Assembly: GCA_029233985.1 (NCBI GenBank)
Contig: JARGOK010000001.1
Coordinates: forward strand, 495,096-559,095
From: Candidatus Altimarinota bacterium
GTDB lineage: Bacteria > Patescibacteriota > Gracilibacteria > JAUYGZ01
Direction of reading: 5' to 3'
DNA length: 64,000 nucleotides
Under the pieces are notes generated by a model. The model saw only the letters and a list, made by a program, of their open reading frames with translations. It was not told the DNA's origin and ran no database searches. Below, in pieces: positions 1 through 64,000 of the stretch (its first letter is position 1; the number at the start of each line of letters is the position of its first letter). A program made the position numbers and the translations under genes.

Positions 1-158
1 GAACACCTTTTCTCGGAAAAAAAGTAGAGGCGAAAGTCCTTACACAAGGGAAAGCGAAGAAAATTGTGGTCTTCAAAATGAAGGCAAAAAAGAATTATAA
101 GAGAACTCGTGGACATCGTCAAATGTATACAGAGCTCCAGATCACAAAGATTTCATAA
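1..158 (+). CDS. rplU: Ribosomal protein bL21, C-terminal part (5' end outside window)
   Basis: The reading frame is open from the window edge to a TAA at 156-158. It translates to a basic peptide containing [12 protein letters not shown] and ending TELQITKIS, which is the C-terminal signature of large-subunit protein bL21. The start lies upstream of the window. A strong rho-independent terminator follows directly, and rpmA (bL27), the usual downstream partner, is not seen next to it. The assignment rests on the conserved basic C-terminal motif. Confidence 0.9.
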
Positions 159-196
159 GGAATCCCTTGGCAGACTCTACAAGAACGATTACATTA

Positions 197-225
197 AAAA
201 GCGCGGAAGCGCTTTTTTTGTTTTT
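197..225 (+). terminator. Rho-independent terminator of rplU
   Basis: The arms AAAAGCGC (197-204) and GCGCTTTT (209-216) close on a GGAA tetraloop and run into a T-rich tract. It ends the rplU transcript 40 bases after the stop codon and separates it from the carboxypeptidase gene. Confidence 0.9.
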
Positions 226-257
226 CGTTATCCATTTTACGTTTTATATTCTTCTCC

Positions 258-1139
258 ATGTGGGAAAAATTCATCAGAGTACTCCTTGCTCAAGTCATCC
301 CCGTGAGCACCCTCACTTCGCCAGTTGCGCAAACCGTTCCTAACGTCGATATTCAAGTGGAACCTTTGGCAAAAATTGTGCAAGAACAGGTAGAACCACC
401 GGCAATTGCTTCGCGAGCTGGACTAGTGATCGAAACGCATTCAAATGAAACATTGTTTGAAAAAAATGTCTGGGATGTCTTTCCGATTGCAAGCTTGACG
501 AAGCTCATGACGGCATTGGTAGTAAGAGAGCACCTAGAACTCGATACAATCGTAGAAGTAAACCCCTTGGCAGCAAATATTGAAGGATCGCGACTCGGAC
601 TTATTGCTTATGAACGAATGACAGTGAAGGATTTGCTCAGAGGTCTGCTGATTCCATCGGGAAATGATGCAGCTTTTGCACTGAGCATGGCAGTAGCCGG
701 AAATCAGGAACAGTTTGTAACATTAATGAATCAACGAACCAAAGCCCTTGGACTAGAAAACACTCGTTTTGTAGATCCAGCAGGATTGGGAGATGGGAAT
801 GTTTCATCAGCTTTTGAACTCGCCCACTTGGCCAAGCAGGTCTTTAAAGATCCATTCCTGGCAGAAATAATGAAAGAAGAGTCGGCCGTACTCAATGCGG
901 TTGATCAGGAATATGTACATCAGATAAAAAACACGAATCGTCTTCTTGGGACAGACTTAGGAAAGCGGATCATTGCTGGAAAGACTGGAACGACCAAAAG
1001 TGCTGGACAGTGCCTCATTGCCTACTTGCGAACAGATTCTGACCGAACTATTTTGAGTATTGTATTGGGTTCGCCGGACCGGTACTCAGACATGGGGACT
1101 ATTATTGACTGGGTAGATGCAAACTATCACTGGAACTAG
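258..1139 (+). CDS. dacA: Serine-type D-Ala-D-Ala carboxypeptidase (PBP5/6-like, S11 family)
   Basis: A 293-residue penicillin-binding protein that trims the terminal D-alanine from peptidoglycan stem peptides outside the membrane. All three active-site motifs are visible: SLTK at residues 79-82, SGN at 134-136 and KTG at 242-244. The first 25 or so residues are moderately hydrophobic and could be a short signal or anchor. The protein stops soon after the KTG domain, so it is the minimal S11 catalytic form without the usual C-terminal domain and amphipathic helix. yraN follows 9 bases later. No SD precedes the ATG. Its presence indicates that the cell builds a peptidoglycan wall. Confidence 0.9.
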   Translation: MWEKFIRVLLAQVIPVSTLTSPVAQTVPNVDIQVEPLAKIVQEQVEPPAIASRAGLVIETHSNETLFEKNVWDVFPIASLTKLMTALVVREHLELDTIVEVNPLAANIEGSRLGLIAYERMTVKDLLRGLLIPSGNDAAFALSMAVAGNQEQFVTLMNQRTKALGLENTRFVDPAGLGDGNVSSAFELAHLAKQVFKDPFLAEIMKEESAVLNAVDQEYVHQIKNTNRLLGTDLGKRIIAGKTGTTKSAGQCLIAYLRTDSDRTILSIVLGSPDRYSDMGTIIDWVDANYHWN

Positions 1140-1148
1140 AATCTTCTG

Positions 1149-1520
1149 ATGAGTACTGGCAATCAACATCTCGGGAATTATGGAGAAGCTCAGGCTCGAG
1201 CTTATTTAGAAAAGAAAGGATTCCGTTTTGTATGCTCGCAATGGCATAGCAGATATGGAGAACTGGACCTAGTGATGTGGGATCGTGATGAGATTGTCTT
1301 TGTGGAGGTGAAGCTTCGGACGAATCTCAGCTATGGAATGCCGGAACATATGGTAAATGAAAAGAAGATGGAGAAGATCAAGAAAACGGCTGGTTTATAC
1401 TTAGAAGAGATTGAAAATGACCCCCCTTTTCATCGTTATGACCTGGTGGGTATCGTGAAGAATGGTGAAAAACTCGAAATTGAGCATCTGCAAGATGTTT
1501 TTCGTGAAGATTCCTGTTGA
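1149..1520 (+). CDS. yraN: YraN family (UPF0102) endonuclease-like protein
   Basis: A 123-residue protein with the YraN pattern: GNYGEAQARAYLEKKGF at the N-terminus, then RYGELDLV and VFVEVKLR. The acidic and lysine residues E13, D40, E53 and K55 form a PD-(D/E)XK nuclease-like core. The family is widespread and its cellular job is poorly defined; a role with Holliday-junction or damaged DNA has been proposed. It ends in TGA, one of several genes showing that UGA is a stop here. It sits 9 bases after the carboxypeptidase gene and is probably co-transcribed. Confidence 0.88.
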   Translation: MSTGNQHLGNYGEAQARAYLEKKGFRFVCSQWHSRYGELDLVMWDRDEIVFVEVKLRTNLSYGMPEHMVNEKKMEKIKKTAGLYLEEIENDPPFHRYDLVGIVKNGEKLEIEHLQDVFREDSC

Positions 1521-1555
1521 TTTGATAGAGTACTGCTGATCTTTCATCCTACCCC

Positions 1556-1927
1556 ATGATCTGGAACCGCTACGTTTTCTCATTGATGATCTCCTTTTTG
1601 GTCAGCGCTTTGTCATTTTTCTTGGTGATTACCCGAATGGATCCTTTTGATGATGAACAATTAGCCGTTGCGCTCTTCTTTGTGAGCCTTTTTCTGCTTA
1701 CGAGTAGCCTCACGAGCTTGGTGGGTTACTTTATCCGAGTTGTTTTTTATCGTTCGGAACTGTTTTTAAACCACTTTAATGTCTCACTCCGCCAAGGTAT
1801 CCTTATCGCACTAGGAATAACCGGTCTTTTTGGACTTCAGGTACTGCAAACCTTGGGATGGTGGAATGGACTCATGGTGATCTGTATTTGTGTATTTACG
1901 GAGTTGTATTTTGTGGCGAAAGAATAA
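1556..1927 (+). CDS. Small integral membrane protein, function unknown
   Basis: A 123-residue, strongly hydrophobic protein with about four membrane segments (roughly residues 7-27, 36-62, 82-100 and 104-120). The loops are short and the C-terminus (FVAKE) is charged. I recognise no catalytic motif. It lies in line with dacA and yraN upstream and pheS downstream and may be part of the same transcript. The start ATG has no SD; the preceding bases are C- and T-rich. Confidence 0.7.
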   Translation: MIWNRYVFSLMISFLVSALSFFLVITRMDPFDDEQLAVALFFVSLFLLTSSLTSLVGYFIRVVFYRSELFLNHFNVSLRQGILIALGITGLFGLQVLQTLGWWNGLMVICICVFTELYFVAKE

Positions 1928-2119
1928 GGTAGACAACTCCTACTCCCTTCAAATAGGGAACCATACCGTGTTGGTTAAACTGAGATGTGTTTTTGAGAGC
2001 GTCTCCCCTTTTTCGTCCAAAGGCGGATCAGACTATGGAGGGAAAGGGATCTGAGGTTGGGCTAGGGGTTTTTTCACACTCCTCTTTGTGGTACCATTTC
2101 AGGGCTTTTTTTAATATCT

Positions 2120-3148
2120 ATGAAGGTCAAACTCGAAGAACTCAGGGCTACCGCAATCACTGCTATAGCCGCAGCTAAAAATGATGATGAACTCTATGAA
2201 ATCGAGCGCTCTTTTACCGGGCGAAAAGGGCAACTGACTGCTCTTTTAAAGGGTTTAAAGGATCTTTCAAATGAAGACAAGCGGATCGTGGGACCTTTAG
2301 CGAACAAAATCAAAGATGATCTGCAAATCGAAGTTGGGAAACGCAGTGCGGAACTAAAAAAAGAAGCCTTTGACGCTATGAGCGGAGCATTTTTTGACGC
2401 TTCTCTTCCTGGTAATCGCCCTGTGGTTGGTCGGTTGCATCCTATTACAAAATTTATCCAAGAGATCGAGGATACTTTTTTATCATTGAATTTCGACATT
2501 GCTGAAGGTCCAGAAGTAGAAGATGATTATCATAACTTTACGGCTCTAAATATTCCTGAAGACCACCCAGCACGAGATATGCAAGACACATTATGGGCTA
2601 AAAATATTCCATATTTGCTCAGAACTCATACTTCTCCAGTACAGATTAGATACATGGAGTCTCACAAACCTCCTATTCGAGTGGTTTGTCCAGGCCGTGT
2701 GTACCGGAAAGACGATGTTGATGCTACTCACTCACCAATGTTTCACCAGTTTGAAGGACTCATGATCGATAAAACGACGAATTTAGCTCACTTAAAGGGT
2801 ATTTTGACCGTAGCATTGCGAAGACTCATTCACCCAGACCTTGAACTTCGATTCCGAAGTAGTTATTTTCCCTTTGTCGAACCAGGAATGGAAGTCGATG
2901 TGACATGTGTGATGTGTAACGGAGATGGGTGTCATGTTTGCAAACGATCTGGTTGGATAGAAATGCTCGGATGCGGAATGGTTCATCCAAATGTCATGAA
3001 ATCTGTTGGTCTTGACCCTCAAGAATACCAAGGTTTTGCCTTTGGTGCTGGGATCGAACGACTTTTGATGATTAAATTTCAAATCAATGATATTCGGCTC
3101 TTCTTTGAAAATGACCCACGCTTTTTAGAACAATTCCCGCAGATTTAA
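2120..3148 (+). CDS. pheS: Phenylalanyl-tRNA synthetase alpha subunit
   Basis: A 342-residue class II synthetase subunit that forms the catalytic core of the (alpha-beta)2 PheRS charging tRNA-Phe. The N-terminal coiled coil covers about residues 1-85. The catalytic domain contains LLRTHTSPVQIRYM, CPGRVYRKDDVDATHSPMFHQ and the C-terminal GFAFGAGIERLLMIKF motif 3. The beta subunit gene pheT is not adjacent: it lies on the other strand at 25.8-28.2 kb. A leader of about 190 nt precedes pheS; it contains GTGGTACCA, which weakly recalls a T-box core, but I see no supporting terminator/antiterminator. Confidence 0.95.
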   Translation: MKVKLEELRATAITAIAAAKNDDELYEIERSFTGRKGQLTALLKGLKDLSNEDKRIVGPLANKIKDDLQIEVGKRSAELKKEAFDAMSGAFFDASLPGNRPVVGRLHPITKFIQEIEDTFLSLNFDIAEGPEVEDDYHNFTALNIPEDHPARDMQDTLWAKNIPYLLRTHTSPVQIRYMESHKPPIRVVCPGRVYRKDDVDATHSPMFHQFEGLMIDKTTNLAHLKGILTVALRRLIHPDLELRFRSSYFPFVEPGMEVDVTCVMCNGDGCHVCKRSGWIEMLGCGMVHPNVMKSVGLDPQEYQGFAFGAGIERLLMIKFQINDIRLFFENDPRFLEQFPQI

Positions 3149-3171
3149 GATTCCATTTCTTTACCTGAACT

Positions 3172-5889
3172 ATGCTTACAAAAATCATTAACAAAATTAT
3201 TGGCGACCCTAATGAAAAAGAAATCAAACGTTGCCGAAAGAAGATCCCTACAATCAATTCATTTTTTGAATCATACCAAGATTTTGATGAGTCACAGGTG
3301 AAAGCCAAAACTGAAGAATTTAAAAAACGAGTACAAAATGGAGAAAGTCTGGATAACATTCTTCCTGAAGCTTTTGGTCTCATAAAGAGAGCTTGTAAAA
3401 TGCTGGTTGGGACAACGTATCAAGTAAGAGGCAACGATGTCACTTGGGAAATCCCCTTCCCTTATGACGTTCAACTGATTGGGGGAATGATTTTACATGA
3501 AGGGAAGATCGGAGAAATGAAAACAGGAGAAGGAAAAACTTTGGTTGCAACTCTTCCCCTCTATTTGAATGCCCTCCCTGGAAAAGGTGCCTACTTGGTT
3601 ACGGTAAATGATTATTTGGCTCACCGTGATGCAGAATGGATGAAGGTTCTCTACAATTTCTTGGGACTGACTGTTGGTGTTATTCAACATGGACAAAATC
3701 AAGAAGAAAAAAAAGCAGCCTATGCCTGTGACATTACCTATGGAACAAATAATGAGTTTGGCTTTGATTACCTGAGAGACAACATGGCAACGAATCTCGA
3801 AGCTTGCGTGCAACGAGATCTTCACTATGCAATTGTGGATGAAGTGGATTCTATTTTGATCGATGAAGCACGAACGCCATTGATCATTTCAGCGCCTGCA
3901 GAAGAAGTGTCTGAAAAATACATCAAGTACTCAAAACTCGTTACACAGCTAGAAGAGGATCTGCACTACAAGCTCGATGAAAAAGCACGAAGCTGTATCC
4001 TGACAGATGAAGGAGTTGAGAAAATGGAAGAACTTCTTGGAATGAAGAATATTTATACAGAAGCTGGCGCTACGGAAGTCCATCATATCGAACAGTCTTT
4101 GAAAGCAAGGACTCTTTTCACAAAGGATGTGGACTACATGGTGAAAGAAGGACAGGTGATGATCATCGATGAATTTACGGGAAGACTGATGCCAGGGCGT
4201 CGATATAGTGAAGGACTCCATCAGGCTATTGAAGCAAAAGAAAAAGTGAAGATCAACCGAGAATCTAAAACCCTAGCAACGATTACTTTTCAAAATTACT
4301 TTCGGCTCTTTGACAAATTGGCTGGTATGACAGGTACAGCTATCACTGAAGCTGAGGAATTTGAAAGTATATATGCCTTGGAAACAATCGTCATTCCAAC
4401 AAATCGCCCAATCGCTCGTAAAGACATGAATGACCTGATTTACAAATCAACTTATGGAAAACTCCAAGCAGTAACCCAAAAAGTTAAAGAACTACAGGAA
4501 AATGGTCAGCCATGTTTGGTGGGGACTATTTCGGTAGAACAAAGCGAACTCCTTTCGGAAATGTTTGCTCAATCTGGCGTGAAGCACAATGTCCTTAATG
4601 CAAAACACCATGAGCGAGAAGCTGAAATTGTAGCGAATGCGGGAACGAAAGGTTCTGTGACGATTGCGACAAATATGGCTGGACGTGGAACAGATATCAA
4701 GATCAGTGACGAAATAAAAGCATTGGGTGGTCTGTATATTATTGGAACAGAACGGCATGAGTCACGCCGAATTGATAATCAACTACGAGGTCGGAGTGGT
4801 CGCCAGGGTGACCCAGGAGCGAGTCAGTTTTATGTCTCAATGGAAGATGATCTCATGAGACTCTTTGGTGGAGACAAGCTCAGAGGATGGATGGAAAGAC
4901 TCAATGTTCCAGAAGATATGCCAATCGAAAATGGAATGGTGACACGATCTATTGAGTCGAGCCAGAAAAAAGTGGAAGGCCGTAATTTTGATATTCGGAA
5001 GCACCTTGTAGAATACGACGATGTAATGAACAAACATCGTACAATCATTTATCAACGAAGGCGAGTTATTCTCGAAAATGAGAATATACACAATGCAATT
5101 ATAGAGCTCTTTAAAAAGTCTGCTGCAGAGCTTGCAAATTCTGCAATTATCTCCAAATACCCTGAGGAATGGCTTATTGACAAGCTGATCGAGGATATAC
5201 ATTCTCTTTCTGGAAAAGCAAAAGCGGGGTTCGAAGAGAAGATTAAGAAAATGATTTCACCGAAAGAAATTGAGGAATACGTGTCGTACTTTTTGGTCGA
5301 TGCCCTCATGGACAAGAAAGATAAAGTAGATGACGAGAAAGCATTCTTTAATGTTGAACATCAAGTGTACCTCCGAACTATTGACAAATTGTGGATGGAA
5401 CACATTGATGCGATGGTAAAGCTAAGAGAACAAGTCTCACTTCGTGGTTATGCGCAAAAAGACCCACTTATTGAGTACAAAAAAGAAGGTTTTGCTGCTT
5501 TTGAACTCCTTTTGTCAGATATACAGCACAACACACTCCAGACGCTCCTTAGAATGGAAATGAAGGTTCGGGTCCCGACCCCACAAACACAACCTATAAA
5601 AACCAATGATGAAGAGATCAGTGATATCAATACTGGAGACCGAGAACCTCTCCCAAAGACCAAGCATCAGCCAAAAGTGATTTCAGCTGATGAACCACAA
5701 AAAAATCAACAGGTCTTTGGAATGGCCTCACCCATAAGCAATCCAAATAATGCCATAAAAGTCACCGCACAAGCTACTCCTGAGAACACTCAAGAAGCTC
5801 AAATAAAGGAAAAGGTTGCAGAAGTAGGACGGAATGAGTCTTGCCCTTGTGAGAGTGGCAAGAAGTATAAGAAGTGCCATGGTGCATAA
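3172..5889 (+). CDS. secA: Preprotein translocase ATPase SecA
   Basis: A 905-residue motor ATPase that drives preproteins through SecYEG. Visible features: Walker A GEGKT near residues 119-123, the DEVDS Walker B box, the preprotein cross-linking domain after ISAPAEE, the second helicase half with NMAGRGTDI and QLRGRSGRQGDPG, and the helical scaffold. The extreme C-terminus carries the complete zinc motif CPCESGKKYKKCH, used in other bacteria for SecB and lipid contact. A linker of about 90 residues, rich in Q, N and P, precedes the zinc motif. It starts 23 bases after pheS without an SD. Confidence 0.97.
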   Translation: MLTKIINKIIGDPNEKEIKRCRKKIPTINSFFESYQDFDESQVKAKTEEFKKRVQNGESLDNILPEAFGLIKRACKMLVGTTYQVRGNDVTWEIPFPYDVQLIGGMILHEGKIGEMKTGEGKTLVATLPLYLNALPGKGAYLVTVNDYLAHRDAEWMKVLYNFLGLTVGVIQHGQNQEEKKAAYACDITYGTNNEFGFDYLRDNMATNLEACVQRDLHYAIVDEVDSILIDEARTPLIISAPAEEVSEKYIKYSKLVTQLEEDLHYKLDEKARSCILTDEGVEKMEELLGMKNIYTEAGATEVHHIEQSLKARTLFTKDVDYMVKEGQVMIIDEFTGRLMPGRRYSEGLHQAIEAKEKVKINRESKTLATITFQNYFRLFDKLAGMTGTAITEAEEFESIYALETIVIPTNRPIARKDMNDLIYKSTYGKLQAVTQKVKELQENGQPCLVGTISVEQSELLSEMFAQSGVKHNVLNAKHHEREAEIVANAGTKGSVTIATNMAGRGTDIKISDEIKALGGLYIIGTERHESRRIDNQLRGRSGRQGDPGASQFYVSMEDDLMRLFGGDKLRGWMERLNVPEDMPIENGMVTRSIESSQKKVEGRNFDIRKHLVEYDDVMNKHRTIIYQRRRVILENENIHNAIIELFKKSAAELANSAIISKYPEEWLIDKLIEDIHSLSGKAKAGFEEKIKKMISPKEIEEYVSYFLVDALMDKKDKVDDEKAFFNVEHQVYLRTIDKLWMEHIDAMVKLREQVSLRGYAQKDPLIEYKKEGFAAFELLLSDIQHNTLQTLLRMEMKVRVPTPQTQPIKTNDEEISDINTGDREPLPKTKHQPKVISADEPQKNQQVFGMASPISNPNNAIKVTAQATPENTQEAQIKEKVAEVGRNESCPCESGKKYKKCHGA

Positions 5890-5916
5890 GAAGCATTGGA
5901 GAGCTGATATTTACTT

Positions 5917-6071
5917 GTCATCCTGAGCAAGTTCTTCGTAGCTTTTTGATAAAAAAAAGGAGCATCAGAATCCCGTGGGAGTTAGCAATGTGCTAATTAA
6001 TACTTCATTTCTGACATTATCTGGATTGCGACGCATAAACCAAAAAACACCTCCTTGCGCTCGCAACAATG
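5917..6071. repeat. Dispersed palindrome-ended repeat, copy A
   Basis: A degenerate copy of a roughly 150-base element also seen near 49.0 and 54.4 kb. Its left end reads GTCATCCTGAG, its right end GCTCGCAACAATG. Internally it shares AATCCCGTG, GTGCTAATTAAT and GGATTGCGACGC with the other copies. It occupies most of the gap between secA and lemA. No ORF is contained, so it is probably a non-autonomous MITE-like element. Confidence 0.6.
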
Positions 6072-6130
6072 TGCTGCCATTTTTCAAACTCATGGTTCGA
6101 AGCATATTTGAACATTCTCTACAAACAATG

Positions 6131-6158
6131 TTAGACTAGCTTTGTTATTCACTACAAT
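6131..6158 (+). promoter_or_regulatory. Candidate promoter of the LemA/TPM operon
   Basis: A TACAAT -10 element (6153-6158) lies only 12 bases before the lemA ATG. The best -35 is a weak TTAGAC (6131-6136) at 16 bases. If used, transcription would start about six bases before the ATG, giving a nearly leaderless mRNA, in line with the missing SD. Confidence 0.4.
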
Positions 6159-6170
6159 TAACTCACTCAC

Positions 6171-6734
6171 ATGAAAAAAACACTGATAGGATTTCTCGCA
6201 GTAATTGTACTAGTTGGTTCCTGGGCGGTTGGTTCTTATAACGGACTTGTCACTATGGATGTGGCGGTAGATGAATCTTGGTCTCAAGTGGAAGTTCAGT
6301 ACCAACGACGATTTGATCTCATCCCTAGCCTCGTAGAAACAGTAAAAGGTGTGGCTGGTTTTGAGAAAGATACTTATACTGCTGTGACTGAAGCTCGTTC
6401 AGCATGGGCGCAGGCGAAAGAATCTGGAGACAGAGGGGCTCAAGTAGCTGCTGGAAGTAGTTTTGACTCAGCACTATCTCGACTCCTTGTTACAGTCGAG
6501 AATTATCCACAACTCAAGGCAAATGAGAACTTCTCTACCCTACAAGCTCAGATCGAAGGAACTGAAAACAGAGTCAGTGTGGCACGTAGAGACTTCAACC
6601 AAGTGGTAAAACCTTACAACACCAAAGTGAAGACTTTTCCTACCCTCCTCTTTGCAAAGCTCTTTGGATTTGATGAAGAGTCATTTTTTGAATCCAAAGC
6701 TGGCTCTGATGAAGCACCTGAAATAAAATTCTAA
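6171..6734 (+). CDS. LemA family membrane protein
   Basis: A 187-residue LemA protein. One N-terminal membrane segment (about residues 4-21) is followed by the family motif around SYNGLVTMDVAVDESWSQVE and RRFDLIPSLVETVKG, then a long helical extracytoplasmic bundle ending in a conserved YN region (VKPYNTKVKTFPTLLFAKLFGF). LemA proteins are common in CPR genomes; the biochemical role is not firmly known. It is followed after 3 bases by a TPM-domain gene, a very frequent pairing that suggests a joint envelope function. Confidence 0.92.
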   Translation: MKKTLIGFLAVIVLVGSWAVGSYNGLVTMDVAVDESWSQVEVQYQRRFDLIPSLVETVKGVAGFEKDTYTAVTEARSAWAQAKESGDRGAQVAAGSSFDSALSRLLVTVENYPQLKANENFSTLQAQIEGTENRVSVARRDFNQVVKPYNTKVKTFPTLLFAKLFGFDEESFFESKAGSDEAPEIKF

Positions 6735-6737
6735 ATC

Positions 6738-7652
6738 ATGAAATATTCTCAATACTACACAAAGGCGAGGACCATCGTCCTTGCCTTCCTGTTTTTCACA
6801 GCAGGAAGCTTTTTGCATCAAGCACATGCTGTTCTAGATTTCCCAGAACCAGATGGATTCATCAATGATTTTGCTGGCATTATCGATGAACCCACTGAGT
6901 TGGCGATTGGAGAACTTCTTGATCAGATCAACGCAGAAAATGACGCAGAGGTAAGCGTGGTAACTATCCAGTCTCTAGAAGAAAATGACCCCAACTACTA
7001 TGCTGTAGAATTAGGGAGGGCATGGGGCGTAGGACACGAGGAACGTGATGATGGAGTGGTGTTTCTCACAGCAGTCGATGACCGGGAAGTATACATTGCA
7101 ACGGGCTATGGAGTCGAAGGGTATATCACGGATGCACAGGCATTTTATATTACTGAGAAGGTTGTTGTCCCTTATTTCAAGGAGGGAGATTACGGCGGAG
7201 GAATTCTTGCCGGAGTTCAAAAACTAAAAGCAGCTCTAGTTGACCTCGAGAAACTCCCTGAAAATACTTCCGGAGGTGACTCAGAGATTGGACCATGGCT
7301 TATGTTGATCTTCTTTCTTCTGAGCTTTGTCTTCCCCTGGACCGCTGCTGTACTCGGGAGATCAAAAGCTTGGTGGCCTGGTGGAGTAGTAGGTGGAGTG
7401 TCTGGTCTAGGGCTCAATTTCCTCTTTGGAACGAGCATATTCTTCCTTATCCCACTGACACTCTTTGGCTTTATATTCGACTATGTTGCGTCTTCGAACT
7501 TCAAAAAAGGTAAAAAAAGTTTTTGGACTGGAGGTGGGAGTAGTGGATGGGGCGGAGGAAGTAGCAGTGGCGGCGGATGGGGCGGAGGGAGTAGTGGAGG
7601 TGGATTTAGTGGCGGAAGTTTTGGAGGTGGAGGTGGAGGGAGTAGCTGGTAA
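6738..7652 (+). CDS. TPM-domain (YgcG-like) membrane protein with Gly/Ser-rich tail
   Basis: A 304-residue protein with an N-terminal signal or anchor segment (about residues 12-30), an extracytoplasmic TPM domain (about 34-170, beginning FPEPDGFINDFAGIID), two membrane segments (about 190-210 and 225-250) and a C-terminal tail almost entirely glycine, serine and tryptophan, ending GGGGGGSSW. This matches the TPM_phosphatase/YgcG family that accompanies LemA; phosphatase activity is known for some plant relatives, not here. The tail is low-complexity and may be a flexible surface or membrane-contact segment. Confidence 0.9.
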   Translation: MKYSQYYTKARTIVLAFLFFTAGSFLHQAHAVLDFPEPDGFINDFAGIIDEPTELAIGELLDQINAENDAEVSVVTIQSLEENDPNYYAVELGRAWGVGHEERDDGVVFLTAVDDREVYIATGYGVEGYITDAQAFYITEKVVVPYFKEGDYGGGILAGVQKLKAALVDLEKLPENTSGGDSEIGPWLMLIFFLLSFVFPWTAAVLGRSKAWWPGGVVGGVSGLGLNFLFGTSIFFLIPLTLFGFIFDYVASSNFKKGKKSFWTGGGSSGWGGGSSSGGGWGGGSSGGGFSGGSFGGGGGGSSW

Positions 7653-7661
7653 CTATCGTCT

Positions 7662-8207
7662 ATGAAAAATCTTTTCATTGCTGCCTACAAACCGATCACT
7701 CAAGCATTCCTAGAACTGGAGTGCTTCACTTATTATGATGCCGCTGCTTATGTCAGGAATCTAGCATATGGAAGAAATTCTGGAGAAGGAGAACTAAGAG
7801 TCTTACTAGAAAAGAAAGGGACCTGCAGTTCGAAACATCTTCTCCTAGCTCAACTTGCAAAAGAAAATGACTGGCATGAGATCAAAATAATAGTTGGCAT
7901 ATTTATGATGAATGAAGAAAACACCCCAGGAGTTGGTCCGACCCTAAGCAAACACAAGATGTTTCACATACCCGAAGCACATTGTTATCTCATGATGAAC
8001 AATATTAGATATGACTTCACTAAGATTGGATGCCGAGAAACTCTTCCAAAAGATTTCAGTATTGAAGAGCACAATATCTCACTTGAAACATTAGCTAGAG
8101 ACAAACCCCACCTCCACAGATCATTCTTGAAACAATGGAACAAGAAACTATCAGAGGATGAAATCTGGGAAATACGAGAGGAATGTATTGCAGCTCTGCA
8201 GGAATAA
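7662..8207 (+). CDS. Putative transglutaminase-fold cysteine protein
   Basis: A 181-residue protein I do not recognise as a named family. Three short motifs fit a transglutaminase-like Cys-His-Asp triad in the right order and spacing: C55 in GTCSSKH (the helix-start cysteine), H107 in EAHCYL and D118 in RYDFT. Such folds act as peptidases, amidases or cross-linking enzymes. No signal peptide is obvious, so it is probably cytoplasmic. It begins 9 bases after the TPM gene and is followed 7 bases later by the GGQ hydrolase gene. Function is inferred from motifs only. Confidence 0.5.
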   Translation: MKNLFIAAYKPITQAFLELECFTYYDAAAYVRNLAYGRNSGEGELRVLLEKKGTCSSKHLLLAQLAKENDWHEIKIIVGIFMMNEENTPGVGPTLSKHKMFHIPEAHCYLMMNNIRYDFTKIGCRETLPKDFSIEEHNISLETLARDKPHLHRSFLKQWNKKLSEDEIWEIREECIAALQE

Positions 8208-8214
8208 TAAGACA

Positions 8215-8625
8215 ATGGAATCAATCCAATTGAACACTATGATCAGCCGCGAACAAATCGAACCCACCACTACCAAACTCTTCTCCCGCTCTTCTGGTGC
8301 TGGTGGTCAAAACGTCAACAAGGTGAACACCAAAGTTCAGCTCCATTTTGAAATTGCTCCTTCAGGCCTGAGTGAAATTCAGAAGAGACGGCTCTTTCGA
8401 AAGTACCCTGATGGGATAATTAGGATAGAGTGTCAGGAAACGAGGTCACAAGCAAGGAATGTTCATCGTGCTTTTGAACTTTTGGAAGAACGGATTGAAC
8501 GAGCACTGGTTGTGAAGAAGGCACGACAAAAGAAAAGAGCTCCTCATTTGACTAAGGGGGGTAAGCTGAGGAAGATGATGAAAGACAAGCTAAAAAAGTT
8601 TCGGAATCGAAAGTTGAACATCTAA
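8215..8625 (+). CDS. arfB: GGQ-domain peptidyl-tRNA hydrolase (ArfB/ICT1-like)
   Basis: A 136-residue RF-1-domain protein. SSGAGGQNVNKVNTKVQL contains the GGQ tripeptide (residues 30-32) that triggers peptidyl-tRNA hydrolysis. The C-terminus is rich in K and R (KKARQKKRAPHLTKGGKLRK), as in ArfB, where this tail probes the empty mRNA channel of stalled ribosomes. There is no codon-recognition domain, separating it from prfB at 51.7 kb. I use the ATG at 8215; an upstream in-frame start would run into the previous gene. Its stop interlocks with that of pilB in the bases CTAA. Confidence 0.85.
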   Translation: MESIQLNTMISREQIEPTTTKLFSRSSGAGGQNVNKVNTKVQLHFEIAPSGLSEIQKRRLFRKYPDGIIRIECQETRSQARNVHRAFELLEERIERALVVKKARQKKRAPHLTKGGKLRKMMKDKLKKFRNRKLNI

Positions 8626-10289
8626 ATTATCAGCTTCCACAACTCCTCCAAAGAAGTCTCCCCATTGAGTACTTTCTTCAATGTGTGTTCTGCCATCGAA
8701 ACAAAGCCTTCATCTTCTGCAAGCTGTGAAATACTGGCACCAGTTTTTTTATTTGATATTAACTGCTTCATTTCACGGCTCACTGGCAATAGCTCTGCTA
8801 CCATGATCCGTCCATTGTATCCAGTCTCGCGACACTCACTACATCCCGTTCCTTCGAAAACTTGTTTGGATTCTGGCAGCTCATGACCTTTGGATTTGTA
8901 CTTCTCCATCAGCTCGATAATCGGCTTGTGATCATCACTGTTGAGTTCAACAGCCTTCTTGCAATGTTCACAGAGTCTTCTGATCAACCGCTGTGCGATT
9001 ACCAACTCCAGACCAGATGAAAGAATAAAAGGCTTGATTCCCATGTTTACCATTCGAGGAATAGCACCCAGGGCACTATTGGTATGGAGCGTTGAGAGAA
9101 CAAGGTGTCCAGTAAGAGAAGCTTGGAGTGCGATCTCTCCAGAATCTTTTTGGCGAATTTCTCCTACCATAATAACATCTGGATCATGACGCAGAGCAGC
9201 TCTGAGACCTGAAGCAAAAGTGAATTCGTCTTCTTCACTAATCTCTGATTGGATAATGTTATCTAACTTGTATTCAACAGGGTTTTCCAAGGTGATAATT
9301 TTTTTCTCAGGAGTATTTACAAACTGAAGACAACTGTAAAGAGTTGAGGTCTTTCCACTCCCTGTAGGCCCAGTCACAAGGATTAACCCTCGCTGTCTCT
9401 TCAGATATTTTTCGATGATTTCTTTTTGATTGTCTGCAAACCCCATAGAGTTGAGATCTGTTATTGCTCTTTTTTTATCAAGAATACGTACAACAATTGA
9501 TTCTCCATGCTTACTGGGCATTGTTGAGACCCGAGCACTAATTTGCCGATCATTAATATCAAAGTCATACTCTCCATCCTGAGGAATATTTCGAACATTT
9601 ATTTTTAATCGTGCTGATCTCTTAAGTTCTCCGGAAATGAGCACATATTGTTTTTGATCGACTCTTAGTACTTCGTGAAGAGTGCCGTCTCTTCTCATAC
9701 GAATGACGATATCGTTTTTCTCTGGTTGAAAGTGGATATCTGATGCTCTAAATTCAATCGCTTTAATATTGATACTATTCATCATTTCTGGTCCAGAGCT
9801 CGAACTGAAGACATCTTCTTCTCCCTCAAAAAGGGAGGTAACAGTGATATCGGCATCTTCTGATTCATTTGCTACAGTCCTAACTTCAGGCGCTTGTTGC
9901 TTTTCTACAAATTTGTCAAAGGTTCGTTTCGTGGATTGAATCCCTTCTTCTGAACACTGATATATCTCCACCTTATACCCGTGTTTTTTTAGCGCCAACT
10001 GCGTAAGAGTCGCCTCATCACCATCGGGTTTTACACAAGCAAGGCTGAGTTTTTTTCCTTGTAGGAGAAAGGGAACACACTTTGTCCTAGCAACCGTATC
10101 CCAATTTGAAAGACGCAGAGCATCGTGACTCAGTGGTATGTTTTTGAGGTCTACATAATGCTTCCCCTCTTTTCTTGCGCTAGATTTGATATCTCGTTCC
10201 TTAAAGACCTCATTCATATCAGAAATTTTTTCGGTGACATGTGAGTTCTTTGTACTTCTCAAAACCGGTGCTGTGTTTTCATCACTCAT
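8622..10289 (-). CDS. pilB: Type IV pilus assembly / type II secretion ATPase PilB (GspE family)
   Basis: A 555-residue hexameric ATPase that powers pilus extension. The N-terminal MshEN-like domain is followed by FRASDIHFQP, Walker A GPTGSGKTST near residue 312, the Asp box, Walker B with DPDVIMVGEIR, and a His box with TGHLVLSTLHTNSA. A CxxC pair (CEHC) and a second (CSEC) about 50 residues later form the zinc site typical of PilB/GspE. No other pilus gene is in the window. I prefer ATG 10289 over TTG 10295. It converges on arfB with a 4-base overlap, so no terminator fits between them. Confidence 0.93.
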   Translation of the reverse strand: MSDENTAPVLRSTKNSHVTEKISDMNEVFKERDIKSSARKEGKHYVDLKNIPLSHDALRLSNWDTVARTKCVPFLLQGKKLSLACVKPDGDEATLTQLALKKHGYKVEIYQCSEEGIQSTKRTFDKFVEKQQAPEVRTVANESEDADITVTSLFEGEEDVFSSSSGPEMMNSINIKAIEFRASDIHFQPEKNDIVIRMRRDGTLHEVLRVDQKQYVLISGELKRSARLKINVRNIPQDGEYDFDINDRQISARVSTMPSKHGESIVVRILDKKRAITDLNSMGFADNQKEIIEKYLKRQRGLILVTGPTGSGKTSTLYSCLQFVNTPEKKIITLENPVEYKLDNIIQSEISEEDEFTFASGLRAALRHDPDVIMVGEIRQKDSGEIALQASLTGHLVLSTLHTNSALGAIPRMVNMGIKPFILSSGLELVIAQRLIRRLCEHCKKAVELNSDDHKPIIELMEKYKSKGHELPESKQVFEGTGCSECRETGYNGRIMVAELLPVSREMKQLISNKKTGASISQLAEDEGFVSMAEHTLKKVLNGETSLEELWKLII

Positions 10290-10421
10290 TTCCAAAGAGT
10301 TATCTTCTTATTATACCAAAAAATAGCAACTTTATCAGCCTATTCTTTGTATGACGAGTGATTATCTCCATATAAACCCTCCTCGTACTGTCTTTCAGAA
10401 TGAACCCATAGCAACCTCATA

Positions 10422-10450
10422 ACAAAAAAAAACCCGCTCACAAAGCGGGC
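10422..10450 (-). terminator. Rho-independent terminator of recA
   Basis: On the minus strand the arms CCCGCT and AGCGGG (10433-10449) close on a five-base loop and are followed by a run of nine or more T. It lies just after the recA stop codon. Confidence 0.9.
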
Positions 10451-10465
10451 TTTTGATTGTTTTTG

Positions 10466-11533
10466 TTATGCTGACTTTTTCACATCACTTACTGGGTTCA
10501 AGACTGCTGCTCGTACTTTTTTATCAATTTCGCGACACATTTTTGGCTGGTCTTTCAGTGCTGTTTTTGCATTTTCTCTTCCTTGTCCCAATCTTTCATC
10601 TCCATAAGAATAAAAAGCTCCTGACTTTTTTATGATCTCATACTTCACTCCGAGGTCGAGAATATCTCCTACCTTTGAAATCCCTTCGTTATAAATAATA
10701 TCGAAACGAGCAATCTTGAAAGGAGGTGCGATCTTATTTTTTACTACTTTTATTTTGGTGTGGTTTCCAATGATGACTTTATCATCTCCAGTTCCTATAT
10801 CGATTTTTCCTGCACTTCTGATATCTAAACGAATTGACGAGTAAAACTTAAGAGCTTTTCCTCCTGTAGTTGTTTCTGGGTTTCCAAACATGACTCCGAT
10901 TTTCATTCGCAGCTGGTTGATAAAGATGATGGTACATCCGCTACGGGCTGCGATAGCAGTGAGCTTACGCAATGCCTGAGACATTAGTCTTGCCTGGAGA
11001 CCCATATGGCTAGCTCCCATATCTCCCTCGATCTCTGCTCTTGGTGTCAAAGCAGCTACTGAATCCACTATAATTAAATCCACAGCACTTGAGCTCACCA
11101 GTGTTTCAACAATAGATAGAGCCTGCTCTCCTGTGTCTGGCTGAGAGAGCAATAAATTGTCGATATCAACTCCAATCTTTTTAGCGTACTCTGGATCCAA
11201 AGCATGCTCAGCATCGATGAAGGCACACTGCCCACCTTTCTTTTGGGTTTCAGCGAGCATATGGAGACAAATGGTCGTTTTCCCAGAGGATTCTGGACCA
11301 AAGATTTCAATAATTCTCCCCTTTGGAATTCCCCCACCTATAGCTAAGTCTAAAGATAGAGACCCCGTTGGCGTCATCTCTATTTGTGTATGTGGGTTTT
11401 CTCCGAGTTTCATAATAGATCCTTTCCCATAACTCTTTTCGATCTGTGAGATAGCTGTTTGGAGAGCATCTAGTTTCGCTTTTCCCATTGCATCGTCGAC
11501 TTCTTTCTTCACGGTTGTTCCTGCGTTCGCCAT
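10466..11533 (-). CDS. recA: Recombinase RecA
   Basis: A 355-residue RecA with Walker [10 protein letters not shown], the [16 protein letters not shown] motif, the L1/L2 loops ([21 protein letters not shown] split around [10 protein letters not shown], and [17 protein letters not shown]) and the [21 protein letters not shown]-terminal domain. It is full length, without an intein. It promotes strand exchange and repair. A likely promoter is TTGATA-16-TATCTT about 50-70 bases upstream on the minus strand; I see no convincing LexA box. The ATG lacks an SD. Confidence 0.98.
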
Positions 11534-11619
11534 AATAGTGAAATTAAAATATCAAAGTATGTCTAAGATACGTGATCATTTGTACATATCAAGATGCCTG
11601 ACTAGACTTTCTGATCTGA

Positions 11620-11901
11620 TTATTTCTTAGTCTTCTCTTCAAGAGCCTTCTTGGCCTGCTGTTCTATCTTTGCTTTCTGCATTTGAAGCAATATTTCGGC
11701 ATTTTCACTCCCTTCCTTGATACGAAGGAACTTGATCATTGATTTTGCAGAACCATAAGAACACTGTCTATCACACTCAGGGCAGTGAAAAGAATAGCGC
11801 TTCGCTTTGCTTTTCGGCTTTCCTTTTACAACTTTTTCACAGCTACGACAGTAGTAAGCGATAAGTGTTGGTTCTTCGATGGCTTGAAGTGGCTTTGGCA
11901 T
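11620..11901 (-). CDS. Small zinc-ribbon protein, function unknown
   Basis: A 93-residue basic protein with two CxxC pairs, CRSC near residue 18 and CPEC near residue 40, separated by a lysine-rich loop: a compact zinc ribbon. A lysine/glutamate-rich helix that probably forms a short coiled coil makes up the rest. Nucleic-acid or ribosome binding is plausible but not shown. It is 8 bases downstream of the membrane-protein gene at 11910-12725 and probably shares its transcript. Confidence 0.7.
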   Translation of the reverse strand: MPKPLQAIEEPTLIAYYCRSCEKVVKGKPKSKAKRYSFHCPECDRQCSYGSAKSMIKFLRIKEGSENAEILLQMQKAKIEQQAKKALEEKTKK

Positions 11902-11909
11902 AAGGTGTT

Positions 11910-12725
11910 TTAGAAATCTACAGTGTCTTCGCTGAGGCTTCCTGAAGTAGTCTTGGGCTTTATACTGCTACTAGCTTCAGCTCCATCCCATTTGGGAGAA
12001 GTCTGAAATGTTTCCACCAATTGGTTTTCTTGATACTGGTCTTGGTACTTTGCTTCAGAAATTGGAGAGCTATAGGTGGTTGTCTCTTCTAGAACTTCTG
12101 CATCATCTCCCCATCCTGGCTGAGTTTGAAGAGGTCGGTGTTCTAATTCTGTTTCCGCAACATCTTCTTGTTTTACATACTCACCGTCCTCGGTAAAACT
12201 ATCATTATCAATATCTTCAATTTCCATCTCTACCTCTTCTTGTACTCTCTGGGGCAACCTCTTTTCTTTTTGCATCATGGTGAGAGCAGCTACTGCTGTT
12301 ATGAGAGATGATGACAAAGCCATATAGAGTCCAAATCTCGTGCTACTATTGGCGGACTGAACTAAGGCATATTGTGAGTATATCGCTGTGAATAAAAAAC
12401 TAATGAAAGCACTTTGACCAGAAAGAAAGAGCACTATAGAAGATTCCCTAAATGGAAGCTTTTTAGTCAAGTTAATTCCTTCAAAAACCATTGGGGCGAC
12501 AACAAGAGCTAGGGTGATAATCGCAAAGCTCGAGATCAAGTAGCCCCCAATAGATCCAATATTATCAAAAGCATTCCAATCGATTCGGTTGATCAATAAT
12601 CGAGAATTACTTCCATACCAAGGCATGAAGCATGATATCAGTGTCAGCGATGCAGAAAAGAGAATTACTTTTTTTTCAGCGGCCAATCTTCTGAAATTTC
12701 GAGAAATGGTATTCTTTCGACTCAT
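11910..12725 (-). CDS. Four-segment membrane protein with acidic cytoplasmic tail
   Basis: A 271-residue protein with about four membrane segments in the first 150 residues (near 19-36, 54-78, 90-113 and 124-144) and then a hydrophilic acidic tail of about 125 residues rich in E, D, Q, S and T (for example MEIEDIDNDSFTEDGEY). Loop 1 contains WYGSNSRLLINRIDW. I recognise no family. The disordered-looking tail suggests a protein-interaction platform. It is followed by the zinc-ribbon gene. Confidence 0.65.
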   Translation of the reverse strand: MSRKNTISRNFRRLAAEKKVILFSASLTLISCFMPWYGSNSRLLINRIDWNAFDNIGSIGGYLISSFAIITLALVVAPMVFEGINLTKKLPFRESSIVLFLSGQSAFISFLFTAIYSQYALVQSANSSTRFGLYMALSSSLITAVAALTMMQKEKRLPQRVQEEVEMEIEDIDNDSFTEDGEYVKQEDVAETELEHRPLQTQPGWGDDAEVLEETTTYSSPISEAKYQDQYQENQLVETFQTSPKWDGAEASSSIKPKTTSGSLSEDTVDF

Positions 12726-12845
12726 AGAATGTATTTAAAGCATGATAAATATACCCTTGAGGAAAACCATACGCAAGGGGGATAAAAACGGAGACAATCA
12801 ACACCTTCTTTCTGATCGGCAGACGAATGAAGTAAAACGAAGTAT

Positions 12846-13295
12846 TTATTGCTTCGTGAGAGTAAGCTGCTCATTTTTAGCAGGCTTATTTGATCTCTGG
12901 GAAGGTTTCCCCAGGACTTTTATGAATCCTTTGAGCTGAATAATGATTCCCTTGAATCCTTCGGACAAGGCTTCGAGCTCTTCGTTGGTAATGACTTTGA
13001 GATCGCAAGCGATATCCAAGCATGCCATCGCTTTATTAGCAGCGGTAATAGAGTTTCCCAAGTATCGTTTTGCTTCATCAGGAAGCTTGGTAGAAGCAGC
13101 AGCAATATTCATTACTAAAGAAGTCATATTGCTTTTTACTTGGTACCACAGGTCTGTGTTGTCTTCCAGGATGCCTTTGAGATGCGAGACTTCTTGATAC
13201 CAATTTTTACTTTCCTGGTACACTTTGTAGTTAAAAAATCTAAAGGTTGGTGGAAATTGTTTATCTGTCGATTGGGTATTCTTCTGAGTAGTCAT
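12846..13295 (-). CDS. Four-helix-bundle protein (23S rRNA intervening-sequence family)
   Basis: A 149-residue protein matching the four-helix-bundle/S23 family: FNYKVYQESKNWYQEV, the central IAAASTKLPDEAKRYLGNSITAANKAMACLDIA and a C-terminal helix. Family members were first found encoded in intervening sequences of 23S rRNA genes; free-standing copies are common in CPR, and their role is unclear. Here it follows the 16S gene on the same strand, which is notable. I use ATG at 13295; an upstream in-frame start at 13325 is possible. A weak hairpin overlaps the stop (12837-12858). Confidence 0.82.
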   Translation of the reverse strand: MTTQKNTQSTDKQFPPTFRFFNYKVYQESKNWYQEVSHLKGILEDNTDLWYQVKSNMTSLVMNIAAASTKLPDEAKRYLGNSITAANKAMACLDIACDLKVITNEELEALSEGFKGIIIQLKGFIKVLGKPSQRSNKPAKNEQLTLTKQ

Positions 13296-13524
13296 AATTC
13301 GTTGGTTTATTAATTTGAAAATCATATATAAGTGAGGCCTCCCGACCAGAGAGGAAGTGTTGTTGAATCGGTGATTTCAAAGGACAAGATCTACGCTACT
13401 CTCACCTTATTACTTTTGTCTAGTGTGTTGTGGTGGCGGTGCAAAAGAAAATATTCTGTGGTCAGCATTCCAAAAAATGATTTCTTTAGTCTCAAAGCCA
13501 AATACATGAATATTTTATATATCA
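13296..13524. other. Intergenic region between the four-helix-bundle gene and 16S terminator
   Basis: About 230 bases without a convincing gene. In particular I see no 23S start, 5S or tRNA, so the rRNA operon ends after 16S. It should contain the promoter of the four-helix-bundle gene; an A/T-rich stretch near 13320-13330 is the best -10 region but no clear -35 pairs with it. Confidence 0.5.
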
Positions 13525-13556
13525 AAAAAACTACCTCACAATGAAGTAGTTTTTTA
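13525..13556 (-). terminator. Rho-independent terminator of the 16S transcript
   Basis: The arms AAAAAACTAC (13525-13534) and GTAGTTTTTT (13547-13556) form a perfect 10-base-pair stem around a 12-base loop. On the minus strand it lies about 150 bases after the 16S 3' end and shows that the rRNA transcript stops before any 23S gene. Confidence 0.85.
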
Positions 13557-13562
13557 GTTTTT

Positions 13563-13607
13563 GACAATCATTATCTATCTTTCAATATCTATAATACAGA
13601 AGAGAAG
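13563..13607 (-). other. 16S precursor processing stem, 3' (trailer) arm
   Basis: Three blocks are complementary to the 16S leader: 13594-13607 pairs with 15240-15253 (14 of 14), 13573-13580 with 15278-15285 (8 of 8) and 13563-13569 with 15293-15299 (7 of 7), all in the right order. In the precursor they would bring both ends of 16S together as an RNase III-type processing stem. Confidence 0.8.
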
Positions 13608-13709
13608 CACTGAGGCCCCTTATGAGAAGGCTTCTCAGATTTTCATTTCAACCGAAGGTTAAAATCCGACCTAACACATATCGATAAATCGACATGGCTA
13701 AGCTCCTTA

Positions 13710-15168
<1,459 letters not shown>

Positions 15169-15239
15169 GTCTCGATAAATCGAGACAAAGAAGTTTGAGT
15201 TAGCTCATAAGTTTCTTTTTGCCATAAATGGCACAAGAT

Positions 15240-15299
15240 CTTCTCTTCTGTATCATAAATACTGATACGTGTAGAATAGATAGATTGTTTTTGATTGTC
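15240..15299 (-). other. 16S precursor processing stem, 5' (leader) arm
   Basis: This holds the blocks complementary to the 16S trailer (see 13563-13607), starting about 70 bases before the mature 5' end. Upstream in the leader, 15332-15358 forms a further hairpin with 8-base arms AGAGTTTT and AAAACTCT. Confidence 0.75.
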
Positions 15300-15420
15300 T
15301 TAGTACATGTTTGTACTAATTTTGTACGTACAGAGTTTTACGACTAAATAAAAACTCTTCGTACTCGATTTGTAAAAGGTCAAAATAAAAGCCCGAAGCA
15401 CACTTGCTCAGAGCCTAAAC

Positions 15421-15449
15421 AATTTACGCAATGTTTAAAGACTTGTCAA
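15421..15449 (-). promoter_or_regulatory. Promoter of the 16S rRNA gene
   Basis: On the minus strand a perfect -35 TTGACA (15444-15449) is separated by 17 bases from a -10 TAAATT (15421-15426). The start would be near 15414, giving a leader of about 245 nt before the mature 16S. The -35 lies in an A/T-rich region with an imperfect inverted repeat. Confidence 0.75.
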
Positions 15450-15470
15450 AGGTTTTTTTAAAGAAAAGTC

Positions 15471-15810
15471 TTAAAAGATACTTGAGGTGATTATTCCGTG
15501 CCCAACAAAGAGAATTATCACAGCAAAACATGCCGCAATCAGTGTCACAGCCGCACATTCACAATCCTTTGCAACTGATGACTTATTCTGAAAAGGATCA
15601 GCCAAACATCGATTGAAGACTAATGAGCCTTTCCTTAAAAGAAGAAGCATTGCCACTATCAAACTCACAATTGGAGCCAATAAGAGTAACACTCACCAAG
15701 GGGATCAAAAATATAATCCCAAGAAGAACTGCGAGAATTGGCCCTCCAATATGTTGCATTCTTCCCTTAAAAGTCAGGAGGAACCCAATGTGCTCAGAAG
15801 TAGTTTCCAC
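15471..15810 (-). pseudogene. Possible small membrane protein split by a frameshift
   Basis: Two overlapping minus-strand frames both encode membrane-type sequence. One (about 15810 to 15598) gives a segment GGPILAVLLGIIFLIPLVSV and then turns hydrophilic. The other (15692 to 15471) starts at GTG right after an in-frame TGA and gives two hydrophobic segments, LLLLAPIVSLIVAMLLLL and TLIAACFAVIILFVGHGI. Joined by a shift near 15690 they would make a three-segment protein of about 110 residues. It may be a broken gene, a sequencing slip or two chance frames. No homolog is recognised. Confidence 0.3.
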
Positions 15811-15859
15811 TTAGAATGTGTTAATTATAACCCCAAACTATCATAATTCATGTGTTTTC

Positions 15860-15936
15860 TGGTGGAGCCTAGCGGACTTGAACCGCTGACCTCTTGCCTG
15901 CCAGGCAAGCGCTCTAGCCAACTGAGCTAAGGCCCC
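15860..15936 (-). tRNA. tRNA-Ala(GGC)
   Basis: Read on the minus strand it folds into a full cloverleaf: acceptor GGGGCCT with AGGCTCC (one G-U), D arm GCTC/GAGC, anticodon stem CTTGC/GCAAG with loop CTGGCAG (anticodon GGC), T arm AGCGG/CCGCT with TTCAAGT, discriminator A. The 3' CCA is encoded. It sits upstream of 16S on the same strand rather than in a 16S-23S spacer, and the spacer tRNA-Ala is normally the UGC isoacceptor. Confidence 0.95.
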
Positions 15937-15941
15937 ATAAA

Positions 15942-15992
15942 GGGAGGCACATTAATACTTTATCTATATAAGTAAACGTGCCTCCCATTTTT
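15942..15992 (-). terminator. Perfect hairpin between M23-like gene and tRNA-Ala
   Basis: GGGAGGCAC (15942-15950) and GTGCCTCCC (15978-15986) are perfect 9-base arms around a 27-base A/T-rich loop that contains TATATA-like sequence. It lies between the stop of the M23-like gene and the tRNA. On the minus strand it is followed only by TTTAT, so it is a weak terminator in that direction; on the plus strand ATTTTT follows. It may also carry the tRNA promoter in its loop. Confidence 0.55.
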
Positions 15993-16025
15993 ATCCTTTT
16001 CCCCCTCCAAGATCAAGTAAATCGC

Positions 16026-16694
16026 TTATGCGAATCTCATGAGAAACAATGGTGAGGGACAGACCTGATCGATCGTAGGAAGAAGATCTGCACGGCAATA
16101 CCCTTTAGAAAGATAGCCCTCTTTATACCCTCTCTCGGTCAGGACTTGAAGATGTGTGTGATAAAACCAGTCACCGTTTTCGCTCATATCGCCTACCTGC
16201 GCGAATGGCATCCCTCTTTCGACAACGCTCCCAACCTGAGGGAGAGAGTCCAAACGAAGGTGCCCCCAAAGGGAGTAGAAATGGGATGTCCCCATATCAT
16301 GACGGATCAACACAAAACCTCCAAAGTTTCCTTTACCTTCCTCATATCCTTGCTGCACCACTTCCCCCCTTAAGGGGAGATGGAGCATGAAATCCTGAGG
16401 GAGAAAAATATCGACACCGAGATGAAAGAATCTTTCCTCCTCGACCATTTGAGGAAGGTTGCGAAGAAGACTTGCCCGGCGTTCGAGGTAACCAGCGATC
16501 CCCCACTGAGCACCGAACTGGGACAAAGTGGTGTCGATGGATTGCTGAAAAGAAAACTGATCGGCGACATCGACCTCCCAGAGTCTTGGATTGTTTTCTG
16601 AGTAGTCGAAGAGGTATGGCTGGCCCATTTCCTCCGAACCCAAAAAACTCGCGGGTTGAAGAGATTGTGAAAGCAGTGAATACGGGTATTCCAT
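16026..16694 (-). CDS. M23 (LytM-like) peptidase-domain protein
   Basis: A 222-residue protein whose C-terminal half follows the LytM/M23 beta-barrel: HLGVD supplies the first His and Asp, LRGEVVQQGYEEGKGNFGGFVLIRHD the central hairpin, YSLWGHL the catalytic-loop His and HTHLQ the HxH zinc ligands. Such enzymes cleave peptide cross-bridges in peptidoglycan, but no signal peptide is visible, so an intracellular or non-classical role is possible. It lies 30 bases after the GNAT gene and probably shares its transcript. I start at ATG 16694; an upstream TTG at 16712 is less likely. Confidence 0.72.
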   Translation of the reverse strand: MEYPYSLLSQSLQPASFLGSEEMGQPYLFDYSENNPRLWEVDVADQFSFQQSIDTTLSQFGAQWGIAGYLERRASLLRNLPQMVEEERFFHLGVDIFLPQDFMLHLPLRGEVVQQGYEEGKGNFGGFVLIRHDMGTSHFYSLWGHLRLDSLPQVGSVVERGMPFAQVGDMSENGDWFYHTHLQVLTERGYKEGYLSKGYCRADLLPTIDQVCPSPLFLMRFA

Positions 16695-16724
16695 AGTAAA
16701 AAAATTTATCAAGATAAAAGAGTT

Positions 16725-17774
16725 CTAAAGCATGAAGTCTGCACAGGCATCTCTCAGTCGAGGCGTAAACAAGTGATGATTTACCCAGCCTCTCACAAAG
16801 GAGCGAAGGAGATTTTGAGGCGTCTCGCCAAAGACCTGTTCGCTCCCTGTATTGTAACTCTGAGGAGTGCCCTCGATGGTCACATGATTTGAAGAAACGA
16901 AGCGATGATGATCGTTGTGATAAAAACTCATGCCACTGTAGGCCCCCGGCCTCAACGAATTGGGAAGACGGAGTGTTGGATCGGGCGTCCTAAGGTCGGC
17001 CCAGATATTTTGGATTCCATTCTCGAGGAGATACGCGTGAAAAGCCAAAATCAGAGGCTGAACAACTCCGCGTTGTCGATCGTTTGGAGAAATGGCCCAC
17101 TCGGTGGTTTCTCCATGACGAACACTGCCATGAGACTGATCGCTATAAAAAGCGGCTCCCATGAGCTCCCCTTCTCCATTCCGAATTCCCATGATGATAT
17201 CTCTTGAATTTCCACGAAGAATGTTCTCCACAGCATCCCGACTCCACCCGAAGGGTTCCCAAAGAGCGGTGAGTTCTACGGCATTGATTTCATGCGCAAG
17301 AGATAATCCTCTCTGCCGTGCAGATTCGAGAAGCTGTATTCCTTGCGACTCAAAATCTCTCCCCATAGAAGTAAGCTCGATGATTCTTGACTGAACCATA
17401 TCTGACAGACCAGAGTAGATTTCTTGATGAAGCGACCTGGCTGAGTTATTGAGAGACACCGTAAGATACTGAAACCTGTTTTCCTGATCGGGATAGAGAT
17501 CGCACTCGAGATGAGGATCGAGCTGAGATAACGTGATCAGATCTCCAGAACGATAATTGGACTCTACTAAAAGCCTGACAACGAGTCGACTTCTGTCACT
17601 TTCTTCGAAGGTCGTCAGCAATCCGTCTACAACCTCTCCAACTTCTTGAAGACTGAGGATTTGATTGTGGTCGAGGTATTGCATTCGATCGTATGAGGCC
17701 TCTCTATCGAGGCCATGCTGAGCCTGTCCACTGTATTCTGTAGTATCAGACTGATGTGTTTGTGATGTTTCCAT
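16725..17774 (-). CDS. GNAT-fold acetyltransferase with long N-terminal extension
   Basis: A 349-residue protein. The region of about residues 180-300 resembles GNAT acyltransferases: an ELMGAAFYSD strand, TEWAISPNDRQRGVV (the RxxG-type acetyl-CoA loop) and a following helix LILAFHAYLLENGIQNIWADL. The N-terminal 170 residues are helical and unassigned. The substrate is unknown; peptide, aminoglycoside or cell-wall amino groups are all possible. It is the first gene after a leader with two possible attenuators, and the M23-like gene follows. Confidence 0.62.
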   Translation of the reverse strand: METSQTHQSDTTEYSGQAQHGLDREASYDRMQYLDHNQILSLQEVGEVVDGLLTTFEESDRSRLVVRLLVESNYRSGDLITLSQLDPHLECDLYPDQENRFQYLTVSLNNSARSLHQEIYSGLSDMVQSRIIELTSMGRDFESQGIQLLESARQRGLSLAHEINAVELTALWEPFGWSRDAVENILRGNSRDIIMGIRNGEGELMGAAFYSDQSHGSVRHGETTEWAISPNDRQRGVVQPLILAFHAYLLENGIQNIWADLRTPDPTLRLPNSLRPGAYSGMSFYHNDHHRFVSSNHVTIEGTPQSYNTGSEQVFGETPQNLLRSFVRGWVNHHLFTPRLRDACADFML

Positions 17775-17790
17775 AGTATAGTTTTAGAAT

Positions 17791-17866
17791 AAAAAAAGCC
17801 CCCTGTTCTAAACAAACAGAGGGATAGTAAAAGTGTGAAGACAGGAGTCGCTTCAAACTATCCCTC
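17791..17866 (-). promoter_or_regulatory. Putative attenuator 2 in the GNAT/M23 leader
   Basis: Reading the minus strand, 17866-17857 and 17828-17819 are a perfect 10-base inverted repeat (ACTATCCCTC/GAGGGATAGT on plus). Its second arm overlaps by five bases the first arm of a terminator: 17823-17815 pairs with 17807-17799 (9 pairs, one G-U) and is followed by seven T. The two structures exclude each other, as in terminator/antiterminator switches. The terminator ends about 17 bases before the GNAT ATG. Confidence 0.55.
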
Positions 17867-17928
17867 GCAAGAGGTTTCTTTTTTTTGTCGAACTGTGAGA
17901 AAAGATTATCCATATTATTATATATACT

Positions 17929-17987
17929 AAAAAACACCTCGGCAGTGAGGTGTTGGAGAAAAGACATTCGTATATCCAACAACTCAC
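17929..17987 (-). promoter_or_regulatory. Putative attenuator 1 in the GNAT/M23 leader
   Basis: On the minus strand 17987-17975 can pair with 17957-17945 (12 of 13). Alternatively 17954-17947 pairs perfectly with 17940-17933 (8 pairs, 6-base loop) and is followed by a T tract, forming a terminator. The two share 17947-17954, so only one can form. No gene on this strand lies upstream, so this terminator has no coding transcript to end and is better explained as part of a leader or small RNA. Confidence 0.5.
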
Positions 17988-18060
17988 CAATGAGATGGCT
18001 TTTTTGCTTTAGCTGTTGCTGTGTGGATATTGAGGGACATGTAATGTGTTAGCTAGGGCT

Positions 18061-18091
18061 AAATACTCCTCTTTTTGGTAGCATATGTCAA
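18061..18091 (-). promoter_or_regulatory. Candidate promoter of the GNAT/M23 leader
   Basis: A perfect TTGACA (18086-18091, minus strand) has only weak -10 candidates (AGTATT at 18 bases, TATTTA at 20). A start near 18055 would give a leader of about 280 nt. The rest of the 18000-18210 gap holds nothing I can name. Confidence 0.3.
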
Positions 18092-18211
18092 CCCTTTGTA
18101 TAACATTAATTGTTCACTTACTTCTCTAAAGCTTTTTTAAAGAGTCAATATGATGAAGAAGAGTTGTGAATACTACTCTATCCTATTGTGCAAAACACTC
18201 AAGACATGTGA

Positions 18212-18241
18212 TTATCATAGAGTCTATATTTAGGCTATAAT
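18212..18241 (+). promoter_or_regulatory. Upstream candidate promoter of clpP
   Basis: TTATCA (18212-18217), an 18-base spacer and a perfect TATAAT (18236-18241). It would give a second, HrcA-independent or roadblocked transcript running through the CIRCE element into clpP. Confidence 0.5.
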
Positions 18242-18294
18242 GTAATGAAGGTCAAAAGAAACAACCACATAAATAATATCAATCTCTTGATCCC

Positions 18295-18336
18295 TTGACC
18301 TCGACACCATTAGCACTCTATAATGGAGAGTGCTAG
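18295..18336 (+). promoter_or_regulatory. clpP promoter with overlapping CIRCE (HrcA) operator
   Basis: TTGACC (18295-18300) and a perfect TATAAT (18319-18324) are 18 bases apart. Around the -10 lies a CIRCE operator: TTAGCACTC (18310-18318), nine bases, GAGTGCTAG (18328-18336), differing from the consensus only in the last base. HrcA bound here would cover the -10, so clpP should be heat-inducible. Confidence 0.92.
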
Positions 18337-18387
18337 AATCTCTTTCTCGAGATGCCACTCTTCTATCTTTTCTCACCTCTCTACACT

Positions 18388-19068
18388 ATGGCTCATCCAG
18401 TTACAAACACTCGACAGACTCAGCCGATAAAGAACGTTCTCGTTCCTACGGTTATCCAAAAATCTCACGATGGCGAGAGAGCCTTTGATATTTATTCGAG
18501 ACTTTTGAAGGATCGAATTATTTTCTGTTCGGGTGGGGTGGAAAGCAATATGGCTGATATCATTATTGCTCAGCTGCTTTTCCTCGAAGCTGAAGATCCA
18601 AAGAAAGACATTACGATGTACGTGCATTCCCCTGGTGGACATGTCACGGCTGGACTGGCGATTTACGATACGATGCAATTGATAAAACCTGATGTCTCCA
18701 CAGTCTGTCTTGGTATGGCTGCCTCTATGGGAGCTGTCCTCTTGACAGCTGGTGCAAAGGGAAAACGATATGTCCTCCCAAATGCTGAAGTTATGATCCA
18801 TCAACCCCTGGGAGGAATGGAAGGTCAGGCTACTGAAATTGAAATTCATGCAAACCATATTCTTCGAACAAAAGATCGTCTCAATCACATCATCGCTCAT
18901 CACTCTGGTCAAAAATTTGACCGAGTGGAAGCTGATACAGATCGAGATAATTTTATGTCTGCTGAAGAAGCGGTGAAGTATGGTCTTGCAGATAAAGTGA
19001 TCGGTGATCTTGATGTTTTAAAAACTATTAATAGTCACAAAGGAAAGAAAGTAAAAAGTGATCTCTAA
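18388..19068 (+). CDS. clpP: ATP-dependent Clp protease proteolytic subunit
   Basis: A 226-residue ClpP serine protease that forms the tetradecameric chamber fed by ClpC (next gene). The triad is intact: Ser113 in GMAASMGA, His138 in MIHQPLGG and Asp187 in DTDRDNF, numbered from ATG 18388, with the same spacing as in E. coli. An upstream in-frame ATG at 18352 would add 12 hydrophobic residues; 18388 (MAHPVTNT) fits better. Regulated by the CIRCE-overlapped promoter. A C/T-rich, SD-free leader separates it from clpC. Confidence 0.95.
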
Positions 19069-19170
19069 TCTGATGCAGGATTCTAATATTTAAATTTTAT
19101 TCGAATCCACCAACCTAAAAATATCAAATACAAAAACTCCTTACTCCGGACTCCTAACTCCCCACTTCCT

Positions 19171-21825
19171 ATGACAAACTTTGATAAATTTTCTGAAAAC
19201 GCCAAGAAGGCTCTGCTGTTTGCAGAGAGTGTGGCAAAGAAATCAAACTCGACTTATATCGGTACTGAGCATATTTTGCTTGGACTGCTCGCAAAGAGAA
19301 ACTGCAGCGCTGCAAAAGTACTGGAACACTTTGGCGTTTCTCTGGAGAATGTTCAGCTGGTCCTCGAAAATGTCGGGACGGTGAAGATCGGTGATGAAAA
19401 AGAATCGGGAGAGAAACTCAGCAGATACGCCAAGAAAACTTTGGAAGATGCGATTGCACTAGCATTCAAATTTGGGCATCCAGAAATCACCACAACACAT
19501 ATTCTCTACTCTCTCTGCACTCAACGAGAAACTGCTGCGACGGTGATCTTGGAGAATATGAAGATCAACCTTAATGACGTGCTCGAATATATTCAAAAAC
19601 AACTCAACACCAATCCTTCGTCTGGAATGACGGGAACAGTACATTTTCAACAAGGACAATTCCCTACTGGTCAGGAACAAGGACAAGGTGGAGTGAATCC
19701 ATTGGAGAATTTTATGAATGGCCTGCAAGGACTCATCATGGGAAACCAACAAGGAAACCCAGGGCAACAAGCTCCGCAAATGGCTGAGACTTATGCTGGA
19801 AATAAAGCTGGAGACGGGAAGCAAAAAAAAGCATCCAGCACTCCTGCACTCGATTATTTCACGACGGACTTTACGGAAATGGCAAAAGAAAAGAAGCTCG
19901 ATCCAGTGATTGGCCGGGAAGATGAAATTCTTCGAATCATTGCGATCTTGAATCGAAAGACCAAAAATAATCCTATTCTCATTGGAGAACCAGGTGTAGG
20001 AAAAACAGCTATTGCCGAAGGACTTGCACAACGGATCGAATCTCGTGATGTGCCGATTGGAATGCTCGATAAAAGAGTCCTCGAACTTGATATGACGGCT
20101 ATGGTTGCTGGGACAAAGTACCGAGGAGAATTTGAAGAACGGATGAAGCGTGTGATAGATGAGGCTTCGGCTTCAGACAACAATGTTATTCTATTTATTG
20201 ACGAGATCCATACTATGGTTGGCGCTGGTGGAGCTGAAGGTTCGCTCGATGCTGCAAATATTATCAAGCCAGCTCTGGCACGTGGTCGGGTCCAAGTGAT
20301 TGGGTCCACTACTCTCAATGAATTCCAAAAACATGTCGAGAAAGACAAGGCTCTCGCTCGACGTTTCCAAAAAGTAACAGTTGCCGAACCAAGTGTTGAG
20401 GATAGTATCAAAATTCTTAACGGACTCAAGAAAGCATATGAAGACTATCACTCTATCAAGATTGAAGATGAAGCGATTGATGCTGCGGTAAATCTTTCAA
20501 AGAGATATGTATCAGATCGATTTTTACCAGACAAAGCGATCGATATGCTCGATGAAGCGTCTTCACTGAAGAGTCTTCAGATCAATGGAAACCGTGAAGA
20601 GATCGAAAAATTTGAAGCTCAACTCAGCAAGCTTATTAAGAATAAGGAGTCGGCTGTGTATGCTCAGGATTATGAAAAGGCTTCTCGTCTACGAGCAAAA
20701 GAACTCGAAATACAAGAACAAATCAAAGGTGCGAAAAAACAAGAAATCCCTGACGATCAAAAACCTCGTGTCAGTGGCGAAGATATTGCTTCGGTCATCG
20801 CGCGTGCGACAGGTATCCCTGCGAACCGAATGCTCAAGTCTGACATCGATAAACTGCAGAAAATCGAGAAAACATTGAGCAAAAGAATCATTGGTCAGGG
20901 AGAAGCGATTGGGGCTATTGCTCAATCTATACGAAGGTCACGAACGAATATTGGATCTGAAAAACGACCGATTGGATCATTTCTTTTCCTGGGACCAACA
21001 GGTGTCGGGAAGACAGAACTGGTAAAGGTCTTGGCAGAAGAATTCTACGGAACTCGTGATGCTCTCATTAAAGTTGATATGTCGGAATTCATGGAGCGCC
21101 ACAATGTCTCTCGCCTGGTGGGAACTACAGCCGGATATGTCGGGTACGAAGAAGGAGGCCAGCTCACAGAGTCTGTCCGCAATCGCCCCTACTCAATCAT
21201 CCTCTTCGATGAGATTGAGAAGGCTCACCGAGATGTACAAAATATTCTTTTGCAAATTTTGGAAGACGGTGAACTCACCGATGGTAAGGGCCGAAAGATT
21301 GATTTCAAAAACACTATCATCGTGATGACATCGAATATCGGTGCAGAACGACTGACCAGCAAAGCAGCGCCAATCGGATTTGAAACAAATCAAGATGAAC
21401 TCAAAAAAGAAGAAGAAGCTTTTGAGGAAGCAAAAGAAGTGATCCTAGAAGAAGTGAAAGATTCGTTCTCACCAGAGTTCTTGAACCGTCTCGATCAAAC
21501 CATTGTCTTCAAGCCACTCACTCACGACAGTATCAAGGAGATTGTAAAGATCCACCTGAAAGAACTCGAAGGACGTCTTAAAAAACGAGATATCAAGATC
21601 GAAGTGGGACCTAAGGCTCTCGACTTCTTGGCAAATAAAAGTTATGACCCGGCATATGGCGCACGTCCTGTGCGACGGACCCTTCAAGATCTTATCGAGG
21701 ATCATCTTTCGAACCAGCTCCTAGATGACAAGCTGCATGATGGAGAGAAGGTGAAGATTGGGATGTTGAAGAAGGGCAAGAAGGAAGAGGCGGAGGAAGA
21801 ATTAAAGTTTGCAGTGGGGAAATAA
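19171..21825 (+). CDS. clpC: AAA+ unfoldase ClpC
   Basis: An 884-residue two-ring Clp unfoldase. The N-terminal double Clp repeat (KFSENAKKALLFAESVAK, then KLSRYAKKTLEDAIALA) covers residues 1-150. A Q/G-rich linker leads to D1 with GEPGVGKTAIAEGLA, an M-domain-like segment with a UVR-type motif (AQDYEKASRLRAKEL) and D2 with GPTGVGKTELVKVLAE. These mark ClpC rather than ClpA or ClpB. It unfolds substrates for ClpP. It ends in an E/K-rich tail and is followed by a strong terminator. It probably shares the CIRCE-regulated clpP transcript. Confidence 0.95.
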   Translation: MTNFDKFSENAKKALLFAESVAKKSNSTYIGTEHILLGLLAKRNCSAAKVLEHFGVSLENVQLVLENVGTVKIGDEKESGEKLSRYAKKTLEDAIALAFKFGHPEITTTHILYSLCTQRETAATVILENMKINLNDVLEYIQKQLNTNPSSGMTGTVHFQQGQFPTGQEQGQGGVNPLENFMNGLQGLIMGNQQGNPGQQAPQMAETYAGNKAGDGKQKKASSTPALDYFTTDFTEMAKEKKLDPVIGREDEILRIIAILNRKTKNNPILIGEPGVGKTAIAEGLAQRIESRDVPIGMLDKRVLELDMTAMVAGTKYRGEFEERMKRVIDEASASDNNVILFIDEIHTMVGAGGAEGSLDAANIIKPALARGRVQVIGSTTLNEFQKHVEKDKALARRFQKVTVAEPSVEDSIKILNGLKKAYEDYHSIKIEDEAIDAAVNLSKRYVSDRFLPDKAIDMLDEASSLKSLQINGNREEIEKFEAQLSKLIKNKESAVYAQDYEKASRLRAKELEIQEQIKGAKKQEIPDDQKPRVSGEDIASVIARATGIPANRMLKSDIDKLQKIEKTLSKRIIGQGEAIGAIAQSIRRSRTNIGSEKRPIGSFLFLGPTGVGKTELVKVLAEEFYGTRDALIKVDMSEFMERHNVSRLVGTTAGYVGYEEGGQLTESVRNRPYSIILFDEIEKAHRDVQNILLQILEDGELTDGKGRKIDFKNTIIVMTSNIGAERLTSKAAPIGFETNQDELKKEEEAFEEAKEVILEEVKDSFSPEFLNRLDQTIVFKPLTHDSIKEIVKIHLKELEGRLKKRDIKIEVGPKALDFLANKSYDPAYGARPVRRTLQDLIEDHLSNQLLDDKLHDGEKVKIGMLKKGKKEEAEEELKFAVGK

Positions 21826-21844
21826 GCATAGATCCTGAAGAATG

Positions 21845-21886
21845 AAACCGTAGGCAAGAATATATATTCATGCCTACGGTTTTTTA
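21845..21886 (+). terminator. Rho-independent terminator of clpPC
   Basis: A perfect 12-base stem AAACCGTAGGCA (21845-21856) / TGCCTACGGTTT (21871-21882) is followed by more T. The rest of the gap to 22063 holds a second G/C hairpin near 22023-22046 (CCCGCT...GGCGGG) and a GGATTGCGAC fragment reminiscent of the dispersed repeat family. Confidence 0.9.
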
Positions 21887-22063
21887 AGCTCAAACAAACT
21901 AGCTTTCGACACCTCGACTGAAGCGGTGGATTGCGACCCACGCCTTCTTTTTTTGTAACTCAACCCCTATTAAAAGAGGAACAACACAGTGCGTTCAAAA
22001 ATATTCTGTATGCTTCTGGGAGTGCCGCCCGCTTTAAAGGGGGCGGGAGTTTGGCAATATGCC

Positions 22064-22543
22064 CTACCTCTCCCTCCCCACCTTCCCCGCTGCCACCGCA
22101 TCCTCTTCTGTTGCAAAATATATCTGATTCGCGACTGATAATTTCTTCAAAGACTTCTCATCGATTTCATAAAAATATTTTCCATTTTTGCTCGCGACGA
22201 ACCTTGCCCACTCGGGAACTTCTTTGGTGATGATCTGCCTCTTGGGTCCAATGTACCCGAGGTGCTCGATATTGAGTAAGAAACTGAGATCGTCTTCTGG
22301 AACGGCTACTTGTTCACCTGAAACAATTCTAATCTCGGAATTATTTACCGAACCAATAACTCTCCCCTCCTGGATATCCTGAATAACCACCTGAGGAATT
22401 TTTTGATTCACCTCTTCGATCATTTGAAGTGGAGGGAGCTGTGAATGAAGTTCAAACTGGACTGAAAGTCTTCCAAACCAAACAAGAAGAACAGCTATGC
22501 CAACAGAAAGGATAATTACATGGTGTTGAGAGTTGATCTTCAT
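22064..22543 (-). CDS. Membrane-anchored protein with degenerate Ada-like zinc module
   Basis: A 159-residue protein with one N-terminal membrane segment (about residues 8-27) and an extracytoplasmic remainder. Its C-terminus, FVASKNGKYFYEIDEKSL followed by NQIYFATEEDAVAAGK, follows the layout of the small Ada-type zinc module found at the end of many secreted nucleases (SKNSxxYH..C..A...F.S.EEA.AAGY..C), but the cysteines are absent, so zinc is probably not bound. I start at ATG 22543. It is divergent from the methyltransferase gene 36 bases away. Confidence 0.6.
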   Translation of the reverse strand: MKINSQHHVIILSVGIAVLLVWFGRLSVQFELHSQLPPLQMIEEVNQKIPQVVIQDIQEGRVIGSVNNSEIRIVSGEQVAVPEDDLSFLLNIEHLGYIGPKRQIITKEVPEWARFVASKNGKYFYEIDEKSLKKLSVANQIYFATEEDAVAAGKVGRER

Positions 22544-22579
22544 GATGAAATGGGTTAGAATAAGCTGCCTAATACAACT

Positions 22580-23725
22580 ATGAAACAGTATATTTTCATC
22601 CACGGTAAAAACACAAGCTTAAGCCAAGCTGAGCTGCGATCTCTCTACGGAGATCAAGTCGAACTTCAAACAGTCGATTACTCTGTGATTTCTACCGAAC
22701 AACAACTAAGCCAAGCTGATCAAGACCGACTGGGCGGTACAATCAAGATCTGTGAAGTGGTTCAAGGAGACTTGATTGAACATATTATTCAGAACTCGAA
22801 GAACGAAAAGATTCTCTTTGGAGTTTCGCAATACAGTGGCCATAAAAGGCTTTCCGTTGTCTTGATGGAAGTGAAAAATGAACTCAAGAAAGAAGGCCGT
22901 AATTGTCGTTTTTTAAATAAAAATTTTGCAAATATTAGCTCGGGACAATTAAATAAAAGTAATATCCTAGAAAAAGGAATCGACCTGGTTCTTTGCCATA
23001 CAAAGGGTGATAGCTTTTGGGCGCAAACCATTGCCTTTCAAAATATTGATGCCTACTCTCATCGAGACTACGACAAGCCACGAAGAGATATGAAAGTCGG
23101 AATGATGCCACCAAAGCTGACCCAGATCATGATCAACTTTGCTCATGCAAAAAAGGGTTCAGCTATTTACGATCCTTTTTGTGGACTTGGAACAACACTA
23201 CTAGAAACTGCTTTAATGGGATACCAACCAATAGGATCTGATATCAAAGGACGTCTGGTCGGCAATTCTATTCAGAATTTGGAATGGATGATCAAAGAGT
23301 TTGGTGAGGCGAACCCTCAACTTTCTACCGTTAATTCGCAAATGGTTTTCCAGCACGATGCAACTCAACCTTTCCCTCAAAAATCTTTTCCAAGGAACCT
23401 CAGTGTTGTAACAGAAGGATATCTCGGCCCACCACTTCTCCAGTTCCCACAGAAAGACCAACAGCAAGAAATTTTTGATCTGCTCGATGGTATCAATTCA
23501 AAATTCTTTTCTGAGATTAGTCAGATTATCCCATCAGCAAATAGAATCGTGATGAGCTTCCCCTACTTTCGCTCAAAGAAAGAAAAGGTGTTTTATCCTG
23601 AAGACCGTCTTCAAAAATATGCCGAGAAGAATGATTTTGTTATCGAGAATGAATTCAGGTCCTTGCTGTATGAAAGGGAGACTCAGACGGTGGGGAGGGA
23701 GATTGTCATCTTTAAGAAGTCATAA
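22580..23725 (+). CDS. TRM11-like RNA (guanine-N2) methyltransferase
   Basis: A 381-residue protein. The C-terminal half is a Rossmann methyltransferase with IYDPFCGLGTTLLETALMG as SAM motif I, IGSDI as the acidic ribose-binding strand, and VTEGYLGPPL in place of the N/D-PPY catalytic motif. The N-terminal half, with HRDYDKPRRDMKVGMMPPKLTQIMIN before motif I, matches the Trm11/TrmG10 layout including a THUMP-like region. tRNA is the likely substrate. The unusual EGYLGPP site leaves room for another role. recG follows 35 bases later. Confidence 0.7.
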   Translation: MKQYIFIHGKNTSLSQAELRSLYGDQVELQTVDYSVISTEQQLSQADQDRLGGTIKICEVVQGDLIEHIIQNSKNEKILFGVSQYSGHKRLSVVLMEVKNELKKEGRNCRFLNKNFANISSGQLNKSNILEKGIDLVLCHTKGDSFWAQTIAFQNIDAYSHRDYDKPRRDMKVGMMPPKLTQIMINFAHAKKGSAIYDPFCGLGTTLLETALMGYQPIGSDIKGRLVGNSIQNLEWMIKEFGEANPQLSTVNSQMVFQHDATQPFPQKSFPRNLSVVTEGYLGPPLLQFPQKDQQQEIFDLLDGINSKFFSEISQIIPSANRIVMSFPYFRSKKEKVFYPEDRLQKYAEKNDFVIENEFRSLLYERETQTVGREIVIFKKS

Positions 23726-23760
23726 AAGAACAGTATAGTAGAGATGAACTCTACATAATC

Positions 23761-25794
23761 ATGCTCAAAAACTCTCTCAGTATCGTCTTACGAACTACTC
23801 CAGCTAAAATCAAGCTGCTGGATTTGATGGGAATTAAAACGGTGGAAGATCTTTTGCTTCATTACCCTTTTAGGTATGAAGACAAGTCTGAGGTCCGCAC
23901 AGTGAATATGTTCAATATCAAAGAATTGAATAATTCACGAGGCCGACTGAGTCCGATCAAGAATCATCTCACGAAGTTTGGGAAAAAAATACAGCGGGCG
24001 ACCTTTACTGATGAAGAAGGTGGCACTATTGATTGTGTTTGGTTTAACCAAGCTTTTCTTGCGACCCAATGGCCAGTTGAGACAAAAGTGATGATCTCTG
24101 GAAAGGTGAAGTTTGCAATGGGAAAAATAAGTTTTCAATCCCCTACAATTGAACGATGGAAAGAGAATCAAGTGCATACAGGTAGTATTGTGCCGACTTA
24201 CCATGAGACCGATGGGATTAGCTCGAAGTGGATACGTGAGAAGATGCGAGGTATTGTTTCTTACTCAAGCGAGTTTGAAGATATTCTTCCAGAAGAAGTA
24301 CGTCAGCAATATGGTTTTCCAAAAAAATCTAAAGCAATAAAAAGCGTACACTTCCCAGATAGCTCAGAGCAATTGGAAAAAGCAAAACAAATGCTGGCTT
24401 TTGAAGAACTCTTCATCCTTCAGCTGAGCGCACTGCAACAGAAGAAACTCTGGTCAGAACAAGATGGTGCTACAGGAATCCCCATGAACCCCGAACTCAT
24501 AAAAGCATTTCAAGAAGAATTACCTTTTGAACTGACGGGTGCTCAGAAAATTTCTTTATATCAGATTCTGAAAGACTGTGAGAAGACTCAACCTATGCTC
24601 CGAATGCTTCAAGGTGACGTAGGAAGTGGAAAGACCATTGTGGCTGCCATGGCAATGCTCGCCTTTTTGAAAAATGGATACCAGTGTGTCGTAATGAGCC
24701 CGACGGAAATTTTGACGAAGCAGCATTATGAAAATCTTTCGATTCTCTTGAGCGACTATTCTTCCGTCCTTTTGATCGGTTCACTCACAGCAAAAGAAAA
24801 ACGAGAAGCACAGGAAAATATTTCCAAAGGAGCAGTGCAATTGATTATTGGAACTCATGCGGTCATCCAAGATGCGGTTGAGTTTCCAAATCTGGCTTTT
24901 GCTGTGATCGATGAACAGCATCGTTTTGGTGTTGTGCAAAGAGCAGCTATGGTTAAGAAAAGCACTGGCCCCGTCCCCCATCTTTTGATGATGAGTGCTA
25001 CTCCTATTCCTCGAACTCTAGCTCTGACCATCTATGGCGATCAAGAACTTAGTGTCATCGATGAGATGCCACCAGGAAGAAAACCTATTATTACCAAAGT
25101 GGTCCATCCAGATGCTCGACGACAAGCAACCCTCTTTATCGACGACCAAATTAATAAAGGGAGACAGGTGTTTGTGATCTGCCCCTTGATCGAAGAAAGT
25201 GAAAAACTGGAAGCAAAGTCTGTCTTGCAAGAATTTGAACGACTCAAAGAATTTGATTTCCCTCATCGAAAAATTCAGTATATTCATGGAAAGATGAAAG
25301 CGCCGGAGAAAGATGAAATCATGAGAAAATTTAAAGAAAAAGAATACGACATCCTGGTTTCTACTTCAGTCATTGAAGTTGGAATAGATATTCCGAATGC
25401 CTCGATTATGGTCATCGAAGGAGCTGAACGATTTGGACTCTCACAACTGCATCAATTCCGTGGGCGGGTTGGGAGAAACGACATGCAGTCTTACTGCTTC
25501 CTTTATACAACCAACCGAGAACAACGATCTATAAGAAGACTGACCGCCATGGCTGAACACACTGATGGATTTAAGCTCGCAGAAATTGACTTAGATATCA
25601 GAGGACCTGGAGAAGTGTATGGACTACGACAAAGTGGTCTTCCGGATCTGAAGATGGCAAACATTATGGATGGAAGAACTATTGCCATGGCGAGGGAAAA
25701 AGCGCAGGAGATTATCGATGAAGATGTGAGCCTCAGTCGATTTCCCGTGCTGAAAAATTTGGTAGAGAAAGCTGGAGGTTTTTGGAAAGCGTAA
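23761..25794 (+). CDS. recG: ATP-dependent DNA helicase RecG
   Basis: A 677-residue helicase that remodels stalled forks and Holliday junctions. An N-terminal wedge/OB domain (around GIKTVEDLLLHYPFRYED) is followed by the helicase core: Walker A GDVGSGKT, DEQHRFGV as motif II, MSATPIPRTLALT as motif III, and motifs IV-VI ending in QLHQFRGRVGRN. The C-terminal RecG wedge-contact sequence DIRGPGEVYGLRQSGLPD is intact. Full length for the family, and no SD. Confidence 0.96.
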   Translation: MLKNSLSIVLRTTPAKIKLLDLMGIKTVEDLLLHYPFRYEDKSEVRTVNMFNIKELNNSRGRLSPIKNHLTKFGKKIQRATFTDEEGGTIDCVWFNQAFLATQWPVETKVMISGKVKFAMGKISFQSPTIERWKENQVHTGSIVPTYHETDGISSKWIREKMRGIVSYSSEFEDILPEEVRQQYGFPKKSKAIKSVHFPDSSEQLEKAKQMLAFEELFILQLSALQQKKLWSEQDGATGIPMNPELIKAFQEELPFELTGAQKISLYQILKDCEKTQPMLRMLQGDVGSGKTIVAAMAMLAFLKNGYQCVVMSPTEILTKQHYENLSILLSDYSSVLLIGSLTAKEKREAQENISKGAVQLIIGTHAVIQDAVEFPNLAFAVIDEQHRFGVVQRAAMVKKSTGPVPHLLMMSATPIPRTLALTIYGDQELSVIDEMPPGRKPIITKVVHPDARRQATLFIDDQINKGRQVFVICPLIEESEKLEAKSVLQEFERLKEFDFPHRKIQYIHGKMKAPEKDEIMRKFKEKEYDILVSTSVIEVGIDIPNASIMVIEGAERFGLSQLHQFRGRVGRNDMQSYCFLYTTNREQRSIRRLTAMAEHTDGFKLAEIDLDIRGPGEVYGLRQSGLPDLKMANIMDGRTIAMAREKAQEIIDEDVSLSRFPVLKNLVEKAGGFWKA

Positions 25795-25817
25795 GTAAAG
25801 GGAACCATGCAACCCCA

Positions 25818-28229
25818 CTACCTTCTCACCGTCCCACCAGCAGACTCTAATTTTTTAATCAAAGCATCTAGAATACTCTGGATCTCACCTTCCTCTAGAG
25901 TCCGCTCTGGGTGCTGATAGCTCATACCAAAAGTGAAGCTTTTTTTTCCTTCGCCAAGGCTTTCACCTTCATAAACATCACGAAGTTCACAAACTTTGAG
26001 AAACTCTGGCCCAACACTCTTGATGATATTTTCTATCTCCCCCATATAGGTTTCAGCGTTGACAATGACATTGATATCAAGATGGGCTGATGGATTTCTA
26101 TTGAGTTGTGCATACTTCATTTCTTGTGGGTGGAGCTCATGAACTGCATCCATATCAAGCTCTACGACTGCAGCACTGCCCTTTATCTTAAAGGTTTCTT
26201 TGTGGAGAGGGTGGAGCTCAAAAACATGACCAATAACTCTCTCTTGTACTTGGATCTGTAAAATGTGATTTGGAGATGCGACAGGGTGTTCAGATTGGCT
26301 TAATGTTGCTGGCACTCCGAGTTCTTTCATCACCCCTTCCACGATACCTTTTGCATCAAAGAACCCTTGGTCTTTTTGAGAGTGATAACACAGTATTGTC
26401 ATCCGTGTATGCTCTTTTACACCTGCGTCTTTTTTTACAAAGACAGCCCCCTTCTCAAAAGTTCTCCATTTCCGTTCTGGTGAAGTGATAAGATTTCGAG
26501 AAAGATTCGCTAGCATTGAGGGCAATAAATCTGGCCTCATAAATCGGAAATCTTCACTGACAGGATTTGCGAGTTCGATGACGGAGTCTTCACTCATCTG
26601 CCCAGCTTTCTCAAGTAGTGCCTTAGAAATAAATGAAAAATTGGCTTCTTCAATGAAACCTTGTCCAACAAGATAGTTTTGAATGGTTCTATTGAAATGA
26701 CGCTTCATACTTTTGTGTGGGGTGCGAAGCTCGAGTGTTGGAGGAAGATTTGGAACATTAGAGTACCCATAGATTCGTGCAATTTCTTCGATCAAGTCGA
26801 CATCTGTTTCGAGACTATCTCTTCTCCAACTGGGAACAACAACCCTTATAAGCCCATCATGAACTGAAACATCGCAACCGAGCTCTGAAAGAATTCTAAT
26901 GATTTCTTTTTCAGGGATTTCTATACCGAGGAACTGCTCTACTCTTTTGAGAGAGACCGAGGCTTCGGTTGCCTTATTGACTTCGTGTTTTACACTTATC
27001 ATTTCAGTGTTGAATACAGCTTCTGGGAATAGTTCTTTTGTAAGCTCTAGTGTTCGACCTATTCCGACTTCTGATAACTCTGCATTGGGTCCTTTTTCAT
27101 AAATAGTCCCGGCATCTGTTCTCTGCCCAAGACCAATCATGGCTTTTCTGATAAGAACCGGGTCGTAAATCCCTTGGTGAAAATACACAGACGTTGTTTC
27201 ATCAGTCACTTCAGAATTCTCAGCACCCATAATTCCCACAAGGTCAATAATGTTGCCGTTGTTTTCTACGACCATAATATCATCGAAAAGCTTTTGCTCT
27301 TCCCCATCGAGTGTTGTCATCTTTTCTCCCTTCTTTGAAAGCCTAAATAAAAACTCATCTCCTGAGATGGCTTGCTTGTCGAAAGCGTGCATTGGAGCTC
27401 CAGACTCAAGCATGACATAATTGGTAATGTCGACAAGTGCATTGATGGATCGGACACCACAGGCAAAGAGTCTCGCTTTCATCCACTGAGGAGAAGGTCG
27501 TGAATCGAGATTCTCAACCACTGTTCCATGATAGTGCTTTGCAAGCATCTTATCTGAGAAGTTCACTTTGAAAGGCATCTTTTCAGATCCACTCATTTCT
27601 TTAAGATCATATTCTGGGTATTGCTTTATCCAATTCGCAATCCCAAGAGCCACACACTCACGAGCAATCCCATAATGAGAAAAGAGATCTGGTCTGTGAG
27701 TAATTGCATGGTTATCCACATCCAAAACAACGTCGTCTATCCCAAGTGCTTTTGACAATGGAGTTCCTGGCTGATCTTTTAGATTACTCAGATTGCATAT
27801 TTCACCCTCTTCGTGATGGATAATTTTTTCAATTCCTATCTCGTCTGCAGCACAGATCATTCCTGTGCTTTCAACTCCTCTTATTTTCATGACCTTTACT
27901 TCAACAGGTTCTCCTTCTCCATGCCATCTCACCATTGCACCCGGGAGTGAGAACGCAACCTTCATATTTTTTTCAAGATTTGATCCACCACAAACAACCT
28001 GGACTTCTTCTGATCCGATATCAACCTGGACTACTTGGAGCTTGTCAGCGTCAGGATGTTTTTCAAGATTGGTGATTTTTCCTACAACAAATTTCTCAAA
28101 TTTTTTTTCAAAATCAATCACCTCATCTATTTCTGATGTTGCCTCTGTAATCCTCCAGGCAATTTCACGAGCAGATAGATTCTTGTCAAATTCGATGAAG
28201 TCTTTGAGCCAATTGAGCGAAATTTTCAT
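25818..28229 (-). CDS. pheT: Phenylalanyl-tRNA synthetase beta subunit
   Basis: An 803-residue beta subunit. In order: the N-terminal EMAP/tRNA-binding-like domain (VVGKITNLEKHPDADKLQ), B3/B4 editing region (THRPDLFSHYGIARE), B5, the pseudo-synthetase core and the C-terminal ferredoxin-fold anticodon-binding domain (NRNPSAHLDINVIVN). It pairs with PheS, whose gene is 22 kb away on the opposite strand. The ATG lies 12 bases after the T tract of the preceding terminator, so its promoter probably lies within that hairpin. Confidence 0.96.
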   Translation of the reverse strand: MKISLNWLKDFIEFDKNLSAREIAWRITEATSEIDEVIDFEKKFEKFVVGKITNLEKHPDADKLQVVQVDIGSEEVQVVCGGSNLEKNMKVAFSLPGAMVRWHGEGEPVEVKVMKIRGVESTGMICAADEIGIEKIIHHEEGEICNLSNLKDQPGTPLSKALGIDDVVLDVDNHAITHRPDLFSHYGIARECVALGIANWIKQYPEYDLKEMSGSEKMPFKVNFSDKMLAKHYHGTVVENLDSRPSPQWMKARLFACGVRSINALVDITNYVMLESGAPMHAFDKQAISGDEFLFRLSKKGEKMTTLDGEEQKLFDDIMVVENNGNIIDLVGIMGAENSEVTDETTSVYFHQGIYDPVLIRKAMIGLGQRTDAGTIYEKGPNAELSEVGIGRTLELTKELFPEAVFNTEMISVKHEVNKATEASVSLKRVEQFLGIEIPEKEIIRILSELGCDVSVHDGLIRVVVPSWRRDSLETDVDLIEEIARIYGYSNVPNLPPTLELRTPHKSMKRHFNRTIQNYLVGQGFIEEANFSFISKALLEKAGQMSEDSVIELANPVSEDFRFMRPDLLPSMLANLSRNLITSPERKWRTFEKGAVFVKKDAGVKEHTRMTILCYHSQKDQGFFDAKGIVEGVMKELGVPATLSQSEHPVASPNHILQIQVQERVIGHVFELHPLHKETFKIKGSAAVVELDMDAVHELHPQEMKYAQLNRNPSAHLDINVIVNAETYMGEIENIIKSVGPEFLKVCELRDVYEGESLGEGKKSFTFGMSYQHPERTLEEGEIQSILDALIKKLESAGGTVRR

Positions 28230-28240
28230 ATCTCTGTTTT

Positions 28241-28284
28241 AAAAAAGCCCCTTCAGTATAGGTTATGAAGGGCTTTCTTTGCAA
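28241..28284 (-). terminator. Terminator of the collagen-like gene, containing the pheT promoter
   Basis: On the minus strand 28276-28266 pairs with 28255-28244 (one bulge) and is followed by TTTTTT: a terminator. The loop and edge hold TATACT (28255-28260) 18 bases downstream of TTGCAA (28279-28284), a plausible promoter whose start would lie near 28248, about 20 bases before the pheT ATG. Confidence 0.7.
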
Positions 28285-28301
28285 ATGGGTTATTAGCTCT
28301 C

Positions 28302-31300
28302 TTAGAAGTATATTTCATACCCCGTCATAAAATGAAAGAGGATTCCCATGAGGTCAGCTACAGCTCCTCTGGTGACTCCCTCACGTGACTCAAGTGATGA
28401 AATAAGGACTTGAAGATTCACTCCTCCTTTTGATATTCCCTCAAGGGAAAACTCTAATGGAATATTTTCTTTTCCAATGGCTTCTTCAAGAGTGAGATAA
28501 TAATCTTGAGGCCAAGAATACTCTGGATTTCTTAGATTTGTTTCTAGAATATTCTGCAATTCTGGTGAAAACAGGCTTACTGTATTAAGCGCTATTTTTA
28601 TTGCCTCAGGGGAACTAATTGGCCTCGCTGGTTCAAAATTTTTGGTACCACCAATCCCTGATACTGTTCCTCTTTTTGTTGCGGAATAAATAGGATTTGT
28701 AAACCATGCATCAAATCCAACATCGCTGTACTTTTTTAAGCCGTTTGAAATCTCTAGAAGAGGATTAAACCTTGCTTGATTAACTGTGCTTTCAAAACCC
28801 CTCTCCGAAACAGCAGTTATCTCTGCTCTATTGATTAATCGGTTTTCATTAAAGAGGTTCTCGCCATCAATACTGAGAGAACCTCTAAAAAAATCAAAAG
28901 TACAGGAAAGAAAGTCGATGCTAACCCCTCTCTGAGTTGTGTAATCTACGTCTGCAAAAGTTGGACACTCTTCTTTAGAAACGAGTGCTGATCCTTTTAG
29001 GCTTGCTTGTGGGACTTCAGACTGAAATGTTGTCTGACCTGCTACTCCTTGGTCTCCCGTAAGCCCACGTGGACCTTGTGGCCCTACAACTCCAGGCTTT
29101 CCATTTTCTCCATTCAGGCCGTCTTCACCATTGCAAACAATTACCTGATCCTTACTATCAATATTGCTAATAATGAACTGAGTTCCTCCACCAGGACACT
29201 CAGCGCTTCCAATAGCCAAATTTACTGGTTTTATTGTCGGGACAAAAACTTCTTGAATTTTTTGCGCAGTTTCTTCTGAAGTAACCCGGCAAAGAAATTC
29301 CGTATTAGCCACTTCAGATTGGTCGAGTTCATTATTTTCATTCTCATCAAATCCTGTTTCAATCTTCTTTCCTCCCATAATACAGTTTGGTCCAGCTGAT
29401 TCATCACTCATATCGATCAAGCTCGCCTTTGCTTTTTCACCATCTATTCCATTACAAATAATCCTTGTGTCAGCTACTTCATCAAAATCTTCTTCTAGGC
29501 GTCCATTTCCATTTCCATCTACTCCAACCACAAATTCTTGACCACCGCCAAAACATTCTAGTGAGTTTATTCTCAGCTGATTGACCTCCACCAAACTGTT
29601 TAATCCATTTCTCCCACTTTGTCCATCTTCACCATCCCTTCCATCAACTCCACTACTCCCACTTGCACCATTTTTTCCTGGGTCTCCATTACAAACCTTT
29701 CTCCGATCTTCAACTTCATTAAGACTCTCTTCAAGGAATCCATTCCTATTTGTATCTACCCCAAAGACAAACTCTTGACCTCCACCAAGACACTCCTCTG
29801 AATTCACTTCTATTTGATTGACCTCTATCAAACTGTTCAATCCATTTGATCCATTCTCCCCATCTTTTCCGTTAATTCCATTTACTCCACTCTCACCATT
29901 TTTTCCGTTTGAACCCGATTCACCATTACAGACGACACTCACACTCGAAACTTCATTCACATCCAACACCCCATTGATATTGATATCTGAACCACTTTCA
30001 ACTTTTGTTCCACCACCAGGACAATTGGCACCCGGAGTCTCAACTGTCGTCACGACTAGTGCATTGGACCCAGCGCTTCCCTTTAATTCGTCCATGAATT
30101 CTCTATCCGACACAAAAATATTAAATAGTGTGTTTGAGAGGTTGGTAAGAAAATTTTCACTTTCACTCAGCAACACTGACAGCACTCCTTCGTCAGGATC
30201 TCCTGCTGGACCTTGCTCACCAGTTGCTCCAGGGAAACCTTGTGGACCCTGCGCTCCCGTATCACCTTTCTCTCCCCTTTCTCCAGTTGCTCCAGTCTCG
30301 CCTTGAAAACCTTGAGAGCCTACTGGTCCAGTGAGACCTCGAGGACCAACTTCTCCGGATTTTCCTTTTTCTCCCTGACTCCCTTGTGGGCCCATTGGTC
30401 CAGTATCCCCTTTTTCTCCTGGCTCCCCCTGAGCCCCTTTTATTCCTTGAGGACCTTGCGGACCAATAGCACCAGGAAAACCTTGAGAACCAGCTTGGCC
30501 TGGGAGCCCCTGTACCCCCTGAGAACCCGTGTCACCTTTGTCTCCCTTGGGACCAACTAAACCTGGGAACCCTTGAACTCCTCCCTCACCATCTTTTCCA
30601 TCTCGACCATCTCTCCCCTTACAGTCATTCGTATCCACTATCTCATCTCCATTTACATCTTCTGCAAGGTCCGGAAGACTGTTTTGATTTGTATCCCAGC
30701 AATGTATTCCATTTGACCCATCTCTTCCTGAGAGTGATGCTCCTGTTCCCCAACTGATTCCACTAAAAGTAAAAATTGTGTTTGACACGGTATTGATATA
30801 GATATCTCCAGTATTTGCCGGTGTGTTCCCTGGGTCGCTTGTCCCAGTCTGCAGAGTGCTTCCTGAACTTCTTGAAGTCGGTAAGACAAAACTGTTTTGA
30901 TTTCCATCTGAGAAATTGACAATAAGATTATTCCCCACGATCTTTGCCTCAGAAACAAGGATCGGCTGAACTTCTTGAAGATTTATGTAGGTTGTTATAG
31001 AAAGAAAATCACCACCTTCAGATTGGATCTCTCGAATAATTCCGACTGAATATCCAGGGTTACTGTTGATCACAACAGAAAGACTCCCATCAGTATTCTC
31101 TGTCGATTGAAAAGGAGACTCATTAAACCAAGCCCCCTGCATAATTCCAGCTGGAGAAAAATTTTCTTCGGACATAAATCTTAACGTACTGCTTTGCCCA
31201 GATATATAGGGAATATTAAGATTAAAGTATGAATAGTCTGCTGAAGAAGCTTCAAAATCTTGCTGAATTGAGAGCTGCTCTCCTGATTCATTAAAAACAA

Positions 31301-31472
31301 GAACAGAGGCATTTCCTGATACATTTAAAAGACTGTTCTGCAATGCATCTCCAGAAAACATGACAGACGATGCAAGCTTTTCAAGCCCTTTTTGGTCTGT
31401 TGAGACCATTACGGATGAAAAAACAACAAACACCGAGCTGAGAAAAATGAGTATTTTCTTTGCTAATTCCAT
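28302..31472 (-). CDS. Large collagen-like surface protein with Cys-rich repeats and SLH-like C-terminus
   Basis: A 1056-residue exported protein. A signal or anchor segment (about residues 6-25) is followed by an N-terminal domain with GNTPANTGDIYINT. About 45 Gly-X-Y triplets (around residues 284-427) would form a collagen-like triple helix. Then come four to five repeats of a module with C-x-GGG/GGQ, an acidic NGxLxExEV loop that may bind calcium, and VCNG, linked by short Gly-rich runs; this resembles DUF7151. The C-terminus has YSDVGFDAWFTNPIYSAT, NFEPARPISSPEAIKIAL and a further GVTRGAVADL, typical of S-layer homology domains. It probably forms a surface fibre attached to the wall or S-layer. 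Confidence 0.85.
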   Translation of the reverse strand: MELAKKILIFLSSVFVVFSSVMVSTDQKGLEKLASSVMFSGDALQNSLLNVSGNASVLVFNESGEQLSIQQDFEASSADYSYFNLNIPYISGQSSTLRFMSEENFSPAGIMQGAWFNESPFQSTENTDGSLSVVINSNPGYSVGIIREIQSEGGDFLSITTYINLQEVQPILVSEAKIVGNNLIVNFSDGNQNSFVLPTSRSSGSTLQTGTSDPGNTPANTGDIYINTVSNTIFTFSGISWGTGASLSGRDGSNGIHCWDTNQNSLPDLAEDVNGDEIVDTNDCKGRDGRDGKDGEGGVQGFPGLVGPKGDKGDTGSQGVQGLPGQAGSQGFPGAIGPQGPQGIKGAQGEPGEKGDTGPMGPQGSQGEKGKSGEVGPRGLTGPVGSQGFQGETGATGERGEKGDTGAQGPQGFPGATGEQGPAGDPDEGVLSVLLSESENFLTNLSNTLFNIFVSDREFMDELKGSAGSNALVVTTVETPGANCPGGGTKVESGSDININGVLDVNEVSSVSVVCNGESGSNGKNGESGVNGINGKDGENGSNGLNSLIEVNQIEVNSEECLGGGQEFVFGVDTNRNGFLEESLNEVEDRRKVCNGDPGKNGASGSSGVDGRDGEDGQSGRNGLNSLVEVNQLRINSLECFGGGQEFVVGVDGNGNGRLEEDFDEVADTRIICNGIDGEKAKASLIDMSDESAGPNCIMGGKKIETGFDENENNELDQSEVANTEFLCRVTSEETAQKIQEVFVPTIKPVNLAIGSAECPGGGTQFIISNIDSKDQVIVCNGEDGLNGENGKPGVVGPQGPRGLTGDQGVAGQTTFQSEVPQASLKGSALVSKEECPTFADVDYTTQRGVSIDFLSCTFDFFRGSLSIDGENLFNENRLINRAEITAVSERGFESTVNQARFNPLLEISNGLKKYSDVGFDAWFTNPIYSATKRGTVSGIGGTKNFEPARPISSPEAIKIALNTVSLFSPELQNILETNLRNPEYSWPQDYYLTLEEAIGKENIPLEFSLEGISKGGVNLQVLISSLESREGVTRGAVADLMGILFHFMTGYEIYF

Positions 31473-31496
31473 GAAGAATTATTTATATTTCTATAT

Positions 31497-31525
31497 ACTA
31501 TATCATATTTATACACTTTTGACAA
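31497..31525 (-). promoter_or_regulatory. Promoter of the collagen-like gene
   Basis: On the minus strand TTGTCA (31520-31525), a 17-base spacer and TATAGT (31497-31502), five of six matches at both elements. The start would be about 20 bases before the ATG. Confidence 0.7.
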
Positions 31526-31584
31526 GTATTCCTGTTTGGATTCTGAGTCATTCATGAAAAGCTGTGTTTGCATTAACTGCTTTT

Positions 31585-32172
31585 ATGCTTATCGCTCTCT
31601 ACGGAATTAATAATATTGGCAAATCAACTCAGGTGAATCATCTGAAGGAACGACTGGAATCTGGTGGATTTAGTGTAAAAGTCCTCAAATTTCCTATTTA
31701 TGATTTGGAACCAACAGGGCCACAGATCAACTCCTTTCTAAGGGACCCTGATGCTCCACAAATATCAGGAGAGAGCTTTCAAATGCTTTACATCCAAAAT
31801 CGATTGGATTTTGAACCTCAACTCATAAAGTACCTGAAAGAATACGATGTTGTTCTTGCTGAAGACTACATTGGAACTGGAATTGCCTGGGGAATGACTC
31901 AAGGAGTTCCCTACCAATGGTTACAAGGAAGAAACATGCAGTACCCACAAAAAAAAGCTAACTTGGAAATCCTAATGGATGGAGAACGTTTTTTAGCTGG
32001 CAAGGAAAACCAACATCGAAATGAAGGAGACCAAGCTGCTATGGACCAAACTAGAAAGAATTTTCAGTGGCTTGCCTCTCGATACAAGTGGCCAGTGGTG
32101 AATGCAAATCAAGATGAAGAGAGTGTGACCAATGATATCTGGAATTTTGTCTCACAAAAAATCATCGGTTAA
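31585..32172 (+). CDS. tmk: Thymidylate kinase-like P-loop kinase
   Basis: A 195-residue kinase. The N-terminus MLIALYGINNIGKSTQ carries the P-loop, and FPIYDLEPTGPQINSFL, LYIQNRLDFEPQL and AEDYIGTGIAWG follow the dTMP kinase order (the ED-Y replaces the usual DRY). It would phosphorylate dTMP to dTDP. The LID region (YPQKKANLEILMDG) lacks the usual arginine cluster, so specificity is less sure. I use ATG 31585; a GTG seven codons upstream is possible. The 3' end overlaps the convergent mutL by 11 bases. Confidence 0.78.
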   Translation: MLIALYGINNIGKSTQVNHLKERLESGGFSVKVLKFPIYDLEPTGPQINSFLRDPDAPQISGESFQMLYIQNRLDFEPQLIKYLKEYDVVLAEDYIGTGIAWGMTQGVPYQWLQGRNMQYPQKKANLEILMDGERFLAGKENQHRNEGDQAAMDQTRKNFQWLASRYKWPVVNANQDEESVTNDIWNFVSQKIIG

Positions 32173-33925
32173 AAAATTTTCTCATCTGATCAATAGTTAT
32201 TTTTGCAGCAGCAGGACGACCATGTTCACATGCGGCATTATTTGGCGTTTTCATCCATTGATTTAGGAGAGATTCCATTTCTTCGTGCACTAACTGATCA
32301 CCAAACATTATGGCGCTTCGACAAGACTCATACTTGATGAGTTCGAGCTCCCGCTTGTGTATATCCATACCTCTCTGTTCATTTATCGCATCTAGCATTT
32401 CATGAATATTTTCAGATATACTCTCAACTTTGAGAATTTCTGGAAGAGATGTAATCTGTATCGAAGTGGCTGATATTTCGTCAATTTCCCACCCCAACTT
32501 CTTCAAGAGTTCATTACTCTCCTCCAATAAACTCATCTCTTCCAAGGATAATTCTACAGGTGTTGGGATTAATAATTGCTGGCCTGTAACTACTCCTTCA
32601 TCATACCCTTTTTTGATTTTGAAATAATTCACTATTTCAGAGACAGCATGTTGATCGAGGAGTTGGAGACCATCTGGAGTTTCAACCAAGATGAATGACA
32701 GATGTATTTGCCCGATAATTCTCCACTGCTTTTGTTCAAGTGGCGTCTTTTTTATCTCTCGTATTGACCCCATCATTTGTTCTGAAAAACTCATAGCCTG
32801 AGAAACCTCTTGTCGAGAAGGACGATTAGGATTGAAGCTCATCAGGTTCGATTTTTGAGCTGATTTGTAAGCAGGTACAGAAGAGCTCGTTCGAGATGGA
32901 GCATCATACAACGATGATACCGAGGCAAGCTCTGGAGTCTGAGTAAGATCATGCGCATGAAGACTTTCCCTCACTGCGGTTTTTAATGTTGTCATGATAG
33001 GGAATGGATTGAGAAACTTTACCTCACTCTTTCGTGGGTGAACATTCACATCTACTTGCGAAGGATCTATAGTGATCTTTAGTGCAAAGGCTGGATGGTA
33101 TCCTCTTGGGATCAAGGTATCGTATGCTTCGAGCACAGAGCGACTGACAAAATGATCGTAGACAGGTCGCTCGTTGACAAAGAGGTATTGATTCTTGTGA
33201 GTGGCATGTACGAGTTCTGGTTTTGCAATCATTCCCTCAACCTTTACTCCCGGCATCTCTCCAGACACAGGAACTAATCGAGTCTGAAATTCCTCACCGA
33301 GGACTTGTGCAACCCTCTCCTCCCACTCCCCAGGGAGGTAATGAAAGATTTCTTTTCCATTGTGGAGCAGGGTGAGGTCGAGGGAACTGTGAACCATCGC
33401 AAACTGTTGGAGGTAACGCAGAATATGCGTGTACTCAGTCTGAGCTTTTTTTAAGAATTTTTGTCGCGCAGGAACATTATAAAACAGGTTTTTAATGGTT
33501 ACTTGTGTTCCTCTATTGGCAGCTGTTGGCACCGCCTCTATTTCGTCACTTTGAAGTGAGACCATATATCCCGACAGAGAAGACTCATGCTTTGTCGTCA
33601 GGCTAAACTGTGAAACTGAAGCAATACTCGCAAGAGCCTCGCCGCGAAAACCAAGGCTTGAAATATTAAACAAATCATCTGGCGAAGAAATTTTACTGGT
33701 GGCATGACGCACCAAACTCATCTTGGCATCATTTTCGGTCATCCCACACCCATCATCTGTTATTTGAATGAATGTAGTCCCCCCTTGCTCGAGAGAGATA
33801 CTGATTTTTTTTGCCCCAGCATCGATAGCATTCTCTGTGAGTTCTTTTACCACTGAGGCCGGACGCTCCACAACTTCACCAGCGGCTATTTTATTGATGA
33901 GGTCTTGTGGAAGGAGTGAAATCAT
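32162..33925 (-). CDS. mutL: DNA mismatch repair protein MutL
   Basis: A 587-residue MutL. GHKL ATPase motifs: KIAAGEVVERPASVVKELTENAIDAG split by the N-box, DDGCGM and GFRGEALASI. A linker rich in S and P follows (about residues 340-390), then the C-terminal dimerisation domain. The endonuclease motif DQHAxxER reads DQHAVSEIVN here, so the final glutamate-arginine pair is changed; the late motif ACEHGRPAA is present, which suggests an endonuclease-type MutL with an altered first motif. mutS follows 60 bases downstream. Confidence 0.95.
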   Translation of the reverse strand: MISLLPQDLINKIAAGEVVERPASVVKELTENAIDAGAKKISISLEQGGTTFIQITDDGCGMTENDAKMSLVRHATSKISSPDDLFNISSLGFRGEALASIASVSQFSLTTKHESSLSGYMVSLQSDEIEAVPTAANRGTQVTIKNLFYNVPARQKFLKKAQTEYTHILRYLQQFAMVHSSLDLTLLHNGKEIFHYLPGEWEERVAQVLGEEFQTRLVPVSGEMPGVKVEGMIAKPELVHATHKNQYLFVNERPVYDHFVSRSVLEAYDTLIPRGYHPAFALKITIDPSQVDVNVHPRKSEVKFLNPFPIMTTLKTAVRESLHAHDLTQTPELASVSSLYDAPSRTSSSVPAYKSAQKSNLMSFNPNRPSRQEVSQAMSFSEQMMGSIREIKKTPLEQKQWRIIGQIHLSFILVETPDGLQLLDQHAVSEIVNYFKIKKGYDEGVVTGQQLLIPTPVELSLEEMSLLEESNELLKKLGWEIDEISATSIQITSLPEILKVESISENIHEMLDAINEQRGMDIHKRELELIKYESCRSAIMFGDQLVHEEMESLLNQWMKTPNNAACEHGRPAAAKITIDQMRKFFNR

Positions 33926-33985
33926 AGGGAGTTTTGGATAAGAATTTGAAAGCTGGAAATACAGCTGTCCTCATTGAGAGACGCA

Positions 33986-36568
33986 CTAAGAGTCTTTTTT
34001 TATTTTTGCCAGCCAATTCAATGCATCGAGAGGCGTCATATCGTTGATGTTTACTTGTTTGATTTTGTCAATAATCTTTCGATGTGGTGAAGGATCTACT
34101 GATTGAGCAGGAACACTGAAGAGATCTGGCTGATTTCCCATAATGGTTTTTTCTTCTTGGAGGCGGTCTTTTTCGAGCTCAGAGAGGATTTTTTTTGACC
34201 TCCTAATAATAGAACTTGGAAGGCCTGCCAGCTTGGCGACTTCGATACCGTAGCTTCTATCGACTCCTCCATTCACAACTTTTCTGAGAAAAACCAAGTC
34301 CCCATCTTTTTCTGCGACAGCGATGGAGTAATTTGAGGCTGTGGGAATGTCTTCTGCGACCTGAACTAGCTCATGATAATGAGTAGCAAAGAGCGTCAGA
34401 GCTTTCGTATCAGAAGAAAGATACTCAAGTATCGACCAAGCAATACTCACTCCATCATAGGTGGATGTACCTCTTCCTAGCTCATCAAAAATAATTAGAG
34501 AGCGCTCTGTTGCATTATTGAGGATATTGGCTGCTTCACTCATCTCTACCATAAAAGTCGACTGCCCTGTACTGAGATCGTCTGCTGCACCTACTCGTGT
34601 AAAAATTTGATCAGTGATACCGACTTGTGCCGATTCAGCTGGAACAAAACTTCCGATATGAGACATAAGGACAATCAGAGCAGTTTGTCTCAAGAAGCTT
34701 GATTTACCAGCCATATTTGGCCCAGTGAGGAGAATAATCTGATTGTCTTCACTGAGAGCACAATCATTTGAAATGTATGATTGGTGTTTCTTAGCGAGGA
34801 CCATTTCAATCACAGGATGCCGAGCTTCTTTTAGACGAATCCCCTTCTCTTCTGAAACAAATGGCTTGCAATAATGATATGTGATCGCCTGTTGGGAAAA
34901 TGACTGAAGAACATCAAGGACTGCAATATGATCAGCATTTTTTTGGATGGATTCGAGATACGGAAGGACTTCTTGGAGAACATCATGAAAGAGCTCTTTT
35001 TCAAGAGTCTTAATCCTGTCTTCAGCTGTGAGAAATTTTTCTTCGAACTCTTTGAGTTCCGAAGAAATGTAACGCTGAGCATTTACCAGTGTTTGTTTTA
35101 CTTCAAACTCTTCTGGCATATTTGCAGCCTGAGCTCTACTCACTTCAATGTAATAGTTAAAGACCTTGTTGTACTTTACCTTTAATGTACTCACTCCAGT
35201 TTTTTCTCGAAGGTTTTTTTGGTAATTCAAGATCCACTCGTTTCCATTTTTTAGCACTTCTCTGAGCTCATCGAGCTCTGTATTCCACCCATCAGCAATA
35301 ATATTTCCTGCTGTTAAATGAACGGATGGTTCAGGATGGATTCTGTGTGAGATCATCACCACTAGGTCTTTGAGCTCATCTAGTTGACCATTAAGTGACT
35401 GTAGTAATGATGATTGAGAAGTACTGAGCAATAGTTTGAACTGAGGTATTTTTTGAAGGTTGACTTGTAAATACTTTAGATCCCGAGCATTTGCAGATCG
35501 ACATCCTATGCGCCCAACGAGCCTCTCGAGATCATAGAAATCTGAGAGTTCCTTTTGGAGCTCTTCTCTAAATGATTGCTGATTGATACATTCTGATACA
35601 GCATCGAGACGGAGATCAATATTTTTTTTATTAGTTAATGGCGACAATAGCCATGTTCTGAGCTTTCTTGCTCCCATCTTGGTCAAGGTTTTATCAATAG
35701 TGGAGAGAAGAGCTCCTTCTTTTTTGAAGTCCCTACTCGTATGCAAGAGTTCTAGGTTTCTAATCGTCGACTCGTCAAGAATCATGACATCGTGGTAACG
35801 ATAGACTCCTATTTGTTTGATATGGTCTAATTCTGCTTTTTGGGTTTCTTTCACATAACACAGTAATGTGGACGCAGAAGAAATCCCTATAGGATATTTC
35901 TCTATGCCGAAACCCGAAAGCGTAGCCGTTCCAAAGTGATTGAGTAAGACATGTTGTGAGTCCTCGTAGTACGGCATTTTGTACTCTGTCACAGACCTTC
36001 CCTCGAAGTCATGGGCAAGCTCGGTGAATTCGTCATAAGATGAGATCAATAGCTCTGCTGGGTCGATCAAGAAGAGGAGATTCTTTACCACCTTAACTTC
36101 TTTGACCTCCGTCAGCTTAAACTCACCAGTCGAAAGATCGAGAAGTGATATTCCATAGTTTTGTTTATCCTTTGTCAGAGCAAGGAGGTAGTGGTTTTTT
36201 TTTGTGTCAGTTACCGTCTCATCCATTGTCGTCCCCGGTGTAATCACTTTTACGACTTGGCGTTCTACAATTCCTGGAAGACTTGGGTCTGAGACCTGAT
36301 CACAAATGGCTACATGCTTTCCATGACGAGTGAGTTCTGAGATATATTTATCTGAACTATGATGTGGCACTCCACACATAGGAATTTCATTTTCAGTTCC
36401 CTTTCCACGAGCTGTCAGAGTGACACCCAAAATCTTTGCTGCAGCTATAGCATCATCTCCAAACATCTCGTAAAAATCACCCAGCCGAAAAAAAAGAAAA
36501 GCATTGGGGTGATCTTTCTTGATAGAGAAGTACTGCTGCAACATTGGTGTCATTTTTTTTTGTGTCAT
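33986..36568 (-). CDS. mutS: DNA mismatch repair protein MutS
   Basis: An 860-residue MutS1. The mismatch-binding motif is in the N-terminus (FFRLGDFYEMFGDDA, with the Phe-x-Glu type pair FYE), followed by connector, lever and clamp domains, and the ATPase with GPNMAGKSSFLRQ, DELGRGTSTYDG and FATHYHEL. Full length, with the C-terminal helix-turn-helix. It overlaps the preceding aroK stop in ATGA, so the two genes are translationally coupled; mutL lies downstream on the same strand. Confidence 0.97.
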   Translation of the reverse strand: MTQKKMTPMLQQYFSIKKDHPNAFLFFRLGDFYEMFGDDAIAAAKILGVTLTARGKGTENEIPMCGVPHHSSDKYISELTRHGKHVAICDQVSDPSLPGIVERQVVKVITPGTTMDETVTDTKKNHYLLALTKDKQNYGISLLDLSTGEFKLTEVKEVKVVKNLLFLIDPAELLISSYDEFTELAHDFEGRSVTEYKMPYYEDSQHVLLNHFGTATLSGFGIEKYPIGISSASTLLCYVKETQKAELDHIKQIGVYRYHDVMILDESTIRNLELLHTSRDFKKEGALLSTIDKTLTKMGARKLRTWLLSPLTNKKNIDLRLDAVSECINQQSFREELQKELSDFYDLERLVGRIGCRSANARDLKYLQVNLQKIPQFKLLLSTSQSSLLQSLNGQLDELKDLVVMISHRIHPEPSVHLTAGNIIADGWNTELDELREVLKNGNEWILNYQKNLREKTGVSTLKVKYNKVFNYYIEVSRAQAANMPEEFEVKQTLVNAQRYISSELKEFEEKFLTAEDRIKTLEKELFHDVLQEVLPYLESIQKNADHIAVLDVLQSFSQQAITYHYCKPFVSEEKGIRLKEARHPVIEMVLAKKHQSYISNDCALSEDNQIILLTGPNMAGKSSFLRQTALIVLMSHIGSFVPAESAQVGITDQIFTRVGAADDLSTGQSTFMVEMSEAANILNNATERSLIIFDELGRGTSTYDGVSIAWSILEYLSSDTKALTLFATHYHELVQVAEDIPTASNYSIAVAEKDGDLVFLRKVVNGGVDRSYGIEVAKLAGLPSSIIRRSKKILSELEKDRLQEEKTIMGNQPDLFSVPAQSVDPSPHRKIIDKIKQVNINDMTPLDALNWLAKIKKDS

Positions 36569-37077
36569 GAATGATTTTGAAGTGATTTCATTATTTTACT
36601 TGCTACCTGCTCGGGAGAGAGATTGTCAATTTCAATAATATGATGAGCTGCGTGTTGATAGTCACCTTTTCTTTGCTCCCAAACACCAGCAATTTCTTCG
36701 ATAACCCCTTCACCTGTCAGGGAAGGTCTATCGGTTGCTCCTTCGAGATGCTTTGCTAAAGTTGCTGGCGTTGCCTTCAGGAAAACGATTTCACCAGATT
36801 CGTTGAGTGACTTTGTATTTCCAGAAAAAGTTAGAACACCTCCCCCTGTTCCAACCACATACCCTGATTGCTTTGAGATATCTTGTACAACCTGCCTCTC
36901 TAATTCTCTAAAATCATTCCAGCTGTACTTTTTGACAAACTCTGAAATGCTCATGCGAGCTTTTTCCTCAATATCGGGATCAAGATCACGAAAAGGTCTC
37001 CCCAACCTCTCTGCAAGAATCCTCCCTACAGTGGTTTTTCCACTCCCACGCATCCCTACCAAGTAAATATTATCCAT
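36565..37077 (-). CDS. aroK: Shikimate kinase
   Basis: A 170-residue kinase with P-loop GMRGSGKTT, the shikimate-binding DLDPDIE, FRELERQV and GTGGGVL, and the lid arginine in TDRPSLTG. These are the conserved AroK motifs; it phosphorylates the 3-hydroxyl of shikimate. No other shikimate-pathway gene is in the window, so it may be isolated or the pathway dispersed. Its end overlaps mutS by 4 bases. Its own promoter appears to lie inside the terminator hairpin of the upstream gene. Confidence 0.88.
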   Translation of the reverse strand: MDNIYLVGMRGSGKTTVGRILAERLGRPFRDLDPDIEEKARMSISEFVKKYSWNDFRELERQVVQDISKQSGYVVGTGGGVLTFSGNTKSLNESGEIVFLKATPATLAKHLEGATDRPSLTGEGVIEEIAGVWEQRKGDYQHAAHHIIEIDNLSPEQVASKIMKSLQNHS

Positions 37078-37085
37078 CTATAATC

Positions 37086-37131
37086 AAAAAAGAAGTGTCC
37101 TTATACTAGACACTTCTTTCTCTGTTCACAA
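37086..37131 (-). terminator. Terminator of the HisRS-like gene, containing the aroK promoter
   Basis: A perfect 10-base stem (37090-37099 with 37109-37118) is followed on the minus strand by TTTTTT. The loop contains TAGTAT (37103-37108), 17 bases downstream of TTGTGA (37126-37131), giving a start about 20 bases before the aroK ATG. The layout repeats that before pheT. Confidence 0.65.
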
Positions 37132-37142
37132 CTGTGAAACGT

Positions 37143-38483
37143 TTACTTTTTCTTTTTGGAATCTTTTAAGTCCTGGCTTTTTTCTGCATCAGTCATAACA
37201 TCAACTTTTTCTTTTCCCACTCGCTCGATCATCATCTCAATTGCCTTGTTGTAAGGAACAGACTCCTGAGTCCCGATACTCATGTCCCGCACGATCACCA
37301 TTCCGTCCTTCACCTCAACCTCACCCATAAGGAGAGCGTACTTCACATTAAAGCTTGTTGCCATATCTAACTGCGCTCTCATAGAACCTGTACCCATCGC
37401 TCCAACAGAATGAATGCCAGCCTCACGAATACGTTCGAGCAGAGAGAGCGCTTTTTTCTTTGCATTCTTTCCGAGCTGAGCCACAAAAACTTGTATATCA
37501 TCCTTGTGCGGCACTCGGATTCCTGCATCTTTCATATTTCCGATCATCATTTCTACATCAGAAGAAAGCCCTACATAATTTGTTTTTTCCCCACCGAGTT
37601 TTTCAATTATTTCATCATTTGATCCACCATACATGATGCAATTTTTTGAGCCCTTATCATTATGCCAAAACTCAAATACCGTATTGGCATTAAAATTTCC
37701 ACCGCCAAAAATGGCTTTGTTTTCGTTGTAAGAAACTTCCAGTTCATCCAGGTATTCTTTAAAGACCTTATATCTTTCTTGATCAGCTTCTGTCAGATAA
37801 TGCTCTAACTTTGGTGCAAGTTGAGCGAGGATCTGCATATCTTCATCTTCATTTCTGAGCAACTGTAAGAAGTCCCCTTCTTCATAATGACGAAGAGCGT
37901 CTTCTGGCATAGATCGTTGCTTGTCAAAGTAGAAGTTCTTGAGGTCTTCGATATAAAGCGATCGTGATTCTTCAGATCCAATGTAATTGATTTGGAGAGT
38001 GTAGTGTTCTTTTAGCCCTAGATCATCAAGAATTTTTGAAGCCAAGTAGATAATTTGTGCATCGAGAGCAGGATCGTCGGCACCTAAAACACTGAGTCCG
38101 AACTCCATCCGTTCGTTCATTTCACCTGACTCATCTTTATTGATATATTTTTCAATTTGGTACAGCTCCACAGGTTGAGGCATATCCTTCATATTATTCT
38201 TTACATAGGCTCGGGAAACAGAAAAAACAGGGTCAAATTTAAATATTCCTTTCTGACCCCCTTCGAGACATTCTACGATACACCCTTTATTCTTGAGAAT
38301 TGTCTCATCAGCATAGTGAGGAGTACAATCTTCTACCTTTTCTATCAGAGCAGTGGTAATTCTCCGAAAACCAGCTTGTCGACACCGATGCCGAAAAACC
38401 TTCTTTACATAGGTCAGGAAGTCATGATCCTCCGGGAGATAATCCGCCTTTACTGAGTCGGTTTTGTCCTCTTTCATAGTCAT
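37143..38483 (-). CDS. Histidyl-tRNA synthetase-like protein with degenerate active site
   Basis: A 446-residue protein with the overall HisRS layout: class II core and C-terminal anticodon-binding domain (MGEVEVKDGMVIVRDMSIGTQE). The signature residues are replaced. The LRPEGT region reads FKFDPVF; motif 2 FRxERPQ reads EKYINKDE; RGLDYYxxTVFE reads GGGNFNANTVFE; GGRYDGL reads GGSNDEI; motif 3 GLERL reads DVEMM. The arginines that hold ATP and activate histidine are thus missing. It is either a very divergent synthetase or a non-catalytic paralog with a regulatory or tRNA-binding role. No other hisS is in the window. A K-rich tail ends the protein. Confidence 0.75.
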   Translation of the reverse strand: MTMKEDKTDSVKADYLPEDHDFLTYVKKVFRHRCRQAGFRRITTALIEKVEDCTPHYADETILKNKGCIVECLEGGQKGIFKFDPVFSVSRAYVKNNMKDMPQPVELYQIEKYINKDESGEMNERMEFGLSVLGADDPALDAQIIYLASKILDDLGLKEHYTLQINYIGSEESRSLYIEDLKNFYFDKQRSMPEDALRHYEEGDFLQLLRNEDEDMQILAQLAPKLEHYLTEADQERYKVFKEYLDELEVSYNENKAIFGGGNFNANTVFEFWHNDKGSKNCIMYGGSNDEIIEKLGGEKTNYVGLSSDVEMMIGNMKDAGIRVPHKDDIQVFVAQLGKNAKKKALSLLERIREAGIHSVGAMGTGSMRAQLDMATSFNVKYALLMGEVEVKDGMVIVRDMSIGTQESVPYNKAIEMMIERVGKEKVDVMTDAEKSQDLKDSKKKK

Positions 38484-38546
38484 AATAAAATGGCTTTAAA
38501 TAAAGCAATATACAATATTGTAGTGTAAAGCATCACACCCATTAGG

Positions 38547-39125
38547 TCAAATATTTTCTCCTTCGAGAACCTTGTTGATCTGACAAATTGGAAGCCCTAC
38601 GACATTGAAATAATCTCCTTCGACCTTTTCAACAAATACTGACGCCAAACCTTGAATAGCGTAAGCAGCTGCTTTATCAAGATACTCTTCATGATTGAGA
38701 TAGCTGTCGATCTCATCTTCAGAAAGTTGCTTGAAAGTCACTTTTGTCTCGATTTTCTGACAGATCGGTTCTCTCTTTTCTGGGAAAAAAATAGCAAATG
38801 CTGTGATAACGACATGAGTCTTTCCTGACAAGGATCTCAGCATTCTTGCTGCATCTTCACGATCCTTTGGTTTTTCTAAAACCTCGCCATCCACCAACCC
38901 AACAGTGTCCGCAGAGAGAACAACTCTTTCTTTTTCAAGACGTTCAAACACTTCCTTCCCTTTTTCTAATGCCATTTCTTGTGCATAAAAGATGGGGTCA
39001 GACTGTCCCTCACTGTGGCCAGGCTCTTCGAATTGAGAAGGGATCACCTCGAACATGTATCCAGCCATTCGAAGAATTTCAGATCTTCTGGGAGAAGTCG
39101 AGGCGAGAACGAGTGGTGTTTTCAT
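38547..39125 (-). CDS. maf: Maf family nucleoside triphosphate pyrophosphatase
   Basis: A 192-residue Maf protein: LASTSPRRSEILRMAG at the N-terminus, the catalytic SADTV, then EKPKDREDAARMLRSLSGKTH and the YAIQGLASVFVEKVEGDYFNVVGLP tail split in two motifs. Maf enzymes hydrolyse dTTP, UTP or modified nucleotides to monophosphates and prevent their misuse. It is divergent from rluD; the 86-base gap carries the rluD promoter. Confidence 0.93.
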   Translation of the reverse strand: MKTPLVLASTSPRRSEILRMAGYMFEVIPSQFEEPGHSEGQSDPIFYAQEMALEKGKEVFERLEKERVVLSADTVGLVDGEVLEKPKDREDAARMLRSLSGKTHVVITAFAIFFPEKREPICQKIETKVTFKQLSEDEIDSYLNHEEYLDKAAAYAIQGLASVFVEKVEGDYFNVVGLPICQINKVLEGENI

Positions 39126-39134
39126 AGTTTTGCA

Positions 39135-39163
39135 TTGGAGCTAGCGACAAAAGACAGTATACT
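39135..39163 (+). promoter_or_regulatory. Promoter of rluD
   Basis: TTGGAG (39135-39140), a 17-base spacer and TATACT (39158-39163). The start would be near 39170, about 40 bases before ATG 39212. Confidence 0.55.
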
Positions 39164-39211
39164 TGATCCTTGTTGGTCTCACTACCTCATTATTCTTTTT
39201 TTCTTGTCCTT

Positions 39212-40171
39212 ATGCAGACTTTTTCTGTCCCTAAAAAACATGACGGCGCTCGAATCGATGTTGTTTTGGCAGATATTATGGATGCCTATTCTCGAGCTTT
39301 TGCTCAGAAACTGATTCGAAAATCTTTGGTGAAAATCGGAGATGGAATAGCAAAAAAAGGACACCGTGTAAAAGAGGGAGATATCATTTCAGTGGAGGAA
39401 CAAGACCTTTCTCCTTCAAAATTTGGAGCCAAAGATATTCCTCTCGAGATACTCTATGAAGATGATGATTTATTAGTAGTCAACAAACCACCTGGAATGC
39501 TGACCCATCCTTCTGCTCACGAACGTGATGATACTCTTGTCAATGCCCTCCTCTTTCATTGTGGAGATCGACTGAGTGGTATTGGGGGTGAACTCCGTCC
39601 TGGAATAGTTCATCGACTCGACAAAGACACCTCTGGAATCTTAGTAGTAGCAAAACATGATGAGTCCCATAGAGATCTTGCCCAACAGATTCAAAATAGA
39701 GAAGTAGAGAAATTTTATCTCACTCTGGTAAATGGCCTAATGGAAAACAATCATGCCACTATTGATGCTCCTCTATTGAAAACCCAAGTAAGAGGAAAGA
39801 ACAAAGTAATCGTCTCTCCTGGTGAAGATGCTAAGAATTCAACTACTCATTTTTGGGTTAACGAAACTTATGAAGGACGCTTTAGTCTTTTGAAGGTTCA
39901 GATTATTACAGGACGGATGCATCAGATCAGAGTTCATCTTTCTTCAATCAATCACTCTGTTATTGGAGATACGCTTTATGGCAACCACAAAGCGAATACG
40001 GAATTTAAGCAAAGAGGTCTGTCTCGACAATTCCTCCATGCTTACCAGTTAAAATTCAAACACCCTCGCACCCACAAAATGGTTGAATTCACCGCACCAC
40101 TACCAGATGATCTGCAAAATATTTTGGATGGCATGAATACTGAAGTAAGCACGAAGGTTTTCTCTGGATAA
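39212..40171 (+). CDS. rluD: 23S rRNA pseudouridine synthase, RluD-like
   Basis: A 319-residue pseudouridine synthase. An N-terminal S4 domain (ARIDVVLADIM to VKEGDIISV) precedes the catalytic domain with VVNKPPGMLTHPS and HRLDKDTSGILVVAK, whose Asp is the nucleophile, and GRMHQIRVHLS. The S4 plus RluA-type catalytic domain marks the RluD/RluC group that modifies helix 69 or nearby sites. I use ATG 39212, downstream of the promoter; an upstream TTG at 39170 would add 14 hydrophobic residues. Confidence 0.93.
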   Translation: MQTFSVPKKHDGARIDVVLADIMDAYSRAFAQKLIRKSLVKIGDGIAKKGHRVKEGDIISVEEQDLSPSKFGAKDIPLEILYEDDDLLVVNKPPGMLTHPSAHERDDTLVNALLFHCGDRLSGIGGELRPGIVHRLDKDTSGILVVAKHDESHRDLAQQIQNREVEKFYLTLVNGLMENNHATIDAPLLKTQVRGKNKVIVSPGEDAKNSTTHFWVNETYEGRFSLLKVQIITGRMHQIRVHLSSINHSVIGDTLYGNHKANTEFKQRGLSRQFLHAYQLKFKHPRTHKMVEFTAPLPDDLQNILDGMNTEVSTKVFSG

Positions 40172-40361
40172 TACATTCATTCATCTCCATCGTTCCTTTG
40201 TGATGCCGACCAAATCATAGACGCGTCTAGAAGTCTTTTACAGTGCAACACTTTTCACAAAGGCCTCCCACTTTGTTTTACCACTGCTCTTCTTGGTCGA
40301 CACCACAAAATAAATCACCTTTTAGGAAGGCCTTCTTTCTTTGAGGTTTTTTAATCGATAT

Positions 40362-40799
40362 TTACTCCTGAATCAACGGAACAATATTGTCAGGGTTCAC
40401 CTGTCCATTTTCGTCGAGCTCGAGGTAGTAGGCACCTCCTCCATCATCGTAAAAGTAGAAACCTGGGCTTGAGCTGTTTTCTTCGAGAAGACTGGGATTG
40501 TACCCATCGATTACATTTGCTCGATAGCTCGATGATGAAGGCTGGTCTAGATGAGTAACATCACTCGCGCTCACATTAAATCCCTGAGCTTGCAATTGAT
40601 CAGCTACATCATTTGTCATTTGATTGGAAATGACCTGCCCTCTGAGAGAGGAAAAATCAAAAAAAGATCCAACTCCACGAGAGACCCAAGAATACACCAA
40701 AAAATATCCAATAAGTGCAGAAAGAAGAATCACCACAAATGACAAAAAAAACTTTGCAATGGGGGCACCCGATACGTCAGTTGATTGGTTCATAGACAT
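40362..40799 (-). CDS. Membrane-anchored small protein, function unknown
   Basis: A 145-residue protein with one membrane segment (about residues 16-38, FFLSFVVILLSALIGYFLVY) and a hydrophilic extracytoplasmic part rich in S, D, N and Y (for example FYFYDDGGGAYYLELDENG). No family is recognised. It lies 37 bases after the YggS gene on the same strand and may be co-transcribed. The 190 bases downstream, towards rluD, contain only short palindromes (for example GAAGGCCTTC near 40335). Confidence 0.6.
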   Translation of the reverse strand: MSMNQSTDVSGAPIAKFFLSFVVILLSALIGYFLVYSWVSRGVGSFFDFSSLRGQVISNQMTNDVADQLQAQGFNVSASDVTHLDQPSSSSYRANVIDGYNPSLLEENSSSPGFYFYDDGGGAYYLELDENGQVNPDNIVPLIQE

Positions 40800-40836
40800 G
40801 GTCAGTTCAGGTACTAAATTACTAGATGATTATGGC

Positions 40837-41490
40837 TTATGCAACCTTCTCACCTTGAAATATTTTAGTGCCAATGCGTACCATTGTTGCTCCCTCTTCC
40901 ACGGCGATCTGATAATCTTGACTCATACCCATGGAAACTTCGGGAAGATTGAATTGATCGGCTATTTGTCGACAAGTCTTGAAGGCTTTTCGAGTAACTT
41001 CCTCATCATCTCTTTTCCCCATGCACATGAACCCTCGCAGGGTGATATTCGGAAGTGCTGATATTTGACTCACTAGCTGAGAGAGCAAATTATCGCTGCT
41101 TATTTGAAATCCTGACTTTTGTTCTTCACCGGTCAGGTTGAGTTGAAAAAAAATTTCTATTTGTTTTTTTTTCTTTATAGCTTCGACACTGACTTTTTTT
41201 GCATATCGCAATGAAGTAACAGATTGGATTACCTGACAGTATTTGACGAGCTTTGGAATTTTATTCGTCTGGAGCTGCCCGATGTAGTGCAGTGCAACTT
41301 GATGATTCTTTAGAAAAGTAAAGAGCTGATTGTCATATTTTTTTTCGATTTCTTGCAATCTATTTTCTGCGACCATCGACGCTCCAGCTGAAACAACCTC
41401 CATGATGTCATTCTTTGACCTCTTTTTGGTCACAATCAGGAGCTCTGCAGGAAGTATGTCTTTTTTGAGTTGTGAAAGATTTTTTTTCAT
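40837..41490 (-). CDS. yggS: YggS/PLPBP pyridoxal-phosphate homeostasis protein
   Basis: A 217-residue single-domain alanine-racemase-fold protein. LLIVTKKRS carries the PLP lysine, AENRLQE the phosphate loop, LHYIGQLQTNK and LRGFMCMG the barrel strands, and SMGMSQDYQIAVEEGATMVRIGTKIF the C-terminal phosphate-binding motif. The family buffers PLP and amino-acid pools and has no racemase activity. Slightly short but complete. Confidence 0.9.
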   Translation of the reverse strand: MKKNLSQLKKDILPAELLIVTKKRSKNDIMEVVSAGASMVAENRLQEIEKKYDNQLFTFLKNHQVALHYIGQLQTNKIPKLVKYCQVIQSVTSLRYAKKVSVEAIKKKKQIEIFFQLNLTGEEQKSGFQISSDNLLSQLVSQISALPNITLRGFMCMGKRDDEEVTRKAFKTCRQIADQFNLPEVSMGMSQDYQIAVEEGATMVRIGTKIFQGEKVA

Positions 41491-41567
41491 AAGAGATATT
41501 TATCAAGACTATACTACCCTTTTAAGCCGTTTTCTGCTATCATGTCTCGGCTATAAACCGTTTTGAA

Positions 41568-42917
41568 ATGCTCCCTCTTGTTGCCATTATCGGAAAACCC
41601 AATGTAGGAAAATCAACACTTTTCAACCGCTTTGCTGGATTTCGAAAAGCCGTAGTATCCCCAACACCAGGCACCACAAGGGATCGACACTATGCTCAGA
41701 TCAAAGCTGACAAACCATTTTTCATGATCGACACTGGTGGAATTGAATCGAAATCTGCAGGTGTTATTGAAGACAATATTGTGGCTCAAGCTCAAATGGC
41801 AATAGAAGAAGCCGATCTTATTTTGTTTTTAATAGACGCCAAGGAAGGAGTAACCAGTGAAGACCAACATGTGGCTGATCTTCTCAGAAAATGTGGAAAG
41901 AAAATTATTCTTATTGCTTCGAAATGTGATTCACAACAGGAAAATGTTATAGAAATGCTTCGTTTTGGTTTTGGTGAACCGATCATGGTCTCAGCAATTC
42001 ATCTCTTAGGAATGCCTGAGCTCGAAGACACGATAGAATCTTATATTGAAAAAGTGGAAGAACCAGAAGCAGAGGAAAAGAAAAACGAAACACTAAAGCT
42101 TGCTATCATGGGACGCCCAAATATGGGGAAATCATCATTGATAAACAGCTTGCTGGGAAAAGAGAAATTGATCGTATCGGATATTGCTGGGACAACAATC
42201 GATAGTACCGATATTGATTTTGAATTTGAAGATGAGAAATTTACATTAGTCGATACGGCTGGTATTCGAAGGCGAGGGAAAATTGAAAAAGGAATCGAGA
42301 AATATTCATTTCTTCGTTCACTCCGTGCAGCTGAAAAAGCAGACGTGTGTGTGCTGATGATAGATGGAAGTGAAGGAATCACTTCGCAAGACCAGCACAT
42401 CGCCAGCTATATGCTCGACTATTATCCAGGAGTTATCCTTGCGGTTAATAAACTAGACCTCATGGAAAAGGGATCTGAAGCAAGAGATGAATTTGCTCAT
42501 CAAATGATGCATAAGTTTGAGTTTATGCCATGGGCTCCAGTGGTCTTTATTTCTGCGAAGAATGGTAAGAATATTGAACAAATCCTAAAACTTGCTAGTG
42601 AGATAAAAAAAGCTCGATACAAACGAATTGAAACCAGTAAGATCAACAAATGGATTGAGAAAACTATGATCAAACATATGCCAACTGGTACAGGAAGAAA
42701 AATCCCGAAATTGTTTTATATTTCTCAAGTAGATGTTGACCCTCCACACTTTGTGATGCAGGTGAATAAAAAAGAGTACTTTCATTTCTCATACATGAGG
42801 TATCTCGAAAACCAGCTCCGAGATACCTTTGGATTTGAGGGGACTGCGATCAAGTTTCATATGAGAAACAAGGAGACTCGATACAACAAAAAGAAAACTC
42901 GGCCAAAAAAATCTTAG
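41568..42917 (+). CDS. der: Ribosome-assembly GTPase Der (EngA)
   Basis: A 449-residue protein with two tandem GTPase domains and a KH-like C-terminal domain. G1 motifs are GKPNVGKST and GRPNMGKSS; G3 motifs are DTGGIE and DTAGIRRRG; the second G4 is NKLDLME, whereas the first reads ASKCDSQ. It acts in 50S subunit maturation. The stop codon interlocks with that of the convergent downstream gene in TTAG. Confidence 0.96.
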   Translation: MLPLVAIIGKPNVGKSTLFNRFAGFRKAVVSPTPGTTRDRHYAQIKADKPFFMIDTGGIESKSAGVIEDNIVAQAQMAIEEADLILFLIDAKEGVTSEDQHVADLLRKCGKKIILIASKCDSQQENVIEMLRFGFGEPIMVSAIHLLGMPELEDTIESYIEKVEEPEAEEKKNETLKLAIMGRPNMGKSSLINSLLGKEKLIVSDIAGTTIDSTDIDFEFEDEKFTLVDTAGIRRRGKIEKGIEKYSFLRSLRAAEKADVCVLMIDGSEGITSQDQHIASYMLDYYPGVILAVNKLDLMEKGSEARDEFAHQMMHKFEFMPWAPVVFISAKNGKNIEQILKLASEIKKARYKRIETSKINKWIEKTMIKHMPTGTGRKIPKLFYISQVDVDPPHFVMQVNKKEYFHFSYMRYLENQLRDTFGFEGTAIKFHMRNKETRYNKKKTRPKKS

Positions 42918-43684
42918 TTGAGTCTTCCTGGTGTGGTGTAGAGCTTTACTGAGCCGTCTAATTCGAGAGATCGTCTTTTGATGGTAACAGTATTTGGCCC
43001 TTTGTATTTTTGTTTGAGTGCGAGTTCAGCTTTTTCTCGTTCCTCATTGAATCGATCAAAACCAATTTGCCCAGCCTGTGGGTCTATTTGTGATGGCAAT
43101 GGGTTCCCAGAAATATATCCTGGCTCTTTCATTCTTTCAATGAGCCCATTGATTTCCGTGATAAATTCATCATCTGTCAGCTCTTTTCCCTTTATATAAG
43201 AAAGTCTCGCCCGAGCCATTTCACTTAGATGCCTCCAATTTCCCAATGTCATAATCGGTTCCCCATTGAGGTCGAGAAGAAGTCCTCTCATGGTCAATAC
43301 TCTTTGAGCAATAGCTACTTGTGATGAATCAGTGTTTCTTCCCAGCGTCTCTGTGATGGGCGGCACAAGTTTTGCGAACTCATCAGGAGACAAGTTTTCG
43401 AGAAGCACAGGCTCCCATTCTCTCACAAAATTTATCTGAATTTTTTCCTTGCAGATGACGCCAGGATTGTAACAATTGGAAGGCGTCTTCATTCTTTGGT
43501 CCATAAAATCCTGAAGATTGACCTCTTGCGACTCGCTCAAATTATCGAAGTGAAGTGTTGTTGATTTTGAGATAGGCGTATTCCCCTCAGCTGCCACAAC
43601 CCTGCTATGAGCAAGGAATACGAGTCCTGATGTTGTCAGAGTTGCAAGAAGTATGTAAGACGTAAGGATGAGTTTTTTATTCAT
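42914..43684 (-). CDS. Secreted or membrane-anchored protein, function unknown
   Basis: A 256-residue protein with a typical signal peptide or N-terminal anchor (KKLILTSYILLATLTTSGLV, ending near AHSRVVAA) and a mostly helical extracytoplasmic domain with one CYNPGVIC cysteine pair that may form a disulfide. I recognise no family. It is the middle gene of a minus-strand stretch; the short basic membrane protein gene (43731) precedes it by 46 bases. Confidence 0.65.
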   Translation of the reverse strand: MNKKLILTSYILLATLTTSGLVFLAHSRVVAAEGNTPISKSTTLHFDNLSESQEVNLQDFMDQRMKTPSNCYNPGVICKEKIQINFVREWEPVLLENLSPDEFAKLVPPITETLGRNTDSSQVAIAQRVLTMRGLLLDLNGEPIMTLGNWRHLSEMARARLSYIKGKELTDDEFITEINGLIERMKEPGYISGNPLPSQIDPQAGQIGFDRFNEEREKAELALKQKYKGPNTVTIKRRSLELDGSVKLYTTPGRLN

Positions 43685-43730
43685 GAAGGAAAGAATATTA
43701 GGAATTTGAGACTACTTACAGACTGTCTGT

Positions 43731-43934
43731 TTATTTGCGAAAGATTCGTGAGAAAAAGCCTTTTTTTGGTACTGGTTCTGGTGTCACCATATCATGAGCT
43801 CTCTCCATCATTGTTCTTTTTTTCTTCTTGCTCCCAAATACCCAAGCAAGCAATGATCCAAGGGCACCTCCAATCAAGATGGATGTCACGAACTTTGATG
43901 ATTTTTTATTGTCTGACATATATTTTGTACTCAT
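43731..43934 (-). CDS. Small YtxH-like membrane protein
   Basis: A 67-residue protein with one membrane segment containing GGALGSLLAWVFG, followed by a KKKK cluster and a basic tail ending FFSRIFRK. The glycine-rich segment plus basic stretch resembles the YtxH family of small stress-associated membrane proteins. The alternative start at MSDNKK (six codons in) is equally plausible. No SD. Confidence 0.6.
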   Translation of the reverse strand: MSTKYMSDNKKSSKFVTSILIGGALGSLLAWVFGSKKKKRTMMERAHDMVTPEPVPKKGFFSRIFRK

Positions 43935-44104
43935 TTTGTGTTCACTTGCGATTCTAAGCTCTCTGAAGGCTAATTCAAGTCAATAGAGTTGTAAAACAGC
44001 AGAGTTATTCTTTGGTAGAAATTTATGAAAAAACTTATAGCTTCTGATTTGAATACATTTTTTTATAGAACTTTTCAGTTTAATAAAAGTTATACCTTGA
44101 CTGT

Positions 44105-44133
44105 TTGAATACTCCATTAAGTGAGAATATGGT
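44105..44133 (+). promoter_or_regulatory. Candidate promoter of the 44.2 kb hypothetical gene
   Basis: TTGAAT (44105-44110), a 17-base spacer and TATGGT (44128-44133). Transcription would start near 44140, about 30 bases before ATG 44170. Confidence 0.45.
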
Positions 44134-44169
44134 ATCATTCTCCCTTTGTTTTACTCTCTAGTACAAAGT

Positions 44170-44658
44170 ATGTTTGGAAGTCCTGCTTTTACCATGGACC
44201 ACATCCTTGCTTTGAGAGAGGATATCGAAAACCTCGAATCTCCCCAAGGGGTCGTTGATGTGTTGACGAAAAAAGAAATGGATATATTTAACAGTCTTAC
44301 GAATGAAGAAGATCGCAAGGAGTTTGCTAAGCAATTGCCTTTTTTTCAAATCACTACAGAGGTGAGAAAATTCATCAGTGCTGGTGTTTTTACGAAAGAG
44401 TCACGAGCAAAGCTTCCTCAGTGCATCAGACGTGAGATGAGCCATGGTTTAGAGTATAGCAGCCAATTGGGAGTTGTTGTTGATGGTACTAACTTCAAAA
44501 AGAAAGAAATTATTGATTGGGCTAGAAATACAATTGATAGGCTCAACACCAGCTCGATTCAGACTAAAAAATCATCGAGCACCTCTGCTCTTGGAACACA
44601 ACCTGGTTCAATTCATATTTTCTCTATCGAAAACGTTCGAGAGTTTTATTCACTTTAG
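44170..44658 (+). CDS. Hypothetical protein, possibly cytoplasmic
   Basis: A 162-residue mostly helical, charged protein from ATG 44170 (a TTG at 44146 would add eight residues). No membrane segment and no motif I recognise; the C-terminus becomes S/T-rich (TKKSSSTSALGTQPG). The reading frame is free-standing with its own candidate promoter and its stop interlocks with dgt in TTAG, both of which favour a real gene. Confidence 0.6.
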   Translation: MFGSPAFTMDHILALREDIENLESPQGVVDVLTKKEMDIFNSLTNEEDRKEFAKQLPFFQITTEVRKFISAGVFTKESRAKLPQCIRREMSHGLEYSSQLGVVVDGTNFKKKEIIDWARNTIDRLNTSSIQTKKSSSTSALGTQPGSIHIFSIENVREFYSL

Positions 44659-45782
44659 AGAATGTTCTTATGCTCTGCGAAAAATGTAGAAGCGTAATGG
44701 TCTGTCATTCCCGCGATGTAGTCTTTGATGACAATATGCTGATGTTCGTGCTTGTATAGATCTCGAATACTCTTGGGAAGCAGTTCGAATTTTTTTGTAA
44801 ATAGACGGAATAATCCCTTTATGACCGACTGTCCTTGTGCAGAATATCGAGTGACAGTTTCGTGGAGGTAAAAGGTCTGCCCGAGGTATTCTGCGAGCTG
44901 GTCAACTTTTTTTTGCATCGTATGACCAAAACGAATGACACTATGGTATTCAGGACTTGTGATGGGCTCCCCTATTCCCGCTTCTTCGATGTTTTTATGA
45001 GCTGATTCGGCCAGGTCATGAATCATCAGACCAATGACATTATTGATCGCTAAATGACGAAAGAGATCTTCACCAAGACAGGCACTGTCGAGATCTTCGA
45101 TAGCTTGTTTCCAGATGTCCACATGAGCTGAAATATGATCTGAACTGAGAATCCCTGAGCGAAGCCCATCATCGAGGTCGTGATGATGATAAGCAATCGC
45201 GTCAGCTGTATCGACTAACTGAGACTCAAGTGAGTGGATGACGAGTGTTTTCCCGTCATCATGCATCTTGCGGTGTTTCATCATACCCTCAAGGGTTTCA
45301 AAACTGAGATTGAGTCCTGGGTAATCAGGAGATTTCCTCTCAAGGGTTTCAACGATTCGTTTAGACTGGTCATTGTGTTCAAACTGACTATCACATCGAG
45401 TCATCATATCATGCATCGCTTCTTCACCAGCATGCCCGAAAGGAGTATGACCCAGATCATGAGCAAGTGCGATCACTTCACAGAGGTCCTCATTGAGCCC
45501 AAGTGTACGAGCCACGTCACGGGATACTTGGGAAACCTCTAGACTGTGTGTCAATCGAGAGCGAAAATGATCTCCATGGGTTGCCACGAAGACTTGGGTC
45601 TTTCCACTGAGCCTCCGAAAGGCTTTGGAGTGCACTATGCGATCTCGATCCCTTTGAAATGAGCACCGATAAGGATCGGCTATTTCAGCATATTTCCTCC
45701 CTTTGCTTTGAGATGATCGCAGTGCATAAGGTGCAAGACTCGATTCCTCTGACTGGAGGAGTTGTTGGGCTGATATGAGCAT
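44655..45782 (-). CDS. dgt: dGTP triphosphohydrolase (HD superfamily)
   Basis: A 375-residue dNTPase. The N-terminus has the substrate-loop sequence FQRDRDRIVHSKAFRRLSGKTQVF (in two adjoining motifs) and HGDHFRSRLTHSLEVSQ, and the HD metal site is AHDLGHTPFGHAGE with a later DTADAIAYHHHDLDDGL. This is the dGTPase/SAMHD1-like layout; it clears dNTPs to deoxynucleoside plus triphosphate. I use ATG 45782 rather than a far upstream start that would overlap tsaB. Confidence 0.92.
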   Translation of the reverse strand: MLISAQQLLQSEESSLAPYALRSSQSKGRKYAEIADPYRCSFQRDRDRIVHSKAFRRLSGKTQVFVATHGDHFRSRLTHSLEVSQVSRDVARTLGLNEDLCEVIALAHDLGHTPFGHAGEEAMHDMMTRCDSQFEHNDQSKRIVETLERKSPDYPGLNLSFETLEGMMKHRKMHDDGKTLVIHSLESQLVDTADAIAYHHHDLDDGLRSGILSSDHISAHVDIWKQAIEDLDSACLGEDLFRHLAINNVIGLMIHDLAESAHKNIEEAGIGEPITSPEYHSVIRFGHTMQKKVDQLAEYLGQTFYLHETVTRYSAQGQSVIKGLFRLFTKKFELLPKSIRDLYKHEHQHIVIKDYIAGMTDHYASTFFAEHKNIL

Positions 45783-45802
45783 AGTATTTGTAAAGTAACT
45801 CG

Positions 45803-45831
45803 AGTATACTTCTGCCTCGGCACTTTGACCA
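45803..45831 (-). promoter_or_regulatory. Candidate promoter of dgt
   Basis: On the minus strand TGGTCA (45826-45831), 17 bases, TATACT (45803-45808). It lies in the 58-base gap between the divergent dgt and tsaB starts, about 20 bases before the dgt ATG. Confidence 0.5.
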
Positions 45832-45840
45832 CACACTGTT

Positions 45841-46443
45841 ATGAAAACCATCTACATCAGCACTGCGACTACAGAAACAACCATTGCTCTCTTTAAAGAA
45901 GATCATGTGAAAGATGAGCAACGATGGCCTGCAGAAAATAGAGAAAGTGAAAAACTCCTGCCAGCTGTATCAAGCATGCTGGAAAAGAATGACCTGGAAC
46001 CAAGTCAAATAGATCGATTGGTTGTTTGCACTGGACCAGGTGGATTTACAAGCGTAAGGATTGGAGTAAGCGCTACAAATGCCTGGGCTCAGTCGATGAA
46101 TATTCCAGTTGCTTGTGTCAGTGTTTTTGATAGCTATCCCAATGACAAGACTATTGTCATTGCTGCCAACTCTAAAGAAGCTTGGATAAAAGAACCTGGC
46201 AAAGAACCTCTCTTTACTCATGCAGATGATTTTTCTTCCACTGATTCTTTTTATTTTACAGGCATAGTGAACGAACAATGGATGGATTTGCTACAGAAAA
46301 ATAGAGGTGCATATAGCGAAGAGAAAGAACAACTCCCTGATCTTGGTAAACTGGATTTTGAGAATGAGATCGTTGAACCATGGTACTATAAAGCGCCGAA
46401 CATTACTTGGAGCAAGAAGAATACTCCATTAAAAAAATCTTAA
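45841..46443 (+). CDS. tsaB: tRNA threonylcarbamoyladenosine synthesis protein TsaB
   Basis: A 200-residue ASKHA-fold partner of TsaD and TsaE in t6A37 synthesis. The N-terminal strand YISTATTETTIALF and the diagnostic GPGGFTSVRIGVSATNAWAQ are present. The second half is short and divergent, as usual in TsaB. tsaD and tsaE are not in the window. rsmI follows after 9 bases. Confidence 0.88.
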   Translation: MKTIYISTATTETTIALFKEDHVKDEQRWPAENRESEKLLPAVSSMLEKNDLEPSQIDRLVVCTGPGGFTSVRIGVSATNAWAQSMNIPVACVSVFDSYPNDKTIVIAANSKEAWIKEPGKEPLFTHADDFSSTDSFYFTGIVNEQWMDLLQKNRGAYSEEKEQLPDLGKLDFENEIVEPWYYKAPNITWSKKNTPLKKS

Positions 46444-46452
46444 CCTCCCTCA

Positions 46453-47133
46453 TTGAACCTCTATATCGTTTCAACACCTATCGGAAACCTAGAAGATATC
46501 ACCTACCGAGCTGTGAGAACTTTGAATGAAGTTGATTTTGTGTGTGCTGAAGATACGAGAACGAGCAAACGACTGATGGATAAGTATGAAATCTCTACTC
46601 CTCTGACTTCTTTTCATGCCCACTCAAGTGATGGAAAAAGAGCAGCTATCGTCAGGAGAATAATAGATGGAGAATCAGCTGCTCTCATTAGTGATGCAGG
46701 TACCCCAGGCATTAGCGACCCCGGATGGACACTGATCCGCGACTGCCTCGATGCTGATATCAATGTGGTTCCAATTCCTGGAGCGAGTGCTGTTCTTTCT
46801 GGACTAGTGGGATCTGGTCTCCCAATGGATAAGTTTCTTTACCTGGGATTTCTGCCTCTCAAAAAGGGCCGACAGACATTGTTTACCAGCCTGGCCGATG
46901 TAAAGAAAACGATTATCTTTTATGAGTCACCGAAGCGTATTTTGAGAACTTTACGTCAAATGAGCGAGTACCTTCCTGAAAGAACTAGGGTTGTAATTGG
47001 AAGAGAACTGACGAAGTTGCATGAAGAATTTATTAGAGGAACTTTTCGTGAAGTCATTGATATATTGGAAGCAAAGCCATCTATTAAAGGTGAGATCGTA
47101 GCAATGGTAAAGCATGATGGCTCTGCGAAATAA
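46453..47133 (+). CDS. rsmI: 16S rRNA 2'-O-ribose C1402 methyltransferase RsmI
   Basis: A 226-residue SPOUT-unrelated, tetrapyrrole-methylase-fold enzyme that methylates C1402 of 16S rRNA. The start is a TTG at 46453: it gives MNLYIVSTPIGNLEDITYRA, exactly the conserved family N-terminus, and no ATG is suitable. Further motifs: CAEDTRTSKRL, LISDAGTPGISDPG and PGASAVLSGLVGSGLP. It lacks the C-terminal extension. The end overlaps a small gene on the other strand by 50 bases. Confidence 0.95.
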   Translation: MNLYIVSTPIGNLEDITYRAVRTLNEVDFVCAEDTRTSKRLMDKYEISTPLTSFHAHSSDGKRAAIVRRIIDGESAALISDAGTPGISDPGWTLIRDCLDADINVVPIPGASAVLSGLVGSGLPMDKFLYLGFLPLKKGRQTLFTSLADVKKTIIFYESPKRILRTLRQMSEYLPERTRVVIGRELTKLHEEFIRGTFREVIDILEAKPSIKGEIVAMVKHDGSAK

Positions 47134-47287
47134 GATAGTGATGAGCAATTTTTTCTTGCTTGTGGTGTTTAAAAGGCATGGTTTCAGCAGCTAAGACGGA
47201 TAGGTAGGAGTATGTAATCAGTGCTAGAATGACCGTGAAGCAAATGAGAATAAGTGTTGAAAGCATGTGAACGATGACTTTTTTCAT
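47084..47287 (-). CDS. Small single-span membrane or exported protein
   Basis: A 67-residue frame with N-terminal hydrophobic segment STLILICFTVILALITYSYL and a His-rich tail (KHHKQEKIAHHYL, SQSHHALP). It overlaps the end of rsmI by 50 bases on the opposite strand. What supports it as real is a strong promoter 34 bases upstream (TTGACA-17-TAAAAT). The His-rich tail could bind metal. No family is recognised. Confidence 0.5.
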   Translation of the reverse strand: MKKVIVHMLSTLILICFTVILALITYSYLSVLAAETMPFKHHKQEKIAHHYLISQSHHALPLLRSHL

Positions 47288-47320
47288 GATTTTTGAGAGG
47301 TAAAGGAAAATGTTCAGAGT

Positions 47321-47349
47321 ATTTTAATCTACTTTCTTAATTCTGTCAA
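47321..47349 (-). promoter_or_regulatory. Strong promoter of the small 47.1 kb gene
   Basis: On the minus strand a perfect TTGACA (47344-47349), 17-base spacer and TAAAAT (47321-47326). It is the closest to consensus of the promoters of protein genes I found in this window and points only at the 67-codon frame. Confidence 0.7.
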
Positions 47350-47356
47350 GCATTTT

Positions 47357-48454
47357 ATGAAAGTTGCCATTGTCCATGATTTTCTCTTCAAAATGGGAGG
47401 AGCTGAGCGAGTTGTGAAGGAACTAGCCGACATGTACCCGAAAGCCCCCATCTACACTCTTATCTACGATGAAAAAAAATGTGGAGATGTTTTTCCAAAA
47501 GAACGGGTCATTTCTTCTCCTCTAAAACACTACCCTCAGTTTTTGAGAAAGCGCCCTCAGTATTTACTCAGTAAAATGCCTGAAGCAATCGAATCTTTTG
47601 ATTTTTCCGGGTTTGACCTGGTTATTAGTTCTTCGGGAGCTTTTTCACATGGGATCATCACCCCTCCAGGGACAAAACACCTCTGCTACTGCCATTCCCC
47701 TATGAGATATGCTTGGGACTACACCCATGAGTATCTCGAAGAAAAGAAATTTCCTTTCTGGAAGGAATTGATCATTCGCCAGTTGATCCACAAAGTCCGA
47801 CAATGGGACCGTGCAGCAGCTGATCGCCCAGATAAATACTTGGCGAATTCGAAGCACGTGGCACAACGCATCAAAAAATATTACCAACAAGAATCTACTG
47901 TCCTCTACCCTCCAGTAGATGTAGAACGTTTTTACCCCTACGAAGCTTCAGATGATTATTTCTTGATTGTCTCGACGATTACCCCTTACAAAAAAATTGA
48001 TTTGGCAGTGAGTGCCTTTAATAAGATGGGAAAAAGATTGGTGATTATTGGAGATGGAAAACATCGGAAGTTTTTGGAAAGTATTGCAGGCCCTACGATT
48101 GAGGTATTGGGACGAAAAACGGATGCAGAAGTAAAGAGGTATATGCAAGAATGCAAAGCTTATATTTTTCCTAGTGAAGAAGACTTTGGGATCACCCCCG
48201 TGGAAGCTATGGCTGCAGGTAAGCCTGTTATTGCTTATAAGAAAGGAGGCGTGACGGAAACGGTGATCGATGGAATAACAGGCGTTTTTTTTAAGGAGCA
48301 AAGTGTCAGAGGGCTCGAATCTGCCGTGGCTCAGTTTTATGAGATTGAATCAGAATTTGATGCCTCGATCATTCGCAAAAGAGCTGAAGAATTTAGCCGG
48401 GAAAAGTTTTTGAAGGATTTAAAGAAAGAAATTGATGATTTTATTGCTGCATGA
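47357..48454 (+). CDS. Family 4 glycosyltransferase
   Basis: A 365-residue GT-B enzyme. The N-terminal domain has AIVHDFLFKMGGAERVVKEL (the GGAER nucleotide-sugar loop) and CYCHSPMRYAWD; the C-terminal domain has YPPVDVERFYP, VSTITPYKKIDLAV and FPSEEDFGITPVEAMAAGKPVIAY with the EX7E motif. Such enzymes build surface polysaccharides or glycolipids; the sugar is unknown. Its stop overlaps the next start in ATGA. Confidence 0.92.
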   Translation: MKVAIVHDFLFKMGGAERVVKELADMYPKAPIYTLIYDEKKCGDVFPKERVISSPLKHYPQFLRKRPQYLLSKMPEAIESFDFSGFDLVISSSGAFSHGIITPPGTKHLCYCHSPMRYAWDYTHEYLEEKKFPFWKELIIRQLIHKVRQWDRAAADRPDKYLANSKHVAQRIKKYYQQESTVLYPPVDVERFYPYEASDDYFLIVSTITPYKKIDLAVSAFNKMGKRLVIIGDGKHRKFLESIAGPTIEVLGRKTDAEVKRYMQECKAYIFPSEEDFGITPVEAMAAGKPVIAYKKGGVTETVIDGITGVFFKEQSVRGLESAVAQFYEIESEFDASIIRKRAEEFSREKFLKDLKKEIDDFIAA

Positions 48455-48927
48455 AAAACATTCCACCATTCTCGATCTTGGCCCACAATATCCGATCTCT
48501 ACACAATGTCGGTTCGATCTTTCGAACGTCTGATGGTGCTGGGGTAGACCAGGTATATCTCACTGGGTACACAGGAACACCACCACGGATTCAGATCGAC
48601 AAAGTAGCATTGGGAGCGCAAGACACGATGCCCTGGAAGCATTATAAATATCCTTTAAGGAAGGTCAGGGAACTAAAAAAACAAGGCGTACAAATAATTG
48701 CTCTGGAAACAGGTGATGATGCGGTGGATTTGTTTGATTTTAAACCTACATGGCCAGTATGCCTGTTAGTGGGAAACGAAGTCACTGGAATTGATGAGAA
48801 GCTTCTGTCTGAAGCTGATGTAAAGGTGAAGATTCCGATGATGGGAATGAAGGAGAGCCTCAATGTTTCCTGCGCCTTTTCGGTGGCGGTATATGAGATG
48901 CTGAGGAAGAGGAGAAAGAAGCAATAG
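48451..48927 (+). CDS. SpoU/TrmH family RNA 2'-O-methyltransferase
   Basis: A 158-residue SPOUT methyltransferase. Motif 1 is HNIRSLHNVGSIFRTSDGAGV, motif 2 LLVGNEVTGID and motif 3 IPMMGMKESLNVSCAFSVAVYE, which form the trefoil-knot SAM site. It is the short form without an N-terminal substrate domain. Substrate (tRNA or rRNA) cannot be told from sequence. Coupled to the glycosyltransferase gene by a 4-base overlap. Confidence 0.9.
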   Translation: MKNIPPFSILAHNIRSLHNVGSIFRTSDGAGVDQVYLTGYTGTPPRIQIDKVALGAQDTMPWKHYKYPLRKVRELKKQGVQIIALETGDDAVDLFDFKPTWPVCLLVGNEVTGIDEKLLSEADVKVKIPMMGMKESLNVSCAFSVAVYEMLRKRRKKQ

Positions 48928-48942
48928 AACATGAAAGATCGT

Positions 48943-49068
48943 GCTCATTGCTAGAGGTAGCGTTGTAATGCTGTGAGGATTGGTACGTGATATGATGTCT
49001 CGAGTTGCTGAAAATGGCGGGATTGCGACGCAGAGCCAGTACTGAGAGAACGATGTGCTCGCAATGAC
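48943..49068. repeat. Dispersed palindrome-ended repeat, copy B
   Basis: A degenerate, shorter copy: left end GCTCATTGCTAGAG, right end GTGCTCGCAATGAC, with GGATTGCGACGC in the same relative place as in copy A. It lies just after the SpoU methyltransferase gene. Confidence 0.6.
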
Positions 49069-49118
49069 AATGTACATTATCTGCTTTTTCAAGAGACTGG
49101 GGGGGGCAAAGTTTCCAA

Positions 49119-49152
49119 AAACAAAAAAACCTCTCTTACGAAAGGTTTTTTA
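49119..49152 (-). terminator. Terminator of rpsU
   Basis: AAAAACCT (49125-49132) and AGGTTTTT (49143-49150) form an 8-base-pair stem with a 10-base loop, flanked by A and T runs on both sides, so it may work in both directions. It lies 32 bases after the rpsU stop. Confidence 0.8.
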
Positions 49153-49183
49153 TCTTTTGAGATTTAAATGTGAATGAATCGGC

Positions 49184-49399
49184 TTAGTAATGCTTCAGCT
49201 TCTTTCGAATACCTCGATAGTGCTCTCGCTTGAGTGCAATCATCTTCGTTTTTGTTTTACTTGGCTTTTTTCGAGCTTTATCGAAGTATCGCTGTCTTTT
49301 AAAAGCGTTTTGAACACGCGCAGATTGCGCCTTCTTTTTCCAACGACTAATGATTTTCTCACTTGATTCGTTTTCACGTCTTATAGCTGCTACTGCCAT
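49184..49399 (-). CDS. rpsU: Ribosomal protein bS21
   Basis: A 71-residue very basic protein: VAAIRRENESSEKIISRWKKKAQ near the N-terminus, FKRQRYFDKARKKPSK in the middle and a K/R-rich tail, as in bS21. bS21 binds near the 16S 3' end and the anti-SD. Uniquely among the genes here, it has a perfect SD (AGGAGG, five bases before the ATG). It has its own promoter and terminator, so it is monocistronic. See finding on SD use. Confidence 0.93.
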   Translation of the reverse strand: MAVAAIRRENESSEKIISRWKKKAQSARVQNAFKRQRYFDKARKKPSKTKTKMIALKREHYRGIRKKLKHY

Positions 49400-49404
49400 A
49401 TATG

Positions 49405-49410
49405 CCTCCT
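49405..49410 (-). promoter_or_regulatory. Perfect Shine-Dalgarno sequence of rpsU
   Basis: AGGAGG on the minus strand, five bases from the rpsU ATG and complementary to CCTCCT at the 16S 3' end in this window. No other start in the window has a comparable match. Confidence 0.9.
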
Positions 49411-49431
49411 GATTAGTAATAAAGCTTAGCT

Positions 49432-49459
49432 ATTGTAAATGAGACATGGATGAAGTCAA
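49432..49459 (-). promoter_or_regulatory. Promoter of rpsU
   Basis: On the minus strand TTGACT (49454-49459), a 16-base spacer and TACAAT (49432-49437). The start near 49425 gives a leader of about 26 nt that contains the SD. Confidence 0.65.
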
Positions 49460-49587
49460 GGAAGAAAGCCATTTCTTTGGATAACTTTAGAGAACGAACA
49501 ATATTTGCATTCAATCGTCTTTGAAGAACTTGCTTCACTCTTGAGTCTGAGTAATACTAAAGATCGTTTATATTAGATGAAAATTCC

Positions 49588-51597
49588 ATGGAACCACTAC
49601 ACATTGTCACCAATCCGCTGGGAGCACGAGACGGTTACCTCAAGAGCTTTTCAGATGGACCAAAGCGAGATAAGGGGCAACTCTTCTTTGAAATAGATCT
49701 TCCAGACAACCCTGGTGCAGAAGATGCTCTTTCTGAAAAAATCTGGCGAGCCCTTCATGATACCTATTATAACTGTACATCTGACGATGATTTTCTCTGT
49801 TTTGAAGAATCTTTGAAGAAGGGAAATGAAGTGATTGAAAAAGAAATGGCAAAAAGAGCAGATGGAAGCCTTGGAAGAGTTCACTCAATCGTTGTTTTGA
49901 TTGCAGAAGGAAGCCTGCATTTTTCTCAAACTGGGATGGCGAGCGTGTATTTAGTTAGAGGAGGAGTGATTAATCCCATCAGTATCCCTGAAGAAAGTGA
50001 TGATATGATCCATTTTTCAGATGTACTTTCTGGAGAATTAGCGGATCTTGATACTGTTGTAGTGACTTCACGTCCTTTGACACTCCCTCCAGAAAAACTC
50101 CATGACGTCTTTGTGAATGACGACAAAATGATACAGTCTGAACTCAAAACTCTTTCAAAAGGATCTGAGGTAGAAGGAATTGTTTCTTTCTTCCGCTTTC
50201 AAGAAAGTCCAGCTGTATTGGCTGAAGAAATGAACGAACTCCCTCAAGAATCTGATCTAGATAATACCCTCGCAGAGTCTGAAGGAGGTACTATTGAGAC
50301 ACAAGCAGAGGAGGAAGCTGCAGGGTCTAAACTCTCTTCCCAAAAAAGCCTCAAATCACTGGCAAAGCATTTAAATAAGGATAAAATTGATGCAGCAAAG
50401 AAAGCCATGCAAGGGGTTTTCTCGGGGATTGGGAGTAAGTTTGGTGGAATACTAAAGCAACCAAGCCGACTTAAAGAAGTGAATCGTCGGTATATTCTTC
50501 TCATATTGATTTTACTTGTCTTTGGATTCGGGATGATTATCCTCTTCCAGTCTGGATTTAGGCAAGAAACACAGCAAGCAGAACTCTATGAAGGAATGCT
50601 GTCCCAAGTCAGAAACAATATCAGCATTGCGGAACAACGGTTTTTGATCGGACAAAAATCTGATGCAACAGAGTTCCTCAATAAAGCGAATGGAAACCTC
50701 CTGGAAATCAAAACTGCTGGATTCTTTTTGGATGATGTCGCAAAAATGGAAAATGAAATTTCATTATATCGAGATAATTTTGATGCCATCATAAGAGCTA
50801 ATGAACCCAACGTGCTAGCAGACCTTTCTGCAAAGGGATCGGCTGATGGCCTGGGCTTTATTCATACAGAGGATGATAAAAATGTAGTTTTTGAGCCATC
50901 ACGTGTTTTTGAGACCTTTTTGGACAAAGTGCAGGATCCTCAAAGTGTTGATGCTTTGGATGGAGATGATCTCATGATCGCAGGATGGGAACTTGAAGAC
51001 TTTAAAGCGCTTCCATTTATTACCCAGAAAGGTCAATTGGTCGAGTATCGGATGAGGGACGGCTCTTTTGAGCTGATGAATACTTTAGATACAACCTGGA
51101 AAAAAGGTGTCGATATCAAGACTTTTCATGGCGAGTATGTGTACCTTTTGGACACTGCTAATAATACGATATGGAAATACCGACGTCTCCGAACGAACTA
51201 CAGTAAACCAAGCCCTTGGACTACAGATGGTGACCTGAGCGATGCGGTATCGATGGCTATTGATGGAGATGTCTATGTTTTGACCCGTAAAGGAGAAATC
51301 GTTCGGTACTCAAGAGGAGAGGTAGATGACTTCAAAATCAATGACCAACCAACTGTCCCTCTCAGCAATCCAAGTAAGATCTTTACTTTTGCTGAAGCCT
51401 TGAATATCTACGTACTGGATAGTGAAAACAAGCGAGTAGTGGTCTACTCTAAGGGAACAGGAAGTGTGGGGCGCTATGAAAAACAGATCCTTTTTGAGCA
51501 ATTTGATGCGAATTCTATTCGAGATATTTTTGTAGACAAGGATGAGCAGAAACTGACTATTCTTACAGAAGATAAGCTCTACATAACTGACCTCTAG
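49588..51597 (+). CDS. PP2C-like domain - membrane segment - propeller-like domain protein
   Basis: A 669-residue protein common in style to CPR genomes. The N-terminal 215 residues resemble a PP2C phosphatase (HSIVVLIAEGSLHFSQTGMASVYLVRGG recalls the GDSR-x-Y strand), but the metal-binding aspartates are not evident, so it may be inactive. An acidic linker leads to one membrane segment (about 303-321, YILLILILLVFGFGMIILF). A helical stretch and then beta repeats (GEYVYLLDTANNTIWKY, GDVYVLTRKGEIVRY, LNIYVLDSENKRVVVY) suggest an extracytoplasmic beta-propeller. It may sense surface signals and link them to the cytoplasm. Confidence 0.6.
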   Translation: MEPLHIVTNPLGARDGYLKSFSDGPKRDKGQLFFEIDLPDNPGAEDALSEKIWRALHDTYYNCTSDDDFLCFEESLKKGNEVIEKEMAKRADGSLGRVHSIVVLIAEGSLHFSQTGMASVYLVRGGVINPISIPEESDDMIHFSDVLSGELADLDTVVVTSRPLTLPPEKLHDVFVNDDKMIQSELKTLSKGSEVEGIVSFFRFQESPAVLAEEMNELPQESDLDNTLAESEGGTIETQAEEEAAGSKLSSQKSLKSLAKHLNKDKIDAAKKAMQGVFSGIGSKFGGILKQPSRLKEVNRRYILLILILLVFGFGMIILFQSGFRQETQQAELYEGMLSQVRNNISIAEQRFLIGQKSDATEFLNKANGNLLEIKTAGFFLDDVAKMENEISLYRDNFDAIIRANEPNVLADLSAKGSADGLGFIHTEDDKNVVFEPSRVFETFLDKVQDPQSVDALDGDDLMIAGWELEDFKALPFITQKGQLVEYRMRDGSFELMNTLDTTWKKGVDIKTFHGEYVYLLDTANNTIWKYRRLRTNYSKPSPWTTDGDLSDAVSMAIDGDVYVLTRKGEIVRYSRGEVDDFKINDQPTVPLSNPSKIFTFAEALNIYVLDSENKRVVVYSKGTGSVGRYEKQILFEQFDANSIRDIFVDKDEQKLTILTEDKLYITDL

Positions 51598-51658
51598 TCT
51601 CAAGCTCCAAATACTCCCCACCTTTCATACCTTTCCCAACCCCTTACCCCGTATCTGA

Positions 51659-52736
51659 ATGGATATCAAAGCACAGCTCGAAGCCATTGCTGACGATATT
51701 CAGGCAGTGAGGGACTATCTTTGACCGAACTGGCCTCAAACAACAGGTAGAAGACCTGAAGGCTCAGGTGCATGACCCTGCTTTTTGGGATGATCACAAA
51801 TCTGCAGAGAAAGTGATGAAAGCGTTTAAAGGGAAAGAAAAACAGTGTGAAAAATTGAATGCACTGATGACAGATTTCGATGACTATTCATTGATGTCCC
51901 ATGAGTTGGCAGACACTACAGAATTGTTGCCTATGGTAGAAGACTTGGTCAAAAGAACTGAGAAAAATAAGATTTCGCTGTTTCTTTCAGGCGAATTTGA
52001 CAGCTCTGATGCCCTGGTAAACATCTATGCAGGTGCAGGAGGAAAAGATGCACAAGACTTTGCAGAAATGATGCTGAGGATGATTTTGAGGTATTGTGAA
52101 GGACAAGAGTGGTCAGTAACCATTCTCGATAGAAGTGATGGCGAAGAAGTAGGACTGAAAAGCATTACACTGCAGATCAGTGGGTATTTGGCGCATGGTC
52201 TGCTGAAATCCGAGAGTGGTGTGCATCGGTTGGTTCGGCTCTCCCCTTTCAATTCTGGGAATACTCGTGAAACTTCGTTTGCGAAGATAGATGTGATTCC
52301 TTTGATTGAAGAAGACCTCTCTGTAGAAATTCCTGAAGATGACCTCCGAATAGACGTGTTTCGGTCTAGTGGAAAGGGTGGGCAGAGTGTGAACACAACA
52401 GATAGTGCTGTCAGAATGACGCATCTCCCTACGGGAATCGTCGTTTCTTGTCAAAATGAACGAAGCCAGCTGCAAAATAAGCAAAATTGTTTGAAGATCC
52501 TGACATCGAAGCTGGTCGAAATGAAACGAGAACAGCATGTAGAAAATATCAAAGACCTCAAAGGAAAGCACAAGGAAGCGGCTTGGGGGAACCAAATCCG
52601 TTCTTATGTCCTGCATCCATATCAAATGGTCAAGGATCACCGGACAAATCATGAAAGCAGCCAGACACAGAAGGTGCTGGACGGGGAGATTATGGAGTTT
52701 GTGGAGGCGTATCTGAGGACAGAAAAAAAAGCTTGA
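51659..52736 (+). CDS. prfB: Peptide chain release factor 2, with programmed +1 frameshift
   Basis: A 358-residue class I release factor that reads UAA and UGA. Frame 0 (MDIKAQLEAIADDIQAVRDYL) stops at TGA 51722-51724; translation must slip +1 at CTT-TGA and continue DRTGLKQQVEDLK. The SPF recognition tripeptide (VRLSPFNSG) and GGQ catalytic motif (SSGKGGQSVN) are present. Annotation without the shift would start at GTG 51768 and lose 36 residues. Low RF2 promotes the shift, so the factor regulates itself. The gene itself ends in TGA. Confidence 0.95.
51710..51725 (+). promoter_or_regulatory. prfB: prfB programmed +1 frameshift site
   Basis: AGGGACTATCTTTGAC. The slippery CTT, the in-frame TGA stop and the following C match the classical RF2 signal; the AGGG two codons upstream is a shorter form of the stimulatory internal SD (AGGGGG in E. 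coli) at the same spacing. Confidence 0.92.
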
Positions 52737-52804
52737 ATATCAAACTAATCGAGCTGCTTTTTATCATCTCGACCAGAGCGAAGTGATAACGAAATGAAGC
52801 GGAA

Positions 52805-52851
52805 ATACCCCTTTGATTATTCAAGCTTCTTGACCTCCCACAAAGGGGTAT
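52805..52851. terminator. Hairpin between convergent prfB and the 52.9 kb gene
   Basis: ATACCCCTTTG (52805-52815) and CAAAGGGGTAT (52841-52851) are perfect 11-base arms with a 25-base loop. A short A run but no T tract follows on the plus strand. It may end either transcript. Just before it, CTCGACCAGAGCGAAG near 52768 resembles common dispersed-repeat ends. Confidence 0.5.
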
Positions 52852-52872
52852 AATCCAAAAAACCTGAATTCA

Positions 52873-53289
52873 TTAAGCCTCTTCCTCAACTGGTGTCTCT
52901 TCAACTCCTTCAGAATCTTCAGTATCCTCAGCATCTTCTAGCTCTTTTTCTTTTTCCAAGAGCTCATCAAGAGCCTTCTTCGCCTCCTCCATTTCCTTGA
53001 GAGCTCGATCTAGCTGTTCCTTTTTTTCGGTCACCATATCTGCTGTGTCATTGATTTCGTTTTTGATCTCTTCGTACTTGTCGTTGGCTTCCTTGAGTTT
53101 TTCATTTAAGACATCTTTGAGCTCTCCACTCTTACTGGTGAAACTATCAAACCATCCGCTCGCTGACTCGGAAACATTACTCACAGTACTACCAATATCT
53201 TCCTTATTGTCCTCCCAAGTACTTCGTGCCTCCTTAAATCCAGAGTAAACGATGGCCAAAAGCAGGAGATAGATGATGATTTTTTTCAT
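52873..53289 (-). CDS. Membrane-anchored coiled-coil protein with acidic tail
   Basis: A 138-residue protein: one N-terminal membrane segment (residues 2-18), then a long charged coiled coil (DKYEEIKNEINDTADMVTEK and on) and an E/D-rich end (DAEDTEDSEGVEETPVEEEA). It has a YtxH-like general layout. Function unknown; the acidic tail may bind cations or basic partners. It is divergent from the ECF sigma gene 121 bases away. Confidence 0.7.
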   Translation of the reverse strand: MKKIIIYLLLLAIVYSGFKEARSTWEDNKEDIGSTVSNVSESASGWFDSFTSKSGELKDVLNEKLKEANDKYEEIKNEINDTADMVTEKKEQLDRALKEMEEAKKALDELLEKEKELEDAEDTEDSEGVEETPVEEEA

Positions 53290-53410
53290 AATGCTGTATA
53301 GTTACACTACTTTTTTACCCTTTTTCATAGCTTTTGGGGAGTTAAACCGTTTTACAAGGGATTCGCATTGTGTTTCAATTTTCTTAGCTGAAGATACCCT
53401 CGCATACGAC

Positions 53411-54034
53411 ATGAATATAAAACAGTCACAGATCGATAAATTGATAAGAGATACGCAAAATGGTAATGCTGATGCTTTTGGCGAGGTGTATGACATTTAT
53501 TTTCAACAGATATATAAATATGTCTACTACAAGGTCTCAGAACAGCATGTAGAGGATTTAGTGTCCTCCATTTTCATTAAGACTTGGACCAATATCAGCA
53601 AATATAAGAAGTCAAAATTCCCGTTTAAAGCGTGGTTGTTTCGGATTGCTCACAATGCCGTAATTGATCACTATCGCACAAATAAGGCCTATTATGAGCT
53701 TGAAGACCGCTATGCAGATGAAAGCTCTCAAATTGACCCAAAGCATTTACTAGAAAAAACCCTCACAGGTGAACGAATCCACCGTGCACTGGGACACTTA
53801 GAAAAGAAATACCATGAAGTAGTGGTGCTCAAGTTTTTGAATGGACTGAGCAACCGTGAGATTGCCAATGTTCTCGGGAGTAATGAAGGAAATGTTAGAA
53901 CGCTCCAATTCAGAGCCCTGAAGAAGATGAGAGTCATCTTGGAAGATGAAGAACAAGCTGCTGAAGACATATTTCTTCAGAAAAAGAGCAAGAAATCTGA
54001 GAAAAGTTTCTTGAAGCGTATTTTTGCTGGATAA
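53411..54034 (+). CDS. ECF-type RNA polymerase sigma factor
   Basis: A 207-residue sigma factor with region 2 (AFGEVYDIYFQQIYKYVYYKV, then EDLVSSIFIKTWTNISKYK and FKAWLFRIAHNAVIDHYR, the DQ/E-helix and -10 contact) and region 4 with the helix-turn-helix LSNREIANVLGSNEGNVRTLQFRALKKM in the expected place. No regions 1.1 or 3. I use ATG 53411; upstream starts would add an unrelated hydrophobic stretch. No anti-sigma gene is adjacent; the neighbours are a zinc protein (54043) and an anchored coiled-coil protein. A lysine-rich C-terminal extension follows region 4. Confidence 0.9.
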   Translation: MNIKQSQIDKLIRDTQNGNADAFGEVYDIYFQQIYKYVYYKVSEQHVEDLVSSIFIKTWTNISKYKKSKFPFKAWLFRIAHNAVIDHYRTNKAYYELEDRYADESSQIDPKHLLEKTLTGERIHRALGHLEKKYHEVVVLKFLNGLSNREIANVLGSNEGNVRTLQFRALKKMRVILEDEEQAAEDIFLQKKSKKSEKSFLKRIFAG

Positions 54035-54042
54035 TCCATATC

Positions 54043-54369
54043 GTGGAAGAAAAAAAGAACTTTATTCATCGAAATGAGGGATTTGACTGTGGTCACTGTG
54101 GTTTAACGGTGCCATCTCAGAGTGGAAGTTGCCGAAACCACTGCACAAAGTGCCTGTACTCCCTCCATGTGGATAAAGAAGTCCCAGGAGACCGTGAAAG
54201 CAGATGCAAAGCATTGATGAAGCCCGTGAGCCTGGACATGCACTCGAAAAAAGGACAAATGATCGTCCATGAATGTATGAGGTGTCGAAAAATGATGAAG
54301 AATAGAGTGGCAGAAGATGATGATAGCGAATCGGTAATTGCGCTGGGGTTGGAGGTGTTGAAGGGATAG
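54043..54369 (+). CDS. RNHCP-domain zinc protein
   Basis: A 108-residue protein. Its first half follows the RNHCP domain: FDCGHCG, CRNHCTKCLYSLHVD (the name-giving RNHCP reads RNHCT), and PGDRESRC. A second CMRCRK pair lies near the end. Several zinc ligands are thus present. RNHCP proteins are small, widespread and of unknown function, thought to bind nucleic acid. The start is GTG 54043, 8 bases after the sigma gene, so co-transcription is likely. Confidence 0.78.
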   Translation: MEEKKNFIHRNEGFDCGHCGLTVPSQSGSCRNHCTKCLYSLHVDKEVPGDRESRCKALMKPVSLDMHSKKGQMIVHECMRCRKMMKNRVAEDDDSESVIALGLEVLKG

Positions 54370-54374
54370 TACTC

Positions 54375-54524
54375 CGTCATTGCGAGGAACTGGAAGGTTT
54401 TTTGAAGGAGCAACGTGGCAATCCCGTGTTATTTTGTACTGTGCTGATTAATGGCGAATTGCTGCATCTCACAGGATTGCGATACTCGCCTCCTAGAGCC
54501 ACACTCCACCCGCTCGCAATGACG
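54375..54524. repeat. Dispersed palindrome-ended repeat, copy C (best preserved)
   Basis: 150 bases with perfect 12-base terminal inverted repeats CGTCATTGCGAG (54375-54386) and CTCGCAATGACG (54513-54524). Internal blocks AATCCCGTG, GTGCTGATTAATG and GGATTGCGA are shared with copy A. No ORF. This class of end sequence is known from MITE-like elements in many bacteria. It fills the gap between the RNHCP gene and tilS. Confidence 0.75.
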
Positions 54525-54578
54525 CCTTTTCCTTCTTCTTTTTACTGTATTCCCCTACAATAGGGGCTCATTATACCT

Positions 54579-55523
54579 ATGAACCTCTCGTACGAACATC
54601 TCGATCTGTCCCCTACAAAACCACTGATCATCGCCGTTTCTGGAGGCGCTGACTCAGTCGCATTGATTCACATGATGGAGAAGCTGAAGTTTGAATGTGT
54701 GGTGGCCCATGTGAATCATCAATTGCGAGATATGAGCACTGATGATGCGCAGTTTGTAGAGAAACTAGCTGATGACTATGGGATGACTTTTGAACTCAAG
54801 ACTGTTGATATTCAAGCTCTTGCAGATGGGGAAAACCTGGAGGCAATTGGACGACAAGAACGGTACAAATTCTTTCGAGAACTTGTTGAAAAGTATCAAG
54901 CGCAGGCCATTGTGACGGCTCATCATGCAGACGACCAAGTGGAGACCGTGCTGATGAATATGGTGAGAGGGTGTGGGTTGGATGGCCTGGCGGGAATGTC
55001 GGAGTATGGGAGAGGATTGTGGCGTCCTCTACTCTCAGTAGGAAAGGATGAGCTCTTGAAATATTGTGAAGATCAGGGGCTTTCTTTTCGTGAAGACGAG
55101 TCGAATCAAGATGAAAGATTCCGCAGGAATTATTTGAGAAAGCAGGTGGTCCCTTCTTTAAAAGAACTAAACCCAAACCTCTTAGAGACAATGGGAAATA
55201 ATATTTCACTTTGGAGAGAAGCCTCTCAAATGCTTCTATCACAAGCCATTTTATTTATTCAAGAACATCAAACTGGACTCTATGAATTCTCACTAGCTCC
55301 CTTTTTAGCTCTCGATGAGGCACTTCAGGCCTTAGTACTGCGTGAAATTTATGCTGATGCACATGGGACCAAGAAGGATTTGGAGCAGGCTCACCTGGAC
55401 CAAGTACTGAAAGTTATTAGAACCAATGTTTCTGGGAAGCAAAAAGAGTTTGGAAATGCTAAGATGCTGATCAGAAACCGTGAATCATTCCGGATCATTG
55501 ATCAAAGCGAAGGAATCAAATAA
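54579..55523 (+). CDS. tilS: tRNA(Ile)-lysidine synthase
   Basis: A 314-residue PP-loop ATPase that converts C34 of tRNA-Ile(CAU) to lysidine so that it reads AUA. The PP-loop VSGGADSVALIHMM, the HVNHQLR motif, TAHHADDQVETVLMN and GMSEYGRGLWRPLL are present. The C-terminal tRNA-binding part is short, giving a small TilS. Its target, a CAU-anticodon tRNA-Ile, could be one reading of the tRNA at 57.6 kb. Confidence 0.93.
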   Translation: MNLSYEHLDLSPTKPLIIAVSGGADSVALIHMMEKLKFECVVAHVNHQLRDMSTDDAQFVEKLADDYGMTFELKTVDIQALADGENLEAIGRQERYKFFRELVEKYQAQAIVTAHHADDQVETVLMNMVRGCGLDGLAGMSEYGRGLWRPLLSVGKDELLKYCEDQGLSFREDESNQDERFRRNYLRKQVVPSLKELNPNLLETMGNNISLWREASQMLLSQAILFIQEHQTGLYEFSLAPFLALDEALQALVLREIYADAHGTKKDLEQAHLDQVLKVIRTNVSGKQKEFGNAKMLIRNRESFRIIDQSEGIK

Positions 55524-55552
55524 AAGAATAAGGATACTCATTATTTTTCTCT

Positions 55553-56260
55553 ATGAATCTCTCAGACCACCTCCCACAGCTCACAGAAGATCAAATTGCT
55601 CAGCTGAACACTTTAACTGACCTCTTTCTCGAAACAAATAAACAGATCAACCTCAGTTCGATTAGAGACCGAGATGGCGTACTGATCAAGCATGTAGTGG
55701 ACTCGTTATTAATCCTCCCCTACTTGAAGCTGAAGGCAAAGGACAAGGTCTTAGATGTGGGTACTGGAGGCGGGTTTCCAGGTCTGGCACTCGCTATCGT
55801 ATATCCAGAAGTCCATTTTACACTCCTTGATGCTACACAAAAAAAAATCAATGCCGTACAAGCTATGTCTGATTCGTTAGGGCTGAAAAATATGGAAACT
55901 GAATGGGATCGTGCAGAAGAACTCGCTCATGAAGGAGACTTCAGACATCAGTTTGACCTGGTAATAAGTCGTGCATTAGCCCATTTTGGGACAAATCTAG
56001 AACTTTGCATGCCCTTTGTGCGACCTGGAGGGAAGTTTTTTGCATACCAAGGACCAGAAATGGCCGAAAAATGGATGAATTATAATGATATGGCTAAAAA
56101 ACTGGGCGGGAAGCTTATTTCCTGTCACAACACTGTACTTCCTGTAGAGGAGGCAAAAAGATGTTTTATTGAAGTAGAACAGACGACTGCCTGCATCAAC
56201 TCCTTTCCACGCCCCACTTCTCAGATTAGAAAAAGACCCCTTGAACCAGAAACATACTAG
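55553..56260 (+). CDS. rsmG: 16S rRNA (guanine-N7) methyltransferase RsmG
   Basis: A 235-residue Rossmann methyltransferase that makes m7G527 in 16S rRNA. It has NLSSIRDRDGVLIKHVVDSL, SAM motif I VLDVGTGGGFPGLALAI, LLDATQKKINAVQ and VISRALAHFG. The typical RsmG order and length. It follows tilS after 29 bases. Confidence 0.93.
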   Translation: MNLSDHLPQLTEDQIAQLNTLTDLFLETNKQINLSSIRDRDGVLIKHVVDSLLILPYLKLKAKDKVLDVGTGGGFPGLALAIVYPEVHFTLLDATQKKINAVQAMSDSLGLKNMETEWDRAEELAHEGDFRHQFDLVISRALAHFGTNLELCMPFVRPGGKFFAYQGPEMAEKWMNYNDMAKKLGGKLISCHNTVLPVEEAKRCFIEVEQTTACINSFPRPTSQIRKRPLEPETY

Positions 56261-56353
56261 GAGAGGGCTTTTTACTTGCACAAAAATGGCTTAAACCCTA
56301 TAATTCACAAGCTCATTTGGAGCCCTATCAATTTGAACTTTAAACTTCACTCC

Positions 56354-56620
56354 ATGCCCCTTCTCAAACATGCTATCAAGAAGATGAAGCAAGATAAGAA
56401 AAAGACGATTCGAAACAATGTCTTTCGAAACAGACTTACTTCACGAATGAAAGAACTTACAAATGCTGTGAAAGAACAGAAAATTGCTGATCTTCCAAAA
56501 CTTCTCACATCTGCTTACAAAGCTATTGATACAGCTTGTAAAAAGAATCTCATTAAGAAGAATAACGCTGCTCGAAAGAAATCTCGAATGGCGAAGATGG
56601 TTGCTGGAGTACAGAAATAG
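56354..56620 (+). CDS. rpsT: Ribosomal protein bS20
   Basis: An 88-residue, very basic helical protein: KHAIKKMKQDKKKTIRNN at the start and KNLIKKNNAARKKSRMAKMV at the end, the bS20 signature (RNxxxKSRMxK type). I use ATG 56354; an upstream TTG would add 26 unrelated residues. A strong terminator follows 20 bases after the stop. Confidence 0.93.
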   Translation: MPLLKHAIKKMKQDKKKTIRNNVFRNRLTSRMKELTNAVKEQKIADLPKLLTSAYKAIDTACKKNLIKKNNAARKKSRMAKMVAGVQK

Positions 56621-56640
56621 TACATTCTCACAATACTACA

Positions 56641-56675
56641 AAAAACCTTTCAGAGCTTATCTGGAAGGTTTTTTT
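56641..56675 (+). terminator. Rho-independent terminator of rpsT
   Basis: AAAAACCTT (56641-56649) pairs with AAGGTTTTT (56665-56673), extended by CAGA/TCTG, and a T run follows. Confidence 0.9.
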
Positions 56676-56686
56676 AATACCTAGGG

Positions 56687-56714
56687 TTGATTTAATCTCT
56701 CCTCGTAGTAAGAT
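56687..56714 (+). promoter_or_regulatory. Candidate promoter of the oxygenase-like gene
   Basis: TTGATT (56687-56692), 16 bases and TAAGAT (56709-56714), four of six matches each, 26 bases before ATG 56741. Confidence 0.4.
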
Positions 56715-56740
56715 ACCGCCTTCAGCTCATTACATTTTTT

Positions 56741-57478
56741 ATGGGAAGCATGGAATGTCATATTATTATGCCAGAGTACAGAGACCGAAAGTTTTCCCAA
56801 CTTGGATGCGAGATTGGAAACTCACAAAAGCGAATAACACCAGACGAAGTCTCTCACTTTCTTGACTCAAGTGAGAAAGAAGTGCTTCTTGAGCAATATG
56901 GAGTCTTAAAACTCCATGTCACTTCAGACTTTAGCGAGCAAACCCAACAAGATCCTTGGAGAATTATTAAAAACACCAGAGATGCCTCACTTAATGGTCT
57001 ACTTCATACGGATGGAGTTGATTTTGCTCTCTACAATAATGGAGGTCGTTCTTCGAGTACCGCTATATTAGGACGAACAAAAGGCCTAGAGCTCTATTCA
57101 AAATCATTACTAACATTGGGAAAAAGAACCCGAGTCAATTTTTCATATATTAGAGACTCCATCCAAGAACTTCTCGAAAAGAAAGAAGAATATAAATACG
57201 CCTCGATTCGTGAGGATGATGAAGTGTATCAACTTTTAGTATATGGTGTGTTGTTTGCAATAAGTGACCGTCTCAACGATGCAAGACGTGATACCTGGTT
57301 TGAAGTTATGAATGAATTCACAAAACAGATGAGATCTCTGAATCTTTTGCTCGAAGAAAATTGGTTAGATAGACCTATTCTCCTACTGATTTCAAAATAT
57401 GTTCTTCATTATCGCCTACCCGACTCCAAACTTGGCCCCTATGAAGAAAACCACACATATCGGATGAATTTGGACTAA
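56741..57478 (+). CDS. Probable TauD-like Fe(II)/2-oxoglutarate oxygenase
   Basis: A 245-residue protein. Several features fit the TauD/clavaminate-synthase fold: a GVLKLHV strand, the HxD metal pair H89-T-D91 in LLHTDGVDF, then VLHYR with a distal H223 and a basic residue R241 18 positions later, which is where the 2-oxoglutarate arginine sits in TauD. The spacing is good but overall similarity is low, and the substrate is unknown. An oxygen-dependent enzyme would be surprising in a fermentative CPR cell. The gene stands alone between rpsT and tRNA-Met. Confidence 0.5.
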   Translation: MGSMECHIIMPEYRDRKFSQLGCEIGNSQKRITPDEVSHFLDSSEKEVLLEQYGVLKLHVTSDFSEQTQQDPWRIIKNTRDASLNGLLHTDGVDFALYNNGGRSSSTAILGRTKGLELYSKSLLTLGKRTRVNFSYIRDSIQELLEKKEEYKYASIREDDEVYQLLVYGVLFAISDRLNDARRDTWFEVMNEFTKQMRSLNLLLEENWLDRPILLLISKYVLHYRLPDSKLGPYEENHTYRMNLD

Positions 57479-57533
57479 GACTTTTTTGATGATACGATTT
57501 CCCTGCTCTGAGGGCTCCTTAGCTTTCCCAAGT

Positions 57534-57550
57534 GTTCCCATATTGGGAAC
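57534..57550. promoter_or_regulatory. Perfect palindrome, possible operator
   Basis: GTTCCCA (57534-57540), TAT, TGGGAAC (57544-57550), about 40 bases before tRNA-Met. There is no T tract, so it is not a terminator; it looks like a two-fold binding site for a repressor. Confidence 0.4.
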
Positions 57551-57590
57551 TTGAACGAACCGAAGGCTTTCTCATAGCAAAGTTCTTTTT

Positions 57591-57666
57591 GGGCCCGTAG
57601 CTCAGTGGTTAGAGCAGTCGACTCATAATCGATTGGTCCCTGGTTCAAGTCCAGGCGGGCCCACCA
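57591..57666 (+). tRNA. tRNA with CAT anticodon (tRNA-Met, or tRNA-Ile2)
   Basis: A full cloverleaf: acceptor GGGCCCG with CGGGCCC, D arm GCTC/GAGC, anticodon stem GTCGA/TCGAT with loop CTCATAA (anticodon CAT), T arm CCTGG/CCAGG with TTCAAGT, and an encoded CCA. The acceptor begins with a paired G1, so it is not an initiator. It is either elongator tRNA-Met or the tRNA-Ile that TilS would modify; the sequence alone does not decide. Confidence 0.93.
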
Positions 57667-57791
57667 GTCTTCGCTCTTGCGGAGTTTTGACTGGCAACCA
57701 CCCTTCTCTTTTTCATGTGATATACTTCCTGGCGTTTCTCTTTATGGAACCTTCACGATGAGCTAAGATAGACTGGAATCTAACCCTCTTC

Positions 57792-59264
57792 ATGCGCCAG
57801 CTCCTTCAACGAACACGGACACACCTGGAACTTATGCGTGACCAGCATGAGCCGATGAAAGCTGCACTGGAACTGCTTTTGAAAGAGTATAGCGATGCCT
57901 TGCAACCTCCCATTCGTCGCATGGTTAATTTTGTACACAAAGCACAACGGCTCATAAAGATTTGCGAGACAGGAATTTACTCCAATGCTGAAGTATTGAA
58001 AAAACTCCTCAACTCCCCTGATCCCATTTGGAGTATGATGCCAGGATTGCCTGTTGAGGTAGAGCTCACGAAAGCCTTGGCTCGAGATCTGTTTCAGTCT
58101 TCTGGTGCGGTATCAGGTGAAAGGATTATTATTGCTGTCACCGAAGAAGGACGGGATGTTGCGGAAGAAGTGATTGCTCTCTGCATGCAAAACCAAGTGG
58201 ATTTTGAACTGGGAATAAAAGATGCTCATCGAGGAATGGTATTGATCAATCATCTCGATGAATCCCAACTACAAAAACTCGCTAACCTAACTCTAGAAAA
58301 ATATGAAGGAGTTCACCGTGAGATTATTATTTCTTCGAGCACAAACCCTGATATCAAGGAACAAATTGATACAGAAAAACGCTTGATCTATCGTATGATG
58401 AATCAAAAAATTCATGATATGGCGATGTCTGGAAAGCTCCATTACACGCTTACTCGTATTCCAAATGCACATGATGCGGAGCTGGATGAAATGGAGTATG
58501 AAGAATATTTGAAACTCTTTTTTGAACTCTGTGATCAACCTTGGAAAGAAATCCAATTGGCACAAGAAGCTCTGAAGAAAAAATTTGATATGAGCAAGAG
58601 CCTGCACATTAGTAATAATGACGGGACGAACATCACTCTTAATATTGAAGGAATGACCTTTGCCAATAGTGTGATTGCGAAAAATATTCCTGGTTCAGAA
58701 ATCTTTAGTGCGCCTCGAAAAGATGGAGTGGATGGCGTTGTTGTCGCCAAGGGAAGATTTCATTATGGAGCAAGCGGGATTATGGAAAATTTTCGATTTG
58801 AATTTGAAAAAGGAAAACTGATCAAGTATTCCGCCGAAGTTGGACAAGAAGATTTAAAGAACATTTTGGAGGCTGACAATGAGCAAGGAGAAGGTACAAA
58901 ATTTGTTGGAGAAATTGGCATTGGAACAAATCCTCATATGCGACAACATGTCGTCAATTCCCTCTTGGTTGAGAAGATTGGCGGGAGTTTTCATTTGGCC
59001 TTAGGATCTTGCTATACTTATGATGAGTATCTGGGTGAGCCAGTCACGCTCAATAATGGAAATGTGAGTCAGTCGGGAACACACTGGGATATCACTACAC
59101 TCCTTCGTGGGAAAGATGGGCGCATGGAAATCGATGGAGAATTGATTCAAGAAAATGGAGATTGGATTGGAGCAGAGTTTGAAGTCTTAAACCAAGGATG
59201 GGGTGCCTTAGCGGAGGAGGACCAACCACACTGGTGGAAAGAAAACTTTTCAAATGGATATTAA
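57792..59264 (+). CDS. M29-family metallo-aminopeptidase
   Basis: A 490-residue aminopeptidase of the thermophilic AmpS/PepS family. All ligand motifs of the two-metal site are visible: FSAPRKDGVDG, FVGEIGIGTNPH (Glu), SFHLALG (His), SCYTYDEY (Tyr) and THWDIT (His and Asp). An N-terminal extension of about 110 residues is unusual: M29 members are nearer 400-420 residues. It releases amino acids from peptides in the cytoplasm. The next gene overlaps its end by 11 bases. Confidence 0.92.
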   Translation: MRQLLQRTRTHLELMRDQHEPMKAALELLLKEYSDALQPPIRRMVNFVHKAQRLIKICETGIYSNAEVLKKLLNSPDPIWSMMPGLPVEVELTKALARDLFQSSGAVSGERIIIAVTEEGRDVAEEVIALCMQNQVDFELGIKDAHRGMVLINHLDESQLQKLANLTLEKYEGVHREIIISSSTNPDIKEQIDTEKRLIYRMMNQKIHDMAMSGKLHYTLTRIPNAHDAELDEMEYEEYLKLFFELCDQPWKEIQLAQEALKKKFDMSKSLHISNNDGTNITLNIEGMTFANSVIAKNIPGSEIFSAPRKDGVDGVVVAKGRFHYGASGIMENFRFEFEKGKLIKYSAEVGQEDLKNILEADNEQGEGTKFVGEIGIGTNPHMRQHVVNSLLVEKIGGSFHLALGSCYTYDEYLGEPVTLNNGNVSQSGTHWDITTLLRGKDGRMEIDGELIQENGDWIGAEFEVLNQGWGALAEEDQPHWWKENFSNGY

Positions 59265-59940
59265 TGATTCCAATATGGAACTCTTTGATGCTTCGCTCTT
59301 TACCGGGCTCGATGTTACCGATCGCTCTTTTTTGAATAACCATGTTGAAGTTCAAACCTTTATCAAAGACTCGTTTATTTTTAATAAAGGTGACCAAGCA
59401 GATATGCTCTATGTCCTCAAGAGTGGTCTTTTGAAAATGACTCAGTTTCGTTCAGGAACTACAAAAGAGGAAATTGTCTGCCTCATTGATATCGGTGATC
59501 AATTTTGCCTCGCCCCTCTTCTTGAAGAAGCAACTCATCATATGTCTGCAATTGCGATTGAGAAGTGTGAAGTCTACGTGCTGAAGAGAGCAGATATTAT
59601 GAATCTTATTGACCAATCTCATGACTTTTCTCGTCGAGTCATTAAAGTCTTAGCAAAAAAAGAATGCGATCTCTGTGAAGAGGTCTGTGACCTTTCCTTG
59701 AACACTACAAAAGAACGTCTTGCGAAGTATCTCCTGAAACAATTTGAGAAAAAAGGAAATGCGGAACCATTTCAGATTCCCTTGAGCCAATCTGACTTGG
59801 CAGGATTTTTAGGAACGGTAAGAGAATCTGTTTCTCGAGATTTAGCCGCGTTTAAAAAAGCTCAGCTCATTCAAGTGGAGCAAGGAAATATAAAAGTCCT
59901 TGATTATGATGGACTCAAGAGGATGGCGGAGAGAGGCTAG
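59254..59940 (+). CDS. Crp/Fnr-family transcription regulator
   Basis: A 228-residue regulator. The N-terminal cyclic-nucleotide-binding-like beta roll contains FIFNKGDQADMLYVLKSGLLKM; a long dimerisation helix follows, and the winged helix has PLSQSDLAGFLGTVRESVSRDLAAFKKAQLI, the Crp-type recognition helix. There is no Fnr cysteine cluster at the N-terminus. The overlap with the aminopeptidase gene suggests coupled expression. It converges on korB, with stop codons interlocked in CTAG. Confidence 0.93.
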   Translation: MDINDSNMELFDASLFTGLDVTDRSFLNNHVEVQTFIKDSFIFNKGDQADMLYVLKSGLLKMTQFRSGTTKEEIVCLIDIGDQFCLAPLLEEATHHMSAIAIEKCEVYVLKRADIMNLIDQSHDFSRRVIKVLAKKECDLCEEVCDLSLNTTKERLAKYLLKQFEKKGNAEPFQIPLSQSDLAGFLGTVRESVSRDLAAFKKAQLIQVEQGNIKVLDYDGLKRMAERG

Positions 59941-60800
59941 ACATATTGCTTTAGTACTTTCCCCATCGAGAGTGGCTTTTCTAATTCACGATACATTTGT
60001 GCTGGTGTCTTTTCTGCAATTTGTGGAAGTCCGTCACAGTAAGTCGGCTTCTCTTCCTGATAAAATATTCCATACCAGAGCTTTGATTTGTCTTGAGCTT
60101 GTGCAAAAGCTTTTGATCTATTATCTGGAGTGAAGCCTTCTGGAAGAGGAGAAATACTGTCCTTATAAAACTCTTCGGTATTATTGCGCTTGAAAGATGG
60201 GCAGATCTGAAGACAATCAATAATGGAAAACCCTTTGTGCTGCATTCCCTTGAGAATAATTTCGGTCATTGAAGGGAGATCATTATAGTAAGCACGAGCA
60301 GCGAAGGTAGCATCCGATGCAAGAGCGAGTTCCATTGGCTGGATGGGTTCTTCGATCACTCCTGATGGAGTGGACTTGCTGCAAAAGCCTTTTTCAGTCG
60401 TCGGTGATGTTTGACCTGTGGTGAGCCCGTAGATCTGATTGTTGTGAACGATGTAGGTGAGGTCGATATTTCTTCGTGAAGTATGGATGAAATGAGACAA
60501 ACCAATTCCATACCCGTCTCCATCTCCACCGATCACAATCACCTTCAGATTTGGATTGGCCATCTTTGCTCCGGTTGCCACAGGGAGAGCTCGTCCGTGC
60601 AAAGCATGCATTCCATAGACCTTCATAAAGTCCGCTCCATTCCCTGCGCACCCTACGCCCCAAACCACCATCACATCTTCATGATTGAGATCCAACTGCT
60701 GAATGGCATTATTGATCGCATGAAGTATGAAGTAATCACCACAACCTGGACACCAGGTGGGTTTTACGGGAGACAGAAGCTCTGTTTTTTTGACGGACAT
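59937..60800 (-). CDS. korB: 2-oxoacid:ferredoxin oxidoreductase, beta subunit
   Basis: A 287-residue TPP-binding subunit. TWCPGCGDYFILHAINNA carries the CxxC of this subunit family, and GGDGDGYGIGLSHFIHT plus NNQIYGLTTGQTSPTTE form the TPP-magnesium motif. With KorA it oxidises a 2-oxoacid (2-oxoglutarate or a related acid) to the acyl-CoA and reduces ferredoxin. The gene lies 93 bases after korA on the same strand. No 4Fe-4S delta subunit is seen. Confidence 0.9.
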   Translation of the reverse strand: MSVKKTELLSPVKPTWCPGCGDYFILHAINNAIQQLDLNHEDVMVVWGVGCAGNGADFMKVYGMHALHGRALPVATGAKMANPNLKVIVIGGDGDGYGIGLSHFIHTSRRNIDLTYIVHNNQIYGLTTGQTSPTTEKGFCSKSTPSGVIEEPIQPMELALASDATFAARAYYNDLPSMTEIILKGMQHKGFSIIDCLQICPSFKRNNTEEFYKDSISPLPEGFTPDNRSKAFAQAQDKSKLWYGIFYQEEKPTYCDGLPQIAEKTPAQMYRELEKPLSMGKVLKQYV

Positions 60801-60893
60801 GGGGCTAGGTTTTAGGTTTTAGATTTTAGCTACTTTGCAATGAAAAGTGTTCGGTTCCCCTTTAAAAGGACTAGAGGTCCGGGCGGGTTTGGT

Positions 60894-62624
60894 CTACAAC
60901 ATCTCCCTTACTTTCTCCACCAGCTCCTCTGGATAAAATGGTCTTCCATCAATCCGATGGTAAGCATCAGTTGGAACGAAGTCGGTATACTGTTTGAGGA
61001 TTCCTTGGAACTGACCTTCGCCGTTTCCTTCGATGAAGAGGGTCTTGGGATATTTGGCGAGTTCGTTTTTCAGTTTTTCCCAATCGAGAGGGAAGAGACA
61101 GCTAAAATGAAGGATATTTACTGATACCCCCTCCGACTCAAGAGCTCTCATCGCTTCACGAGCTACCATTTTTGTAGATCCCCAGGTGACCAGCGTGAGA
61201 CCTGCTTTTTCTGGACCGATCAGGGCAGGCATCGGGAGCTCTGAAGCGATGGCTGCAATTTTTTGATGTCTTTTGTCTCGTTGTTTGAGCACCATGTCGG
61301 CTTCCTCAGTTGCGAATCCATGTTCATCGTGCTCGTAACTATTGGCCAAGAAGCACCCACCCTTTGTACCAGGAATAGCTCTCGTGCTGACCCCATCTTT
61401 TACATCTACTTGGTATCTCACATAGTCTTCTGGGAGTTGATCAAAAGTAACCTTTCCTTTTTTTATTGGTACGCGTTGGTCATCGAGTGCAGGAGTTGTG
61501 AAGTGTGATTCTGCTAGGAATTTATCAGACAAGACAATGACTGGGGTTTGATAAACATCTCCGAGATTAAAAGCTTCTTGCATCAGGTAAAAACATTCTT
61601 CGTTATCCCCAGGTGCTAGGATGATACGCGGAAACTCATCTTGTCCTGCATGGAGAACAAATCTGAGATCGGCTTGTCCGGTAAAAGTAGGAACACCTGT
61701 AGCTGGTCCTGGCCTCATCGCTATAAAGATGACAGGCCCCGCCTCACTGATAGCAGCGAAACCGAGAGCTTCTGCCATAAGAACAAAACCTCCTCCCGAA
61801 GTAGCTACCATAGCTCTCGCGCCGGCATGCCAAGCACCCGTTGTCATATTGAGTGCTGCAATTTCATCTTCTACGTGTTTCAGTACAACATTGTGAGAAT
61901 TTTCGAGGTCTCCAAAAAATTCCATAACTGAAGATGCTGGTGTCATTGGATATGAACAGAGGAGTTTGCACCCAGCGGCCACTGCTCCATAAGTAATAGC
62001 TTGGTTTCCAGTGAGGAAGTAGGCTTTATCATCCCCTCTTTCTTGAGCTGGGAAATCCCAGTCCTTGTGCGGCTTGAATTTTTTTCCGAGATCGTATCCT
62101 GCTTGAGCTGCTGCTTGGTTTCCCGAAACAATATCAGCTCCTTTTGAGGCGAATTGATCGGCTAAAACTTGTTTGTAGATTTCTATATCTACTCCAAGCA
62201 TTGCAAAAGCAGCAGCGAGTCCGACGGTATTAAACATAATGGCATTGCCTGCTACCTCGACAGCTGTCTTGAAGAGCGGGAGAGAAATATAATGGAGATC
62301 TTCTCTGGTCTTGTCTTCATCTTTAAGTTTGATTTTTTTTTCATCAACAATAATCACTCCTCCTGATTCCATCTGGTCCTGATATTTCCTCACCGTGTTT
62401 TTATCGAGTGCGAGAAGAATATGAGTCTTGCTGTCGTGAGAGTGAATTTTCTCGTCAGCTGCACGTGCCCATAGCACATTGTGGCCACCTTTGATTAATG
62501 ATGGATATTCATCATTATCATGGACATAGTACCCCAGTCGGAGCATTACTTTTCCAAAGTTAAACCCAACGGTTTTGATCCCTTGACCCGCAGGTCCTCC
62601 GACACAAAAAGTAATATCTTTCAT
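60894..62624 (-). CDS. korA: 2-oxoacid:ferredoxin oxidoreductase, fused gamma-alpha subunit
   Basis: A 576-residue protein. The gamma domain (residues 1-190, beginning TFCVGGPAGQGIKTVGFNFGK) is fused to the alpha domain (TGNQAITYGAVAAGCKLLCSYPMTPAS, then GPATGVPTFTGQADL and the C-terminal TPP-core helix). This gamma-alpha fusion is the usual form of KorA in many anaerobes. The pair with KorB suggests fermentative catabolism with ferredoxin as electron carrier. Confidence 0.92.
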   Translation of the reverse strand: MKDITFCVGGPAGQGIKTVGFNFGKVMLRLGYYVHDNDEYPSLIKGGHNVLWARAADEKIHSHDSKTHILLALDKNTVRKYQDQMESGGVIIVDEKKIKLKDEDKTREDLHYISLPLFKTAVEVAGNAIMFNTVGLAAAFAMLGVDIEIYKQVLADQFASKGADIVSGNQAAAQAGYDLGKKFKPHKDWDFPAQERGDDKAYFLTGNQAITYGAVAAGCKLLCSYPMTPASSVMEFFGDLENSHNVVLKHVEDEIAALNMTTGAWHAGARAMVATSGGGFVLMAEALGFAAISEAGPVIFIAMRPGPATGVPTFTGQADLRFVLHAGQDEFPRIILAPGDNEECFYLMQEAFNLGDVYQTPVIVLSDKFLAESHFTTPALDDQRVPIKKGKVTFDQLPEDYVRYQVDVKDGVSTRAIPGTKGGCFLANSYEHDEHGFATEEADMVLKQRDKRHQKIAAIASELPMPALIGPEKAGLTLVTWGSTKMVAREAMRALESEGVSVNILHFSCLFPLDWEKLKNELAKYPKTLFIEGNGEGQFQGILKQYTDFVPTDAYHRIDGRPFYPEELVEKVREML

Positions 62625-62653
62625 AAGTATATTTCAGCCAAAAGAGTACACCA

Positions 62654-62682
62654 AGTGTAGTTGATGCCATACAGAACTCCAA
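62654..62682 (-). promoter_or_regulatory. Candidate promoter of korAB
   Basis: On the minus strand TTGGAG (62677-62682), 17 bases and TACACT (62654-62659). Just upstream at 62689-62698 lies the palindrome TTGACGTCAA, a possible regulator site. Confidence 0.5.
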
Positions 62683-62837
62683 CCGTTTTTGACGTCAAGA
62701 CTCCTCAACAAGAAAAGGCGGTATTAGCGAGAACCATGCCTCTTTGACTTCATTGTGTTCCCGAGAGGAATCTCTTTATTTCTTTGCTTCCACTACTCTT
62801 TATACTTTAACTGGGGCAACAAAACTGCGAAGTACTT

Positions 62838-63569
62838 TTAGACAAGACTCTCAAGTGCCATGACTCCAACCAAGAGGATCATGATAATTGGCACATGTAC
62901 CAAATACACAAGAAGCGCATTCTGACCAAGTTTTTTAAAGAATTGAACTCCTCGCGTCTCCCTTGAAACTAATGGGTGGTTTTTCAAGATAATTTTTAAT
63001 GGACCTGAAACCAGAACCCCAAAACATATCCAAGCCAACCATGGGAAAATTGGGAACCAATCAATTGACCTGAATCCCTCCATCTTCGAACCAAGAACAA
63101 TTCCTCCCCAAGAATTAGATTCTATCGAACCAATAAAAAATGGCAAAAAAATACTACAGATAAGCAGGAGAACAACTCTCCTTTTATTCCCTACCAGAGG
63201 AAGGAGAAGCAAGCCCCCTAGAGCTATCATATGTAAAATCCCAAACCTTATAAACTCATCTGGAATATACAGCCAAGTTGAGAATGAAACAAACAAAGCT
63301 GCTGCTGCAATGACCCCTAGCCTTTTGAGTTGCTTCTTTAGGAAGCTCCATTGAGACGAACTATTGCTAAAAGAGAGCTCGAGAGAGACCCCAACCAAAA
63401 CAAGAAAACTCACTCGAATCAAAAAACCAAATACAACCCAAGGAGTTGAACTAAAATTAATAAATAATATTTTGAGATAATTGAGTGCGAAAAAGAAATG
63501 AAAAATAATCATACTGAAAACTGTAGCTCCTCTCCAGATATCAAAATCGATAATTCGGTTTGTTTTCAT
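62838..63569 (-). CDS. DUF1624/HGSNAT-like membrane acyltransferase
   Basis: A 243-residue polytopic membrane protein with about seven segments. The N-terminus RIIDFDIWRGATVFSMIIFHFFFAL matches the heparan-alpha-glucosaminide N-acetyltransferase-like family (R-x-D-x-x-RG and a following His in the first helix). Those proteins move acyl groups across membranes onto sugars, so this may decorate surface glycans. The size is shorter than the eukaryotic enzyme but normal for the bacterial DUF1624 group. Confidence 0.82.
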   Translation of the reverse strand: MKTNRIIDFDIWRGATVFSMIIFHFFFALNYLKILFINFSSTPWVVFGFLIRVSFLVLVGVSLELSFSNSSSQWSFLKKQLKRLGVIAAAALFVSFSTWLYIPDEFIRFGILHMIALGGLLLLPLVGNKRRVVLLLICSIFLPFFIGSIESNSWGGIVLGSKMEGFRSIDWFPIFPWLAWICFGVLVSGPLKIILKNHPLVSRETRGVQFFKKLGQNALLVYLVHVPIIMILLVGVMALESLV

Positions 63570-63577
63570 AATAAGGA

Positions 63578-64000
63578 TTATTCTTCAGAAACACCTAGAG
63601 ATTTTTCCACTAAAAAGAATTTCCTTCCTTTTTTGTAACCTCTTCTTTTTGTGAACTCAAGCATGTATTCATTGTCTTCGTGGACAAGTGCCCACACATC
63701 AACACAACCCTTTTTATTTAGGTTTTCTAGCGCATGATCCATAAGCATAGAAGCTATGCCCTTTTTTCTATAGGCTGCTTTGACAATAATGTTCTCCACA
63801 TACGCTACCTTTGTGTATTGACTATATGAGACCATAATGATTCCTAGAAGTTTACCAGCGTCGCTGATTGCTTTTAGGAACAGGTCATGTGGGCTTTTGA
63901 TATACCCACTCATCATATGCTCTGTCAAAAAACTAGGTGGGCCATCATGATCCTGACACTCTGGAGTAGACTTTCCAAGTTGAATAATCTCTTTGTTATC
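63578..64000 (-). CDS. GNAT acetyltransferase, 5' end outside window
   Basis: The frame is open to the window edge, so the start is missing. The visible 140 residues have KLLGIIMVSYSQ, the acetyl-CoA loop AAYRKKGIASMLMDHALE, and the C-terminal DNEYMLEFTKRRGYKKGRKFFLVEKSL, the usual GNAT ending. The substrate cannot be told. It precedes the DUF1624 gene by 8 bases, so the two are probably co-transcribed. Confidence 0.85.
   Translation of the reverse strand, partial: DNKEIIQLGKSTPECQDHDGPPSFLTEHMMSGYIKSPHDLFLKAISDAGKLLGIIMVSYSQYTKVAYVENIIVKAAYRKKGIASMLMDHALENLNKKGCVDVWALVHEDNEYMLEFTKRRGYKKGRKFFLVEKSLGVSEE

Follow-up and report, generated by a model that had tools for sequence, protein, structure and literature searches.

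In a genome of Candidatus Altimarinota (Patescibacteria, class Gracilibacteria), the gene for ribosomal protein bS21, rpsU, carries a Shine-Dalgarno (SD) sequence of a kind that essentially no other gene there uses, and this sequence is probably a feedback site through which bS21 regulates its own synthesis by means of SD/anti-SD pairing. Among 117 genomes of Patescibacteria, mostly MAGs and each represented by one rpsU leader, an rpsU SD of −11 kcal/mol or stronger was found in 49, belonging to 42 GTDB families. Moreover, none of the sampled genomes with a mutated anti-SD has an rpsU SD. Pairing between the rpsU SD and the 16S tail is well supported by these sequence comparisons, and we infer that access to the tail is restricted by bS21 and that the feedback operates in vivo.

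The rpsU locus and its product

The window, i.e., the whole stretch of 64,000 nucleotides that was analysed, holds rpsU on the minus strand as an open reading frame for 71 amino acids (49184..49399). On that strand, the SD AGGAGG (49410–49405) is followed by the spacer CATAT (49404–49400) and the start codon ATG (49399–49397), and the resulting AGGAGG-N5-ATG confirms the perfect SD, five bases before the start, that a preliminary description had claimed. The SD (49405..49410) pairs with CCTCCT of the 16S tail at about −10.5 kcal/mol (−10.3 to −10.5), and it is retained as AGGAGGT in a genome of the same family (G001). The 16S rRNA gene itself lies at 13710..15167 on the minus strand (RF00177, 1482 bits) with the 3′ end GGATCACCTCCTATTAAGG; the 16S rRNA thus ends in GGATCACCTCCTATT, and the anti-SD core CCUCC is intact, as had also been described.

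Further upstream of rpsU, a consensus scan detected a sigma-70-like promoter, TTGACT-N16-TACAAT (49432..49459, minus strand), which matches at 10 of 12 positions, a score of which about one match is expected by chance in the region. Position 49459, the end of the stretch first singled out, is the outer end of the TTGACT −35-like box. In G001, TTGACTT and TACAATAGCTAAGCTT likewise lie upstream of rpsU. On the 3′ side, the scan found a terminator-like hairpin with a T run (49124..49151, minus strand), by consensus match only. Given the promoter-like pair upstream and the hairpin downstream, rpsU is probably transcribed alone as its own single-gene transcript, and the SD would then lie within a 5′ leader of about 25 nt.

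The 71-residue product is, to judge from its sequence, a divergent bS21. Its best Pfam match is PF01165 (E 1e-3) at 19.2 bits, under the curated cut-off of 27, and TIGR00030 (E 5e-3) scores 16.5 bits against a cut-off of 28.95; a family search of this genome misses it. The assignment rests on these sub-threshold best matches together with two further lines: the best PDB matches are chloroplast and bacterial bS21 chains, and among the matches to a profile of the product and its relatives are many bS21 chains of known structure, bacterial as well as plastid, with a best E value of 1.7e-8. Since the curated models score 49184–49399 below cut-off, annotations may undercount bS21 in this lineage. 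A single-protein query found orthologues in 172 of 288 genomes of the class, and a profile search detected bS21 in 229 of the 286 genomes sampled across the phylum. Among the contigs covered by the bS21 profile search, the named records of the class are Candidatus Peregrinibacteria and Gracilibacteria (17 named loci). Between genomes that carry the rpsU SD and those that do not, bS21 sequences show no clear difference.

Shine-Dalgarno use in this genome and its relatives

Starts were called with a home-made, SD-blind gene caller in the window and twenty 20-kb stretches, together 464 kb or 28% of the 1.66-Mb genome, which yielded 340 usable starts. SD matches of 4, 5 and 6 nt occur at 40, 8 and 3 of them, as against 38.1, 9.4 and 1.2 in shuffled leaders, and the mean pairing energy is −1.96 versus −1.98 kcal/mol, i.e., no SD signal; G is depleted at positions −14 to −1. 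The three 6-nt matches are that of rpsU and a GGTGAT and a GTGATC, the latter two falling in ORFs with 6–8 alternative starts. Apart from rpsU, no unambiguous start has AGGAGG at the proper distance. By energy it ranks second of 340, behind a pyruvate-kinase-like ORF of the same genome (L077, 6827–8206; −12.2, from an imperfect GGGTGGTGAT at long spacing). Counted genome-wide as a bare pattern, AGGAGG-N3-10-ATG has 140 sites against 110 in the reversed control, and none of 30 inspected sites is a called gene start. None of the 24 starts of the S10/spc ribosomal-protein region has an SD (best −4.8, compared with about −10.5 for rpsU), nor has rpsR (+0.6); rpsU accordingly has the strongest SD among the ribosomal-protein genes checked, which are the S10/spc region and rpsR rather than every such gene. 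The earlier statement that other starts lack an SD therefore stands, with 340 starts indistinguishable from shuffled leaders, and the sampled 464 kb contain no set of many equally strong SDs. Per-genome counts of AGGAGG-N4-9-ATG against reversed controls were also tried and were replaced by start-based energies, because most matches sit inside genes and make the count a blunt gauge.

Across the 117 genomes, rpsU SD energies are bimodal, and 40 genomes fall between −13 and −20 kcal/mol. Inside the class, 16 of 58 genomes and 11 of 18 families reach −11, while 33 of the 58 genomes have no rpsU SD; outside it, 33 of 59 genomes and 31 of 56 families do so. Values of −13 or stronger are found at 49% of rpsU genes in 88 loci, compared with 1.1% of the 1267 starts in their neighbourhood and 0.2% of shuffles. 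Of 74 non-redundant loci, 36 have rpsU as their strongest start, where 4.8 are expected (binomial p 3e-23 for locus rank). The result is unchanged when alternative starts are allowed, with −11 reached by 41 of 79 rpsU genes and by 61 of 1140 neighbours. The usual leader reads AAGG(A/G)GGTGA(T), or AAGGRGGTGAT, the bases beyond the core being conserved at 96% (T), 82% (G) and 71% (A), and this consensus beyond AGGAGG is the complement of UCACCUCC in the 16S tail. The commonest spacing from GGAGG to the start codon is 9 nt (21 of the 49 genomes). The rpsU SD is therefore present in relatives throughout the phylum, contrary to the lack of conservation that the preliminary description would have taken as a refutation, though its distribution is patchy and it has been lost repeatedly, even within families: of the two other members of this genome's own family, G001 retains AGGAGGT, and G002 has AGCAGA in the equivalent place and no SD.

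Two side observations concern particular loci. In family f15 (L037, L039, L041, L042, L053 and others), rpsU reads through an in-frame TGA; a recoded TGA is expected of Gracilibacteria. The rpsU leaders of this family read AAGGGGGATAG or AAGGAGATAG and may fit a 16S tail other than the usual one. At L135, a 139-aa protein with a CxxC pair and no assigned function (2076–2495) has a strong SD, AAGGAGGTGTAAG (−16.1), in a neighbourhood that is otherwise SD-free. Additionally, rpsR was considered as the SD-bearing gene in place of rpsU, a substitution that was not seen in the class.

Three regimes of SD use can be distinguished. In the first, which includes many genomes and the present one, neighbouring and ribosomal-protein genes are without SD signal, which leaves rpsU by itself. 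In seven genomes of the class (G000, G001, G004, G206, G060, G198 and G285), ribosomal-protein starts resemble shuffled leaders, rpsU lies at −10 to −19, and no start of the ribosomal-protein region reaches the rpsU energy. In the second (G300, G408, G415 and G349), SD use is general, yet rpsU exceeds the other starts by far, at −19 to −20. In the third (G367, G412, G403 and G447), SD use is general, rpsU has no SD, and a −10 box lies just before its start, which suggests that the rpsU mRNA is leaderless; the loci L174, L182, L183, L162, L179 and L151, from SD-using genomes with an SD-less rpsU, have a TATAAT-like box 6–11 nt before the start. As a general alternative to the SD, leaderless rpsU was rejected, a −10 box preceding 13 of 35 SD-less rpsU genes and 22% of neighbours (p 0.06, not significant).

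Start codons differ as well. Outside the class, TTG or GTG starts are found in 23 of 33 strong-SD rpsU genes but in only 3 of 24 weak-SD ones (Fisher 3e-5) and in 13% of the genes neighbouring rpsU, whereas nearly all class rpsU genes, including the one described here, start with ATG. A strong SD joined to a weak start codon is an arrangement in which initiation depends on pairing, fitting a regulated gene. These data bear on the rather unlikely reading that the SD merely boosts rpsU expression, bS21 being needed in stoichiometric amounts and a short single-gene leader relying on pairing, with no feedback involved. Such a boost would suit the second regime, where extended SDs occur in generally SD-using genomes and rpsU is simply the strongest; however, other ribosomal proteins are needed in equal amounts and have no SD in the same genomes, and the company of TTG and GTG starts argues against simple maximisation.

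The rpsU SD and the 16S tail

Readable 16S ends were obtained for a minority of genomes, comprising 22 with an rpsU SD (here −8 or stronger) and 17 without. CCTCC is kept in all 22 of the former, and the anti-SD core is mutated in 12 of the latter. Six of seven sampled members of family f6 are mutated (TCTCC, CTTCC or TTTCC), G068 keeping CCTCC, and the other altered cores are TCTCT in G119 and G085, CCTCT in G005, CTTAA in G325, CTACA in G519 and AATTA in G541. Altered or absent cores are located at L275, L276, L277, L281, L289, L290 and L291 in f6 and likewise at L273, L274, L278, L283, L287 and L292, with GGAACATCTCC, GGAACACTTAAAC and GGAATAATTAAAT as examples from among all of these loci; at L277, CCTCC is retained inside an otherwise altered tail. 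The association between SD and anti-SD has a Fisher's exact p of 1.6e-6 for genomes that are related to one another. On a 16S tree, about five co-loss events and three well-supported pairs can be discerned; of the pairs, usually two are concordant and one is uninformative, while none is discordant. With about five events and two or three supported pairs, a phylogenetic pair test cannot reach significance. Both states occur within family f5 (G206 with SD and CCTCC, G005 with neither) and within family f19 (G026 and G036 with both, G085 with neither). Five SD-less genomes keep CCTCC, namely G367, G447, G023, G025 and G068; G367 and G447 use the SD elsewhere and hence have a reason to do so. No compensated SD/anti-SD pair was found in the Patescibacteria sample.

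As the SD is lost jointly with the anti-SD, pairing is supported as its function, and the absence of the bS21 site where the rRNA end is mutated points to control of bS21 synthesis by bS21 itself, acting through the ribosome. As a separate observation, all 11 sampled genomes of f46 are without the anti-SD pattern, and those included in the bS21 profile search have no detectable bS21 (apparent losses).

The patchy distribution and the repeated losses, even within families, would be expected if the rpsU SD were an undecayed relic of an SD-using ancestor, but this is very unlikely: no SD is left at the other starts, those of all ribosomal-protein genes sampled among them, whereas 42 families still have the rpsU site, mostly with 7–11 exact bases, and it is gone wherever the sampled anti-SD is mutated. 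Furthermore, rpsU of E. coli, the sole control from outside the phylum, has just a moderate SD (AGGTGA, −8.5). Slighter still is the prospect that AGGAGG(TGAT) acts by a route other than 16S pairing, e.g., as a leader site for bS21 or for an antisense RNA; bS21 is an RNA-binding protein that adjoins this very rRNA sequence, yet the consensus exactly complements the 16S tail beyond the core, the spacing is of SD type (9 nt in those 21 of 49 genomes), and the motif is absent where the tail is mutated. A chance AGGAGG upstream of one gene is hardly credible, for although 340 shuffled leaders should yield about one 6-nt SD match, this one falls on rpsU, is kept in G001 and has counterparts before rpsU in 42 families.

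A candidate bS21 feedback loop and known systems

Feedback by bS21 would operate through the pairing of the rpsU leader with the 16S 3′ tail, a pairing of which essentially no other gene here makes use. On 30S subunits that have no bS21, the tail would be free and initiation on rpsU mRNA would be good. Once bS21 is bound beside the anti-SD, the tail would become less available and rpsU translation would drop.

A circuit of this kind is experimentally established in Flavobacterium johnsoniae (McNutt et al. 2023, PMC9976891), where the 16S tail is free on ribosomes without bS21, which are better at translating rpsU, and where complete ribosomes hide the tail in a bS21/bS18/bS6 pocket (PMC9976891). 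As in Bacteroidia, the present genome is SD-poor with an intact anti-SD, rpsU is its outstanding SD gene and the product adjoins the anti-SD; additionally, the rpsU SD reaches past the core in many Patescibacteria relatives. In other respects the systems differ. Tyr54 of bS21 is uniquely conserved in Bacteroidia and stacks on A1534 (PMC9976891), whereas the equivalent position in the Patescibacteria bS21 alignment, judged against the F. johnsoniae sequence, is a non-aromatic residue. Strong rpsU SDs were defined in Bacteroidota by a threshold of −13 kcal/mol (PMC9976891), and the value of about −10.5 found here, from a 6-bp SD at the weak end of the range, is weaker than that under energy settings that differ from those of PMC9976891. 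The Bacteroidia pattern proposed in the preliminary description, an SD-free gene set with an SD at rpsU, is present here, and the Bacteroidia mechanism may accompany it, the missing Tyr54 and the weaker SD speaking against. Moreover, Patescibacteria are another phylum, in which TTG and GTG rpsU starts are common outside the class, a strong rpsU SD also accompanies general SD use, and the rpsU SD is lost together with the anti-SD in several lineages. Hiding of the anti-SD is established in Bacteroidia and would be expected of the loop in Patescibacteria, a phylum for which no ribosome structure was found.

Two further groups are instructive. All Chlorobia, which also belong to Bacteroidota, have rpsU SDs at or beyond the −13 threshold without Tyr54, for which a similar but not identical mechanism has been suggested (PMC9976891); the missing Tyr54 is shared with the present case, and the distribution is uniform there and patchy in Patescibacteria. 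In Chryseobacterium-type Flavobacteriales, as the work of Jha et al. 2021 is related in PMC8710568, an alternative anti-SD UCUCA occurs with compensating rpsU leaders. On that account, leader and anti-SD change together there and pairing is kept, whereas in Patescibacteria both are lost.

Why organisms that hardly use SD pairing conserve the anti-SD is an open question. More tentatively than for the feedback site itself, and with the balance lying slightly on the side of doubt, it is proposed that SD-free Patescibacteria keep the anti-SD chiefly for rpsU, that a phylum-wide bS21 loop with ribosomal contacts unlike those of Bacteroidia may exist, and that SD and anti-SD decay once the loop is abandoned. 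The GTPase Era binds GAUCACCUCC. As Era is mostly absent from Gracilibacteria (PMC12641178) and absent from most CPR (PMC10582724), it is unlikely to explain the retention of the anti-SD.

No earlier report of this rpsU SD pattern in Patescibacteria was found in the open-access literature, subscription papers and preprints lying outside the search. The phylum offers a natural experiment, since relatives with or without the rpsU SD and the anti-SD occur in matched combinations. If the proposal is true, a strong rpsU SD should be the rule wherever a genome is SD-free and its anti-SD intact, and specialised ribosomes lacking bS21 would occur in a further phylum, a very large one, besides Bacteroidota.
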